Assembly (NCBI RefSeq): GCF_000278215.1
Contig: NZ_JH725068.1
Location: forward strand, 84,337 to 148,336
Length of the DNA: 64,000 nt
Reading direction: 5' to 3'
Source: Bartonella rattimassiliensis 15908
GTDB lineage: Bacteria > Pseudomonadota > Alphaproteobacteria > Rhizobiales > Rhizobiaceae
This document shows positions 1-64,000 of the stretch, one piece after another. The notes under the pieces were generated by a model. The model did no database searches. It was not told the origin of the DNA and was given only the letters and a program-made list of their open reading frames with translations. The position numbers and the translations under genes are program-made. Numbering within the stretch: the stretch's first letter is position 1; each line of letters begins with the position of its first letter.

Positions 1-1
1 C

Positions 2-634
2 AGTCAACTTACGCGTATGAAAATGCTCCTCCCAAATTTTAATATTGATTTAAATGTCCCTCCTCCTTCAAACCTTACATCTTTATTTTCGAGCAAAGTA
101 AAAGAAATTCGACTTGAAATCGGCTTTGGAAGCGGTGAACATTTACTCCATGAAATGGAAAATTTTCCACAAACCGGTTTTATCGGAATCGAGCCTTTTA
201 TCAATGGCATGGCAAAAATATTGTTGTATCTTGAACAATATAAACACTATCAAAATCATCTTCGTCTTTATAATGATGATGCTACACACTTACTTGATTG
301 GCTTCCCGATAATTCGCTTGATGGAATAGATCTCTTCTATCCTGACCCTTGGCCGAAAAAGAAACACTGGAAACGGCGTTTCATCAACATAAAAAACCTT
401 AATCGTTTTGCTCGCGTTCTTAAAATGGGGAAAAAATTGCGCTTTGCTAGCGATATAGACAGTTATGTAAACTGGACCTTATACCATTGTGCACAACATG
501 AACACTTTGAGTGGGCAGCAGAAAAACCTCAAGACTGGAGAAAACCTTATCCACTATGGAGAGGAACACGTTATGAAGCAAAAGCTTTCCGCGAAGGACG
601 AACGCCAACCTATCTTACCTTTATCAAAAAATAA
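2..634 (+). CDS. trmB: tRNA (guanine-N7-)-methyltransferase, 5'-truncated by window edge
   Basis: TrmB methylates N7 of G46 in tRNA using S-adenosylmethionine. The readable part (about 210 residues) has the SAM-binding stretch [11 protein letters not shown], the downstream [14 protein letters not shown]-type signature (here [14 protein letters not shown]) and the C-terminal [13 protein letters not shown] block, all diagnostic of the family. The frame stays open to the left edge, and the residues before the first ATG at 17 still look like TrmB, so the true start most likely lies upstream of the window. It is followed after about 150 bases by rimP in the same direction. Identification is firm; only the N-terminus is missing. 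Confidence 0.93.
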
Positions 635-785
635 ACAATTAAGTGCTTTTCTCATAAACAACTTGAAAAATTTTGAATTTAAGAGTATCTGTAGTTAAAT
701 TCTTGGTCTTATGATGAAGAGTGGGTCTTTGGATCTGCTCTTTTTTAATATCATAAAACTGATGAAAATAACTTGGATAAAATGT

Positions 786-1412
786 ATGAACGAAACTGAG
801 AAAATAAGCAAGCTTGATGAACCTCGCCTGTTTGAAGAAGATGGTATCGAAGCACAAGTTGCTTCTCTTGTCATACCAGTGCTTAAACCTTTAGGTTTTC
901 GTTTGGTTCGTGTGAAACTTCTTGGGCAAAATGGTTTAACACTTCAAATTATGGTTGAACGCGCTGATGGTTCTATGACCGTAGAAGATTGCGAAATTGT
1001 TAGTCGGACTGTTTCTCCCCTTCTTGATGTGCAAAACGTTATTGAGCGCAAATATCATTTAGAAATCTCATCGCCTGGAATTGATCGTCCATTGGTGAGA
1101 AAATCTGATTTTTTTCATTGGCAAGGACATATTGCAAAAATTGAAACTAACATAACAATTGACGGGCGCCGAAAATTTCGTGGAGCACTTACAAATATCA
1201 CGCAAGACGGATTTGTTTTAAACACTGATAAAGCTGCCTATGGAGAAGCCATATCTACCCCTATTTCTTTTTGTGATATTATAAATGCGCATTTAGTGCT
1301 TACCGATGAACTCATTCGCGATGCTTTGAAAAAAAATAAAGATTTAAGTCAACAATTCATTCCCGAAAATAACCCTAACGACTCAATACAGACACTTAAT
1401 TTCGAAAAGTAA
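786..1412 (+). CDS. rimP: Ribosome maturation factor RimP
   Basis: RimP helps assemble the 30S ribosomal subunit. This 208-residue form starts at the ATG at 786 (MNETEKIS). The frame is open further upstream to 711, but those residues are hydrophobic and not RimP-like. Family motifs seen include the EISSPGIDRPL block near the middle and an N-terminal alpha/beta domain (GFRLVRVKL, ADGSMTVEDCEIVSR). It heads the rimP-nusA-ylxR-infB cluster conserved across bacteria, and nusA follows after 50 bases. Slightly longer than the E. coli protein, as is normal for alphaproteobacteria. Confidence 0.93.
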   Translation: MNETEKISKLDEPRLFEEDGIEAQVASLVIPVLKPLGFRLVRVKLLGQNGLTLQIMVERADGSMTVEDCEIVSRTVSPLLDVQNVIERKYHLEISSPGIDRPLVRKSDFFHWQGHIAKIETNITIDGRRKFRGALTNITQDGFVLNTDKAAYGEAISTPISFCDIINAHLVLTDELIRDALKKNKDLSQQFIPENNPNDSIQTLNFEK

Positions 1413-1462
1413 TAATATCACTGGGAAATACCCATCGTGTGGTACAAAGAAGGAGAAAATTG

Positions 1463-3094
1463 ATGGCTACAAGCGCTAACAGACTTGAGATTCTGCAAAT
1501 TGCAGATGCTGTTGCACGTGAAAAGTCAATCGATCGTGAAATTGTCATTTCTGCGATGGCTGATGCTATTCAAAAAGCAGCACGTTCTCGTTATGGTCAA
1601 GAAACCAATATCCGTGCTGAAATCAATTCTAAAACAGGCGAAATTAAATTACAGCGCTTGCTTAAAATTGTTGATGTCGTTGAAGACTATACAACGGAAA
1701 TTACTTTGTCCGATGCCCTCAAACGTCAAGCAGATGCAAAAATTGGTGATTTTTTTGCTGATCTTTTACCTCCTATGGATTTTGGACGTATCGCAGCACA
1801 ATCGGCTAAACAGGTCATTGTACAAAAAGTACGTGATGCAGAGCGTGATCAGCAATATGAAGAGTTCAAAAATAAAGTTGGGGAAATTATCTCTGGTACA
1901 GTAAAGCGTGTGGAATATGGTAATATTATCGTCGATCTAGGACGTGGTGAAGCTATTGTGCGCCGAGACGAATTAATTCCCCGTGAATCCTTCCGCTATG
2001 GAGACCGGATTCGTGCTTTTGTCAATGATGTACATCGTGAAACCCGTGGACCACAGATTTTCCTTTCACGCACACATCCTCAATTTATGGTCAAACTTTT
2101 CACTATGGAAGTGCCAGAAATTTATGATGGTATTATAGAAATCAAATCCGTCGCTCGTGATCCAGGTTCACGGGCTAAAATCGCCGTTGTTTCACGCGAT
2201 GGTTCCATTGATCCTGTTGGTGCATGTGTTGGAATGCGAGGAAGCCGTGTACAAGCTGTTGTTGCAGAATTACAAGGCGAAAAAATCGATATTATTCCCT
2301 GGTCACCCGATGCTGCAACATTTGTCGTTAATGCACTGCAACCTGCTGAAGTTTCTAAAATCATTCTTGATGAAGATGCTGAACGTATTGAAGTTATCGT
2401 GCCTGATGATCAACTTAGCCTTGCTATTGGACGACGTGGTCAAAATGTTCGTTTAGCTTCGCAATTAACAGGATGGAACATCGATATTTTAACGGAAAAA
2501 GAAGAATCTGAAAATCGTCAAAAAGAATTTACTGAACGCAGTAAATTGTTTATGGAATCTTTAGAGGTTGACGAAATGATCGGACAGGTTATGGCATCAG
2601 AGGGTTTTTCTTCTATCGAAGAGATCGCCTATATTGATCTTGAAGAAATCGCTTCTATTGATGGTTTTGACCATGAAACCGCTGCTGAAATCCAGAGTCG
2701 TGCTCGCGAATATCTTGATCATCAAGAAAAAGAACTCGATGAAAAACGCAAAAAGCTCGGAGTTTCTGATGAATTGCAAACACTTCCTGGAATGACAAGT
2801 GCTATGTTGGTTGCAATTGGTGAGGATGGTGTAAAAACGATAGAAGACTTTGCTGGTTACGCCGTTGATGATTTAGCTGGTTGGAGAGAACGTAAAGAAG
2901 GTCAAATAAAAAATTTTGCTGGTATCCTAAGCCCATTTGATATTACACGTGCTGATGCAGAAGCTATGGTTTTAGCCGCACGTGTACAAGCAGGTTGGAT
3001 AGACCAAGTTGATCTTGTTACAGAAAATTCTGTAGAAGTTGAAAATTCTGCAGAAAATAAAAAAACAAATGATTTGAATGTGGATACATTTTAA
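1463..3094 (+). CDS. nusA: Transcription termination/antitermination protein NusA
   Basis: NusA binds RNA polymerase and nascent RNA and controls pausing, termination and antitermination. The product is 543 residues: an N-terminal polymerase-binding domain, an S1 domain (VGEIISGTVKRVEYGNIIVDLG), two KH domains (VGACVGMRGSRVQAV and LAIGRRGQNVRLASQL) and two C-terminal acidic/helix-hairpin-helix repeats. The start at 1463 is preceded by AAGGAG; an in-frame start at 1439 would add only a short basic stretch without a ribosome-binding site. The stop abuts the next gene directly (TAA then ATG), so the two are almost certainly cotranscribed and translationally coupled. Confidence 0.96.
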   Translation: MATSANRLEILQIADAVAREKSIDREIVISAMADAIQKAARSRYGQETNIRAEINSKTGEIKLQRLLKIVDVVEDYTTEITLSDALKRQADAKIGDFFADLLPPMDFGRIAAQSAKQVIVQKVRDAERDQQYEEFKNKVGEIISGTVKRVEYGNIIVDLGRGEAIVRRDELIPRESFRYGDRIRAFVNDVHRETRGPQIFLSRTHPQFMVKLFTMEVPEIYDGIIEIKSVARDPGSRAKIAVVSRDGSIDPVGACVGMRGSRVQAVVAELQGEKIDIIPWSPDAATFVVNALQPAEVSKIILDEDAERIEVIVPDDQLSLAIGRRGQNVRLASQLTGWNIDILTEKEESENRQKEFTERSKLFMESLEVDEMIGQVMASEGFSSIEEIAYIDLEEIASIDGFDHETAAEIQSRAREYLDHQEKELDEKRKKLGVSDELQTLPGMTSAMLVAIGEDGVKTIEDFAGYAVDDLAGWRERKEGQIKNFAGILSPFDITRADAEAMVLAARVQAGWIDQVDLVTENSVEVENSAENKKTNDLNVDTF

Positions 3095-3730
3095 ATGAAT
3101 GAACGAACTTGCATTGTGACTAGAAAAAATACCTCAGTGCAAAAGCTGATCCGTTTTGTTATTGGTCCCAATAACCAAATTGTTCCTGATCTTAAAGCTA
3201 ATTTACCAGGGCGTGGCGTTTGGGTTTCTGCCCATCATGCTGTTATTGAGAAGGCAATTAAACAAAAATCTTTTCATAAAAACTTTAAAACAGATGTTGA
3301 GGTTGCACCAAATCTTGGGCATGTTGTTGATACTCTTTTACTAAAAGCTGCGCTTGCAAGCCTTTCCATGGCACGAAAAGCAGGAGCGATTATCATGGGA
3401 GCAACAAAAGTTGATGCCGCTATCCGCTCCGGTCAAGTTATTCTTGTACTTCATGCCAAAGAGGCAACAGAAGATGGAAAACGAAAAATTGCACAGGCTA
3501 TCCATACAATACAACAACAAACAAATCGCACTATAAAAACCATGTCTTTATTTACAAGCGATGAAATGCGCGTGGCTTTTGGCTCTAATCTTGTAATGCA
3601 CGCAGCCTTATTGGATACAAAAGCTGCTGAAGGATTTCTCAAAACGACACATAAATTGATCACCTATCGTGATGACAAACATAGTAAGCTTGGTGAGATG
3701 ACGGCACAAGCCGTGAAGGAAGTACAATGA
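3095..3730 (+). CDS. YlxR-family RNA-binding protein with L7Ae-like domain (DUF448)
   Basis: A 211-residue two-domain protein. The N-terminal 75 residues carry the YlxR/DUF448 signature (RTCIVTR near the start, [12 protein letters not shown]). The middle part ([30 protein letters not shown] when read in pieces) resembles an L7Ae/L30e-type RNA-binding fold. This fusion is usual in alphaproteobacteria and always sits between nusA and infB. It starts immediately after the nusA stop and overlaps infB by four bases (ATGA). Its exact role is not settled; binding to structured RNA or nucleoid DNA has been proposed for relatives. Confidence 0.88.
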
Positions 3731-6246
3731 GTGAAAATAACAACGACAAAACAACAGTCAAGAGGACACTAACCCTCAAGCGGTCTGTCTTGGAAACGAG
3801 TACGGTCAAACAAAACTTTAGTCATGGCCGTACAAAGGCTGTCGTTGTCGAAACAAAACGGCGTAAAATTGCGCGACCTGATGAAAAAATTGAAATCCAA
3901 CAGCCTATTACAAAGCCGCATGTGGCTCCTCAGCGCTCTAAACCACGTTTTGAGGAAAAAAAACCTCAAGAATCTGTGTCCAAAAGTAATCTTTCATCAG
4001 CTGAAATGGAAGCAAGACTTCGTGCATTAGAAGAAGCACATATCCAAGAAAGAATAACGCGCGAACAAGCTGAAGAAGAAGCAAGACGCGCTAAAGAACG
4101 GGAGGAAATTTTACAGAAAGAAATTAAAGAAACAGAAATACAAAGACAAAAAGAAGAAAAAAAACCGTCAGTACAGACTCCACCTGTTCTCCCTCTCATC
4201 GAACAGACAGATATTCCTATTGCACCCCAAAACACAACTGTCATTGAAAAACGCAAAATAGATGAAAATAAAGAGGAAGAACGGCATAGCCGACGTGCTA
4301 ATCCTGCTAAATCAGAAATACGTGTGCCAAAAGTTGTCAAAGGAGCTGATGAGCGACGTCGTGGAAAACTGACTCTTAATAGCGCACTAGACGAAGAAGG
4401 GAGTGCCCGGGGGCGTTCAATGGCTGCAATGCGGCGTAGACAGGAAAAGTTTAAGCGTGCACAAAATCAAGAACCAAGAGAAAAAATTTCTCGTGAAGTT
4501 GTTCTTCCTGAGACAATTACCATTCAAGAACTCGCACAACGTATGACTGAGCGATCTGTTGATGTCATTAAATTTTTAATGAAACAAGGACAAATGATGA
4601 AACCCGGCGATATTATTGATGCAGATGTTGCTGAACTCATCGCTGTTGAATTTGGTCATACTGTTAAACGTGTTTTAGAATCTGATGTAGAAGAAGGTAT
4701 CTTTAATATAACAGATAATCCTCAAAATATGCAATCGCGTCCTCCTGTTGTAACCATTATGGGCCATGTTGACCATGGAAAAACTTCTCTTCTGGATGCT
4801 ATCCGCAAAGCAAATGTTGTTTCTGGCGAAGCAGGCGGTATTACGCAGCATATTGGTGCCTATCAAGTAGAACAAAATGGTCAAAAAATTACCTTTATTG
4901 ATACACCGGGGCATGCTGCATTTACGGCAATGCGTGCTCGTGGAGCTCGTGTTACCGATATTGCTGTTCTCGTTGTAGCCGCTGATGATAGTGTCATGCC
5001 TCAAACGATTGAATCAATCAATCATGCCAAAGCTGCTGGCGTACCTATCATTGTTGCTATTAATAAAATTGATAAACCAGCTGCGAATGCACAAAAGGTA
5101 CGTACAGAACTTCTACACCATGAAGTATTTGTTGAAACTATGGGAGGGGAGACGCTAGACGTTGAAGTTTCTGCTAAAACTGGTCAAAACCTTGATAAAC
5201 TTCTCGAAGCTATTCTTCTTCAAGCTGAAATACTTGATCTAAAAGCAGATTCTCAACGAACCGCAGAGGGCATTGTTATTGAAGCTAAACTGGATCGGGG
5301 ACGTGGATCTGTTGCAACAGTTCTTGTTCAAAAAGGTACATTGCATCCTTCTGATATTATTGTTGCTGGTAATGAATGGGGACGCGTACGTGCTTTGATT
5401 GATGACCATGGTCGGCACATCAAAGAAGCAGTTCCTTCTACACCTATTGAAATTTTAGGTATGCAAGGGACACCACAAGCAGGTGATCGTTTTGCTGTGG
5501 TCAGTCATGAGGCAAAAGCACGTGAAATTGCTGAATACCGTCAGCGGCTAGCACGTGACAAAGCTGTAGCTCGACAAACTGGTTCTCGTGGTTCTCTTGA
5601 ACAAATGATGACAAAATTGCAAACTACTGGCATTAAGGAATTTCCTCTTATCATTAAAGGAGATGTGCAGGGATCAATTGAAGCAATCGCTTCAGCATTA
5701 GAAAAACTAGGGAATGAAGAAGTACGTGCGCGTATTGTACATTCTGGTGCTGGTGGTATCACTGAAAGTGATGTTTCTCTTGCTGAAGCATCTAATTCAG
5801 CTGTAATTGGCTTTAATGTTAGAGCTAATAAACAGGCGCGTGATGCTGCTAAAACACAAGGTATTGAAATTCGCTATTATAATATCATCTATGATCTTGT
5901 TGACGATATAAAAGCTGCTATGTCAGGATTACTCTCACCAGAACAGCGCGAAACTTTCCTTGGAAATGCTGAAATTCTAGAAGTCTTTAACATTACAAGA
6001 ATCGGAAAAGTCGCAGGATGTCGTGTTATAGAAGGTAAAATAGAACGGGGAGCAGGTGTTCGTCTTATCCGCGATAATATTGTCATTCATGAAGGAAAAC
6101 TTAAAACACTCAAACGCTTTAAGGATGAAGTCAATGAAGTGCAAAGTGGTCAAGAATGTGGAATAGCCTTTGAGAACTATGAAGATATGCGTGCAGGAGA
6201 CATCATCGAAACCTTCCATATCGAACATATTAACCGCACATTATAA
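3727..6246 (+). CDS. infB: Translation initiation factor IF-2
   Basis: IF-2 is the GTPase that places initiator fMet-tRNA on the 30S subunit and promotes 50S joining. The 839-residue product has a long charged, low-complexity N-terminal third rich in Glu/Lys/Arg (roughly residues 30-240), an IF2_N helical domain, then the G domain with GHVDHGKTS (G1), DTPGHAAF (G3), NKID (G4) and SAK (G5), followed by domains II-IV ending in the fMet-tRNA-binding C2 part. The start codon overlaps the end of the upstream ylxR-like gene. Length and order are normal for Rhizobiales. Confidence 0.97.
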
Positions 6247-6371
6247 ATAAAATAATCAAATAACTTTACTCTGTTGTGCGATGAGAAAAGCTATTGGATT
6301 CTTACACAATATCTCTTTTTTTCCTTATCTAGACGATCAAAAAAAGGGTTTATAGCAAGGATAAAGCTTTG

Positions 6372-6779
6372 ATGAAAAATGCAGGGACATCACAACGGCA
6401 ACTTAGAGTAGCAGAGCAAGTACGTCATGCAGTAGCGCATATACTACAGCGTGGTATTTTGTTTGATGATATTTTGAAGGATGCTGTCATTTCTGTCTCT
6501 GAAGTACGTATGTCACCAGATTTAAAAATTGCTACTTGCTTTGTATCACCTCTCAGTACTTTTAAAAATGCTTCTCATACTGATGTCGTTAATACTCTCA
6601 ATAAACATAGTCGTTTTCTCCGTGGAGAAATCAGTCACGCATTGCGACAAATGAAATATATGCCAGAACTGCGTTTCCGACTTGATAATAGTTTTGATAA
6701 TTTTTCAAAAATTGATGCTCTACTTCGTTCGCCTGAGGTAGCGCGCGATCTTCACCATAGTGAAAAAGATGAGGATTAG
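6372..6779 (+). CDS. rbfA: 30S ribosome-binding factor RbfA
   Basis: RbfA is a small KH-fold protein needed for late 16S rRNA processing and cold adaptation. 135 residues from the ATG at 6372; a TTG lies directly before it at 6369. Family features: [17 protein letters not shown] at the N-terminus, the central [20 protein letters not shown] strand-helix-strand pattern and a C-terminal helix ending near [10 protein letters not shown]. It lies 125 bases after infB and runs almost directly into truB (4 bases), so it probably belongs to the same transcript. Confidence 0.93.
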
Positions 6780-6783
6780 AAAC

Positions 6784-7746
6784 ATGATACGGCAACACAA
6801 AAAAAAGGGACGTCCTGTTTCTGGCTGGGTCATATTTGATAAACCAAAAGGAATGAAATCAACAGAAGCTGTCTCACAAATCAAATGGCTCTTTCATGCA
6901 CAAAAAGCAGGACATGCGGGTACACTTGATCCTCTTGCTTCTGGTCTCCTGCCCATTGCATTGGGCGAAGCAACTAAAACCGTCCCTTATGTGATACAAG
7001 GCAAAAAAACTTACCGTTTTCATATCGCTTGGGGACAAGAGCGTGCAACAGATGATCTAGAGGGAGAAATAACGAAAACATCTCTCAAACGTCCGACACA
7101 AGAAGAAATACTTACTCTTCTTCCTCAATATACAGGTGTTATTTTGCAAACACCTCCACAATTTTCAGCAATCAAAATTGCTGGCAATCGCGCCTATGAT
7201 CTAGCACGTGAAGGAGAAGTCATCGAAATTCCGCCTCGTGAAGTGGAAATAGAAACTTTCAAGTTAATAGAAACTCTTAGCAAAGAGCAATCTGTCTTTG
7301 AAATAACCTGCGGAAAGGGAACTTATGTGCGCTCTTTAGCACGCGATCTGGGACGCGATCTGGGTTGCTATGGATATATCTCTGACTTAAGACGTATTGC
7401 CGTAGCCCCTTTTGATGAAGAGGATCTCATTACATGGGATGAACTAAAAGCGGCCATCCTGCCAAATAAAAATATTACAGATGAAAATAATAGTTCTTTT
7501 GAAAAAAAATTCTCAATACTCGATGAGCTCTTAATTGAAACGAGCACCGCATTGGATTGCCTCTCTCATTATACCCTTAATGAAACTCAAGCACAGAGAG
7601 TTATGAAAGGTCATTCTATATCCTTGTGTCATAACAAGATATCTCTTGATGAAGATGAGATTTGTGTCCTTTATAAAGAACAACTTCTTGCCATCGGTAT
7701 CCTCGACAAAGATCTATTTAAACCAAAGCGGATTTTCACAATTTAA
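6784..7746 (+). CDS. truB: tRNA pseudouridine(55) synthase TruB
   Basis: TruB makes pseudouridine 55 in the T-loop of tRNAs. 320 residues from the ATG at 6784 (MIRQHKKKG); an upstream in-frame ATG at 6760 lies inside rbfA. The catalytic motif [16 protein letters not shown] with its essential Asp is intact, as are KTYRF and [14 protein letters not shown]. The C-terminal 80 residues are the weakly conserved PUA-like extension. In related genomes truB is followed directly by rpsO; here a 3.1 kb segment with an exporter gene intervenes. Confidence 0.95.
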
Positions 7747-7757
7747 TCGATTCTTTC

Positions 7758-7776
7758 CCACAACTACCTGTTGTGG
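7758..7776 (+). terminator. Possible weak terminator after truB
   Basis: A perfect 7-bp inverted repeat (CCACAAC, 5-base loop, GTTGTGG) lies 11 bases past the truB stop. It is not followed by a clean T-run, so it may be a Rho-dependent pause site or mRNA 3'-end structure. Confidence 0.4.
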
Positions 7777-8080
7777 TAAAGTATTCTTCTCTATCCTCTA
7801 AGAAAAATGTATTGCTTTTTATCGTTTACATTCACTTTATTCATATCAAACCTTAAATTAATGATACAAGCCAATACCATCACATACTTTATTCATTTCT
7901 CATGTTGTAACCCTCCTTATATTTAAAAAGATTTATGAGAGGCATTTTTATCCCTTTTTTAAACGTTGTATTTTAGAAAAATAACGTGTTTGTTTATCGG
8001 CTCTAACATTAAAACAAATTTTTTTTCCGCATTAACTTTCATTTGTAATATGTAAGCGAATGATTGAGACTGATGCAACC

Positions 8081-8170
8081 TAAACAAATTTAAAATGAGA
8101 CAATCCTGTAATATTCTAGACCTTTACATTCAATATAAAAAACAATTATCTATTCTTATAATCAATGCGT
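8081..8170 (+). repeat. Dispersed intergenic repeat, copy A (degenerate)
   Basis: Shares with the other copies the order: AAATTTAAAATGAGA-like block, a short spacer, TTCAATATAAAAAA-like block, then a TTATAATCAAT-like block. It is the most diverged copy and was recognised only by comparison with copies B-E. Confidence 0.4.
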
Positions 8171-8749
8171 TGCAATCACATTTATTGCACCCAACCTTTA
8201 AAATTCCCCAAAATCTATGTTAGTTTAATCACCACTTTGATTATTACAATATAGATCTACATACTCTCTTTTTTGCTAAAAAAACTGTTTAGAATAGAAA
8301 AACTCAAACCTTAGAATTCCAACGCATGTTAAAGATAATGCTCACAAACTATATGTTTCAGCAAAAATTGATCGTTGATTACCTACAAATGGTATAATTA
8401 TGCTATACGCTTTGCCTCACGTTTTTATTTCTCTCGTTTTTTTAATATTCAAAGTAAAAGTCTCAAAATAGAAAATTGTTGTTTTGCCTATTCACACGCT
8501 TTTTTAAGAAACGTTTATTAATGCACTTGAACCTATTTCAAAACAGCGCTTGTAATAAAATGTATAAAACCCATCGCACATTGCTGCATCTTTACAATTA
8601 ATAAAAATATAAGGTATTCTCATCATTTTATCTTATCATTTAAAATATCATCAGGAATCTTTGCACTTAAGGGAGTTCATCAGAAATCCTTATTTTTCTA
8701 TCGTTTTTATCATATTCACTATACTTATGACGTATAAGAAAATGGCTTT

Positions 8750-8862
8750 TATTGATTCAATATAAAGTAAATTAAATAAATTTGAAATGAGAGACTTAAG
8801 ATCTTCAAAACTATCACTCAATACGAAAAAAATAAATAGTTATTATAAATCAATTTATTAAC
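8750..8862 (+). repeat. Dispersed intergenic repeat, copy B
   Basis: Contains TTGATTCAATATAAA, AAATTTGAAATGAGAG, AAGATCTTC, CACTCAATACGAAAAA and TTATTATAAATCAATTTATT in the same order as copies C and E. It ends about 95 bases past the stop codon of the minus-strand MFS gene. Confidence 0.6.
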
Positions 8863-8957
8863 TATTAAAGTAGCAATTTTTTTGTTGTACTTATGCTAAT
8901 AAATTAATCGAAATAATATGAACATATTCAACTATTTTACAAAAAAACTGCTTTCAC

Positions 8958-10586
8958 TTAAAGGAGATGATCAGAGGAAGCTTTTAAAAGCATCTCATTC
9001 GCTTGGGGTATTGTCTGCCGTTCAATCATGCGGTGCACTCTTATACCGTTAGGAGCGCAATTTAAATGACGTAGACGCTTATTGACTTCTGCATCCGCTT
9101 TTGTCCGACGATGATTATGGCGTAAATAATCTACCCATGTTGGCATATGATAAGCCTCTGTCCAATATTCAGGTCTTTCAAGATCTCGTAAAAGAACCCA
9201 TTGACGCGCACCATCACGTAACCGAATATGGCGTCGACGCGTCATCACTTTGAGAAACTCTTCAAGGTCATTTTCATGAATTTGATAATCGATCATTATC
9301 ATGATCGGACCACTTCTTGCTTTTAGGTCGAGGAACAATTCCGGCTCTCTAAAATGATCAAGAGGATCTAAATCTATCTGAGGAACTTCTTGAATTCTAA
9401 ATTTTATCCCCGCAAGAGCACCAAAAATCAAGAATAAAGAACAAACGATCAGAGCAATTGTTGGAGAATAACCATCAGCCAAAACTCCCCAGATTGCACT
9501 TCCAATAGCCATCCCCCCATAAGATGATGTTTGATAAAGTGCTAAAGAACGTGCAACAACCCAGCGTGGTGTAGAGAGTTGTATAGATGTATTAAACAAT
9601 GATAATGCCAACACCCAACATAAACCTGCAGGAAATAAAGCAATATGGCTGACAATCAGCGAGCGGTTTATTCCCAATAAAAAGCAAGAAAAGGCAAAAC
9701 CAATAAATGCACTTGCAATAATTGTTTCTGAACGAAAATGATGTCGTAAAAACGCATTAATAATACCTGCTGTTATAGCTCCTAACCCAAAAAAACCAAG
9801 CAATGTACCATAAAGAAAAGCACTTCCTCCAAGAACTTGATGCGCAACAATTGGTAAAAGTGCTAAAATCGAAATTGCTCCTATACCAAAAAGGAATGCT
9901 CGAACCATTATATGCAGAAGATTAGGTGACATTGCAACATAACGTACACCATCTGAGACAGCTCCTAACAATCTTTCTCGTGGCAATGAATTATTTTCAT
10001 AATTCGATTTCCAGAAAAATAACGCGCCGATAAGCGGAATATAGCTTATAGCATTAAACAAAAAAGCAGCAGATGCCCCCAAAATTGCAATGATGGCTCC
10101 CCCAATAGCAGGACCAATACTCCGCATCAGATTAAAGCCGACACTATTCAAACTAACAGCAGCAGGAATATTTTCCCTGCTCACAATATCTCCTATCGTT
10201 GCTTGCCAAGAAGGATTATAAAAGGCTGTGCCACATCCAATAAAAAACGTAAAACATAACAAAAGCCAAGGTGTTAGAAATCCCATATAGGCTAAAACAG
10301 ATAAACTCATGGATATAACCATCATCATAATTTGGGCGCACAACATAATTTGACGCCGATTAAAATTGTCCGCTAACGCCCCTGCCATCAAAGAAAACAT
10401 AACAAGTGGTAATGTTATCGCACTCTGAATAAGCCCAACCATGGAATGCGAAGAACTAATTAACGTCATTAACCACCCAGCTCCAACAGCTTGTATCTGC
10501 CCCCCTAAATTAGAAATAAGAGTAGATGACCATAAATTTCGAAATACCGAATTATGAAAAAGTTTCAATGTTGAAATGCTTTGCAT
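8958..10586 (-). CDS. MFS transporter (MFS_3/DUF894 type, EntS-like exporter) with soluble C-terminal domain
   Basis: A 542-residue major-facilitator protein. About 400 residues form roughly 12 membrane segments, with the MFS loop GALADNFNRRQIM after TM2-3. The last 140 residues are soluble, charged and Trp/His-rich (RQWVLLRDLERPEYW, PTWVDYLRHNHRRTKADAEV), as in the DUF894/MFS_3 subfamily that includes enterobactin-exporter-like proteins. The start at 10586 is chosen because GGAGGA precedes it by 6 bases; an ATG at 10607 would put that SD inside the gene. The substrate is unknown; export of a siderophore or drug-like compound is only a family-based guess. It stands alone between truB and rpsO. 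Confidence 0.82.
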   Translation of the reverse strand: MQSISTLKLFHNSVFRNLWSSTLISNLGGQIQAVGAGWLMTLISSSHSMVGLIQSAITLPLVMFSLMAGALADNFNRRQIMLCAQIMMMVISMSLSVLAYMGFLTPWLLLCFTFFIGCGTAFYNPSWQATIGDIVSRENIPAAVSLNSVGFNLMRSIGPAIGGAIIAILGASAAFLFNAISYIPLIGALFFWKSNYENNSLPRERLLGAVSDGVRYVAMSPNLLHIMVRAFLFGIGAISILALLPIVAHQVLGGSAFLYGTLLGFFGLGAITAGIINAFLRHHFRSETIIASAFIGFAFSCFLLGINRSLIVSHIALFPAGLCWVLALSLFNTSIQLSTPRWVVARSLALYQTSSYGGMAIGSAIWGVLADGYSPTIALIVCSLFLIFGALAGIKFRIQEVPQIDLDPLDHFREPELFLDLKARSGPIMIMIDYQIHENDLEEFLKVMTRRRHIRLRDGARQWVLLRDLERPEYWTEAYHMPTWVDYLRHNHRRTKADAEVNKRLRHLNCAPNGIRVHRMIERQTIPQANEMLLKASSDHLL

Positions 10587-10900
10587 CTTTTTCCTCCAAA
10601 TCGGCATTTATCACTTTTTACCACACACATGCTCATAATCTTTGTCTCAAAAGAATGCGTAAATTTTAAATAAAGACTTCTCATAAAACCCGATTTAAAT
10701 CAATATTTCAAAACAAAAGTCTTTCTTTAAATAAAGGCTTTAAAATGCTTATCAGGACTAGTATTTTAACCTCCTTTCCTATATAAGAGCGAAAATAGGT
10801 AAGAGTCTTTGACCCTTCTTATTTCTTCGTGGACCCTAGCTGAACGACATCTCGGCTATGGGTGTCTTTTTGTTTCTTCGTTTTTTGAAAGGATGATACG
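10587..10900. other. Divergent intergenic region between MFS gene and rpsO
   Basis: Holds the upstream regions of both flanking genes. An inverted pair AAAGACTT (near 10673) and AAGTCTTT (near 10720) and the structured rpsO leader at 10831-10866 are the only structure seen. Confidence 0.4.
10831..10866 (+). promoter_or_regulatory. Structured rpsO leader, candidate S15 autoregulatory or attenuator hairpin
   Basis: GACCCTAGC and GCTATGGGTGTC can pair (with bulges) around a 14-base loop, and the hairpin is followed by TTTTTG. It lies 35 bases before the rpsO start. Ribosomal protein S15 is known to repress its own mRNA through lineage-specific leader structures, including one from rhizobia. Whether this element is that structure cannot be decided by eye. 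Confidence 0.45.
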
Positions 10901-11170
10901 ATGTCGATTACAGCTGAACGTAAACAAGCCCTTGTCGCAGAATACGCAAATAAAGTTGGTGATACAGGATCACCAGAAGTACAGATTGCTGTACTTTCTG
11001 AACGTATTTCTAATTTAACAAATCATTTTAAATCTCATAAAAAAGATAACCATTCTCGTCGTGGTCTTTTAAAGATGGTGTCTCAACGTCGGCGCCTTCT
11101 TGATTATCTTAAAGGAGTTGACCAAAATCGTTATCAAATACTTATCAAGAAGTTAGGTTTGCGTCGCTAA
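10901..11170 (+). CDS. rpsO: 30S ribosomal protein S15
   Basis: S15 is a primary 16S rRNA-binding protein of the small-subunit platform. 89 residues, the universal length. Typical sequence: [12 protein letters not shown] at the start, [33 protein letters not shown] and the C-terminal [22 protein letters not shown] lies upstream of ATG 10901. A strong intrinsic terminator follows directly, so most transcripts end before pnp. Confidence 0.97.
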
Positions 11171-11172
11171 AA

Positions 11173-11209
11173 GAAAAATGGGGTGGTGTAAAAAAGCCAC
11201 CCATTTTTC
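11173..11209 (+). terminator. Intrinsic terminator of rpsO
   Basis: GAAAAATGGGGTGG pairs with CCACCCATTTTTC (13 pairs, one bulged G), starting two bases after the rpsO stop. The 3' arm ends in the T-run. It separates rpsO from pnp, as in many bacteria. Confidence 0.85.
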
Positions 11210-11420
11210 AACATGTTGCTTGTAATTAAAAATTTTAAAAACTGACACGTTATTATGGGATAGGACTGCTCATCATTTCGCATTTAAGGTGATTTATCTC
11301 TCTCTCTTCTCATACAAAGATAGAAGTAACTTGTTGTTCAACACAAAGCTTGAAAATATGCTACGCAAAGCCATACTGTGAGCAATCAAAGATTTAAACA
11401 CTGGTCATTAAGGATAAAAA

Positions 11421-13616
11421 ATGTTCAAAACGCACAAGATAGAAATTGAATGGGCCGGGCGTCCGCTCACCCTTGAAACAGGGAAAATAGCGCGTCAAGC
11501 TGATGGTGCAGTGATTGCTACCTATGGAGAAACTATAGTCTTAGCAACTGTTGTGTCAGCCAAAAGCCCAAAACCAGACCAGGACTTTTTTCCACTCACC
11601 GTTAATTATCAAGAAAAATCCTACGCTGTTGGTAGAATACCTGGTGGCTATTTAAAACGTGAAAGTCGGCCAAGTGAAAATGAAACTTTGGTTTCACGTT
11701 TGATTGATCGTCCGATTCGTCCTCTCTTCGTTGAGGGTTATAAAAATGATACACAAATCATTGTTTCCGTTATACAGCATGATCTCGAAAATAATCCCGA
11801 TATCCTTGCGATGATTGCCTCCTCTGCCGCATTGACCCTATCAGGTGTTCCTTTCATGGGACCTATAGCGGGTGCCCGCGTTGGCTATTGTAACGGACAA
11901 TATGTTCTCAATCCTCATATCGATGAAATGCCTGAATCAAAACTTGATCTTGTGGTTGCTGGAACAGAAAGTGCTGTATTGATGGTTGAATCAGAAGCAC
12001 AAGAATTGCCGGAAGATGTCATGTTGGGTGCTGTAATGTTTGGTCACAAAGGTCTGCAACCTGTCCTTGATGCCATCATCAAACTTGCTGAAGTTGCTGC
12101 AAAAGATCCTCGTGATTTTATTCCTGAAGATCTTTCTAATCTTGAAAAGGCGATGCAAGAAATGGCAGAAGAGGATATACGAAGGGCTTACACAATTACG
12201 GATAAGCAAGAGCGGTATGCTGCAATTGACGCACTAAAAACAGAAATCATCAATAAATTTATGCCAGAAACAGAAGAGGATTGTAAATTCAGTGTGGATC
12301 AAATTGCAACCGTATTTAAACAATTGCAGGCAAAAATTGTTCGTGGAAGCATTCTTGATACACAGAAGCGTATTGATGGACGCAATCTTTCTACTGTGCG
12401 TCCTATTCAATCAGAAGTAAGTATTTTACCCCGCACACATGGATCAGCTCTCTTTACACGCGGAGAAACACAAGCTATTGTCGTTGCAACACTGGGAACT
12501 AGTGAAGATGAACAATATATTGATGCCTTAACGGGATTGTATAAAGAAACATTCCTCCTCCATTACAATTTTCCACCATTTTCAGTGGGGGAAACAGGAC
12601 GCCTTAGTTCTCCTGGTCGTCGTGAAATTGGGCATGGTAAATTGGCATGGCGGGCAATTCATCCCATGTTGCCAACTAAAGAATCTTTTCCTTACACCAT
12701 TCGTGCTGTTTCAGAGATTACTGAATCCAATGGATCTTCTTCTATGGCAACGGTTTGTGGAACATCACTTGCTCTCATGGATGCTGGTGTTCCTCTCGCT
12801 CGTCCCGTTGCAGGTATTGCTATGGGTTTGATTAAAGAAGGAGAACGCTTTGCTGTTCTATCTGATATCTTAGGAGATGAAGACCATCTTGGAGATATGG
12901 ATTTTAAAGTTGCAGGAACAGAAAATGGTATTACTGCTTTGCAAATGGATATCAAAATTGATGGTATTACCGAAGAGATTATGAAAATCGCACTTGAACA
13001 AGCCAAAAGTGGACGAATCCATATCCTTAATGAAATGGCGAAAGCTTTAACCAGTGCACGTTCTGAACTAAGTGAATTCTCTCCACGAATCGAAGTTATG
13101 AATATTTCTGTTGATAAAATCCGTGATGTTATCGGCTCTGGTGGTAAAGTGATTCGGGAAATTGTGGAACAAACGGGAGCGAAAATTAATATTGAAGATG
13201 ATGGTACCATTAAAATTGCTTCTGCTGATGCTAAAACTATTGAAGCAGCAAAACGATGGATCCACTCTATTGTCGATGAACCTGAAGTTGGTGCTATCTA
13301 CCAAGGGACAGTTGTCAAAACTGCAGAATTTGGTGCATTTATAAACTTCTTTGGTTCTCGTGATGGGCTCGTCCACATCTCTCAACTTGCAACAGAGCGC
13401 GTCACCAAAACAACCGATATTGTTAAGGAAGGTGATAAAGTTTGGGTTAAATTAATGGGGTTTGATGAACGTGGAAAAGTTCGGTTATCAATGAAAGTTG
13501 TTGATCAGGAAACCGGAAAGGAAATCACCGATGATAAATTGATGAAAGAAGAAAAGTACATGGATGAAAAAAAACAGTCTGAAAGTAAGCGCCGCCGTAA
13601 GAAAAAAGAAAAATAA
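11421..13616 (+). CDS. pnp: Polyribonucleotide nucleotidyltransferase (PNPase)
   Basis: PNPase degrades RNA 3' to 5' with phosphate and adds tails in reverse. 731 residues with two RNase PH-like domains ([20 protein letters not shown] in the first, [21 protein letters not shown] in the second), the KH domain [17 protein letters not shown] and a C-terminal S1 domain ([20 protein letters not shown]). It ends in a Lys/Arg-rich tail. It has its own upstream region of about 210 bases and its own terminator. In E. coli PNPase represses its own message; nothing here proves or excludes that. Confidence 0.97.
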
Positions 13617-13640
13617 GTTTTGCTTCTTATTGTAATCATG

Positions 13641-13672
13641 AAATGCCATCCCAATATTGGAGTGGCATTTTT
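13641..13672 (+). terminator. Intrinsic terminator of pnp
   Basis: An almost perfect palindrome: AAATGCCA ... TGGCATTT with an inner CCAA/TTGG stem and a TC/AG internal mismatch, followed by TTTCTTTG. It starts 24 bases after the pnp stop and overlaps the possible TTG start of the next gene, which argues against that start. Confidence 0.8.
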
Positions 13673-13689
13673 CTTTGAAAGGGCCATAT

Positions 13690-14685
13690 GTGTTATCATT
13701 TTTGCCTTTTGAAAATCATGAACTACCGTATCCAGATCCAAGCCAATGTTGGCTAAGTTTCGGTTTAACAGAAATCCCCGCTCCAGAATGGGCACAAAAT
13801 TTAAAAGTTATTACGCCTTGGCGACCAGATTTTTTAAAATTTGTCAATACTCAATTTCACTGCTCTCCTCAAATAGATAAAACTTTCATCTATGATGGTG
13901 CATTTTTGCGTTTGAGCAAATATCGTGGTTTTAACCAAAATTGTTTTCTTGATTTATTAGAATGCGTTAAACCCAGTGGATGGATTGTGATCAGTGGGAA
14001 TAAAACGGTTGGTGCTGCTTCAATGATGAAATGGGTCAAAACTATTGTTCCCATCACCAATAAACTGTCTAAAAATCATGGTCTTGTATTTTGGCTACAA
14101 GTTCCCCCACAAATAAAGAAACAGACTATTGCACAATTGCGCTCACTACCGCTTTCTTTTGATAAATTTCAAACCACTTCTGGTATGTTCTCACACGGTC
14201 GTATTGATCCAGGATCTGCTACGCTTGCTTCTTATATCCCCAAAGTTATTTCTGGAAAAACGGCTGATTTTGGTGCTGGCTGGGGCTTTCTTTCTTATGT
14301 TGCACTTGAAAGCAATGTAAAACTTACGTCTCTTGATCTCTATGAAGCAGACTACAACGCTTTGAGAGCAGCAAAACAGCACCTTAAACACATTACAGCT
14401 CCTTTTCCAATTCATTTTTATTGGCATGACCTTGTGCATGAACCTGTTACAAATCTGTATGATACAATCATTTCAAACCCACCGTTTCATACACAACAAA
14501 CAACAGATATTTCATTAGGAAAACATTTTTTTATAAATGCTGCGAAATGCCTAAAACCAAGTGGCAGTCTGCTTCTTGTTGCAAACCGCCACCTTCCTTA
14601 TGAAACATTGTTAAAAGATATATTCCACACAGTGTTAATCCATGAACAAACCCATGGTTTCAAAATTATCGAAGCACGTAGATAA
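13690..14685 (+). CDS. RsmC/RlmG-like class I SAM-dependent methyltransferase
   Basis: Resembles the RsmC (16S m2G1207) methyltransferase family. The C-terminal half has the SAM-binding loop DFGAGWGFLSY and the catalytic SNPPFH motif typical of N-methylation of bases; the N-terminal half is a degenerate methyltransferase-like domain, as in RsmC. The length is about 331 residues. The start is uncertain: GTG at 13690 follows a GAAAGGG SD, whereas a TTG at 13657 lies inside the pnp terminator. It is convergent with hslU (19 bases between stops). The exact target base cannot be read from the sequence. Confidence 0.8.
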   Translation: MLSFLPFENHELPYPDPSQCWLSFGLTEIPAPEWAQNLKVITPWRPDFLKFVNTQFHCSPQIDKTFIYDGAFLRLSKYRGFNQNCFLDLLECVKPSGWIVISGNKTVGAASMMKWVKTIVPITNKLSKNHGLVFWLQVPPQIKKQTIAQLRSLPLSFDKFQTTSGMFSHGRIDPGSATLASYIPKVISGKTADFGAGWGFLSYVALESNVKLTSLDLYEADYNALRAAKQHLKHITAPFPIHFYWHDLVHEPVTNLYDTIISNPPFHTQQTTDISLGKHFFINAAKCLKPSGSLLLVANRHLPYETLLKDIFHTVLIHEQTHGFKIIEARR

Positions 14686-14704
14686 ACTAAACAAGCGATA
14701 ATTT

Positions 14705-16012
14705 TCAAAGAATAAAACGTGAAAGATCGATATCAGCAGCAAGCTCACCAATAGATTTTCTCACATAAGCAGCATCAATTTTAAACGATGTTCCAGCTTT
14801 ATCAGGTGCCGTAAAAGAAATTTCATCCAAAACACGCTCCATCACTGTTTGCAGACGACGTGCTCCTATATTTTCAATCCTCGCATTTAAATCTACAGCA
14901 ATATCTGCTAAAGCATCAATTGCATCATCTGTAATTTCCAGATGAACCTCTTCCGTTTCCATAAGAGCAATATATTGTTTAATCAAGCTGGCTTCTGGTT
15001 CTGTTAGAATGCGTCGTAAATCTTCCCTTGTTAAAGGGTTGAGCTCTACGCGAATGGGTAAACGTCCTTGTAGTTCCGGCAATAAATCAGATGGCTTGGA
15101 AACATGAAATGCACCTGAAGCAATAAAAAGGATATGATCTGTCTTGATCTGCCCATATTTCGTAGCAATTGTGGTTCCTTCAACCAAAGGCAAAAGATCA
15201 CGTTGGACACCCTCACGCGAAACCGCAGCACTTGCTCCACCATCACGGGTTGCAATTTTATCAATCTCATCGATAAAAACAATACCTTCATTTTCAGCAA
15301 CACGAAGCGCTTCCTGAATAATTTGTTCCTGATCAAGGAGTTTCTCGGATTCATCATCAATGAGCGGTTTAAAAGCATCTCTTACTGTCGTCTTACGGAC
15401 TTTTGTACGACTTCCCATTTTACCTAAAATATCTGATAAATTCATAATGCCCATTTGTGCTCCAGGCATACCAGGAATATCAAAGGTTGAAGCACTATTA
15501 TTATTATCGGCTACTTCAATTTCAATTTCTTTCTCATCCAATTCACCTTCACGCAATTTTTTACGAAAACTATCACGAGTCGTGGGACTTGCTGTTTTAC
15601 CAACAAGAGAGTCTAAAACACGCTCTTCAGCATTCATGTGAGCTTTTTCTTTTATTTCATCCCGTTTCTTTTCACGGACAAGAGAAATTGCAATTTCAAC
15701 AAGATCTCGAATAATTTGCTCAACGTCACGTCCTACATAACCAACTTCAGTAAATTTTGTCGCTTCTACTTTCACGAAGGGCGCTCCAGAAAGTTTTGCT
15801 AATCGACGTGCGATCCCTGTTTTACCAACACCTGTTGGCCCTATCATTAAAATATTTTTTGGCATAACTTCTTCACGCATCGGCTCATCAAGTTGTTGTC
15901 GACGCCACCGATTGCGCAGTGCAATAGCCACAGAACGTTTGGCATCATTTTGGCCAATAATAAAACGATCAAGTTCAGAAACTGTCTCACGAGGGGAAAA
16001 TACAACACACAT
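14705..16012 (-). CDS. hslU: ATP-dependent protease ATPase subunit HslU
   Basis: HslU is the AAA+ unfoldase that feeds proteins to HslV. 435 residues with [14 protein letters not shown] at the N-terminus, Walker [16 protein letters not shown], the I-domain inserted around residues 110-230, Walker [12 protein letters not shown], and sensor 2 [16 protein letters not shown]. It ends in DLSRFIL, the C-terminal tail that docks into HslV. Its ATG follows the hslV TAA with no gap. Confidence 0.97.
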
Positions 16013-16594
16013 TTAAATAGCTTTCTCTAAAGAAGATAATTCTGCATCCAATGTTTCAATCGTAAAATGATCATTGGTGTAAACACAAATTTTAGCGGCA
16101 ATAGTCATAGCTTTACGAGCAATGGTTTCTGCATCCAAATCCAAGTCCATGAGTGCCCTTGCTGCTGAAAGAGCAAAATTTCCTCCAGAGCCAATTGCCA
16201 TAACCCCGTCTTCTGGTTCTAAAACATCACCGAGTCCTGTTAGAGCCAAAGTTACTTTCTTATCAGCCACGAGCATCATTGCTTCAAGACGACGCAGATA
16301 GCGATCTGTTCGCCAATCTTTTGCAAGTTCTACACATGCACGCATAAGCTGATCAGGATATTGCTCAAGCTTTGTTTCCAATCTTTCTAATAATGTGAAA
16401 GCATCTGCCGTAGCACCTGCAAAACCAGCAAGAACCACGCCACTTTTTCCAAGATGACGAACTTTACGTGCATTGCCTTTCATAATCGTCTGTCCAAGAG
16501 AGACCTGACCGTCGCCAGCCATCACAACTTTGCCACCTTTTCGTACCGTAATAATTGTTGTACCATACATTATGTCTGGCTTATGTTCTGCCAT
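16013..16594 (-). CDS. hslV: ATP-dependent protease subunit HslV
   Basis: HslV is the Thr-protease ring of the HslUV complex. 193 residues; a short propeptide ends in YG, and the catalytic threonine is the first of [10 protein letters not shown]. Other family blocks are [10 protein letters not shown] and KVRHLG, and [14 protein letters not shown]. It is the first gene of hslVU. The SD is embedded in a small hairpin that includes the A of the start codon. HslUV is heat-induced in most proteobacteria, but no convincing RpoH promoter was recognised upstream. Confidence 0.96.
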
Positions 16595-16608
16595 AAGGAG
16601 ACTCCTTA
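16594..16608 (-). promoter_or_regulatory. Hairpin enclosing the hslV Shine-Dalgarno sequence
   Basis: On the mRNA strand the sequence UAAGGAGUCUCCUUA ends on the A of the AUG. It can form six base pairs with a three-base loop, so the AAGGAG SD is the 5' arm and the 3' arm touches the start codon. This could make hslV translation temperature-sensitive. Confidence 0.45.
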
Positions 16609-16812
16609 AATATTAACTTTTCTTTTTAACATTGTCTTTTCATACAATGTAAAACTCTATTACTATTGTCCTATTTAAGAACATATACAGTAAAACACAA
16701 TGATTCAGCATAATTCAATTTGTTGAAATTGAAAAAATGATATCATTGTTGTCAATGTAAATTGCTGCTAAATAGCTTTATGTAAAAAGTTTATACCTTT
16801 TAGAGGAAAATT

Positions 16813-17802
16813 ATGAAAAAAATAGCCATAGGAACCTTAGGTGGAACAATTGCAATGACTGCTGATAGTTTTGGGCATATGCAACCGACTTTAACCTCAG
16901 ATAATCTCATAAAAAGTGTTCCTAATTTAAATAACGTTGCTGATATTCATGCGCAAACATTAATGCAAATACCAAGCGGATCTTTATCTTTTAAAATTCT
17001 TTTTGAAATAATCGAGTGGGCAAAACAACAAATAAACGCTGGAGCAGAAGGGATTGTTTTAACGCAAGGGACTGATACTTTAGAAGAAACAGCTTTTTTT
17101 CTTTCTCTTTATTGGAAGGAAGCTGAACCACTCATCATAACCGGTGCTATGCGTACCCCTCATGAAGCAGGCGCTGATGGACCCGCTAATATTTTAGCCG
17201 CAACTCGTGTCGCGGCAGCCCCACAAAGTCGTAATAGAGGCGTTCTCGTTGTCATAAATGATACGATTCATTCACCTTATTGGCTCTATAAAAGCCATAC
17301 CGTCAAAGTTGAAACATTTCAATCAGGACTCGTAGGTATTTTAGGAACTGTTTTAGAAGGAAAACTCATTTATTTCAATGATCAGAAATTTTTCCCGACA
17401 ACGTTTGATCTTCCCCAAAAACACAATCATCAAATTGCACTCCTCTATTCTTCTTTATCATCTGATACACAATTAATGAAACTTTGCCTTGAAAGTGGGT
17501 ATTATGCTGGACTTGTTATCGCTGGTTTTGGTGCAGGACATTGTAGTTTTCAAGAAGCAGATCTTGTACAACAATATGCACAAAAAATACCAATCATTAT
17601 CGCTAGTCGTTGTTGTAATGGCTCAACAACTCGTATAACTTACGGCTACAAAGGCTCAGAAATTGATCTGTGTGCTTCTGGTGCTCTTATGTCTGGTTAT
17701 TTAACAGCTATAAAAGCACGTCTACTTTTATGGGCTTTTTTAGCACAAGGGGACTCATTGGCACAAATCCGTGCACACTGGAATGACTGGACAATAAGCT
17801 AG
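16813..17802 (+). CDS. L-asparaginase (type I-like)
   Basis: Hydrolyses asparagine to aspartate and ammonia. 329 residues with both catalytic threonine motifs: GTLGGTIAM near the N-terminus and LTQGTDTLEETAFF around residue 83; the GAMRTPHEAGADGPANILAA block follows. No signal peptide is visible, which suggests a cytoplasmic enzyme. SD GAGGA precedes ATG 16813. It stands upstream of coaA with 121 bases between, so the two may or may not share a transcript. Glutaminase side activity is possible in this family. Confidence 0.88.
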   Translation: MKKIAIGTLGGTIAMTADSFGHMQPTLTSDNLIKSVPNLNNVADIHAQTLMQIPSGSLSFKILFEIIEWAKQQINAGAEGIVLTQGTDTLEETAFFLSLYWKEAEPLIITGAMRTPHEAGADGPANILAATRVAAAPQSRNRGVLVVINDTIHSPYWLYKSHTVKVETFQSGLVGILGTVLEGKLIYFNDQKFFPTTFDLPQKHNHQIALLYSSLSSDTQLMKLCLESGYYAGLVIAGFGAGHCSFQEADLVQQYAQKIPIIIASRCCNGSTTRITYGYKGSEIDLCASGALMSGYLTAIKARLLLWAFLAQGDSLAQIRAHWNDWTIS

Positions 17803-17923
17803 CAAAAAATGATTTGTTACTCAAAAGAAGAAAGCATGCAAAACAAAACTTTTTTGAATACAAAGCAGTTCACCTGTCCGTTCTTAATCCATTGCCACGG
17901 TAAAAACATCTCGACCAATACAA

Positions 17924-18922
17924 ATGATTGATACGTCTATACAAAAAATTAATCAGGAAAATAATCTGATCAAAGTTATCTCTGACCAATATTCACCCTA
18001 TCGTGTCTTCACTGCACAACAATGGTCAGAATTCCGTGCCGACACACCTCTTACTTTGACTTTCGATGAAATTAAACGGTTACGCTCTATTGATGATCCT
18101 ATTGACCTTGAAGAAGTCCAACGCATTTATCTTTCTTTATCCCGTCTGTTATCATGCCATGTTGAAGCAGTACAGGAACTTTTTCACAAACGTCAGCAGT
18201 TTCTCCATCAAAAAGAAACTCAAAAAACACCCTTTATTATTGGAATTGCTGGTTCTGTCGCAGTAGGAAAGTCAACCACCGCTCGCATTCTTCAAGAACT
18301 CCTGAAACGTTGGACATCTAGTCTGAAAGTCGATCTAATTACAACGGATGGTTTTCTCTATCCTAACGCGATCTTACAAAAAAAAAATCGTATGAATCGG
18401 AAGGGATTTCCTGATTCTTATGATATTAAAAAATTGTTGTGCTTTCTTTCTGCTATAAAAGCAGGCATTGGAAATGTCTGTGCCCCGCTTTACTCACATA
18501 TGACCTATGATGTTCTAGAAAACCAGACAATTACCATTGACCGCCCCGATATTTTAATTGTTGAAGGTGTTAATGTATTACAGGTTAGTGATCTTCCTAA
18601 AGATGGCAAAGCCATTCCTTTCGTATCAGATTTTTTTGATTTTTCAATCTATGTTGATGCTGAAACAGAAGTCATTCGTCAGTGGTATTTGGAGCGCTTT
18701 AAGCGTTTGCGTAAAACAGCTTTTCAAAATCCTAAATCCTATTTTCATCGTTATGCCCTGCTCAATGAAAAAGAAGCCTCAAAAATTGCTGAGGATCTTT
18801 GGCAAACAATTAATTTAAAAAATTTACAAGAAAATATATTACCAACACGACCACGGTCGAATCTCATTCTACGAAAGGGAAAAAATCATTTAGTCGAGTA
18901 TGTCGCACTTAGACGACTATAA
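17924..18922 (+). CDS. coaA: Pantothenate kinase (type I, CoaA)
   Basis: CoaA phosphorylates pantothenate, the first and regulated step of coenzyme A synthesis. 332 residues, with P-loop [26 protein letters not shown], the [12 protein letters not shown] block and a C-terminal [17 protein letters not shown] tail, all matching type I enzymes. The next gene begins 13 bases after the stop, so the two are likely cotranscribed. Confidence 0.95.
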
Positions 18923-18935
18923 GGATCTCATCACC

Positions 18936-20336
18936 ATGCAGCACTACCACATTCATTTTACCTCAACGCGTATCGATAACAGTTGTCCTATTATCTTGGT
19001 AAATCAAAGAAGTTTGGCCAACTTATCACTTGATGCGTCAACAACAGCATGGATCAAGGTTAATGACTTTACTGGTAAAGCAGGACAAATACTCTTTGTT
19101 CCTCGCAAAACTGGACATTTGAAAAAAGTTTTATTTGGAATTGGCAATGGTAACGATCCCTTTATCACAGGACTGATTTCCCAAAAACTGCCTGCTGGTC
19201 AATGGCATTTAGAAGGTGAAACCTCTGATGAAATAAATACCTATCTTGGATTGGCATTCGGTAGCTATCAATTTAATCGCTATCATCAAAACTCTTCTTT
19301 CAAATCATTATCCATCCATGTCAATGAAGCCGTTGATCTTAATGAACTACAACGAATTTATGAAGCTGTCTTTTTCGTGCGTGATCTTATTAACATTCCA
19401 GCCAACGATATGAATCCTGATACTCTCGAAGAAGAAGCACGACAACTAGGAAAAATTTATGGTGCTCATATCCAAAGTATTTGTGGAGATGATCTCTTAA
19501 CTCATAATTTCCCGATGATTCATGCCGTAGGGCGAGCAGGCAATACTGCACCACGGCTGATCGAGTTACTATGGGGACAAGAACATCATCCTAAAATAAC
19601 GTTGGTGGGCAAAGGTGTAACTTTTGATACTGGAGGACTCGATATTAAATCTGCCAATAACATGTTACTTATGAAAAAAGACATGGGGGGTGGGGCAAAC
19701 GTTTTGGGATTGGCTAAACTTATCATGGATGCAAAATTGCCCTTCCGTCTGAGGGTTTTGATTCCTGCCGTAGAAAATGCAATTTCTGCGAATGCTTACC
19801 GACCAGGTGATGTTCTCAAAAGTCGTAAAGGCTTAAGTGTTGAAGTGGGCAATACAGATGCTGAAGGGCGACTTGTCCTTGCTGATGCACTCGCTTATGG
19901 TGATGAAGAAAGTCCTCAATTTATGCTTTGCATGGCTACTTTAACGGGTGCAGCACGTATAGCATTAGGACCAGATCTTCCCGCATTTTATTGTAATGAT
20001 TCAATATGGGCACAACAAATTTCTGAATCTTCTCTCGCTGTTTCCGATCCTCTTTGGCAAATGCCCCTTTGGAAACCTTACCAAGAGATGTTATCATCAC
20101 CAATTGCTGACCTTAACAATGTAACTGGAAATAATTTTGCTGGCTCTATAACTGCTGCTTTATTTCTTAATTATTTTGTTGAAAAAGCTGAATATTTTGC
20201 GCATTTCGATCTTTACGGATGGGTTCCAAAAGAAAAACCAGGATACCCTAGTGGTGGATCAGCACAAACCATTCGTACCCTTTATAATATTTTTAAAAAG
20301 CAAAGTTTAACACAAAATATCCACAAAGATGGATAA
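18936..20336 (+). CDS. Leucyl aminopeptidase family protein (M17, PepA-like)
   Basis: A cytoplasmic metallo-aminopeptidase of family M17, 466 residues. The metal and catalytic residues sit in KGVTFDTGGLDIKS, MKKDMGGGANVLG and the hallmark NTDAEGRLVLADAL. The N-terminal macro-like domain is poorly conserved, as usual. Start 18936 lies ten bases after AAGGA; an ATG at 18900 would overlap coaA. In Rhizobiales this peptidase is regularly paired with an NlpC/P60 gene, as here (117 bases downstream). Confidence 0.9.
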   Translation: MQHYHIHFTSTRIDNSCPIILVNQRSLANLSLDASTTAWIKVNDFTGKAGQILFVPRKTGHLKKVLFGIGNGNDPFITGLISQKLPAGQWHLEGETSDEINTYLGLAFGSYQFNRYHQNSSFKSLSIHVNEAVDLNELQRIYEAVFFVRDLINIPANDMNPDTLEEEARQLGKIYGAHIQSICGDDLLTHNFPMIHAVGRAGNTAPRLIELLWGQEHHPKITLVGKGVTFDTGGLDIKSANNMLLMKKDMGGGANVLGLAKLIMDAKLPFRLRVLIPAVENAISANAYRPGDVLKSRKGLSVEVGNTDAEGRLVLADALAYGDEESPQFMLCMATLTGAARIALGPDLPAFYCNDSIWAQQISESSLAVSDPLWQMPLWKPYQEMLSSPIADLNNVTGNNFAGSITAALFLNYFVEKAEYFAHFDLYGWVPKEKPGYPSGGSAQTIRTLYNIFKKQSLTQNIHKDG

Positions 20337-20453
20337 TTTTTTGGGTTGAAGGATAATTGCGATTTTCTTAAACTATATTCTTGGTTTTATGGGAAGATAA
20401 AAATCTCACCAGTGCAATTTTTATGAGTCTGTTTAAAGGTGAGAAGCCTAAAA

Positions 20454-21323
20454 ATGGAAAGCAAAAAGATAATCTCTAAAGACTCTAGACTTCACGCAGT
20501 CAGAGATGATCTAGCAGATCAACGCCTTGAAACAGAAGTTACAGCTCAGCGCTTTGTTCAAGGTGAAAAAAAACGCGTTAATGCAGCGGTCGCTGGTCTT
20601 TTTAAAGAAAATAGTAAAAAAAGTGAAAGACAAACAGAATGTTTATTTGGAGAAGAACTTCTCATTTTTGAACAAGGAGAAGCGATATCGTGGGGGCAAT
20701 CACTCAAAGATGGTTATGTTGGTTATATTGATACAACAGCTCTTTGTACATCAACCATAAAACAAACACATATAGTTTCAGTTCCACGCACATTTAAATA
20801 TTTACGTGCTGACTTACGTGGACCGATAGAGTCCCCTTTATCTATGGGAAGCAAAGTCAGTGTTATTGATGAAATTGAAGTCCGTGATACAGTATATTCT
20901 ATTCTTGAAAATGGAAAAGCAATCATTTCTAGCCATCTCAGCCCCATTGGACGCGTGTACGAAGATTATGTTACGGTTGCAGAAACCTTTATCCGTACCC
21001 CTTATCTTTGGGGTGGTGTCAGTGGTTTTGGAATTGATTGTTCGGGACTCATCCAACTCTCTATGATGATGACCGATCAAATAGTTTTACGTGACACCGA
21101 TATGCAGCAAAAAACTATAGGCAAACTTCTCACAGACGCTGATAAACTTCAACGAGGCGATTTGATTTTTTGGAAAGATCATGTTGCTATTATGGTTAAT
21201 CATGAAAATATTATTCATGCAAATGGCTTTTCTATGGATGTTATGATCGAGCCATTGGAAGAAGCAACTACGCGTATCGCTAAAGCAAGTCAATATCCCA
21301 TCGCAAAACGTCGCCCAGTTTAG
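20454..21323 (+). CDS. NlpC/P60 family cysteine peptidase with SH3-like N-terminus
   Basis: A probable peptidoglycan endopeptidase or amidase of 289 residues. The C-terminal NlpC/P60 domain starts near TPYLWGG, has the catalytic Cys in FGIDCSGLIQ, a His in DHVAIMV and a third residue in IIHANG. The N-terminal part holds an SH3-like fold. No export signal is visible, which is common for this Rhizobiales subgroup. Start 20454 is ATG; a GTG at 20439 is in frame and cannot be excluded. It follows the PepA-like gene. Confidence 0.85.
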   Translation: MESKKIISKDSRLHAVRDDLADQRLETEVTAQRFVQGEKKRVNAAVAGLFKENSKKSERQTECLFGEELLIFEQGEAISWGQSLKDGYVGYIDTTALCTSTIKQTHIVSVPRTFKYLRADLRGPIESPLSMGSKVSVIDEIEVRDTVYSILENGKAIISSHLSPIGRVYEDYVTVAETFIRTPYLWGGVSGFGIDCSGLIQLSMMMTDQIVLRDTDMQQKTIGKLLTDADKLQRGDLIFWKDHVAIMVNHENIIHANGFSMDVMIEPLEEATTRIAKASQYPIAKRRPV

Positions 21324-22202
21324 GGAATTTAATACATACCTCCTATAAAAAACAACTCATTGAATGTTTTTATTACATAAAATAATTGATTTATAAGGAT
21401 AATTAGCCATCCTTCATCTTGAATCAGAAAATATTATAAGATTCTCTCATAATGAAGATTGCACAATTTCTTATATTTTTACCTCTTCCATTCTATCTAA
21501 AATCTAAAAGTTTCACAAAAAACTCTCATATTAATTTATACTTTTCATTTATACATTTAACTTAGATAGACTTTTCTTAACTTTCAGGACTATACTCCCC
21601 CCTAAGCACTCTTTTCTTCACGCTTTTTTTATATTTAATAGTTTATTAGCTGTATATTTTAATCATTTTAAAATTGTTTTTCAAATTACATATATTAGTA
21701 TGTTATTGAATTTTCTTGATTAACAAAGAGCAATCACAAAATGCTTTCTTCTAAAGAATATTCTACAATCCCCCTATCATTGCTATCTCATGAAATAAAT
21801 ACCCCTGATATCTCTGAATACATCCAAACCCCTCTCCCAACATAATCGCAAAAAATATAATTCATTTTCTACCAACATTTTTATGCTTATGAAGTGTGTA
21901 AAGGCGCCCTTCTACACTTTGCTAATTCGTCAATATTGCGATAACCCTTAGCTGTTGGAGAGCATTCTTTTAGCACGCATTTTTTTTCTTAAATAGTTTT
22001 TTATCCGCATGTCTCTCCTCGCTTGAAACGTGTAAAAAACTAAAACGTGCAAGAAAATGTTTTTTATCGATTGGATATAAACAGATTTGAAATGGAAAAA
22101 ATTTACGAGCTTGACTCTCTTATTCAACATAAAAATTACAAGCTATTATTATAAATCAATATATTGATTTATATTAAAACAATATTGCCTTCTTATAACC
22201 CA
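21324..22202. other. Long AT-rich non-coding gap
   Basis: About 880 bases between the NlpC/P60 gene and the end of mutT. No plausible coding frame, tRNA or terminator of note. The right end holds repeat copy C (about 22066-22170). A short motif AAGATTCTCTCAT near 21439 also occurs in other repeat copies and may be a shred of another one. Confidence 0.55.
22066..22170 (+). repeat. Dispersed intergenic repeat, copy C
   Basis: Has ACAGATTTGAAATGGAAAAA, CTCTCTTATTCAACATAAAAA and ATTATAAATCAATATATTGA in the shared order. It ends about 33 bases past the mutT stop, on the 3' side of that minus-strand gene. Confidence 0.6.
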
Positions 22203-22616
22203 TTAAAGAAGACGATTTTTTAGGACTTGAACCAATGGCTTATCAGCATCAGGCATCGGATATTTATCAAGATCACCAATAAAAACCCATGATAAGTCTT
22301 GCCCTTCTCGCCCTTGCGCAACACCCTCATAATGCTCACAGAGATACAATGGCATTAAGAGATGAAACGTTTCATAGCTATGACTTGCAAATGTTAAAGG
22401 ATATAAATTATTTTGCTGAACATACACACCAAGCTCTTCTTCTAGCTCACGAATCAATGATATTTCTGGAGTTTCACCTTGCTCAACTTTTCCACCAGGG
22501 AACTCCCATAAACCAGCCAGCGACTTTCCTTCAGGACGCTTGGTAAGCAAAACACAATTATTTTGATCAAACAATGCGCACGCAACAACAAGAAGTACGG
22601 AATTTTTTATACACAT
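22203..22616 (-). CDS. mutT: 8-oxo-dGTP diphosphatase MutT (Nudix hydrolase)
   Basis: Cleans oxidised dGTP from the nucleotide pool. 137 residues with a complete Nudix box, GGKVEQGETPEISLIRELEEELG, read in pieces: the G, the E after seven, and the REXXEE core are all present. The preceding LAGLWEFPGG block is typical of true MutT. The start at 22616 (ATG) has GGAG upstream; the TTG at 22628 overlaps that SD. It is next to argJ in the same direction, as in Brucella. Confidence 0.9.
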   Translation of the reverse strand: MCIKNSVLLVVACALFDQNNCVLLTKRPEGKSLAGLWEFPGGKVEQGETPEISLIRELEEELGVYVQQNNLYPLTFASHSYETFHLLMPLYLCEHYEGVAQGREGQDLSWVFIGDLDKYPMPDADKPLVQVLKNRLL

Positions 22617-22730
22617 ATCACTCTCCAATTGGGATCATACAGATAACTATCTTCTCTTCACTGCTCCTAAAAGAGCTCACATACCTCTTTTTCTCTGAAA
22701 AATAATAAGCTGCTAAATATAATACATCCA

Positions 22731-23963
22731 TTAACTTCTGTAATCACTGTTAATCATAACGTACTCTTTTGTTAAATCGCAAGACCAAACCGTCGCCCTA
22801 CCATTACCCAAACCGATATCAACACGAATTGTGATGTGTTTACCTTGCATATAAGATCCTATTGTCTCTTCACAATACTCAGGATCTCGTTCACCATTCA
22901 CTGCCACACGATGTTCACCAAACCAAATCGTCAACAGATCACGATCGACTTCAACACCGGCCTTCCCAACAGCCATAACAACCCGCCCCCAATTGGCATC
23001 TTCACCGGCAATAGCTGTTTTTATAAGCGGTGAATTTGCAATTGACAAAGCAATTGTTTTTGCATCATCATTTGTTGTAGCACCAATTACATTAACCTCA
23101 ATTAAATGACGAGCACCTTCACCATCACAAACAATTTGTAATGCAAGCTCGTGCAAAAGTACACTCAAGTGCTTTGAGAACACTTCATAACGTGGATCTG
23201 TTTTGCATGTAATGCAAGGAAAATTTTCTTTTCCTGTCGCAAACATCATAAGAGTATCTGACGTTGAGGTATCGCTATCAACAGTAATTGAGTTGAAAGA
23301 GCTTTGAACCGCCTCTGATAATATAGATTGAAGTATATTCGAAGAAATTCCTGCATCACTTACAATAAAAGAGAGCATTGTTGCCATATCTGGTGCAATC
23401 ATACCAGAACCTTTGGCAATCCCATTAATGGTAACAGTCTCTTCTCCGCAATCAAAAGTGCACGTAGCAAGTTTTGGAAATGTATCAGTTGTCATGATAG
23501 CCTTTGCAGCTTCCAACCAATTTTCTTCTTTTGCTCTCTCTGCCATACTTGGCAAAAGATTTATAATACCCGATGCATCCATTGGCTCACCAATAACACC
23601 TGTGGAAGCTATGAAAATTTCATTTTCTCTAACCTTTAAAGCTTTCGCTGCTGCATATATTATTTCACCTGTTGTATGCTTTCCTTTACTTCCTGTAAAA
23701 GCATTTGCATTTCCAGAATTTACAACAACACCTCTCGCAATCCCATGAGGAAGCGATGCACGACAATGCTCTACAGGGGAAGATGGACATTTTGAACGCG
23801 TAAAAACACCGGCCACACTCACAGGCTTATCGAATACAATCAAAAGAAGATCTGTACGATTTTTATATTTAATCCCCGCTTCAGCTGTTGCTATCCGTAC
23901 ACCCGATAATGGGGAAAGTTCTTGGATCTTTTGGGGCGACAAAGGAGATAATTTCAAAACCAC
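22731..23963 (-). CDS. argJ: Arginine biosynthesis bifunctional protein ArgJ
   Basis: ArgJ transfers acetyl from N-acetylornithine to glutamate and often also makes N-acetylglutamate from acetyl-CoA. About 410 residues from a GTG at 23963; the frame is open to a TTG at 24005, but the extra residues do not look like ArgJ. The self-cleavage motif [16 protein letters not shown] is intact, with the Thr of MATML as the new N-terminal nucleophile. [10 protein letters not shown] and [17 protein letters not shown] are also typical. The start is uncertain among GTG 23963 and TTG 23957. Confidence 0.93.
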
Positions 23964-24095
23964 AATATGCTTTCTATAAAAACAAAGAAAATAACGACAA
24001 ATCAATAACCTCTCATAAAAAAACTGCTAAGCTTTTTGAACAAAACTAATTCCGCAAATTCTCTATTAAAGAGGCTATCCACTTATTTTTTCTAG

Positions 24096-25049
24096 CTATT
24101 CTGTATCTTCTTCATCGGATGTCTCATCGGGAAGCAGCGTTCCAGTTTGATTAAGCGATTCCATGGCTTTTGTAACATTAGGATCAGGATATTTCACATC
24201 CATCTTGCTACGTAAATCAACAATTAGTTCCTGATAGCGCTTTTTTATCATCTGTGTACGCAACATCTCTTTAACATCATCAAATGCAGGAGGTTGCTTT
24301 AAACGACGATCTTCTAATTTAATAATATGCCAACCAAAAGGACTTTCAACAGGTTGTTTCGTGTATTCGCCAACCTTCAAACTAAATGCTGCATCTTCAA
24401 AAGGCTTGACCATTTGACCATGGCTAAAATAGCCAAGATCACCTCCAACAGCAGCAGAGCCATCTGTTGAACTTTTCTTTGCAATCTCTTCAAAACTTTC
24501 GCCTTTATTTAAATGCTTAATAATAGCTTCTGCTTCTTTTTTCGTTTTGACCAAAATATGACGTGCTTTAACTTCATCCTCTTTAGGTAAAGCAGAAACT
24601 TCTTGCTTATAAAGGGCTTCCAAGTCAGTATCTGAGATTTGGTCAACAATCGTCTGTTTAAAATAAAGCTGTTGAAGAACGTTGTCACGCATGACTGCCA
24701 TACGTTTATCGTAAGCTTCTGTCTTATCAATGCCCTTGCTTCTTGCGGCTTTTGCAAGTGCCTGCATATCCAAATAAGCTTTTAAAACCATAATACGGCG
24801 TTGTTCATCAGGAAAACGCGTTAAATTAGGATTTATTTCAAGTGCTAAATCATCTAATTGACCTGCTGTAATATTCTTTCCATCAATAACTGCCATAACA
24901 TGAGAAGGAGAAATTGTTTTTTCAGAATCTTTCTCCAAAATCTTTAAATCATTCAACGGTGAATTCAAACTCTCTTGGGCTTTCACCCCTAAACTTGTAC
25001 TTGCCAATAAAGTTGATACTAAAAACAGTGTAATAAAGTTGAATTTCAT
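24096..25049 (-). CDS. Periplasmic parvulin-type peptidyl-prolyl isomerase (PpiC/SurA-like)
   Basis: A secreted foldase that isomerises X-Pro bonds. 317 residues; starts at 25049 after AAGGAG with a clear signal peptide (MKFNFITLFLVST then a hydrophobic stretch to ...GVKA). A helical N-terminal chaperone-like region precedes one parvulin domain: VKARHILVKTKKEAE, GGDLGYFSHGQMVKPFEDA, SPFGWHIIKLEDRR. The acidic tail ends DETSDEEDTE. It lies between argJ and secA, the usual order in this group, and likely helps fold envelope proteins after Sec export. Confidence 0.9.
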   Translation of the reverse strand: MKFNFITLFLVSTLLASTSLGVKAQESLNSPLNDLKILEKDSEKTISPSHVMAVIDGKNITAGQLDDLALEINPNLTRFPDEQRRIMVLKAYLDMQALAKAARSKGIDKTEAYDKRMAVMRDNVLQQLYFKQTIVDQISDTDLEALYKQEVSALPKEDEVKARHILVKTKKEAEAIIKHLNKGESFEEIAKKSSTDGSAAVGGDLGYFSHGQMVKPFEDAAFSLKVGEYTKQPVESPFGWHIIKLEDRRLKQPPAFDDVKEMLRTQMIKKRYQELIVDLRSKMDVKYPDPNVTKAMESLNQTGTLLPDETSDEEDTE

Positions 25050-25483
25050 AAATATACTCCTTAAAAATGAAGGCAGGTTCAAGATTCCATTTTTTTACCA
25101 TAACACTTTAGATTTTAAACAGAGAAATAAATTAGTAATTTGTTTTAAAAAATATAAAATCATCCTTTCATTTCCGTTTTTCAAACCCTATCTAATACAA
25201 GTGAAAAACATGATAATAGAGAAAAATGATATATTGTATCTTAAATTACTTTGTATTGTATCCGTTAAATAGCATATCTAAAGTTGACATAGTACACTTA
25301 GCCTCTTATCTCTATTTACAATTAAAGTGGGAAATTGCACACTAACAAGTATAATGGTACCATCTGCATTTTATGATACCTCTATGACATCAGAAAACTT
25401 AAAGAAAATAGAAAATGTAGAATATGAGAAGAGCATATGAACTACCCAACAAGAGTGACAACAATTAAAAGAAAGGACCAGAG
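25050..25483. other. Divergent intergenic region between ppi gene and secA
   Basis: About 430 bases carrying the upstream regions of the foldase gene (-) and secA (+). The only structure recognised is a sigma-70-like element at 25284-25312. No conserved small ORF was recognised. Confidence 0.45.
25284..25312 (+). promoter_or_regulatory. Candidate secA promoter
   Basis: A perfect -35 TTGACA (25284-25289), 17-base spacing and a modest -10 TATCTC (25307-25312). This would give a leader of about 165 bases before secA. Confidence 0.35.
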
Positions 25484-28201
25484 ATGGTCAATTTAAGTGT
25501 TTTTGCACGTAAATTTTTTGGTTCAGCTCATGAGAAACGTCTCAAAGTGCTCCGCCAGAAAGTTGCACAAATTAATGCTTTGGAGGAACAATTCGTAAAA
25601 TTAAGCGATGAGCAGCTTTGCCAAAAAACAGATGCCTTTCGTAAACGTCTTCGTGAAGGTGAAAATGTTGATTTACTCTTACCAGAAGCTTTCGCAACTG
25701 TTCGTGAGGCAGCGAAACGTGTTTATAATATGCGCCCTTTTGACGTACAACTTATTGGTGGAATGGTCCTTCACGACTGTAGCATAGCTGAAATGCGTAC
25801 CGGTGAAGGTAAAACGTTAATGGCAACTCTACCAATTTATCTCAATGCATTGGAAGGTAAAGGCGTTCATGTTGTGACGGTAAACGATTATCTTGCAAGT
25901 CGTGATGCTGAAACAATGGGAAAAATTTTTAGTTTTCTAGGACTTACAACAGGTGTGATTCTTCATGATCTTGATAGTGATGCCCGTCGAGAAGCCTATG
26001 CATGTGACATCACATATGCCACAAATAATGAACTAGGTTTTGATTACTTGCGTGATAATATGGCCTTTGATCATAGTCAAATGGTCCAACGTGGACATCA
26101 TTATGCAATTGTCGATGAAGTAGATTCGATCCTCATTGATGAAGCCCGTACACCCCTTATTATTTCTGGTCCTCTAGAAGATCGTTCGGACTTCTATAAC
26201 CTTATTGATACATTTATTCCTACCTTAACTTTAGAAGACTATGAAATAGATGAAAAACAAAAAACAACCACCTTTACAGAAGTTGGTACCGAAAAAATTG
26301 AAAAAATGCTCGAACAAGCTGGGTATCTTAAAGGTGAAAATCTTTATGACATAGAAAATGTTGCCATCGTTCATCATGTGAATAATGCTCTAAAAGCTCA
26401 TAAACTGTTTATTCGCGATAAAGATTACATTGTTCGCAATGATGAAATCGTTATCATTGACGAATTTACAGGGCGAATGATGCCTGGACGGCGTTATTCT
26501 GAAGGACTTCATCAAGCATTAGAAGCTAAAGAGCATGTTACTATTCAACCAGAAAATCAGACACTTGCTTCAATCACTTTCCAAAATTACTTCCGTATGT
26601 ATAGAAAATTGTCTGGAATGACTGGAACTGCAACAACAGAAGTAGAAGAATTTAGAAATATTTATGGTCTTGATGTTATCGAAGTCCCTACAAATTTACC
26701 AATACAGCGTCTTGATGAAGATGATGAAATTTATCGAACAGCAGAAGAGAAATATCGAGCAATTGTGCGCGATATCCGTCAAGCGCATGAAAAAAAACAG
26801 CCTATTCTTGTTGGAACAACTTCTATTGAAAAGTCAGAACAATTGGCAGAACGTTTGCGAAAAGAAGGCATTACCCGTTTTAGAGTCTTAAATGCTCGCT
26901 ATCATGAGCAGGAAGCATACATCATTGCGCAAGCAGGCGTTCCTGGAGCTATCACCATCGCAACAAATATGGCGGGACGTGGTACAGATATACAGCTTGG
27001 TGGTAATTTTGAAATGCGTATCCGGCAAGAGTTACAAAATACCCCTGAAGGTCCAGAACGGACAGTTAAAATTGAAGAAATCAAAAAAGATGTCAAGCAG
27101 CTTAAAGAAAAAGCTTTAGCAGCTGGAGGACTTTACGTTATCGCTACTGAACGTCATGAAAGTCGTCGTATTGATAACCAGCTTCGTGGACGTTCTGGTC
27201 GCCAAGGTGATCCAGGTCGATCAAAATTCTTTCTCTCTCTTCAAGATGATCTTATGCGTATTTTCGGCTCCAATCGTATGGATGGTATGTTGCAAAAACT
27301 TGGATTAAAAGAAAATGAAGCTATTATCCATCCGTGGATTAACAAAGCTATTGAAAAAGCACAAAAAAAGGTCGAAGCAAGAAACTTTGAAATTCGTAAA
27401 AATTTGTTAAAATATGATGATGTCATGAATGATCAACGCAAGGTTATTTTTGAACAGCGTATGGAGGTCATGAACGCAAATGATTTAACAGAAATGATCC
27501 TTGAAATGCGCAATGAAGTTGTGGAAGATCTTGTAGAGACTTATATTCCCTCCGGGACATATTCTGAAAAATGGGATGTAAAAGCTCTCGAAGAAGAACT
27601 TCAACAACTCTTTAATCTTGAGCTTCCTGTGGCAGAATGGGCGAAAGAAGATGGAATTGCCGAAGAACAAATTTTAGAGCGTATCTTAAATGCTGTTATA
27701 AAACTTGAAAATGAGCGTAGTGAACGCTATTCGCCAGAGATTATGGCTTATTTTCACAAAGCAGTATTGCTCGAAACTATTGACACGCTGTGGCGTGAAC
27801 ATCTGGTAAATTTAGATCATTTGCGTTCCGTTGTTGGTTTTCGTGGTTATGCACAACGCGATCCACTCAATGAGTATAAGACAGAATCATTTGAACTCTT
27901 TCAAAGTATGTTGAGAAATTTGCGCAGAATTGTCACTTCTAAGCTTATGCGCTTTGAAATTATTCAACATTCTACAGAACCAACCATATCTGAAAAAACT
28001 AATAATAATTCAACTGTCTTTAATAATCAAAGTCAAAAAAACGGTTCTGCCTCATGGGCACTATCACAAGAAAATAGACTTGTTAATCCACAAGATCGTG
28101 ACCCTAATGATATAACAACATGGGGAAAAGTTGGACGTAATGAGCGTTGTCCTTGCGGTTCAGAGAAAAAATATAAACACTGTCACGGAGCCTTTGTTTG
28201 A
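25484..28201 (+). CDS. secA: Protein translocase subunit SecA
   Basis: SecA is the ATPase that drives proteins through SecYEG. 905 residues: Walker [14 protein letters not shown], Walker [20 protein letters not shown], helicase motif [14 protein letters not shown], the [14 protein letters not shown] motif VI, the scaffold/wing domains and the C-terminal zinc/SecB-binding motif [14 protein letters not shown]. It starts at 25484 with AGAAAGGA upstream. A Fur-family gene follows after only ten bases. Confidence 0.98.
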
Positions 28202-28211
28202 AAAGCAAACA

Positions 28212-28631
28212 ATGAAAATGAATAAAAAGCGAAACTATGAGCAAGAATTGCGCACAGCTGGTTTAAGAGTAACGCGCCAACGGCGTATTATTCTTGATAT
28301 TTTGACTGATACAAATGATCATCCCAATGCATTTGAAATTTTTCAGCGTGCAAACAAAATAGATTCAAGTATTTCACTCTCAACAGTTTATCGAACCATG
28401 AAAACATTAGAAGGAAATGGGACAATTCATCGACATACTTTTAGTGGTGGTCCATCTCGTTTTGAGCAAGCAGATGGGCAACATCATGATCATCTCATCG
28501 ATATAGAAACAGGACAAGTTATCGAGTTTCATTCTGATATTATTGAAAAACTGCAAGAAGAAATTGCAAAATCCCTTGGCTATAAGATTGTTCATCATCG
28601 CCTTGAACTTTATGGAAAAAAAAAATCTTAA
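28212..28631 (+). CDS. Fur family transcriptional regulator (Fur/Mur type)
   Basis: A metal-responsive repressor of 139 residues. It has the winged-helix core ([31 protein letters not shown] when aligned) and the metal-binding HHDHLID region. The CxxC structural-zinc motif of classical Fur is absent ([14 protein letters not shown] replaces it), as in alphaproteobacterial Mur/Fur. The C-terminal [11 protein letters not shown] is also Mur-like. The ATG at 28212 lies just after secA; an upstream start at 28131 would overlap secA in another frame. Iron or manganese sensing cannot be told apart from sequence. Confidence 0.85.
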
Positions 28632-28849
28632 AGAGATGATTATATAGCATTAGATAAAATATCTCAGAAAAACTAGATTTTGTAAAAATTTGTCTTTAAA
28701 ATATAATAGTTTTCATTGGCAAAAGAATTTTTCTGCTTTATTACCCTTTTTTTTCGCTATGCGATAATTTATTGCTAGTGTTATAACAAAACGTTATTGC
28801 AACAAAATATTTTAAAAAATTATATTATGAAAATTAGGCTACTATTATC

Positions 28850-29922
28850 ATGGTTTCTTTGCCACAAGATCGTATGAAACAACTTGAAAAGCGCTTTGAA
28901 ATAATTGAAAGCCAAATGACAACCAATCCAAATGCTGAAATATATGTGAAATTGGCTTCTGAATACGCAGAACTGCAACCAATTATTGCCTCTATACGCG
29001 CATTAAACGTTCTTTACAAAGAGATTTCAGAATTAGAAACGATTATTAACGATAAACAAACAGATATAGAGATGCGTAATCTTGCCCAAGAAGAGCTACC
29101 ATCGTTATATAAAAAAGTAGAACAACTTGAAAAAGAACTCCAGATTCTGCTTTTGCCTAAAGATGTTGCTGATGAAAAAAGCGCTATTGTTGAAATTCGA
29201 GCAGGAACAGGTGGATCAGAAGCAGCACTTTTTTCTGGTGATCTGTTCCGCATGTATGAGCGTTATGCCCATGCTCATAATTGGAAAGTAGAAGTTATTT
29301 CAATCAGCGAAGGAGAAGTTGGCGGATATAAAGAAATTATTGCAACCATTTCAGGAAAAGGTGTCTTTTCTAAATTGAAATATGAATCAGGTGTCCATCG
29401 TGTGCAACGAATCCCCGAAACAGAGACCGGTGGACGTATCCATACATCTGCTTCTACCGTTGCAGTGCTTCCAGAAGCTGAAGAAATTGATATTGATATT
29501 CGTCCTGAAGATATTCGTATCGATACAATGCGTGCCTCTGGAGCAGGAGGACAGCATGTTAACACAACAGATTCAGCTGTTCGTATCACGCATATTCCAA
29601 CAGGAATTATGGTTGTACAAGCAGAAAAATCACAACACCAAAACCGAGCACGGGCACTTCAAATTTTACGGGCACGCTTGTTTGACATTGAAAGACAAAA
29701 AGCGGAAAGTGAACGTTCCGCTTCTCGTAAAAGCCAAGTTGGTTCTGGTGATCGTTCAGAACGTATTCGTACCTATAATTTTCCACAAGGACGTGTCACG
29801 GATCATCGTATTAATCTGACTCTTTATAAGCTTGATCGAATTTTGGAAGGAGATCTTGATGAACTTATTCATGCACTCATTTCAGATCATCAAACAGCAC
29901 TCTTGATGGAAATGGATAATAA

Positions 29923-29926
<4 letters not shown>
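28850..29926 (+). CDS. prfA: Peptide chain release factor 1
   Basis: RF1 ends translation at UAA and UAG. 358 residues. The catalytic GGQ is in [17 protein letters not shown], the stop-codon-reading region in [17 protein letters not shown], and the N-terminal coiled helices span roughly residues 5-100. Overlap of the stop with the TTG start of prmC (TTGA) points to translational coupling. Confidence 0.97.
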
Positions 29927-33903
<3,977 letters not shown>

Positions 33904-33922
<19 letters not shown>

Positions 33923-34302
33923 AATCTTCTCAATCCCTTTTTTACACAAATAATGTCTTCATCAGTTCCACGCAGCTCAAAACGATAAAGGCAAGGTACA
34001 CAACATTTTTCAGCGATGATTTTACTTGCTAAATTATAATAGCGACCAAAATTACGATTCCCACCACCAATGACACCACGAATTAATTTGCGGTTCTCAG
34101 CTTCATTAAGAAAATGGATAACGGCTTTTGGGACCGCCCCTCTTCCTTCACCATCTGCATATGTCGAAACAACGAGGACATAAGGCTCACTAACCAATAC
34201 AGAGGGTTTTCTTTTATCAATTTTGAAGAGTCGTTGACCAAGCTGCGAGACAAAATGTTCTGTATTACCTGTTGCACTGGAATAATAAACAAGAAGCCCC
34301 AT
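33904..34302 (-). CDS. nrdI: Ribonucleotide reductase flavodoxin NrdI
   Basis: NrdI is a flavodoxin-like protein that supplies the oxidant for assembling the manganese-tyrosyl cofactor of NrdF. 132 residues. The FMN loop [13 protein letters not shown] is at the N-terminus and [17 protein letters not shown] matches the family glycine-rich block. Start ATG 34302 shares its A with the stop of nrdH (TAATG), showing tight coupling. The 3' end overlaps nrdE. Confidence 0.94.
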
Positions 34303-34526
34303 TAAGCACAAAGACCACTAATCATATCTGGTCTAAAACCAGACCAATGATTTTCACCACAAACAACAACAGGAACCTGACGATACCCCAAAGATTGAAC
34401 AAAACTGTATGCTTGTTCATCACGGGAAATATCAACAACTCGATAATGAATGCCTTTTGCATCAAAAGCGCGGCGTGTAGCATCACATTGAACACAAGAT
34501 GGTTTGCTATAAATCGTGATTGACAT
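34302..34526 (-). CDS. nrdH: Glutaredoxin-like electron donor NrdH
   Basis: NrdH delivers electrons from thioredoxin reductase to NrdE. 74 residues. It has the redox motif CVQC in YSKPSCVQCDATRRAF and the C-terminal HWSGFRPDMI that marks NrdH rather than glutaredoxin. ATG 34526 gives the normal size; a TTG lies three codons upstream. First gene of nrdHIEF. Confidence 0.94.
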   Translation of the reverse strand: MSITIYSKPSCVQCDATRRAFDAKGIHYRVVDISRDEQAYSFVQSLGYRQVPVVVCGENHWSGFRPDMISGLCA

Positions 34527-35019
34527 TTTCTTCAACTTTCATAATTCCAAATAATCAACCCTAAAAGGTCAATCTAATAATTTGATAGGTACTTAAGAAT
34601 AACAAACAACAGAAATTGTATACAAAATGGATGATTAATTTCAAGGAGCATACAACTTCCTGAACATAACAGAATTTCTCATCAAATAACTTAGACACTA
34701 TGATGAGAATAAGCGATTATTCTACAACTTAAATGGCAAAGCTCCCCAGTTATAAAATAACCTTTTGCTTGCATTACAATTCCCTCCTACTGTCACGTTC
34801 TAAACCACCGTTTTTTAAAGAGTTCTGTTTCACTCTCTGTACGGCAAAAATTAATTACAAAAACGAAAGGAAATTCTTCCAAAAGAGACAATTCAGCAAG
34901 CACACGGTTATACCCTTGCTCAACAACCCTTTATATTTACATTATGGAAATAACTTAGATACCAAACGAAACACACTAACACCCTCTCTTGTGCTTATTT
35001 AGAATCACCAATCATTTTA

Positions 35020-35035
35020 ATACTATATATAGTAT
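35020..35035. promoter_or_regulatory. NrdR-box-like palindrome
   Basis: The 16-base perfect palindrome ATACTATATATAGTAT matches the core of the NrdR consensus (ACACTATATATAGTGT, two symmetric differences). It overlaps the -10 of a minus-strand promoter aimed at nrdHIEF. Only one box is evident, whereas NrdR sites usually come in pairs, which lowers confidence. Confidence 0.45.
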
Positions 35036-35056
35036 ATACTCTCTCTATTTCGTCAA
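35029..35056 (-). promoter_or_regulatory. Candidate nrdHIEF promoter
   Basis: On the minus strand TTGACG (35056-35051) is followed 16 bases later by TACTAT (35034-35029), or 17 bases later by ACTATA. The -10 lies inside the palindrome at 35020-35035. Confidence 0.4.
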
Positions 35057-35125
35057 GGATAATTCAAACATTATTTTGAATTTTCCACGATCTTCCCGCT
35101 AAAATATTTAGCATTTAAAATAAAC

Positions 35126-35166
35126 GTAATAATATAACATTTTATTGACAAATGTTATATTATTAC
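35126..35166. promoter_or_regulatory. Zur-type operator: 17-bp perfect inverted repeat
   Basis: GTAATAATATAACATTT (35126-35142), a 7-base spacer, then its exact reverse complement (35150-35166). Each arm matches much of the alphaproteobacterial Zur consensus (AAATGTTATAnTATAACATTT). The -35 TTGACA of a plus-strand promoter starts in the spacer, so a bound repressor would block znuCBA. Confidence 0.7.
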
Positions 35167-35173
35167 ATAGTGT
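35145..35173 (+). promoter_or_regulatory. Candidate znuCBA promoter
   Basis: Perfect -35 TTGACA at 35145-35150, 17-base spacer, weak -10 TAGTGT at 35168-35173. It would start transcription about 25 bases before znuC. Confidence 0.45.
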
Positions 35174-35203
35174 CCGAGGTGATTAATAACGATAGTATAA
35201 ATT

Positions 35204-35956
35204 ATGGATCTGCATTTCAATAAGATAACATTGGGCTACAGGAATAGAATAGCAATAAGAAGCTTTTCAGCAAAATTAAAAGCTGGTTCATTGGTAGCAA
35301 TAATAGGTGAGAATGGTGCTGGAAAATCAACGCTGCTAAAAGCCATCGCTGGATTGATTAAACCTCTTAAAGGAAAAATTACAAAACCAAAAAAAAGCCG
35401 CATTGCTTATCTTGCTCAGCAATGTGATATAGATCCAACATTTCCAATTGATGTACAAACGCTTGTAAAAACAGGCCTGTGGTCTTTTTGTGGATTGTGG
35501 AAAAACCAACGCCCTTATGACTCTAAGATTCAGAATACACTTGAAATGGTTGGGCTCACAGAACTCGCCACCCATTCGCTTGAAACATTATCAAATGGGC
35601 AATTACAACGCGCTCTTTTTGCACGTATCATTATACAAGACGCTGACATCATTTTGCTTGATGAACCTTTCAATGGCGTAGATCGTAATACCCAAAAAGA
35701 CCTTCTTACACTGATCACACACTGGCAACAACAAGGACGGACAGTTCTCACAGCACTCCACGATCCTTTCATCGTACAAGAATTTTTTCCCCAAATGATC
35801 CAAATTAATCAACAAAATGCCTTGTATGGACAAACAACGCTGTTTCTAGATAATACCATTCACCACATTATGCCCCCCTTTACATCCAATCTTTCGTGTA
35901 TTAGCGCACAAAAGAGTCACCTTTTCACCAATGATTCTCTTTGTCTTAGGTTATAG
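35204..35956 (+). CDS. znuC: Zinc/manganese ABC transporter ATP-binding protein (ZnuC)
   Basis: The ATPase of a high-affinity metal importer. 250 residues with Walker A GENGAGKSTLLKAIAGL, the signature LSNGQLQRALFARII, Walker B IILLDEPFNGVD and switch His in LTALHDP. Gene order is C-B-A; znuB begins three bases after the stop. The Zur-like operator upstream argues for zinc rather than manganese. Confidence 0.9.
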   Translation: MDLHFNKITLGYRNRIAIRSFSAKLKAGSLVAIIGENGAGKSTLLKAIAGLIKPLKGKITKPKKSRIAYLAQQCDIDPTFPIDVQTLVKTGLWSFCGLWKNQRPYDSKIQNTLEMVGLTELATHSLETLSNGQLQRALFARIIIQDADIILLDEPFNGVDRNTQKDLLTLITHWQQQGRTVLTALHDPFIVQEFFPQMIQINQQNALYGQTTLFLDNTIHHIMPPFTSNLSCISAQKSHLFTNDSLCLRL

Positions 35957-35959
35957 TAC

Positions 35960-36829
35960 GTGTATACATTTTTTCTTGCCCCCTTTGTTGATTTCCACTT
36001 TATGCAAAATGCTCTTATTGGTTCTATTCTTTTGTCTATTAGTGCTTGTCCCGTTGGTGTATTTTTGATGCTCCGTGGAATGAGTTTGACGGGAGATGCT
36101 ATCTCTCATGCCATTCTTCCTGGTGTTGCAACTGCTTTTTTGATTTGCGGTTTCTCCCTTATATCTATGACTCTTGGCGGTATCTTCGCTGGCATCATCG
36201 TTGCTTTAGCAACCATTTTAATTTCACGAAATAGTTTTCAGAAAGAAGATGCATCAATGACCGTCTTTTATCTTATTGCACTCGCAGCAGGTGTGATTAT
36301 TATCTCACTGAAAAACTCAACAATTGAGCTGCTTCATCTCTTATTCGGATCGGTTCTTGCACTTGATACGCAAACTCTTTGGTTGATCACCACCATAATG
36401 CTGATCACGCTGTGTTGCCTCGTTATTTTTTGGCGTGCACTCGTTTTAGAAAGCTTTGATCCGCTTTTTTTTAAATCACTTTCTCCATTAAGCAAATATA
36501 TTCATATTTCATTACTTGGGCTTGTCGTGTTGAATCTGGTTGGAGGATTTCAATCATTAGGAACATTACTTTCCGTTGGTATTATGATGATTCCAGCTAT
36601 TACAGCCCGTTTTTGGTTTTCACGGCTAGGACCTATTTGCGTGCTTTCCGCTCTTTTTGGAATCATTTCTAGCATATGTGGTCTCCTGCTTTCTTTTCAT
36701 CTATCACTTCCCTCTGGCCCTGCTATCATCATTGCCGCAGGGTTTATTTATCTTGTTTCCTGCTTGATAAGTCCGCGCGGGTTTATTGTCACTTGGTTTC
36801 CCCACCTCTTTTATACCTCCTCATTTTAA
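35960..36829 (+). CDS. znuB: Zinc/manganese ABC transporter permease (ZnuB)
   Basis: The membrane subunit of the metal importer, 289 residues with eight or nine hydrophobic segments. MLRGMSLTGDAISHAILPGVA is the conserved ABC-3 permease stretch. The start is GTG at 35960, three bases after znuC; an ATG at 36002 would remove the conserved N-terminal YTFFLAPFVDF. Confidence 0.9.
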   Translation: MYTFFLAPFVDFHFMQNALIGSILLSISACPVGVFLMLRGMSLTGDAISHAILPGVATAFLICGFSLISMTLGGIFAGIIVALATILISRNSFQKEDASMTVFYLIALAAGVIIISLKNSTIELLHLLFGSVLALDTQTLWLITTIMLITLCCLVIFWRALVLESFDPLFFKSLSPLSKYIHISLLGLVVLNLVGGFQSLGTLLSVGIMMIPAITARFWFSRLGPICVLSALFGIISSICGLLLSFHLSLPSGPAIIIAAGFIYLVSCLISPRGFIVTWFPHLFYTSSF

Positions 36830-36838
36830 GGAAAAAAT

Positions 36839-37756
36839 GTGTCTAAGTTTACTCAAAAATTTGCTCTTCTTGGAGCTTTATTGCTTGCCATTTCTCCATT
36901 TTCTGCTTCTGCACACAATAAAATCAAAGTTGTTGCAAGCTTTTCTATTCTCGCAGATTTAATAAAAAATGTGGGAGATAACCATATCTCTATGACCACT
37001 TTTGTAGGCCCCAATGCGAATACCCACACTTATGAACCTACTCCTCATGATGCTCAAGCTCTTAGAAATGCTCAAATTATTTTTATCAACGGACTTCATT
37101 TAGAGGGATTCATTGACCGCCTCATCACAGCAAGCGGTACAAAAGCACTTCTTGTTAAAGTCAGTGCTAACGTTCCCCCTCTCGAAATGAAAAAACAAGA
37201 ACATGAAGCCCATCACCACCATAGCGTTATTGATCCACACGCTTGGCAAACAATTCCCAATGTCGAAATCTATGTGAAGAATATCGCGGAGGCTTTTTGT
37301 AAAGTTGATCCACAAGCCTGTACGTGCTACAATAAAAATGCCGAAGCCTATATCCAAAAGCTTAAAGCAACACAAAACGCTCTGAAAACAAAAATTGCTA
37401 CTATCCCTAAAGATAAACGTATCATTATCACATCTCATGATGCCTTTGGTTATTTTGCCAAAGAATATGGCTTTACTATCCTTGCTCCCCAACGTGCTTC
37501 AACAGAAGCAGAAGCAACTGCAGCCGATGTAGCCAAACTTATCAAACAAATTAAAACCAAGAAAGCAGCTGCCCTATTCGTTGAGAATATCTCTAATCCC
37601 CGTCTTATAAAACAAATTTCAAAAGAAACAGATTTAAAAATTGGGGGAACACTTTATTCTGACGCATTATCCAATGAAAATGGCCCTGCAGCAACTTATC
37701 TTGATATGATGGAACATAATGTGAATACCATCATTGATGCTATCACGAAACATTAA
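36839..37756 (+). CDS. znuA: Periplasmic zinc-binding protein (ZnuA)
   Basis: The solute-binding protein of the metal importer, cluster A-I family, 305 residues. A signal peptide (FALLGALLLAISPFSASA) precedes the mature domain. Metal-site His are expected in the THTYEPTPHDAQAL region, DPHAW and ITSHDAFGYFAKEYG. A short His-rich loop, EHEAHHHH, sits before the second site, as in zinc-specific members, though shorter than in E. coli. Start is GTG at 36839 after AAGGAAAA; an ATG two bases earlier is out of frame. Confidence 0.9.
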   Translation: MSKFTQKFALLGALLLAISPFSASAHNKIKVVASFSILADLIKNVGDNHISMTTFVGPNANTHTYEPTPHDAQALRNAQIIFINGLHLEGFIDRLITASGTKALLVKVSANVPPLEMKKQEHEAHHHHSVIDPHAWQTIPNVEIYVKNIAEAFCKVDPQACTCYNKNAEAYIQKLKATQNALKTKIATIPKDKRIIITSHDAFGYFAKEYGFTILAPQRASTEAEATAADVAKLIKQIKTKKAAALFVENISNPRLIKQISKETDLKIGGTLYSDALSNENGPAATYLDMMEHNVNTIIDAITKH

Positions 37757-38404
37757 AAAATCTTCTATGAAAGAGAGAAGAAAGAGTTCATATAGCCATA
37801 GCTCTACAATTATATGACCGATGATATTTACGCCCCATGATTGATGACATTTATAGAAGAATTGATTTTAGAGATAAAATCTATACCTAAAGGATGCTGA
37901 AGTAGATAAAGTTATAAATGGATTTATTGACTCATGATGCCCAAACCATCCGCATTATTATTTATTTTTCAAAGCTTCTTTTATGATAACTCTCAACACT
38001 GGAAAAAAGTCAATAACTGTCGTACCATTGGAGACATACCACAAAAAATATTGACTTTATGAGATAAGCAACCTTATAAGATTATAAGGATACAGATAGA
38101 CTAGCAATATAGTGAGGAGATATACTAATTTTTTAAAATACTTTGCAAAATAATAAGGACAGCGCAGCTAGCTTTGTCTCTGTTTGTTTTTATTAGATGC
38201 TTACTCCAATCTTTTATATCATATTCATAAAGAGCGGTTTAAAGATGATCCATAAACAATTTTTAACTCAAGAATATGAAAAGCTGATAGGATGTTTCAA
38301 CAAAATTTCACCTTCCTGTACTATTAAATGTAATGGAAATTCTAGAATAAGTGCATCTTTTATCTCGCAATCATTTTTTTGCAATAGACTTAAATCGTTA
38401 CGCA

Positions 38405-38510
38405 ATGATATATTGATTTATAAAGATAATATAACATTATTCATATTGAATTAGACCCCCGAATATCGTCAGATTTTTTCATTTCAAATCTGTTTGTCTT
38501 GAATCAATCA
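38405..38510 (-). repeat. Dispersed intergenic repeat, copy E
   Basis: On the minus strand it reads TTGATTGATTCAAGACAAAC, AGATTTGAAATGAAAAAATC, TGACGATATTCG, AATTCAATATGAATAA and TTTATAAATCAATATATCA, matching copies B, C and D in order. Confidence 0.6.
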
Positions 38511-38579
38511 AAACCTCTCACTTGCTCATCATAAACGGAGTAAGTGTGTAGATGGAATTTGTACAAGAAAGGAGTAAAA

Positions 38580-38721
38580 ATGGCTCTTATAAATCGTCTT
38601 AATGTAAGGACTCTCACAACATTGGGGGCTGAAAATGTAATGATAGTGCCCGCTTGCTCCTCTACAAGCATAACATAAAGATGGAAGTGCCACTGGATTT
38701 ACTGTTACTATTCACGGTCGC
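38580..38721 (+). pseudogene. Remnant of a phage-type integrase (N-terminal DUF4102-like part)
   Basis: An ATG at 38580 with a strong SD (GAAAGGAG) opens MALINRLNVRTLTTLGAEN, then the frame breaks. Reading on through changing frames gives NDSARLLLYKH (38639), KDGSA (38677), WIYCY (38694) and TIHGR (38707), which together follow the family pattern of 'NDGxGLxLxxxKDGSxxWIYRYTIxGRR' in tyrosine-recombinase N-terminal domains. At least four frameshifts are needed, and no C-terminal catalytic domain was found. It is inferred to be the fossil of an integrated element. Confidence 0.55.
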
Positions 38722-39350
38722 TGAGAACTCTATAGTGATTTACATAAAATAGAATTTGATGTATATATCCTCATAGATTGTATTCTAATTTATATGATTG
38801 GTAGAAACAACAGATACCCCTTATTATAAGAGCTCTGAAACCATTCTAAATCCTATGGTCGGCGGGTAAAGTAGAATGCGCACCGATTCTTGTTCAGACT
38901 ATCTAAAACAGCGTTGTATTTTTAGATAAAATAGGCTCTTTTATATAATGGATCAAAGTTAGATATAGGGGTATAATGCCATCATCTGTAAATAATCTTC
39001 TCTCCATTTTTCTTATTCATTCTTTATAAGATATACACACTATTACATAAAGAATCTTTTCAAATGAGTAAAATTATGGTTAATAAATGATTATTATCTA
39101 TTGATGTTTTTCTACAATAAAAAGAACTATACTTTAAAATAATATTCTTCTTACAAATCCTGAGAATGCAAAATTTATTATATGAGTTTTTCAGTATTCT
39201 CGGTATTATGTGGTAATGAATCATTACTAAAATTTTTTGTTTTTAATCTCATTGGTTATACTTTGTTTTTGTGAATGTAATCAAAAAAAGCAAAATTGCC
39301 ACATTATTATGATGCAGCATAAAAAAAAGCCTTATCATATCAATCAATGT

Positions 39351-40397
39351 TTACTTATTACTTGTGCGCTTTCCAGTGTTTTTGTTAAAAGTATGAAAAT
39401 CCTGATAAGTAACAGTGAAACTTAGTTTTTGACCATACTCTCTTGTAAGACGTTCTCTTATTTCAATTGTAAAAATGATATCACTCCAACGCGTTAAAAC
39501 ATGACAACCTGTTCCGACAGGCTTGATAAGCTCAATTTGTGTATGAAAGACAGGTCCTTTATCTGGATGTTCACCTAATAAGATTATTTCAGGTCTGAAA
39601 GCTAAAAAATCCGTTTCTTTACCATAAGAAAGTGAATACCCTAAATATTGTTCTAGGACATGACGATCAAGAAAATTCATAGGAGGAGAACCAATAAAAT
39701 CGGCAACAAATATGGTTGCTGGAGTATCGTAAATTTCCATTGGTGTTCCAATTTGCTCGATAGCTCCTTTGTTCAAAACGACTATTCTATCGGCTAATGT
39801 CATGGCTTCTAGTTGATCATGGGTAACATAGAGGCTGGTTGTTCCTAATGAACGCTGTAACGTTTTTATCTCAATACACATTTGCGCTCGTAATTTTGCA
39901 TCAAGATTTGAAAGAGGTTCATCAAAGAGAAAAACACGTGGTTGACGTACAATCACACGCCCCATTGCAACACGCTGGCGTTGTCCTCCTGATAATTGTC
40001 GTGGTTTACGATCAAGAAATGGTTCTATCTCCAAAAGTTTTGCAGCATGTGCAATGCGTTTTTTAATTTCTTCTTTAGGAGTTTTACGATTTTTAAGACC
40101 ATATTCTAAGTTTCCACGAACTGTCATATGGGGATAAAGAGCATAATTTTGAAAAACCATAGCAATATCACGATCAGCTGGTTCACGATCATTGATACGC
40201 TCGTTATCAATACACAGTTCACCTGAAGTAACTTGTTCAAGTCCTGCAATAATACGTAACAAGGTTGATTTTCCACACCCTGAAGGTCCAACAAGAACAA
40301 GAAGTTCTTTATCAGCAACAGTTAAATTTAAATCATCAATGACCAGAATGCCATCATCATACCGTTTTTTTATATTTGACAACTGGATTATGGCCAC
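39351..40397 (-). CDS. ugpC: sn-glycerol-3-phosphate ABC transporter ATP-binding protein (UgpC)
   Basis: The ATPase of the glycerol-3-phosphate importer, MalK/UgpC family, 348 residues. Walker [18 protein letters not shown], signature [17 protein letters not shown], Walker [17 protein letters not shown] and switch [15 protein letters not shown] are complete; a TOBE-type regulatory domain follows. Starts with GTG two bases after ugpE. Its substrate is inferred from the ugpB neighbour. Confidence 0.9.
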
Positions 40398-40399
40398 AA

Positions 40400-41251
40400 T
40401 TACTTCTCCGTTTCAATAAGGCCTTTGATAAAAAGCCGCTGCATGAAGATAACAACAAGAACAGGTGGTACCATAGCAACGACCGATACTGCCATAAGTA
40501 TATTCCATTGAGGATCATGTTGAAGTGATTCGACAATAAGCTGTTTTAAAATAATCAGAATCGTTTGATGATTTTGATCCGTTGTGATGATAAGAGGCCA
40601 GAGATATTGTATCCATCCATAAATGAACATAATGATAAATAAAGCAGCAATATTGCTTTTACTAAGCGGAAGAAGAATATCCTTAAAAAATTTAAATGGT
40701 CCTGCACCATCAATACGTGCCGCCTCTAAAAGTTCATCTGGAACAGTCAAAAAAAACTGACGAAATAAAAATGTAGCGGTAGCAGATGCAATAAGTGGAA
40801 TAATCATTCCACTATAGGTATCGATCATCCCCAATTTTGCAACAACCATATAAGTTGGAAGAATACGCACTTCAACAGGAAGCATCAATGTAACAAAAAT
40901 AAGAACAAAAGCGATTTTTCGGAAAGGAAAACGCATATAGACAATTGCATAAGCAGACAAAAGTGAAATAATAATTTTTCCAATACTAATCCCCAAAGCC
41001 ATAATAAGTGAATTCATTAAAAGTGGCCAAAGATTAGGCAAACCATGCTGTGAAAGGCCATTACCAAAGATTATTTTATAATTTTCCAAAGCATATTGCC
41101 CAGGTAAAAGAGGAAGTGTTCCTGAGTTAAATACTGCTGAACTATGCGTTGATGCAATGATAGCAACATAAACTGGAAAACAAATAATGATAATGCCAAC
41201 AATGAGAGTAATATGGGTTAGAAATTTCAAAACAGGGCGATTTTCAACCAT
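40400..41251 (-). CDS. ugpE: sn-glycerol-3-phosphate ABC transporter permease (UgpE)
   Basis: One of the two membrane subunits, 283 residues with about six transmembrane segments and the EAA loop [20 protein letters not shown] that contacts UgpC. It lies nine bases after ugpA and two bases before ugpC, so it belongs to the ugpBAEC operon. Confidence 0.9.
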
Positions 41252-41260
41252 ATTTTTTTC

Positions 41261-42145
41261 CTAATATTGTACACGACGCTCAATCCAGCGAAACTGGATA
41301 AACGTTAAGACAATAACCATAAACATCAATATTGTTGATTGTGCTGCTGATGCACCGATTATTTGATTTCTAAAGCTATCATCATATACTTTATAGACAA
41401 GGATATTTGTTGCACGCGCAGGACCTCCAAAAGTTGTATTATCAATAATACCAAAAGTATCAAACATAACATAATTAATATTGACAATAAGAAGGAAGAA
41501 TGTCGTTGGTGAAATTTGCGGAAAAACAACAGTCCAAAATCGTTTAAAAGGACCAGCACCATCAATGGCTGCTGCTTCTATTTGAGAAAGCGGAACAGAC
41601 TGAAGACCTGTAAGAAAAAAGAGGAAATTATAAGAAATCTGTTTCCAACTAGCCGCAATGACAATAAGAATCATCGCTTGAGTACCATTAACACGATAAT
41701 TCCATAGCACCCCTATTTTTTCGAGAAGAAAAGGGATAATCCCAATAGTGGGATGAAAGATAAACAACCATAATATACCAGACAATACTGGAGCAACAGC
41801 ATAAGGCCAAAGCAAAAGCATTGTATAAGCCTTTTTTGCACAGACGACACGATCAACACAAACGGCTAAAAGAAGTGATATTATCATTGAAACAACAGTA
41901 ACAGAGATAGAAAATACTGCAGTTATAAGAAGTGACTGCCGATAAGTAGGATCAGAAAGAACGGTTAGATAATTTTCAAGACCAATAAAAGTTGTTGTAA
42001 AGCCAAAAGGATCTTCACGTTCAAAGGATGATTTTATTGCTTGTGCAGCAGGCCAAAAGAAAAACAAAAAAGTCACAAGGAGCTGAGGAAAAAGCAGTCC
42101 GTAAGAAAGGAGATTGCTTTTAAAATATGCGTGTTTTTCTTGCAT
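41261..42145 (-). CDS. ugpA: sn-glycerol-3-phosphate ABC transporter permease (UgpA)
   Basis: The partner permease, 294 residues with six transmembrane segments and the EAA loop [21 protein letters not shown]-terminal FWPAAQAIKSSFEREDPFG is typical of UgpA. A transcription terminator-like hairpin separates it from ugpB, 95 bases upstream. Confidence 0.9.
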   Translation of the reverse strand: MQEKHAYFKSNLLSYGLLFPQLLVTFLFFFWPAAQAIKSSFEREDPFGFTTTFIGLENYLTVLSDPTYRQSLLITAVFSISVTVVSMIISLLLAVCVDRVVCAKKAYTMLLLWPYAVAPVLSGILWLFIFHPTIGIIPFLLEKIGVLWNYRVNGTQAMILIVIAASWKQISYNFLFFLTGLQSVPLSQIEAAAIDGAGPFKRFWTVVFPQISPTTFFLLIVNINYVMFDTFGIIDNTTFGGPARATNILVYKVYDDSFRNQIIGASAAQSTILMFMVIVLTFIQFRWIERRVQY

Positions 42146-42180
42146 TCGTAGGGCTCTTTAAATGTAGAGACTTTAAAAAA

Positions 42181-42215
42181 GAAAACAAAAAGGACTCAAC
42201 TGTTTTTGTTGAGTC
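42181..42215 (-). terminator. Intra-operon terminator/attenuator between ugpB and ugpA
   Basis: On the minus strand GACTCAAC pairs perfectly with GTTGAGTC (8 bp, 7-base A-rich loop), followed by CTTTTTGTTTTC. Position between the binding-protein gene and the permeases suggests partial termination, so ugpB is made in excess. Confidence 0.75.
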
Positions 42216-42240
42216 TTTGATGTTTAACGATAAAATGAAA

Positions 42241-43575
42241 TTAATGATTGGATTTCTCAAATTCACGCAAGAGTTTATTTCCACGCTCAACAGCCTCATC
42301 TAAACCATCTTTCGGTGTTTTTGAACCACTAAGAACAGCTTCAAATTCTTGATCAAGAATGGTACGTATTTGTGGTAAATTACCAAATCTTATCCCTTTT
42401 GAGTTCATTGTTGGCGGATTAAGATTGATCTGTTTAATAGCAATATCAACACCTGGTGTTTTTTCATAGAAATGTTGTTTTTTACTCAATTCATAAGTTG
42501 CTCTTGTCGTTGGGAAGTAACCTGTTTCCTGATGCCATTTTACTTGATTTTCTGTTTTTGAAAGAAACTTGAGAAAAGCTGCTGCTCCAGCATATTCCTT
42601 TGGAGTATGACCCTTAAAGGCCCAAATAGAAGCTCCCCCAATAACTGAATTTTGTGGTGCTCCTTCCGCATCTTGATAGTACGGTAGCATACCAACACCC
42701 ACATTAAACTGAGCTTCAGAAACAATTCCAGCATGTGATCCTGAAGACTGCATAAAAATTGCACAATTTTGTGCCATAAACATTGGTGCTGAATCTAATG
42801 CGCCCGCAGGACCACCATAGCGGAAAACACCTTGATCAGACCACCTTTTCAAATCAGTCCACATACGCACTTGTAAAGGCCCATTAAATGTAAGTTCTGA
42901 ATCAAGTCCTTTAAAGCCATTTTCCTTCGTTCCAAAAGGAACATTATGCAACGCTGAAAAATTCTCTATACCAATCCATTGAGCAGCATAAGCCATTGTA
43001 AAGCCACATGTTGCTGCTTTAGTCTCAAGAATTTTTTTGGAAAAATCTTCTATATCTTGCCACGTTTTAGGAGGATGTTCTGGATCAAGCCCTGCTTTTT
43101 TAAAGATATCTTTATTATAATAAAGGATGGGTGTTGAAATATTGAATGGCATAGAGACCATACGCCCCTGTTCATCAGAGTAATAACTACTAATAGCAGG
43201 AAAATAATCTGTAAAATCGAATTCTTGTTTTGTGTCAATCATAAGTTGATAAAATGGATAGATCGCACCTTTCGTAGCCATCATAGTTCCAGTACCAACG
43301 TCATAAATTTGGGCGAGGACTGGCTGTTTCTTTCCACGAAATGCAGCAATGAGTGAAATTAACCCTTCTTCATATTCACCACGAAATGAAGGAATAACTT
43401 TATATTCAGATTGACTGGCATTAAAATCATTAATGAGACTTTCAGTTTGCTTTCCTAGTTCACCACTCATAGAATGCCAAAAGCTGATTTTTGTCTGTGC
43501 GAAACTTGATGTTATTCCTGCTATTGTCATTATGATAACGACCACAGCCGCTATGGAAAGATAAAAACATCTCAT
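42241..43575 (-). CDS. ugpB: sn-glycerol-3-phosphate-binding periplasmic protein (UgpB)
   Basis: The substrate-binding protein of the Ugp importer, 444 residues. A signal peptide (hydrophobic AAVVVIIMTIAGITSSFAQ) precedes the mature TKISFWHSMSGELGKQTESL, which matches UgpB closely; AQIYDVGTGTMMA and GGASIWAF are also conserved. SD AAAGGGTGAG precedes the ATG. First gene of ugpBAEC. In E. coli ugp responds to phosphate starvation; no clear Pho box was recognised here. Confidence 0.93.
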   Translation of the reverse strand: MRCFYLSIAAVVVIIMTIAGITSSFAQTKISFWHSMSGELGKQTESLINDFNASQSEYKVIPSFRGEYEEGLISLIAAFRGKKQPVLAQIYDVGTGTMMATKGAIYPFYQLMIDTKQEFDFTDYFPAISSYYSDEQGRMVSMPFNISTPILYYNKDIFKKAGLDPEHPPKTWQDIEDFSKKILETKAATCGFTMAYAAQWIGIENFSALHNVPFGTKENGFKGLDSELTFNGPLQVRMWTDLKRWSDQGVFRYGGPAGALDSAPMFMAQNCAIFMQSSGSHAGIVSEAQFNVGVGMLPYYQDAEGAPQNSVIGGASIWAFKGHTPKEYAGAAAFLKFLSKTENQVKWHQETGYFPTTRATYELSKKQHFYEKTPGVDIAIKQINLNPPTMNSKGIRFGNLPQIRTILDQEFEAVLSGSKTPKDGLDEAVERGNKLLREFEKSNH

Positions 43576-44398
43576 GACTCACCCTTTCTGAAGTGATGGA
43601 ATACAAACTACCCCTAAAATCTATAGTATGAAATATGAACATGCTACGATAGTTTTATTTCAGAAATACATTCATTTAAACAGGAACCACCAAAAGGTCA
43701 AATAAATTTGTTTAGATTTATTCGTTTTCTTTTATAAGCTTTCTTATAGCTTAATGAGACACTCGTTTGTAAATATTTGAAAAAATAAAAGAGTTTAAAT
43801 AAGAAAGGTCAGACGTACAAAGCTATAGGTCACCAATGTCATTCAATCTACTCTTGTAATATCTGAATTTATTTAAAAAAAGAGTTGTTTAGTCTTCCTT
43901 TATTTGTCTTAAAACCTTAATATTATACTGATACTGAATGAACGAAGAGCTATAAAAAATTTTTCAATATATTAACAGCCATTTCATGATAGCTTCTATA
44001 AAATAAAAACGTCAAAGCTCCCTCTCTAAGTGAATAAGATTTTTTGTATTGCCACCATTTTCACATTTCATAAAAGTGCACAACAGAACTATTATACTTT
44101 AAAAAACCTTCCATTTGAAATGCGCTTCAATGGATATTTTCATTCTTTTCTCAAAAGATTTTTATCCACACCCTAAGCCTGCTTGTAATGCACGAACAAA
44201 CGATTTAGGCTAATGCATTATAAAAAGATTTGAAATAAGAAAATTTTACATGTTAAGATCTCTCATTTAATATGAAAAACGTTGAATTATCATTAATAAA
44301 TTGATGTGTTATTACGTGTAAAAAAATACTTCTTATTCTCTCCCATTAAGTTGACTTGATAAAGATATGGGATCTTCTCTTAGTAAGATATATCTTTT
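43576..44398. other. Non-coding gap between ugpB and ugpQ
   Basis: About 820 bases, AT-rich, without a credible gene. The left end must hold the ugpB promoter, the right end contains repeat copy D (about 44215-44312). Nothing else was recognised. Confidence 0.5.
44215..44312 (+). repeat. Dispersed intergenic repeat, copy D
   Basis: Has AAAGATTTGAAATAAGAAAA, TTAAGATCTCTCATTTAATA, TGAAAAACG and ATTAATAAATTGATGTG in the shared order. It ends about 87 bases past the ugpQ stop, on the 3' side of that minus-strand gene. Confidence 0.55.
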
Positions 44399-45121
44399 TT
44401 ACCTTTGTGCACGCAATTGCAATGCAAGATCAGGTTGATCTGTCGTAATATAATGTACAGGCATATCAAGCCAATGTGATAGCCGAGCTTTTCCGTTAAT
44501 CGTCCATACCCCTACAGTAAAATCAGCTTCAAGAGCTGCTTCAATAAAATCCTGTGAAACAATGGAACCATCTAAACTTAAATCAGAATAACCCAATTGT
44601 TTCCATTCAAAAAAATGACGGTACATATCACCTTCAAAATTATCAACACAAGGACCAGATGGTATGCCTGATTCAATAAAAGGACGAAGGACCAAAGGAT
44701 CAAAACTAATGGCAGAAACCCGTTCTGATAAGTTTCGGCTTTTTATGAGCGCAAGCGCTTTTTGGGATAATATTGTTTCACGCTCTACTTCACCACATGT
44801 TTTGATTTCAAGATGCAATGCAACATTAGTGGATGTTAAAAGATCAAGCACTTCTTCTAATAAGGGGGGGGCCTCTCGACTTCCTTTCACGCAAAGTTGT
44901 TTGCGTGTTTCATTATCAATATCATGAATATATCCTTTTTTGCCAACCAATTGATCTAAACGGAAATCATGAAAGACAACCACTTCACCGCTTTTTAGTA
45001 AATGAACATCGCATTCAATTTCATTAACATTTAACGCTATAGCATTATTAAATGCCGAAAGAGTATTTTCAGGATAAAGATGAGCGCCCCCACGGTGTGC
45101 AATAATTTTTTTCTCATACAT
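44399..45121 (-). CDS. ugpQ: Glycerophosphodiester phosphodiesterase (UgpQ)
   Basis: Hydrolyses glycerophosphodiesters, made when phospholipids are deacylated, to glycerol-3-phosphate plus alcohol. 240 residues of a GDPD barrel: catalytic IIAHRGGAHLYPENTLSAF, the metal ligands EIECDVHL and the second catalytic His in VVFHDF. No signal peptide, so it acts in the cytoplasm. It lies upstream of ugpB in the same direction but with an 820-base gap; pairing with the Ugp importer makes functional sense. Confidence 0.92.
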   Translation of the reverse strand: MYEKKIIAHRGGAHLYPENTLSAFNNAIALNVNEIECDVHLLKSGEVVVFHDFRLDQLVGKKGYIHDIDNETRKQLCVKGSREAPPLLEEVLDLLTSTNVALHLEIKTCGEVERETILSQKALALIKSRNLSERVSAISFDPLVLRPFIESGIPSGPCVDNFEGDMYRHFFEWKQLGYSDLSLDGSIVSQDFIEAALEADFTVGVWTINGKARLSHWLDMPVHYITTDQPDLALQLRAQR

Positions 45122-45143
45122 GCAAATTTCACACTTCTTAGTC

Positions 45144-45194
45144 TTAAATGATATTGGTCAATTTTAAATGACGTTGGCTCTAAATGATATTAGC
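45144..45194 (-). repeat. Three short direct repeats upstream of ugpQ
   Basis: On the minus strand CTAATATCATTTA, CCAACGTCATTTA and CCAATATCATTTA occur with start-to-start distances of 17 and 20 bases, ending about 23 bases before the ugpQ ATG. They could be operator half-sites. Confidence 0.4.
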
Positions 45195-45329
45195 GGACAG
45201 ATGCTCAGATAAAGGACTTATATCCTCTAATAAACGTGCACAATTATTTTTTCAGACTTTTTATACACTTTCCTGAATATCAATTCTTCAATCATATTTT
45301 ATCATTAAAAAGCTTATCCTTCATTTCCA

Positions 45330-46886
45330 TTATTCCCATTCAATGGTACCAGGAGGCTTTGAGGTTACATCATAGACAACACGATTAATTCCTCTAACTT
45401 CGTTAATAATACGTGCTGCTGTCTTACTTAAAAATGCCATATCATAGGGATAAAAATCAGCAGTCATTCCATCTACAGATGTGACAGCACGAAGAGCACA
45501 AACAAATTCATAAGTACGACCATCCCCCATAACACCAACGGTTTGAACGGGAAGAAGAATAGCAAAAGCTTGCCAAATTTCATCATAAAGACCAGCCTTA
45601 CGGATTTCCTCAAGATAAATGGCATCTGCTTCACGTAAAATTTCTAATTTTTCACGTGTTACAGCACCTGGACACCGAATTGCAAGACCAGGACCTGGAA
45701 AAGGATGACGACCAATAAACTGCTCCGGCAACCCTAACTCTCGTCCTAAAGAGCGAACCTCATCCTTAAAAAGCTCACGCAACGGTTCTACAAGTTTCAT
45801 ATTCATCTGTTCTGGTAACCCGCCCACATTATGATGGCTTTTAATGGTTATCGATTCACCAATAGCCGATACACTCTCAATAACATCTGGATAAAGTGTT
45901 CCTTGTGCTAAAAACTCTGCACCTCCTATTTTTTTCGTCTCTCTTTCAAAAACATCAATAAAAAGGCAACCAATTATTTTGCGTTTTTTTTCTGGATCTG
46001 TCTCACCTTCTAAAGCATGAAGAAATATATCAGCAGCATTAACGTGAATCAGCTCTATGTTATAGTGATCGCGGAATAATGTAAGAACTTCCTGAGCTTC
46101 ATTCTTACGCATTAATCCATGATCAACCAAAATGCATGTCAATTGATCTCCTATGGCTTCATGAAGGAGCACCGCTACAACAGATGAATCTACTCCCCCT
46201 GAAAGACCACAAATCACACGACTTTTCCCAACTTTTTGTCGTATTGTCGCAATTGCCTGCTCACGATAAGAGGCCATTGACCAATTGCTTTTAATAGCAG
46301 AGATTTTATAAATAAAATTTTGCAAAAGTTTTGTACCATCCGGTGTATGGATAACTTCAGGATGAAACTGTACCGCATAAAAATGTCTTTTTTCATCTGC
46401 AATAGCCGCATAGGGAGCACCTTTTGAGGTGCCTATGACACGAAAACCTTCTGGTAAAGCTGCCACACGATCACCATGACTCATCCATACTTGATAACAA
46501 GAACCTTTTTCCCATACTCCATCAAAAAGTGCACTCTCTTCTTGCACTTCCAAAAAAGCGCGCCCAAATTCACGCTCATGTCCTGCTTCAACCTTCCCTC
46601 CAAGCTGAACACACATGACTTGTTCGCCGTAGCAAATACCAAGAACAGGAATACCAGATTCAAAAATTTCCATTGGAGCACGTGGTGAATCTTCATCTAT
46701 AACGGAATAAGGACTACCTGATAAAATAACAGCTTTAGGATTTATGCGACGCACAGCATCTAAAGCCAATTGAAAAGGAACAATTTCACAATATACCCCC
46801 ATTGCTCGCACCCGTCGTGCAACAAGTTGTGTTACTTGTGAACCAAAGTCAATAATAAGGATAGTGTCTGGATATGATATGTTCAT
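45330..46886 (-). CDS. guaA: GMP synthase (glutamine-hydrolysing)
   Basis: Converts XMP to GMP using glutamine and ATP. 518 residues from ATG 46886 ([17 protein letters not shown]); the open frame runs 22 codons further up without family similarity. The class I glutamine amidotransferase domain has GICYGEQ and VQFHPEV; the ATP pyrophosphatase domain has [11 protein letters not shown]; the C-terminal dimerisation domain ends in [11 protein letters not shown]. guaB lies nearby in the same direction but separated by rsmB. Confidence 0.97.
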
Positions 46887-47018
46887 AGAAAACCAATCAA
46901 CAATTGTAAAAAAGAATTTATGAGAGTTATGATTCAATCTTTCTCTTTGCACAAGACTGTTTTCTTAGGAAAAAGATTATTCTCGTAAAATTTATGATAA
47001 AAAATGCAAAAATATGAA

Positions 47019-48305
47019 TTAATGTTTTTTTTGCAACACAGATAAAAAGAAACCATCTGTTTGTGTTGTTGCGGGCGATAAAGTCAGTCCATAATTTGAA
47101 AAGACTGGTTGCATAGGAGAAAAACTAAAATGTTTCTGCCAAAGTGCCGATATATCTATAGGATAAAAATGAGAATACCGTTGAAGAAAATGGGAAATTT
47201 GTTCCTCATTTTCATCTACAAGAAGAGAACAGGTAATATAGACTAAGCGCCCATTCGGCTTAAGATAATCTATCGCTTCATTCAAAATAACCCTCTGTTC
47301 TTTTTGGCGTTGTCTGACCTGCTCTAATGTTAAACGCCATTTCGCATCTGGACGACGACGCCATGTTCCTGTCCCACTACAGGGTGCATCGAGTAGAATT
47401 CTATCCATCTGGCCTATTAATGGCTTCAATTCTTCTCTTTGCGCTCGTATTTGTACATTGCGAACACCAGCACGTCGAAGACGATCAAAAATAGGGGCTA
47501 GGCGCCCTTTATCAGAATCATAAGCATAAATTTGCCCACGATTGTCCATATCGGAAGCTAAAGCTAAAGTCTTTCCACCAGCTCCTGCGCAATAATCCAA
47601 TACTTGCATACTTTCTTGTGCTTCCACAAGATGAGCAACAATTTGAGATCCTAAATCCTGTATTTCAAAGTGCCCTTTTTGAAAAGCTATTTCCGCTTGA
47701 ACATTGGGATGGCGATCAAATTTTTTAATCGGGGCAACTCTTAAAGCTTGCCGAAACCATGGAAAAGACTGAAGTTTGGTCTTTGCTAACTCTTTCAGCA
47801 CCTTTTCTGGTGTTGCCTTTAGACTATTCACCCGTAAATCTAAAGAAGGACGCGTTGCTAACGCAGCAGCTTCAGTGATCCAATTATCACCAAATAAAGG
47901 ACAAAGATGTGCTTGACACCATTGAGGAATATCACCGCGAATATAGTCTGGAGCATCCACTAATCGCCTCTTTTGCCACGATTGGCGCTGTTTATCTGCT
48001 AATAACTGCGGAGCAAAACGATCTCCTTCTAACGCACTGTCAATTTGCTCCAATGTCATTTTTCCAGTATCTAATAAGGTAGCAAAAACAATATCCCGAA
48101 CATCATCACTCTCCATACGCCATTGTAAAGAATATCGTCGTCTTAAAACATCATAAACGATTGTACCAATAGCTGCACGATCACCTGCTCCAGCAAAGCG
48201 ATGAGAAAGCCCCCAATCCTTTAAAGTTTCTCCTACTGGGCGATGCCTCATTTCTATCTCTTTGAGAACATCTATTGCTGCTTGCAACCGCCCACCTAAT
48301 CGCAT
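47019..48305 (-). CDS. RsmB/NOP-family 16S rRNA (cytosine-C5) methyltransferase
   Basis: An RNA m5C methyltransferase of 428 residues. It has the N-terminal NusB-like domain, the SAM site VLDYCAGAGGKTLALASDM, the PC motif LLDAPCSGTGTWRRRPDAKW and the catalytic Cys motif VYITCSLLVDENEEQ. Both motif cysteines are present, so it should be active. It is best placed with RsmB, but other members of the family cannot be excluded. It starts at an ATG at 48305 with AGGAG nearby. Confidence 0.87.
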   Translation of the reverse strand: MRLGGRLQAAIDVLKEIEMRHRPVGETLKDWGLSHRFAGAGDRAAIGTIVYDVLRRRYSLQWRMESDDVRDIVFATLLDTGKMTLEQIDSALEGDRFAPQLLADKQRQSWQKRRLVDAPDYIRGDIPQWCQAHLCPLFGDNWITEAAALATRPSLDLRVNSLKATPEKVLKELAKTKLQSFPWFRQALRVAPIKKFDRHPNVQAEIAFQKGHFEIQDLGSQIVAHLVEAQESMQVLDYCAGAGGKTLALASDMDNRGQIYAYDSDKGRLAPIFDRLRRAGVRNVQIRAQREELKPLIGQMDRILLDAPCSGTGTWRRRPDAKWRLTLEQVRQRQKEQRVILNEAIDYLKPNGRLVYITCSLLVDENEEQISHFLQRYSHFYPIDISALWQKHFSFSPMQPVFSNYGLTLSPATTQTDGFFLSVLQKKH

Positions 48306-48801
48306 TCATTTCTCCTATTAAAATAATATTATCTTATTACTGCCAATGAAACCTGTTCAAAGCTACCAAAAATTTACATTCACTTTTAAAATAATCTGAG
48401 TATATTCTTTATAAGATCCAATTTAATGTATCTAGATTTTTTCTTTCATTTTCTGTCCATTGGCTTTTTATCTTTCTAAAATACATGAAATCCTTTTACA
48501 CTAAAAGATACGCTATCATCCATAAATAACCTCTTTCCGCCATGCATTAAAAAAACAAACTCTTTAATTATTGTATAAAATGGAATTTTATCGACTTATA
48601 TAAACAACAGGAAAAATTAAATCTCTTCCATTTTAAAAATGTTATCCCTCCGAAAAAATAGAAAAAGCTTCTAATAAGATGAGACAGGATCATCTTATTC
48701 TCAACAAAAAATTAACTTTTTAGAAAATGCTTGGAACCACTATTTGGCATGGCCGTTTTTATTACACTGGCAACTGCCAGACAATTTAAAAGGAGAAAAT
48801 A
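48306..48801. other. AT-rich intergenic region
   Basis: About 500 bases between the start of the rsmB-like gene and the small basic ORF. No gene, tRNA or clear signal was seen apart from the SD of the small ORF at its right end. Confidence 0.45.
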
Positions 48802-48948
48802 ATGACTTATAATAATGGAAAAACAACTTCATCTAAAAGCCGTCATAATACAATGCCCTCAAACAATGGAAAGAAATCCGTCCAAAGTGATCAGACAAAC
48901 ACTCGCCAACGTGCGTCAAAGACGGAACGCAAGACAACAAAAGGTTAA
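48802..48948 (+). CDS. Small basic hypothetical protein, 48 residues
   Basis: A short ORF with an excellent SD (AAAAGGAGAAAATA then ATG) and a strong terminator downstream, which argues that it is expressed. The product starts MTYNNGKTTSSKSRHN and is rich in Lys, Arg, Thr, Ser, Asn and Gln, has no hydrophobic segment and no Cys, and is probably disordered. I do not recognise the family. A role in nucleic-acid binding is only suggested by charge. It is the only plus-strand gene between rsmB and guaB. Confidence 0.55.
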   Translation: MTYNNGKTTSSKSRHNTMPSNNGKKSVQSDQTNTRQRASKTERKTTKG

Positions 48949-48986
48949 TTCTAACTTTATATAATTCATCTTACATAGCCTTAACA

Positions 48987-49019
48987 GAAAGAATTAGAGT
49001 TTTGACCTCTAATTCTTTC
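48987..49019. terminator. Strong hairpin between the small ORF and guaB
   Basis: A 13-bp perfect stem (GAAAGAATTAGAG / CTCTAATTCTTTC) with a 7-base loop. It could end transcription of the small ORF (+) and of guaB (-), which converge on it. Confidence 0.7.
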
Positions 49020-49123
49020 CTTCAGATATTATTACCCAAATCACAGATAGAAAAAAGATCAGTCCCTCTTCTTTGTTTGTAGGAGATTAGATATATGCGA
49101 TCTGACGCCAAGCTCTTACTCCT

Positions 49124-50647
<1,524 letters not shown>

Positions 50648-50782
50648 TTATAATAAAACACCGCAAGGAGCTTTAAAATACAACTGCGGTTCTCATACAT
50701 GGTAGATTGGCAAAAAATTATGCCATGCTACAAACAAAATGAAAAGAAAAATAAATATTTTTTAAGTGTACTTAATAAAAAT

Positions 50783-52354
50783 TTATAATTGTGATTCAAT
50801 TGGCAACCAACTTATTATTTTTGCAAAGACACGACGCCAAAAATTGCTTTCTGGTTCATAATCAATGCTATACTTTTTTTTATTTTCAATAAAATCCCAA
50901 TAAATACGATCATTATCACCAAGGCGAAGATGATAACTCATTTCCTCCGTTGTTTCTTCAGAAAACAACAAATCTAACCTTGCTGTAATGGGAGCACATT
51001 CAAAAAGAATACCCATCTCGGTATTTAATGCTGCCGATCTAGGATCAAAGTTTAAAGATCCAATAAAAGCTGTTTTACGATCAACTAAAAAAGCTTTAGT
51101 ATGTAAACTTGCCTTACTCGATCGAAACAACCGTAACCCATGGGTGTTGCCTTCCGCTTTTAATTCATAAAGCTTAACACCACTTTTCAACAGCGCCTTA
51201 CGATACAATACATAACCACCATGCACCAATGCTACATCGGTAGCCGCTAAGGAATTCGTAAGAATTTTGACATCAACACCTTTTGAAACCAAATCACTAA
51301 AATTCTGCGCACCAACCTTACCAGGAACAAAATAAGGGGACGTAATTTGAACCGTTTTTTGAGCGTTACCAATAACCTTTGAGAGCACCTTCATAAGCCA
51401 ATTGCTTGCTTCTTTGCGCAATGCTTTTTCTGGAGGATCAGAAAGAACAACAACTTTATCTGCTAAAAATAACCGCTTTCCTGTTTGGATAAAACAATCA
51501 AAGTTAATGTGCTCTTTGACATAATTTAAATAAACTCTTGCAACTTTCGAATCCCGAAACTGTCGTAATTTATCTTTCCAATAGCTAAGATCACTTGCAC
51601 TTTTAGGAACAACCAAAGTATGAATTGGCAAAACAACAGAACTGTTCCAAAAATCATCAAAGATACTTTCCACCTTTTTGACAGAGGGACCAATTAACAT
51701 CAAATCCAAATCTCGAAAATGGGATTCTTCACCAGCATCAAAATAAGAATCTGCAAGATTACGCCCTCCTACAAAAGCAACCCGACCATCAACAATAAAA
51801 GCTTTATTATGCATTCTGCGTGTGACCATAATTGCCCGCAATATAATTTCTAAACCACGGCGTAACCCTCCTTTACGCGATAGACCTGGATTAAACATTC
51901 TTACCTCAATATAAGGATGTTTATCGAGCGCAATATAAGCTGGATCACGTGCCTGAGCGTTAATATCATCCAAAAGAAGCCGTACCCGAACACCCCGATC
52001 AGCTGCCTCAACTATTTCACTTAATAATAGACGCCCTGTTAAATCATCATCCCAAATATAATACATCAGATCAAGGCTACGCCCAGCCTCTGCAGCCCCT
52101 ACCGCACGTACACAAAATGCATCCAAATTACTGATGATGAGGGATAGGGCATCTTTATCAACCCCTAATCCATTTTCTTCTTCAGCTAATTGACTAACGA
52201 TACGATCAAGCTTAGTTTCATCTTTCTGAATAGGCAATGCATATGAACACTGCCCCCTAGCACTTTTCATAAAACGCCCATATGTATAGATTGCCAACAT
52301 AGATGCAATAAAAAAAAAGAGGACAAAACCAATAATAATCTGTAAAAGAGTCAA
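50783..52354 (-). CDS. Phospholipase D/cardiolipin synthase family membrane protein
   Basis: A 523-residue protein with one N-terminal membrane segment (IIIGFVLFFFIASMLAIY) and two HKD motifs: HNKAFIVDGRVAFVGGRN and HTKAFLVDRKTAFIGSLNFD. This arrangement fits ClsC-type cardiolipin synthases or other PLD-superfamily phosphatidyltransferases. YYIWDDDLTGRLLL and VRLLLDD are typical of the group. The start is TTG at 52354 and no in-frame ATG precedes the membrane segment. Envelope lipid synthesis is the likely role, but phospholipase activity is possible. Confidence 0.85.
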   Translation of the reverse strand: MTLLQIIIGFVLFFFIASMLAIYTYGRFMKSARGQCSYALPIQKDETKLDRIVSQLAEEENGLGVDKDALSLIISNLDAFCVRAVGAAEAGRSLDLMYYIWDDDLTGRLLLSEIVEAADRGVRVRLLLDDINAQARDPAYIALDKHPYIEVRMFNPGLSRKGGLRRGLEIILRAIMVTRRMHNKAFIVDGRVAFVGGRNLADSYFDAGEESHFRDLDLMLIGPSVKKVESIFDDFWNSSVVLPIHTLVVPKSASDLSYWKDKLRQFRDSKVARVYLNYVKEHINFDCFIQTGKRLFLADKVVVLSDPPEKALRKEASNWLMKVLSKVIGNAQKTVQITSPYFVPGKVGAQNFSDLVSKGVDVKILTNSLAATDVALVHGGYVLYRKALLKSGVKLYELKAEGNTHGLRLFRSSKASLHTKAFLVDRKTAFIGSLNFDPRSAALNTEMGILFECAPITARLDLLFSEETTEEMSYHLRLGDNDRIYWDFIENKKKYSIDYEPESNFWRRVFAKIISWLPIESQL

Positions 52355-52809
52355 AGAGGATAAACTTTCTATGTTTATTTTAAACTATTGAATCACCAGT
52401 GATACAAACAATAATACTGAAACTAATCATTCAACAATGCTAAAACTAATTATTTTATTTAATCGTTTAGCAGATAAAATGCCACTTTTTGCTTAAGCAA
52501 TAGTATAAATTAATATCCATAATGAAAAAATTTTAGCTGCAATACTTAAAAATTTAATTTAAAATCTTTAAAAATGCCTCTCAAATTTAATAAATATAAA
52601 CTTAAATAATAAACTGTTAAATCGAAACAAATAATAAAACAATCAAATAAAATTTATGCTTGATTTAAACCTACAACATGATCCTCAATACATAAACTTT
52701 ACAATAAATGATCGTTTTATTAAGTTTTCCCCTCTTTGGACTTTATCATAAAGCCCTTTCTATTTTTTTGAAAGTCATGCTTTTCATGAAAAAAGATTGG
52801 TTATGAACC
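52355..52809. other. Very AT-rich intergenic region
   Basis: About 450 bases between the regulator gene's end and the PLD-gene start. Nothing recognisable was seen. Confidence 0.45.
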
Positions 52810-54195
52810 TTACTTTCGTTCTTGATTTCTGACTGCTCTCAATTCTTCCATTTTTCTATAAAGTGTAGAACGACCGATATGAAGGCGGCGCGCAATCTCA
52901 CTCATATGTCCTTTATAATGTTTAATTGCTTTCTCGATAATATCATGTTCCATCTCTGCAAAAGTACGCACATGTCCATCTGCATTCAAAAATTGTAAAG
53001 ACTCTCGTTCATTATTTTCTTGCATATTGCCTTCAATGATATTGGGAACATTCATTAATGAGCTTCCCATTAATTGGGGAAAATCTCGAACAGTTAATAA
53101 TGGCCCTTCACTGAGTAAAATCGCACGAAATAAAAAATTTTCAAGCTCATTTCTATTACCAGGCCAATCATACTGCATAAGCAAGGAAAGAGCCGATCCT
53201 GCTAAACCATGAACATGTGATCGTCCTGTTTCTGCTATAATGCGATTAATCAAATATTGAGTGATCTCTGGAAAATCATCCCTTAATTCTCGTAAAGCAG
53301 GAACGCTAATAGACAAATGAGAAAATTGTTCAAATAAACTATGTAAAAAGAAGTTTTCTTTAACCAGGTCCTTTAAACGCGATGTTGAAATAGCAATGAT
53401 CCGAAAAGGAAAAAGCTCTCCTTTTGTATCCCTTTCCCTTTCTTTAAGATAATGAGCAAACCGTTTTTGCTGTATGGGTTCAAGCCGATCAATATCACAA
53501 AGGCAAAGTGTTCCTTTTTCAAGCGAAGAAACCAATGGTAGAAATTCTTTAAACCACTGCTGATTTTCTTCTTCTGGATCAATGATGGCTGAACATTGAA
53601 AGCGAATAAAAACGCCCTCCGAGAATAAACCCTCATGATGAATAATCCGAGCTAATGTCTCACGTCCTGTTCCAACTTCACCCTCTATCAAAAGATTTTG
53701 TAAAGAAGTCGCTGCTTTTCTTGATTGCTCTAAAACTATCTGCATAGCTCTACTTTTTATGCAAAGGTCAGAAAAACGTAAATGATTCTCTTTTTTTCGC
53801 CGAATAGCTCGCACCTCATGCTCCAAGGCAGAAATAAGAGCAAGAATATCCAAAGTAACTCTTACTCGTAATAATGTTACTGGTTGAATCCAATAATCAA
53901 TAGCCCCAGCGGCTAAAGCTCTCTGAAGTAAAGTCTGATTCTCCTGTTGTGCTATAACAATAATAGGAACAGAAACACCAGCAACTCTAATCATTTTAAT
54001 CAAATCACTTACACTCAAATCACTCATCACGATATCAAGGAGTGCAAGCACAATGTTTTTACGCCTGTGTAAAAGATCAATCGTACGGAAACCATTTTCT
54101 GCTTCAATGACACGATAACCAAAACCGCGAAGCATAGCAGAAAGCTCTATACGCCTTCCATAATCTTCACTCGCAACAAGAATGGGACCAACCAT
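52810..54195 (-). CDS. NtrC-type response regulator with degenerate receiver and AAA+ domains
   Basis: A 461-residue protein with a receiver domain (about 1-120), an NtrC-like AAA+ domain (about 145-370) and a Fis-type helix-turn-helix (HMSEIARRLHIGRSTLYRKM). Several key positions are altered. The receiver keeps the acceptor Asp (LLDIVMSD) but the conserved Lys is Gln (YWIQPV). Walker A is GEVGTGRE, with Arg for the catalytic Lys. Walker B reads LCLCDID in place of LFLDE. The GAFTGA loop that contacts sigma-54 is absent. It therefore probably acts as a DNA-binding regulator without sigma-54 activation. Its targets are unknown. Confidence 0.8.
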   Translation of the reverse strand: MVGPILVASEDYGRRIELSAMLRGFGYRVIEAENGFRTIDLLHRRKNIVLALLDIVMSDLSVSDLIKMIRVAGVSVPIIVIAQQENQTLLQRALAAGAIDYWIQPVTLLRVRVTLDILALISALEHEVRAIRRKKENHLRFSDLCIKSRAMQIVLEQSRKAATSLQNLLIEGEVGTGRETLARIIHHEGLFSEGVFIRFQCSAIIDPEEENQQWFKEFLPLVSSLEKGTLCLCDIDRLEPIQQKRFAHYLKERERDTKGELFPFRIIAISTSRLKDLVKENFFLHSLFEQFSHLSISVPALRELRDDFPEITQYLINRIIAETGRSHVHGLAGSALSLLMQYDWPGNRNELENFLFRAILLSEGPLLTVRDFPQLMGSSLMNVPNIIEGNMQENNERESLQFLNADGHVRTFAEMEHDIIEKAIKHYKGHMSEIARRLHIGRSTLYRKMEELRAVRNQERK

Positions 54196-54378
54196 AATGT
54201 CAATAATCTCCTTTGAGACTATTCAGCGGCTTAAGGTAAAAACTATTGTAAACCATAAAAAATATTTCACCTCTTGTATTTTGCTTATGAACCTCATCAA
54301 GCTGTTAATTAAATACAACATTAAGGCATTTTTTTCCATTTTTTTGCTTTTTCATTGATTTTCATCAAATTTTTCATA

Positions 54379-54408
54379 TTGACTCATAGTGTAATTTAAT
54401 AATGTTAT
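54379..54408 (+). promoter_or_regulatory. Candidate promoter of the Omp10-like lipoprotein gene
   Basis: TTGACT (54379-54384), 18-base spacer and TGTTAT (54403-54408), about 40 bases before the ATG. The surrounding sequence is AT-rich. Confidence 0.45.
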
Positions 54409-54449
54409 AAAAACTTGAGAGCAAAATAATCTAATATAGAGTGAAATAA

Positions 54450-54809
54450 ATGAAACATACTTATCATATTTTATGTCTTACAATCACCGCTTTGCTATTA
54501 AGTGCCTGTAACTTTTCACAACATTATAACCTCAATATGCCAACTGGAATTGATGGAAAATGGATCGATGAAAACGGTATTGTTTCTTCTTTCCACAATG
54601 GTGTTTTTGAAACGTATGCAGCAGATACAAAAGAAAAACTATCAGAAGGAGTGTATAATTATCTCAATGCTCAAAATATAGAAATTGAAATACGCTCTAT
54701 TCTCCGTGGAACAATCTCTAGAGTCAATTGCGCAATGTCATATGATGAAACACAACTTCTCTGCACCTCACACACAGGAACACAATTTTTTCTTAAGCGA
54801 AAGTTTTAA
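54450..54809 (+). CDS. Omp10-like outer-membrane lipoprotein
   Basis: A 119-residue lipoprotein. The signal peptide ends in the lipobox LLSAC, so the mature N-terminus is a lipidated Cys. The remainder (GIDGKWIDENGIVSSFHNGVF, SEGVYNYL, RSILRGTISRVNCAMS, read in parts) closely follows the pattern I know from Brucella Omp10 (GIEGSWVDPNGIASSFxxGxFET ... EGxYxY ... RGTxSKVNCA). Two Cys in the C-terminal half could form a disulfide. It is monocistronic. Function in the envelope is not well defined for the family. Confidence 0.82.
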   Translation: MKHTYHILCLTITALLLSACNFSQHYNLNMPTGIDGKWIDENGIVSSFHNGVFETYAADTKEKLSEGVYNYLNAQNIEIEIRSILRGTISRVNCAMSYDETQLLCTSHTGTQFFLKRKF

Positions 54810-55106
54810 ACAAAATATTTTAAACACAATATAAAGTCAAAAATCCTCTTAAGAAATAGAAAGAAGTACATACATTAAACAGGAGGTGGCTATTTCTCCT
54901 CCTGATAGAAAATCCTCTTTAAAATACGTAAAGAGACTAATACAATGCTTTATATGTAAAATTTTTTAAACATTATAAAATGTGTAAAATAATCATTTCC
55001 TTTTATGAAATATCCGCAAAGCTACTTTACAATCAAACTGTGACGTTGCATTATTTTCAAGCACTTTTAATCTAAAAGAACATTTTATTTGATAGAGAAC
55101 TTTAAT
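54810..55106. other. Intergenic region with hairpin and direct repeat
   Basis: CAGGAGG (54880-54886) and CCTCCTG (54898-54904) form a perfect 7-bp stem. The 11-base sequence AAAATCCTCTT occurs on both sides of it (54840-54850 and 54909-54919). No T-run follows the stem, so it is not a clear terminator. Confidence 0.4.
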
Positions 55107-56099
55107 CTAAGCGGCACCAATGCGCAACAAATCATGAAAATGAACAATCCCTACTGGCTTCTTATCTTCAACCACGAAAAATGCACCAATATGATGATCA
55201 TTAATAAAAGCTGTTGCTGCACCAACAAGTGTATTTGGCTTTACAACTTTAGGAGCTTTGGTCATCACCTCGTCAACATTAAATTTTGATAAATTAAAAT
55301 GAATGTTACGTGCAAGATCACCATCGGTCACAATTCCGATGAGTTCACCTTCTTGATTCACAACACCAACACAGCCAAAATGTTTTTTTACCAAAACATC
55401 CATAGCTTCAGTCATAGTTGTTCCCTGCATAACTAAAGGAATACTATCACCCTCATGCATAATATCACACACATATTTAAGGCTTGCACCAAGAGAACCA
55501 CCAGGATGATATATTTTGAAATCCGTTGCCGTAAAACCACGCATTTCTAAAAGAGAAACCGCTAATGCATCCCCCATTGCCAATTGCATAATTGTTGACG
55601 TTGTAGGAGCTAAACCATGAGGGCAAGCTTCTTCTATCTTTGGTAATAATAGAACAATATCAGCTTGTCGTCCTAACACAGAGTGCTCACTTGATGTCAT
55701 TGCAATAAGGGGGATACGAAAACGTGCAGCATAACTCATAATGCCACTTAACTCTTGCGTTTCACCAGACCATGATAAAGCAAGAATAACATCATCAGAT
55801 CCAATCATACCAAGATCACCATGATTGGCTTCTGCAGCATGAACAAAAAAGGCAGGCGTTCCAGTTGAAGCTAGAGTTGCTGCAATTTTTGTCCCTATAT
55901 GACCACTTTTCCCAAGGCCAGTAATAACCACATGTCCACGGGCATTTCTAATAGTTTGAACAGCCGTTTCAAAAGAAGAAGAAAGACTTCCAAGGAGGGC
56001 TACTTCAAGGGCTTTAAGTCCTTGCTTTTCACTCGCAAGTGTCTTAAGCGCCGATGCAACAGCACCTTGCAAAGCCAGATGAGGAGATGGTATTGTCAT
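55107..56099 (-). CDS. kdsD: Arabinose-5-phosphate isomerase (KdsD/KpsF)
   Basis: Makes arabinose 5-phosphate from ribulose 5-phosphate, the first step to Kdo for lipopolysaccharide. 330 residues: SIS domain (VVITGLGKSGHIGTKIAATLASTGTPAFFVHA in pieces, LALSWSGETQEL, HGLAPTTSTIMQLAMGDALA) then two CBS domains. Start ATG 56099; a TTG two codons upstream is in frame. It lies 39 bases after galU and is likely cotranscribed. Both serve envelope carbohydrate synthesis. Confidence 0.92.
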   Translation of the reverse strand: MTIPSPHLALQGAVASALKTLASEKQGLKALEVALLGSLSSSFETAVQTIRNARGHVVITGLGKSGHIGTKIAATLASTGTPAFFVHAAEANHGDLGMIGSDDVILALSWSGETQELSGIMSYAARFRIPLIAMTSSEHSVLGRQADIVLLLPKIEEACPHGLAPTTSTIMQLAMGDALAVSLLEMRGFTATDFKIYHPGGSLGASLKYVCDIMHEGDSIPLVMQGTTMTEAMDVLVKKHFGCVGVVNQEGELIGIVTDGDLARNIHFNLSKFNVDEVMTKAPKVVKPNTLVGAATAFINDHHIGAFFVVEDKKPVGIVHFHDLLRIGAA

Positions 56100-56138
56100 A
56101 ATCAAATTCGATCAATAAAATTAAATGGGAGATCTACA

Positions 56139-57029
56139 TCATTTTTCAACTTGAATAGTTTCCAGTAAATTTTTCAATGAGGCAGAAACGTAGCTGTGCA
56201 TATCAGCGCGTGCCAAAGAAAATGCAACATTAGCTTCAATAAAACCGGCTTTAGAACCGCAATCAAAAATGCGCCCCTCTAATTGCAAACCCCAAAAACC
56301 CTGTTCGTTTGAAAGCCGTATCATAGCATCTGTTAATTGAATTTCATTTCCTGCTCCTCGTTCTTGAGTGGAAAGAATATTAAAAATTTCTGGCTGTAAA
56401 ATATAACGTCCAATGATGTACAAATTTGACGGTGCCGTTCCTTGCACTGGTTTCTCTACCATTCTTGTAATTTCAAAACCATTTGCAATCTGTTTGCCTT
56501 TCCCAACAATACCATATTTATGGGTATCTATGGGATCGCACTCCTGAACTGCTATAATATTCCCCCCACCCACCTTTTCATAAAGGCTCATCATCTCAGA
56601 AAGGCACCCCTTTTTCGTTTGTATCAACATATCGGGTAATAACAAAGCAAAAGGTTCCTCTGCAACTAATTCACGCGCACACCAAAGAGCATGCCCTAAT
56701 CCCAAAGGTCGCTGTTGCCGTGTGAAGGAAGTTGTTCCTGGCAACAGCTGTAAACGGTATAAGTGCGCAAGATCTTCTTTCCTTCCACACTCAGCAAGCG
56801 TCGTATATAATTCAACTTGCGCATCAAAATAATCTTCAATAACTGCTTTGTTGCGTCCAGTCACAAAAATAAAATGCTCAATACCAGCCTCTCGTGCCTC
56901 ATCCACAACATATTGAATAACAGGTTTATCAACAACTGTTAGCATTTCTTTAGGAATCGTTTTTGTTGCAGGAAGAAAACGGGTACCAAGACCTGCAACA
57001 GGAAAGACTGCTTTTCGAATTTTACGCAC
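56139..57029 (-). CDS. galU: UTP-glucose-1-phosphate uridylyltransferase (GalU)
   Basis: Makes UDP-glucose for envelope polysaccharides. 296 residues with [22 protein letters not shown] and the active-site [15 protein letters not shown] at 57029 is preferred because GGAGG lies six bases before it; an ATG at 57053 would put the SD inside the coding sequence. [14 protein letters not shown] and the C-terminal [18 protein letters not shown] are also typical. Confidence 0.92.
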
Positions 57030-57293
57030 ACTCACCCTCCTCAATGAATTCATATAACCTTTTTATTTATCACATGTTTTTACAAAATAGTAAAAAAGAT
57101 ATCTTATTATTTTGATTATCATCATAATAGGCAATCAAAAATGTAAAAAAGAAGATAGGAGAATTTATTGAAAGAATTAAAATGAATTTGTTCCAGTTTT
57201 CTCCTCTTCTTGATCATATTATTGATAAAACTAAATATACAATAAAGAAAGTTATTGCACATCTAATAAATTGAATATTAATGGGGATTTAAA

Positions 57294-58550
57294 ATGCAAA
57301 AAACAGAATTGAAGACTTTCTCTTTTTTAGAGAAGTCGATAAATCAGAGAACGCTTATCACTGGTTTCGTCGTTTTTTTATCTGCTTTTTTTATGTTTTT
57401 TGCACCCTTTGCGTATGCTGATAGCGGATTTAAACACTGGATTAAAGAGTTTAAACAAACAGCTATTGCTCACAATATTAGTCCCTCTACGTTTCATATG
57501 GCTTTTAAAGGCATTAATACTATTGATCCAGGAGTTTTAAAAAGCGCCGCATACCAACCGGAATTTATCGCTCCTTCATGGAATTACTTTGATAATCGTG
57601 TTCATGATATTGCAATTATAGAAGGGCGGCGTCAAACTCAAAAATGGAATAAATGGCTCCTTCAAATTGAAAAACGTTTTGGTGTTGACCGAAATATCCT
57701 GCTTGCTATTTGGTCAATGGAAAGCAACTATGGGAAAGTTTTAACCAATAAAAATGCCCTGCGTGATACCATTCGCTCACTCGCAACTCTAGCCTATGCT
57801 GATAAAAAACGTGCAAAATATGCACATACACAACTGATTGCTGCTTTGAAAATTCTACAAAGTGGCGAAATTAAACGCTCTCAACTCACTGGATCTTGGG
57901 CTGGTGCATTGGGACATACACAATTTATTCCAAGCAGTTATCTCGTCTATGCTGTTGATATGGACCAAGATGGACGGCGTGATATATGGAACTCTGTTCC
58001 AGATGCTCTGGCTACTGCTGCTAATCTTCTCCACAAAAATGGCTGGAAACCTAATCTTATTTGGGGAATAGAGGTAAAAGTACCACAGGGGAAAAGCCTT
58101 CCTGAAGGCTGGCACTCCTTTGAACAATGGAAAAAATTAGGTGTAAAACACGCAAATGGGCATCCTCTTCCTACATTAACTGAGCAAGCAACGTTAAAAT
58201 ATCCAGATGGAACAAAAGGACCTATATTTTTAGTAACAAAAAATTTCTTTGTTTTAAAACGTTATAATAATGCAGATCGTTATGCTCTTGCTGTTTCCCT
58301 TCTTGCTGATCGCATTGCTGGAAATCCCGGACTGGTGCATGATTGGCAAAGACCTTTTCAACCGCTTACTTTTCAAGAATGTAAAGAACTACAATCTCAC
58401 TTAAGTGCACTGGGTTATTATAAAGGGAATGTTGATGGAAAAATTGGAACAGCCTCTCGTAAAGCAATTAAAGCTTTTCAACTGCGTCACGGTCTAAAAG
58501 CAAATGGATATCCATCATCTCAAGTGCTTCTTCTCCTTCGCAAACAATAA
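57294..58550 (+). CDS. Lytic murein transglycosylase (MltB-like) with peptidoglycan-binding domain
   Basis: Cleaves peptidoglycan glycan strands to make 1,6-anhydro ends. 418 residues: signal segment (VVFLSAFFMFFAPFAYA), an SLT_2/MltB catalytic domain with ILLAIWSMESNYGKV containing the catalytic Glu and GALGHTQFIPSSYL, and a C-terminal PG_binding_1 domain (LSALGYYKGNVDGKIGTASRKAIKAFQ in parts). The stop overlaps the start of the next gene by one base (TAATG), so the two are coupled. Confidence 0.92.
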   Translation: MQKTELKTFSFLEKSINQRTLITGFVVFLSAFFMFFAPFAYADSGFKHWIKEFKQTAIAHNISPSTFHMAFKGINTIDPGVLKSAAYQPEFIAPSWNYFDNRVHDIAIIEGRRQTQKWNKWLLQIEKRFGVDRNILLAIWSMESNYGKVLTNKNALRDTIRSLATLAYADKKRAKYAHTQLIAALKILQSGEIKRSQLTGSWAGALGHTQFIPSSYLVYAVDMDQDGRRDIWNSVPDALATAANLLHKNGWKPNLIWGIEVKVPQGKSLPEGWHSFEQWKKLGVKHANGHPLPTLTEQATLKYPDGTKGPIFLVTKNFFVLKRYNNADRYALAVSLLADRIAGNPGLVHDWQRPFQPLTFQECKELQSHLSALGYYKGNVDGKIGTASRKAIKAFQLRHGLKANGYPSSQVLLLLRKQ

Positions 58551-59641
58551 TGGAGAGTAAGGTTTTGTCTCTTTTTCGCCGGCTATATTTGATGTTCCTA
58601 TTCTTTTCATTTTTTATTGTGGCGATCATACAACCATCCCCAAGTAAAGCAACAAACTTCTTCAAATGGTTGTCACAACATAACAAACAGGTACAGCAAC
58701 CACCACAAATTATAAAACAAAAAACAGATAAGCTACAAAAAAAGATTGTAACACAAAAAAGCGCACAAAAGCTAAAAAACGAGAATGCAAAGCGTATTCT
58801 TGTCATAGGGGATTTTATAGCTTATGCTGTTGCCGATGCACTTAAAAAGTTTTTTACGAATAATAGGGATATTATTATCATAAATAAAACAAAACCCGCT
58901 TCCGGCTTAGTTCGAACTGATTATTATTCTTGGCAAAACAACATTTCTAAACTCATTGATCAAAATAACCCTGATGTTATTATCATGATGATCGGTGCAA
59001 ATGATAATCAAACAATCAAAAACTCTGATAGCATGATTAATACAAATCAATCAGAATGGGTGCGCATTTACAAACAAAGAATTATTGAAATTGCTGAAAA
59101 TCTTCAGACCTCTGGAAAATCATGGATATGGATAGGTCAACCCGCCTTTAGAAGTGATCTTTTGACACAAAAAATGAAAGTTTTTAATGCACTCTACAAA
59201 CAAGAAACAGAAACAGCAGGAGGATATTTTCTCGACATTTGGAATGGCTTTAGTGACAAAGAAGGAAATTTTTCTTTTTCAGGCTATGGTATTAATGGAG
59301 AAATAGTCAAATTACGCACCAATAATGGCATGCATTTCACCCCTGAAGGAAAAGAAAAACTTGTCTCTTATTTACAAAAACCATTGAAAAATATTTTAAA
59401 TTTTCATACCTTTTCTCACGAAGATCCACATTCAACCGATCAAGTTATTCAAAAACTTATACAAAAATCAAAAAATCAAGAGCCGAGTAATATTATACGT
59501 CAACCTCCAATAAGCCTCGATAACATGGCACAACAAAACACTCATCTGTTAGGCAAAAGAAAATCAAGTTTTATAGAAAAATCATGGTTTCCCCTCAATG
59601 GGTATCAAAAAGACCGAGCTGATAATTTTTCTTTCCCATGA
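58550..59641 (+). CDS. SGNH/GDSL hydrolase family protein (DUF459)
   Basis: A 363-residue secreted or membrane-anchored protein. A hydrophobic N-terminal segment (LMFLFFSFFIVAIIQ) is followed by a basic Gln/Lys-rich linker and then the SGNH fold: ILVIGDFIAYAVADAL (block I; Asp replaces Ser in GDS, giving GDF), MMIGANDNQ (block III) and a C-terminal region with NGMHFTPEGKEKLV (block V His). The change from GDS to GDF would remove the nucleophile of a normal esterase. Its coupling to the MltB-like gene suggests a role in peptidoglycan or envelope polymer handling, but this is inference. Confidence 0.8.
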   Translation: MESKVLSLFRRLYLMFLFFSFFIVAIIQPSPSKATNFFKWLSQHNKQVQQPPQIIKQKTDKLQKKIVTQKSAQKLKNENAKRILVIGDFIAYAVADALKKFFTNNRDIIIINKTKPASGLVRTDYYSWQNNISKLIDQNNPDVIIMMIGANDNQTIKNSDSMINTNQSEWVRIYKQRIIEIAENLQTSGKSWIWIGQPAFRSDLLTQKMKVFNALYKQETETAGGYFLDIWNGFSDKEGNFSFSGYGINGEIVKLRTNNGMHFTPEGKEKLVSYLQKPLKNILNFHTFSHEDPHSTDQVIQKLIQKSKNQEPSNIIRQPPISLDNMAQQNTHLLGKRKSSFIEKSWFPLNGYQKDRADNFSFP

Positions 59642-59804
59642 ATGTCCTGTTTAAAATAAAAAATCTAATTTTCCCTCATAAAGAGGAAGCGAATAATATA
59701 AAAATACTATTTACATCCTATCATGAAGAAAAGATTTGCATAAATTGTAACGCTATCCTTTCAGGAACATGAAAAGAGATTGTGCTAACCCATACCGTTA
59801 TATC

Positions 59805-61829
59805 TCACAATCCACGTTCATTAATCATTGCTTCTGGTAAAGGCATCCGTCCCCGAAAAGCTTTATATAGTTCCTCTGGATCGCGGCTTCCCCCAGCAGA
59901 ATAAATAAAACGCTTTAAAAGATCAGCAAGCTCTGAATTAAAAGCATCACCTTTTTCTTCAAATGCTTGAAAAGCATCAGCACCTAGCACTTCTGACCAC
60001 ATATAAGAATAATAACCAGCAGCATAACCATCCCCTGAAAACACATGCATAAAATGTGGAGGACGATGACGCATAATAATTGTATCAGGCATTTGCAACT
60101 TTTCCAATTCTTTATGTTCAAAAATTGTTGGATCAGTTACTGTTTCTCCTTGGTGAAAAGCCATATCTACCAAAGCTGATGAGATAAACTCCACCGCGAA
60201 AAATCCAGCATTAAATGTCTGTGCCGCCAAAATTTTATCTATCAACTCTTGTGGCATAGGAAGACCTGTTTTTGTATGGATAGCATACGATTTTAATATC
60301 TCTGGTACGGTTAACCAATGTTCATAAAGTTGAGAAGGAAGTTCAACAAAATCACGTGAAACAGATGTTCCCGCTACAGACGGCCATGTTACATCAGAAA
60401 GCAAACCATGCAATGCATGCCCAAATTCATGGAAAAGTGTACGTGCATCATCAAGGGATAAAAGCGCAATCTCCCCTTTAGAAGGTTTAGCAAAATTACA
60501 AATATTATAGATAATAGGTTTTTGCCCGCCATTTAACTTAGACTGCGATTGCAATTGGCTCATCCATGCACCAGAACGTTTTGAAGAGCGTGCAAAATAA
60601 TCACCAATAAAAAGCCCAAGCAAGCTTCCATCAGATTTCTTTACTTCCCACAAACGCGCATCAGAATGCCAGAGTGCAACAGCATTTTTTTCTTCAAAGG
60701 TAATGCCAAAGAGTTTTTCTGCTACTCCAAAAGCTGCTTTAATTATGCGATCAAGCTGAAAATAATATTTAAGTTCAGCGTCATCAAAAGAAAATTTTTC
60801 GGTGCGAAGTTTTTCAGCATAATAACGCCAATCCGAAGCAGTTAAAGATTCATTGCTTCCTTGATTGTTGGCAAAATTTTGTAATTCAATTTGTTCAGCA
60901 GAAGCCTTTGCTCTTGCTCGCTCCCATACAGGCATAAGCAAATCCATAACTGAATCAACACTTTTAGCCATGGTATTATCGAGTTTTAAATCTGCAAAAG
61001 ACTTATAGCCCAATAATTTAGCTTGCTCATCTCGAAGGGCAACAATCTCTAAAATAATTGTTCGATTATCGTTCTTATTATTATTTTCACCACGTTTAAC
61101 CCATGCCTGAAATGCAACCTCACGCAAATCACGACGATCAGAGAATTTTAAAAAAGGTTCAATAATTGAGCGTATTAATGTTAATGCATAAGCTTCTTCA
61201 TTGCCTCTTTCGCGCGCAATCGCCTTCATTGAAGCAATAAGATCTTCCGGCAAACCAGATAAATCTGTTCGTTTTAAAAATAAAATCCATTCAGCTTCAT
61301 CGTTTAAGACATTTTGCCCAAAAGTAGCATTTAAAAAAGCAAGCCTTTCATTAATTTCCACAAGCCGTTTCTTAGATTTTTCATCTAATTTCGCACCATG
61401 ACAAACAAACTTTTTCCACCATAATTCAAGAACACGTGTTGTTTCACTCTCAAATATACCCTGTTGCGACTGTTTATAAAGCTCATCTATTTTCGCAAAT
61501 ATCCGCGCATCCATCATCATTTTTGAAGAATAACGGGAAAGTTTTACAACGAACTCTTGTTCTAACTGTTGAATCAATGCATTCGTATGAGCACTAGTGC
61601 GCAAGAAAAATATTGAACAGACACGATTAAGCATTCGACCACAAAGCTCAAAAGGTTGCAAAAAATTCTCAAGCGTTGGTGGTTCTTGCGCTATCGCAAT
61701 CACTTCTAGCTCTTCTTCAGCTTCTTGAAAGGCCTGTTCAAAAGCTGGTTTAAAATCTTCATCACTTATAGAAGAAAAATCAGGAAGACCTGAAAAGCCC
61801 TTCCAGTCCAGCACTGCCTCTTTTGTCAT
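59805..61829 (-). CDS. M3 family oligopeptidase (oligopeptidase A / peptidyl-dipeptidase Dcp type)
   Basis: A cytoplasmic zinc metallopeptidase of 674 residues that degrades oligopeptides. The zinc site is FHEFGHALHGLLSDV; the conserved downstream SQLYEHW and HVFSGDGYAAGYYSYMWSEVLGADAF are present. No signal peptide. Distinguishing oligopeptidase A from Dcp needs a tree; the overall pattern fits the Dcp/OpdA clade found in Rhizobiales. It is convergent with the SGNH gene. Confidence 0.9.
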   Translation of the reverse strand: MTKEAVLDWKGFSGLPDFSSISDEDFKPAFEQAFQEAEEELEVIAIAQEPPTLENFLQPFELCGRMLNRVCSIFFLRTSAHTNALIQQLEQEFVVKLSRYSSKMMMDARIFAKIDELYKQSQQGIFESETTRVLELWWKKFVCHGAKLDEKSKKRLVEINERLAFLNATFGQNVLNDEAEWILFLKRTDLSGLPEDLIASMKAIARERGNEEAYALTLIRSIIEPFLKFSDRRDLREVAFQAWVKRGENNNKNDNRTIILEIVALRDEQAKLLGYKSFADLKLDNTMAKSVDSVMDLLMPVWERARAKASAEQIELQNFANNQGSNESLTASDWRYYAEKLRTEKFSFDDAELKYYFQLDRIIKAAFGVAEKLFGITFEEKNAVALWHSDARLWEVKKSDGSLLGLFIGDYFARSSKRSGAWMSQLQSQSKLNGGQKPIIYNICNFAKPSKGEIALLSLDDARTLFHEFGHALHGLLSDVTWPSVAGTSVSRDFVELPSQLYEHWLTVPEILKSYAIHTKTGLPMPQELIDKILAAQTFNAGFFAVEFISSALVDMAFHQGETVTDPTIFEHKELEKLQMPDTIIMRHRPPHFMHVFSGDGYAAGYYSYMWSEVLGADAFQAFEEKGDAFNSELADLLKRFIYSAGGSRDPEELYKAFRGRMPLPEAMINERGL

Positions 61830-62408
61830 AATATTTTATGTCTCCACATTTATATATATAAATTTAAGCTGTAATAATTATATTTACGACACAAATTGAT
61901 AATATACTAAAAAACAAGAATTTTCATGCTTACGAAACAAAATATTCATTTATAAGATATTTTATCGTTTTCATATAGAAAAAAAAATCTGACGATCATG
62001 AGATTCTCTCACTTCAAACCATATTATATTGAATTGATATAAGCTTATTCACTTGTACAGCACAAGTATGAATTGCGTCTTATATAAAAATTATTGCAGA
62101 AAGGTATAATCTCTACTCTTGACAAAATATGGCTGTAGATTCTTTTAAAAATCGCAAAACTGTACTGAAGAAATGAAGAAAAAAATTAGAACTGATTTTT
62201 ACATTATATTATTCCCAAATTAAGCTGTACTCTCATTTCAATGATTCAGAAACTTGTTTATAATTTATAATTTATCCTTGACTTTACTTTAAATATTAAC
62301 AATTGGGAGTATAATTGGGGATTTTTTTAAAATCTTCCATCAGTTTTTGCTTTTATCTCATCTATTATCTGACTTACAATTCTCAGACTCTTCAGGAGGT
62401 ACTTTATC
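61830..62408. other. Divergent intergenic region between M3 peptidase and mgtE
   Basis: About 580 bases. It holds a partial repeat copy F (about 61980-62042), a TTGACA at 62120 without a matching -10, and the SD AGGAGG of mgtE. No Mg-responsive riboswitch was recognised. Confidence 0.45.
61980..62042 (+). repeat. Dispersed intergenic repeat, copy F (partial)
   Basis: Contains AAAAAAATCTGACGATC, ATGAGATTCTCTCACTTCAA and ATTGAATTGATATAAG, shared with parts of copies D and E. Both ends are lost. Confidence 0.4.
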
Positions 62409-63785
62409 ATGACTGACATTAAAACGGTCTTCGACTTCAAAAATTTTTCCCCTGAAGCTTTCGCTGAAAAATTACAAAATCAGCATTTTGCAGACTCTAT
62501 TGATATCATCAATGATCTCGATATCATGGAACGTATAACTATTCTTAGTCTTTTGCCTCTTGAGTATGTTATCGAACTTTTTGATAAACCAGAACTTGAG
62601 AACCCTGCTGCTATCCTAGAACTTCTTCCTATAAATCGTGCTGTTGAAATTCTTGATGGTATGTCTGCAGATGCTGCTGCAGACGTTTTTCAAGAAATAG
62701 ATAAAGAAACCCGCACACGGCTTTATGCCTTGCTGAAACCCTTAACGCGCGCTGAACTTAAAAAACTCACCAGTTATCCTGATCATACAGCAGGAGCACT
62801 GATGACAACAGAGTTTATAGCGGTTCCTTCAAATTGGACCATAAAAAAAACTTTAGAGCACATTCGTGAAGTCGAGCGGACACGTGAAACCGTTTATACC
62901 AGCTATGTAATTGACCCCAAAACAGGCACTCTTCTCAAAGCCGTTTCACTGCGTAATCTCATTCTTGCTTCACCTGATGAGCAAATTCTTAATGTCCCTA
63001 CCCATGACTCACCTATTACAATATCGCCCTTCACAGATCATGAGGATATCGCACGCCTTTTCCAACGCCATGACCTTCTCTCTGTACCTGTTGTTGATGA
63101 AAATAATCATGTCATTGGCATTGTAACCGTTGATGACGTGCTTGACACTATGGTCGATGAGATGAGTGAAGATGCCTATAAATTTGGAGGTATGGAAGCG
63201 CTTAATAAGCCCTATATGCAAATCAAATTTCCTGAAATGATGAAAAAACGCGGTGGCTGGCTTGCTTTACTCTTTATCGGTGAGATGCTGACAGCAAGCG
63301 CTATGCAATATTTCGAAACAGAACTCGAAAAAGCGATTATTCTTACACTATTCATTCCGCTCATTATGAGTTCAGGAGGAAATTCCGGCTCACAGGCTAC
63401 ATCTCTTATTATCCGTGCATTGGCTTTACGTGAACTCACGCTGAAAGACTGGTGGAAAGTTATCATTCGTGAAATTCCAACAGGACTATCCCTTGGTCTC
63501 TTACTTGGAATTATTGGCATTATGCGTATCACTCTTTGGCAACAACTCGGTATCTACGACTATGGCCAACATTGGATTGCTGTTTCAACAACAGTGGGTA
63601 TAGCTTTAATTGGCATCGTTACCTTCGGTTCTCTCTCTGGGTCGATGCTGCCTTTTATCCTAAAAGGTTTAAAATTTGATCCAGCAAGTGCTTCTGCTCC
63701 TTTTGTGGCAACTTTAGTAGATGTCATGGGCATTATAATCTATTTTTCTGTAGCTTCCCTCATTTTATCAGGAACTCTTCTTTAA
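62409..63785 (+). CDS. mgtE: Magnesium transporter MgtE
   Basis: A Mg2+ channel gated by its cytoplasmic domain. 458 residues: N-terminal helical superfamily domain (about 1-125, with LELLPINRAVEILDGMSADAAADVFQ in pieces), two CBS domains (about 130-255, SYVIDPKTGTLL and VPVVDENNHVIGIVTVDDVLD) and a membrane part of about five helices (about 275-455) with SSGGNSGSQATSLIIRALAL, the ion-conducting signature. SD AGGAGG lies nine bases before the ATG. It may also carry cobalt at low rates. Confidence 0.95.
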   Translation: MTDIKTVFDFKNFSPEAFAEKLQNQHFADSIDIINDLDIMERITILSLLPLEYVIELFDKPELENPAAILELLPINRAVEILDGMSADAAADVFQEIDKETRTRLYALLKPLTRAELKKLTSYPDHTAGALMTTEFIAVPSNWTIKKTLEHIREVERTRETVYTSYVIDPKTGTLLKAVSLRNLILASPDEQILNVPTHDSPITISPFTDHEDIARLFQRHDLLSVPVVDENNHVIGIVTVDDVLDTMVDEMSEDAYKFGGMEALNKPYMQIKFPEMMKKRGGWLALLFIGEMLTASAMQYFETELEKAIILTLFIPLIMSSGGNSGSQATSLIIRALALRELTLKDWWKVIIREIPTGLSLGLLLGIIGIMRITLWQQLGIYDYGQHWIAVSTTVGIALIGIVTFGSLSGSMLPFILKGLKFDPASASAPFVATLVDVMGIIIYFSVASLILSGTLL

Positions 63786-64000
63786 GCATGTGAAGTAAAA
63801 ATGCATTTTTATGAAAAAATCTTGTCATATAACCTAAGATTTTTCCATAAGAAAATAAGCTCTATTATTTGTTTTCTAGCACACCGCTTCATAGGCAATA
63901 TATTGTTTTATAATGGTAATTCATATATTTCTATAGTGAATAATAACGGTGAATACTGTGAGATGATCCTATCATAAACCTTCTCATATAAAATTAATTA
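63786..64000. other. AT-rich downstream region to window end
   Basis: About 215 bases without a recognised gene. A short AAAAATGCATTTTT palindrome just after mgtE (about 63798-63811) could be a weak terminator. Confidence 0.35.

Follow-up and report, generated by a model that had tools for sequence, protein, structure and literature searches.

A conserved Bartonella regulator of TacA type that appears to have lost the machinery of a sigma-54 activator

The 64,000-nucleotide stretch of Bartonella rattimassiliensis 15908 DNA analysed here (the window) carries a gene for a degenerate TacA-type regulator, or pseudo-bEBP. It is probably the orthologue of a rhizobial sigma-54-dependent regulator that has been turned into a regulator working without ATP, without sigma-54 and without a normal receiver switch. 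Its place in the tree and the loss of both contact loop and ATPase residues agree with an earlier note on this DNA, which had proposed a former sigma-54 activator that, by its motifs, would now be unable to act as one. The degenerate protein is conserved across the genus and in some sister genera, and the succession of changes can be reconstructed. Several regulators are known to have lost just the GAFTGA loop; in this one the whole activator machinery appears to be gone. Since that machinery is lost, the database name 'sigma-54-dependent Fis family transcriptional regulator' is misleading in most Bartonella.

The open reading frame (positions 52810-54195, minus strand) starts with ATG, has no internal stops and encodes 461 amino acids in a genome assembly of 2.17 Mb and 12 contigs, of which the window covers 84337-148336 of contig C5. 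Receiver, AAA+ and Fis-type domains, named in the earlier note, are all detected by Pfam: Response_reg (41 bits), Sigma54_activ_2 (61.8), AAA_lid_14 (56.8) and HTH_8 (45.8), with Sigma54_activat matching in two separate stretches (54.6 bits). The NCBIfam equivalogs AtoC, ZraR, NtrC and NtrX fall far under their cut-offs (163 bits versus 714 for AtoC). From Pfam and the alignment, the protein begins with a pseudo-receiver (residues 1-120; 53836-54195, minus strand like all parts that follow). In the structure model a long helix (residues 108-135; 53791-53874) forms the joint between receiver and AAA core, and we presume by analogy that it corresponds to the dimer helix of NtrC1-type proteins. 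It is followed by a putatively dead AAA+ core (residues 146-300; 53296-53760; Pfam, alignment), whose fold is retained in the model, by the AAA lid (residues 301-376; 53068-53295; Pfam, dN/dS, alignment) and by the Fis-type HTH (residues 411-452; 52840-52965; Pfam, dN/dS), which includes the recognition helix RLHIGRSTLYRK (52852-52887; alignment, tree).

Motif counts were taken from a 73-row alignment of 52 Bartonella rows and 21 intact orthologues from other families of the order, leaving out a partial copy (L073), a frameshifted one (L129, genome G024) and identical rows. The receiver switch lysine is replaced by Gln104 in the window, as the earlier note had read it; the position holds Y in 27, H in 23 and Q in 2 of the Bartonella rows, never Lys, versus K in 21/21 outgroups. 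The switch threonine position is Ala82 (A 47, S 4 and L 1 in Bartonella; T in 21/21 outgroups). The phospho-acceptor Asp54, Glu10 and Asp11 are each kept in 52/52 Bartonella rows. By these residues the standard phosphorylation switch (Thr/Ser + Lys) appears lost though Asp54 stays, and the invariance of Asp54, Glu10 and Asp11 in Bartonella would exceed the needs of a plain scaffold.

The ATPase motifs have fared no better. The Walker A remnant EGEVGTGRETL (53653-53685) has Arg178 in place of lysine (R 48, H 4 in Bartonella; K in 21/21 outgroups), and the Walker B remnant L-C-D (residues 232-234; 53494-53502) has C233-D234 for D-E (C 50, Y 2, then D 45, E 7), both substitutions having been recognised earlier from the letters. 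So had the absence of the sigma-54 contact loop: a GAFTGA-type loop occurs in 0/52 Bartonella rows and in 21/21 outgroups, all 52 sharing a 10-residue gap at residues 212-228 (53512-53562), the exact place of which depends on the alignment, and alignment with NtrC, NtrX and the orthologues yielded no GAFTGA-bearing alignment for the window regulator. The arginine fingers are lost from the stretch FLHSLFEQFS (residues 283-292; 53320-53349), positions 284 and 290 being Arg in 0/52 Bartonella rows and in 21/21 outgroups; the sensor I Asn is found in 0/52, and the sensor II Arg (position 349) is absent from the window copy and present in 5/52. Judged on these alignments, the protein lacks the loop, Walker A and B residues, fingers and sensors of a sigma-54 activator. 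The recognition helix is intact, as the earlier note had claimed for the HTH: its G, R, S, T, Y and R (441-444, 446, 447) are identical in 52/52 Bartonella rows, and IGRSTLYRK, the same as in intact orthologues, is exact in 32/35.

An AlphaFold2 model built from 54 rows (pLDDT 81.6) includes the receiver, helix 108-135, the AAA fold, the lid and the HTH, with a pLDDT below 50 for residues 378-400; at a pTM of 0.53 the placement of domains is unreliable, and the structure comparison says little about the HTH. Over 224 residues the modelled AAA part superimposes on NtrC1 (3m0e) at 2.1 A, with a Z of 23.8. Inactive NtrC1 (1ny5), NtrC4 (3dzd) and Brucella NtrX (5m7p) are among the best whole-chain matches, at 11-16 A, and structures of VpsR and FleQ were matched as well. 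In the model, the fold of the AAA+ core and lid is kept and the Fis-type HTH is present; the model may lean towards the intact fold, because its alignment included intact relatives.

The closest named orthologues are those of Bartonella (B. grahamii, 95%), and orthologues in other families of the order have 28-36% identity. Among 21 of the latter, Walker A, GAFTGA, Walker B, arginine fingers and IGRSTLYRK are exact in 20, 21, 21, 20 and 19, respectively; in these intact orthologues the AAA-HTH linker is longer than in the window regulator. In the tree, the window regulator groups with the TacA-type rows and four NtrX/NtrC rows are separate with a support of 100. The S. meliloti orthologue is LZK74_31095 (record CP090106.1, annotated 'sigma-54 dependent transcriptional regulator'), which adjoins a DUF882 gene, with a relative of the lipoprotein gene 7 kb and hemH 10 kb off (all within about 11 kb). 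The degenerate regulator lies between DUF882 and the lipoprotein/hemH pair in an rpoN-bearing Bartonella (G003, L313) and in three genomes outside the genus, G531, G469 and G550. In the window, the lipoprotein gene alone of this set adjoins the regulator, and its relative does so in seven rpoN-bearing Bartonella, G024, G583, G489, G531, G469 and G550. Because tree and gene order agree, the protein can be assigned as the orthologue of a rhizobial sigma-54 activator that is neither NtrC nor NtrX; the label 'NtrC-type' given to it earlier thus holds for membership of the bEBP family and not for NtrC or NtrX specifically. LZK74_31095 is taken here to be locus SMc04011. The activator is probably S. 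meliloti tacA, the name borne by SMc04011 in passages of PMC11387232. The record CP090106.1 (L184, L185) is itself unusual: it is 3.72 Mb long and titled plasmid pSymB, yet carries pyk, hemH and chromosome-like genes, and is probably a mislabelled chromosome.

From sequence, the window regulator most likely acts at sigma-70 promoters in a Fis-like way. A dimer scaffold made of receiver, linker helix and dead AAA+/lid would then carry the pair of Fis-type HTH domains, and the regulator may, as a constitutive dimer, bind old enhancer-type sites in the manner of Fis, repressing or helping ordinary sigma-70 promoters. Targets would probably be cell-envelope genes such as the divergent neighbour, a 119-aa lipoprotein-like gene (54450-54809, plus strand) recognised by gene order in relatives. 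Its product may resemble Brucella Omp10; a Pfam search gave it no accepted family, and EspA, proposed by a match at E 0.009, was discarded as under the cut-off. The neighbourhood (DUF882 peptidase and lipoprotein, with L,D-transpeptidase in other families) hints at a cell-envelope role, as a candidate only. From the alignment, the candidate operator place is the intergenic region 54196-54449, which separates the regulator from the divergent lipoprotein gene. Among 15 such regions no palindrome was accepted as operator: ATGG-N6-CCAT and GCAA-N12-TTGC occur in 3 regions each, and TCTC-N4-GAGA (6/15; shuffles at most 3) was rejected on account of its position at the ribosome-binding site of the regulator in related rows. 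A search for sigma-54 promoters beside intact orthologues, over 23 loci and 245,762 bases, gave zero signal, its 6 matches lying within the 4-13 of ten local shuffles.

The regulator is under purifying selection, in line with the earlier claim that it is being kept. The dN/dS of the whole gene is 0.178 (Nei-Gojobori, 28 rows from Bartonella without rpoN), calculated over 315 of 378 pairs, the other 63 lying outside the pS limits. By part it is 0.081 for the lid, 0.110 for the HTH, 0.157 for the first linker, 0.173 for the AAA core, 0.215 for the receiver and 0.334 for the AAA-HTH linker. The lid is therefore more constrained than the DNA-binding part, and the AAA module is more than a passive remnant. 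This constraint, together with the VpsR and FleQ structures among the model matches, would also suit a sigma-70 regulator similar to Rhodobacter capsulatus NtrC or VpsR, in which the AAA+ core binds ATP or c-di-GMP as a signal, and passages of PMC10274813 describe GAFTGA-less relatives that work at sigma-70 promoters. Such nucleotide sensing is nevertheless unlikely here, with the Walker A Lys, Walker B, sensors and arginine fingers all lost, whereas the NtrX of the same genome keeps its Walker motifs and fingers. A further feature of the coding sequence concerns codons 1-100 (53896-54195), where windows over the same 28 rows give 0.22-0.46 synonymous differences per site versus 0.39-0.62 elsewhere in the gene; over the first 30-40 codons the values are lower in seven rows from rpoN-bearing Bartonella too. 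An overlapping gene was rejected as the explanation, stops being present in every other frame.

The relation to sigma-54 itself can be followed across the genus. Profile searches of the window genome with PF04552 or PF04963 found no rpoN; with these profiles, 4/14 control genomes were positive, E. coli and Caulobacter included. PF04552 finds rpoN in 8/37 genus genomes and in 24/24 genomes of other families, and a wider search finds it in 14/71 genus genomes. Among these 71, a PF00158 match at E <=1.5e-73 singles out exactly the 14 rpoN-bearing genomes, and two such strong proteins from rpoN-bearing genomes (L152, L154) are NtrC, L152 carrying GAFTGA. In the 57 genomes without rpoN the best PF00158 match is an open frame of 452-461 aa (E 1e-49 to 1e-54), which in the window genome is NtrX; beyond it there is either nothing or a single weaker match at E 1e-8, which among the matches listed lies at the regulator gene. 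Two rpoN-bearing genomes (G014, G018) have an extra strong PF00158 protein of about 219 bits beside the NtrC- and NtrX-type matches.

The earlier note had linked the conversion to loss of rpoN. Its premise stands, in that the genome has no detectable rpoN, and Bartonella without rpoN are the further decayed, having lost the Walker B Glu. That rpoN loss came first, with the machinery decaying afterwards while the DNA-binding part stayed useful, is nonetheless improbable as a cause or background: 14/71 genus genomes keep rpoN, and the copies read from seven of these 14 (L044, L045, L124-L128) already lack the loop. All seven also lack the Walker A Lys, Walker B Asp, sensor I Asn, both arginine fingers and the receiver Lys, so that uncoupling appears to have preceded rpoN loss. 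They keep the Walker B Glu (7/7) and, in 4/7, a Ser at the switch-Thr position, which indicates that decay continued later. In the regulator tree, where the rpoN-less label is assumed for 17 of the 52 Bartonella rows (named records), copies from rpoN-bearing genomes (support 90) and from rpoN-less ones (99) form two clades that share a stem of 2.31 changes per column. In the NtrC tree, two Bartonella NtrC rows group with those of two genomes of the genus g166, G583 and G489 (98/95), as the species tree predicts. This grouping speaks for inheritance, and sigma-54 function in rpoN-bearing Bartonella looks inherited rather than regained, which also counts against rpoN loss as the first step. Elsewhere that order does look possible, in two small genomes in which rpoN was not found, through the TacA of G506 and the NtrC of G516. 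The former (L225; 1.5 Mb) has a nearly intact Walker A and a rewritten GAFTGA stretch, and resembles the same change at an earlier stage, arisen separately; the latter (L224) has intact Walker motifs and arginine fingers, with DVFSWA replacing GAFTGA.

The degenerate form extends beyond Bartonella. Of 38 named Bartonella loci, 29 went into row set A1, together with 24 of the 40 distant ones. A search of 151 genomes of the same family gave 30 intact loci, of which 28 have GAFTGA, a set biased to the intact form because it consists of the best 30 matches to the S. meliloti protein. Amid otherwise intact relatives of the family, one 5.4-Mb genome (G473, L213) has a TacA with a shortened GAFTGA and an altered Walker B. 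Eight small genomes (1.1-2.6 Mb) have a weak or zero TacA match, and rpoN was found in 0/8. TacA is degenerate in four of them (G469, G531, G550, G534). It is also degenerate in G583 and G489 (3.5-3.6 Mb), but their NtrC has GAFTGA, from which we infer the presence of rpoN. Sixteen chosen degenerate rows form one clade (100/100; stem 2.06 changes per column), which persists with 14 rows after removal of the three longest rows of the tree, G534, G550 and G506. It comprises Bartonella and five other genera: g166 and four in which rpoN was not detected. The IF-2 tree also unites these lineages (100/99); in topology tests on this single marker, named after the tree had been seen and with fast rows that may attract each other, holding all rpoN-less members together was rejected (p-AU 0.012), and holding the non-Bartonella ones together was not rejected (p 0.20).

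Uncoupling would have begun before the Bartonella species diverged, probably in an ancestor shared with at least five sister genera, and further residues would have decayed later. The topology tests, if rpoN was never re-acquired, imply that rpoN was lost at least twice after uncoupling began. Lesions seem to have accumulated in steps, because G534 retains a lysine in Walker A (GESGTGKR), and because G531 and G534, unlike Bartonella, have lost Asp54. Some must be independent rather than all ancestral, as the G534 lysine, the Walker B Glu of rpoN-bearing copies and the sensor II Arg in 5/52 rows indicate. Prior uncoupling may help explain why rpoN loss was tolerated. A wider scenario can be put forward tentatively, as possible but not the favoured outcome: uncoupling in a sigma-54-bearing ancestor removed a reason for sigma-54, host-restricted lineages went on to lose rpoN repeatedly, with only the loop-free relatives (NtrX and the window regulator) surviving, and the dead yet constrained AAA+/lid module acquired a new task, e.g. 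ligand or partner binding.

A functionless pseudogene in slow decay is very unlikely. The stem has evolved fast, a frameshift at a run of T splits the G024 copy (a sequencing error or a real loss), and the gene was not found in G018, whose assembly is 85% complete. Further afield, TacA was not found in the rpoN-less small genomes G470, G516 and G568. However, the regulator is present in 36/37 genus genomes (G000-G036) with a near-full-length open frame in 35/37, the G010 and G023 copies stopping a few residues early, and both the dN/dS values (0.18 for the gene, 0.11 for the HTH) and the conservation of IGRSTLYRK contradict decay. A broken bEBP relic is seen in G568, with neither rpoN nor TacA detected, as an AAA-part fragment with two TAG stops (C23, 66456-67070). 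Continued activation of sigma-54 promoters through unusual residues has the general AAA+ fold alone in its favour and is barely conceivable, with sigma-54 undetected in the genome and the contact loop absent.

The conversion of a rhizobial activator into a regulator freed from ATP and sigma-54 can be set beside several known systems. Searches of the open-licence PMC literature on Bartonella sigma-54, TacA, Fis-family regulators and degenerate bEBPs turned up no description of the protein and no experiments on the gene. According to passages of PMC11118080, a B. henselae protein of the same database name (WP_011180514.1) is an in-silico drug target, a link to the window regulator, or to NtrX, by name only. 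Passages of Francke et al. 2011 (PMC3162934) name Bartonella among the genera without sigma-54 and its activators, and put at about 110 the EBP homologues that deviate in GAFTGA. Rhizobial TacA (LZK74_31095) is similar to the window regulator in tree position, gene order, its three domains and the recognition helix; however, it keeps Walker A and B, GAFTGA, the arginine fingers and the receiver Thr/Lys. Bartonella NtrX (L151) and other alphaproteobacterial NtrX are likewise GAFTGA-less bEBP relatives kept without rpoN, and GAFTGA is absent in 9/9 NtrX rows of the NtrC tree. In contrast to the window regulator, NtrX keeps Walker A, Walker B, the arginine fingers and the receiver Lys and belongs to a separate clade. 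Fis, a simple dimer that binds DNA through a similar HTH, has been proposed to originate from an NtrC-type C-terminus; unlike the window regulator, it has neither a receiver nor an AAA remnant. A lost or changed sigma-54 loop is shared with Caulobacter NtrC, R. capsulatus NtrC and HupR, VpsR, TyrR and DhaR. Of these, R. capsulatus and Caulobacter NtrC and V. cholerae VpsR (passages of PMC10274813), and E. coli TyrR and DhaR and R. capsulatus HupR (passages of PMC3162934), are reported or presumed to act at sigma-70 promoters. In the loop-less NtrC cases, phosphorylation is reported to matter, whereas the window regulator has in addition lost the receiver switch and the ATPase residues. It is an extreme case of the loop-less bEBP relatives.
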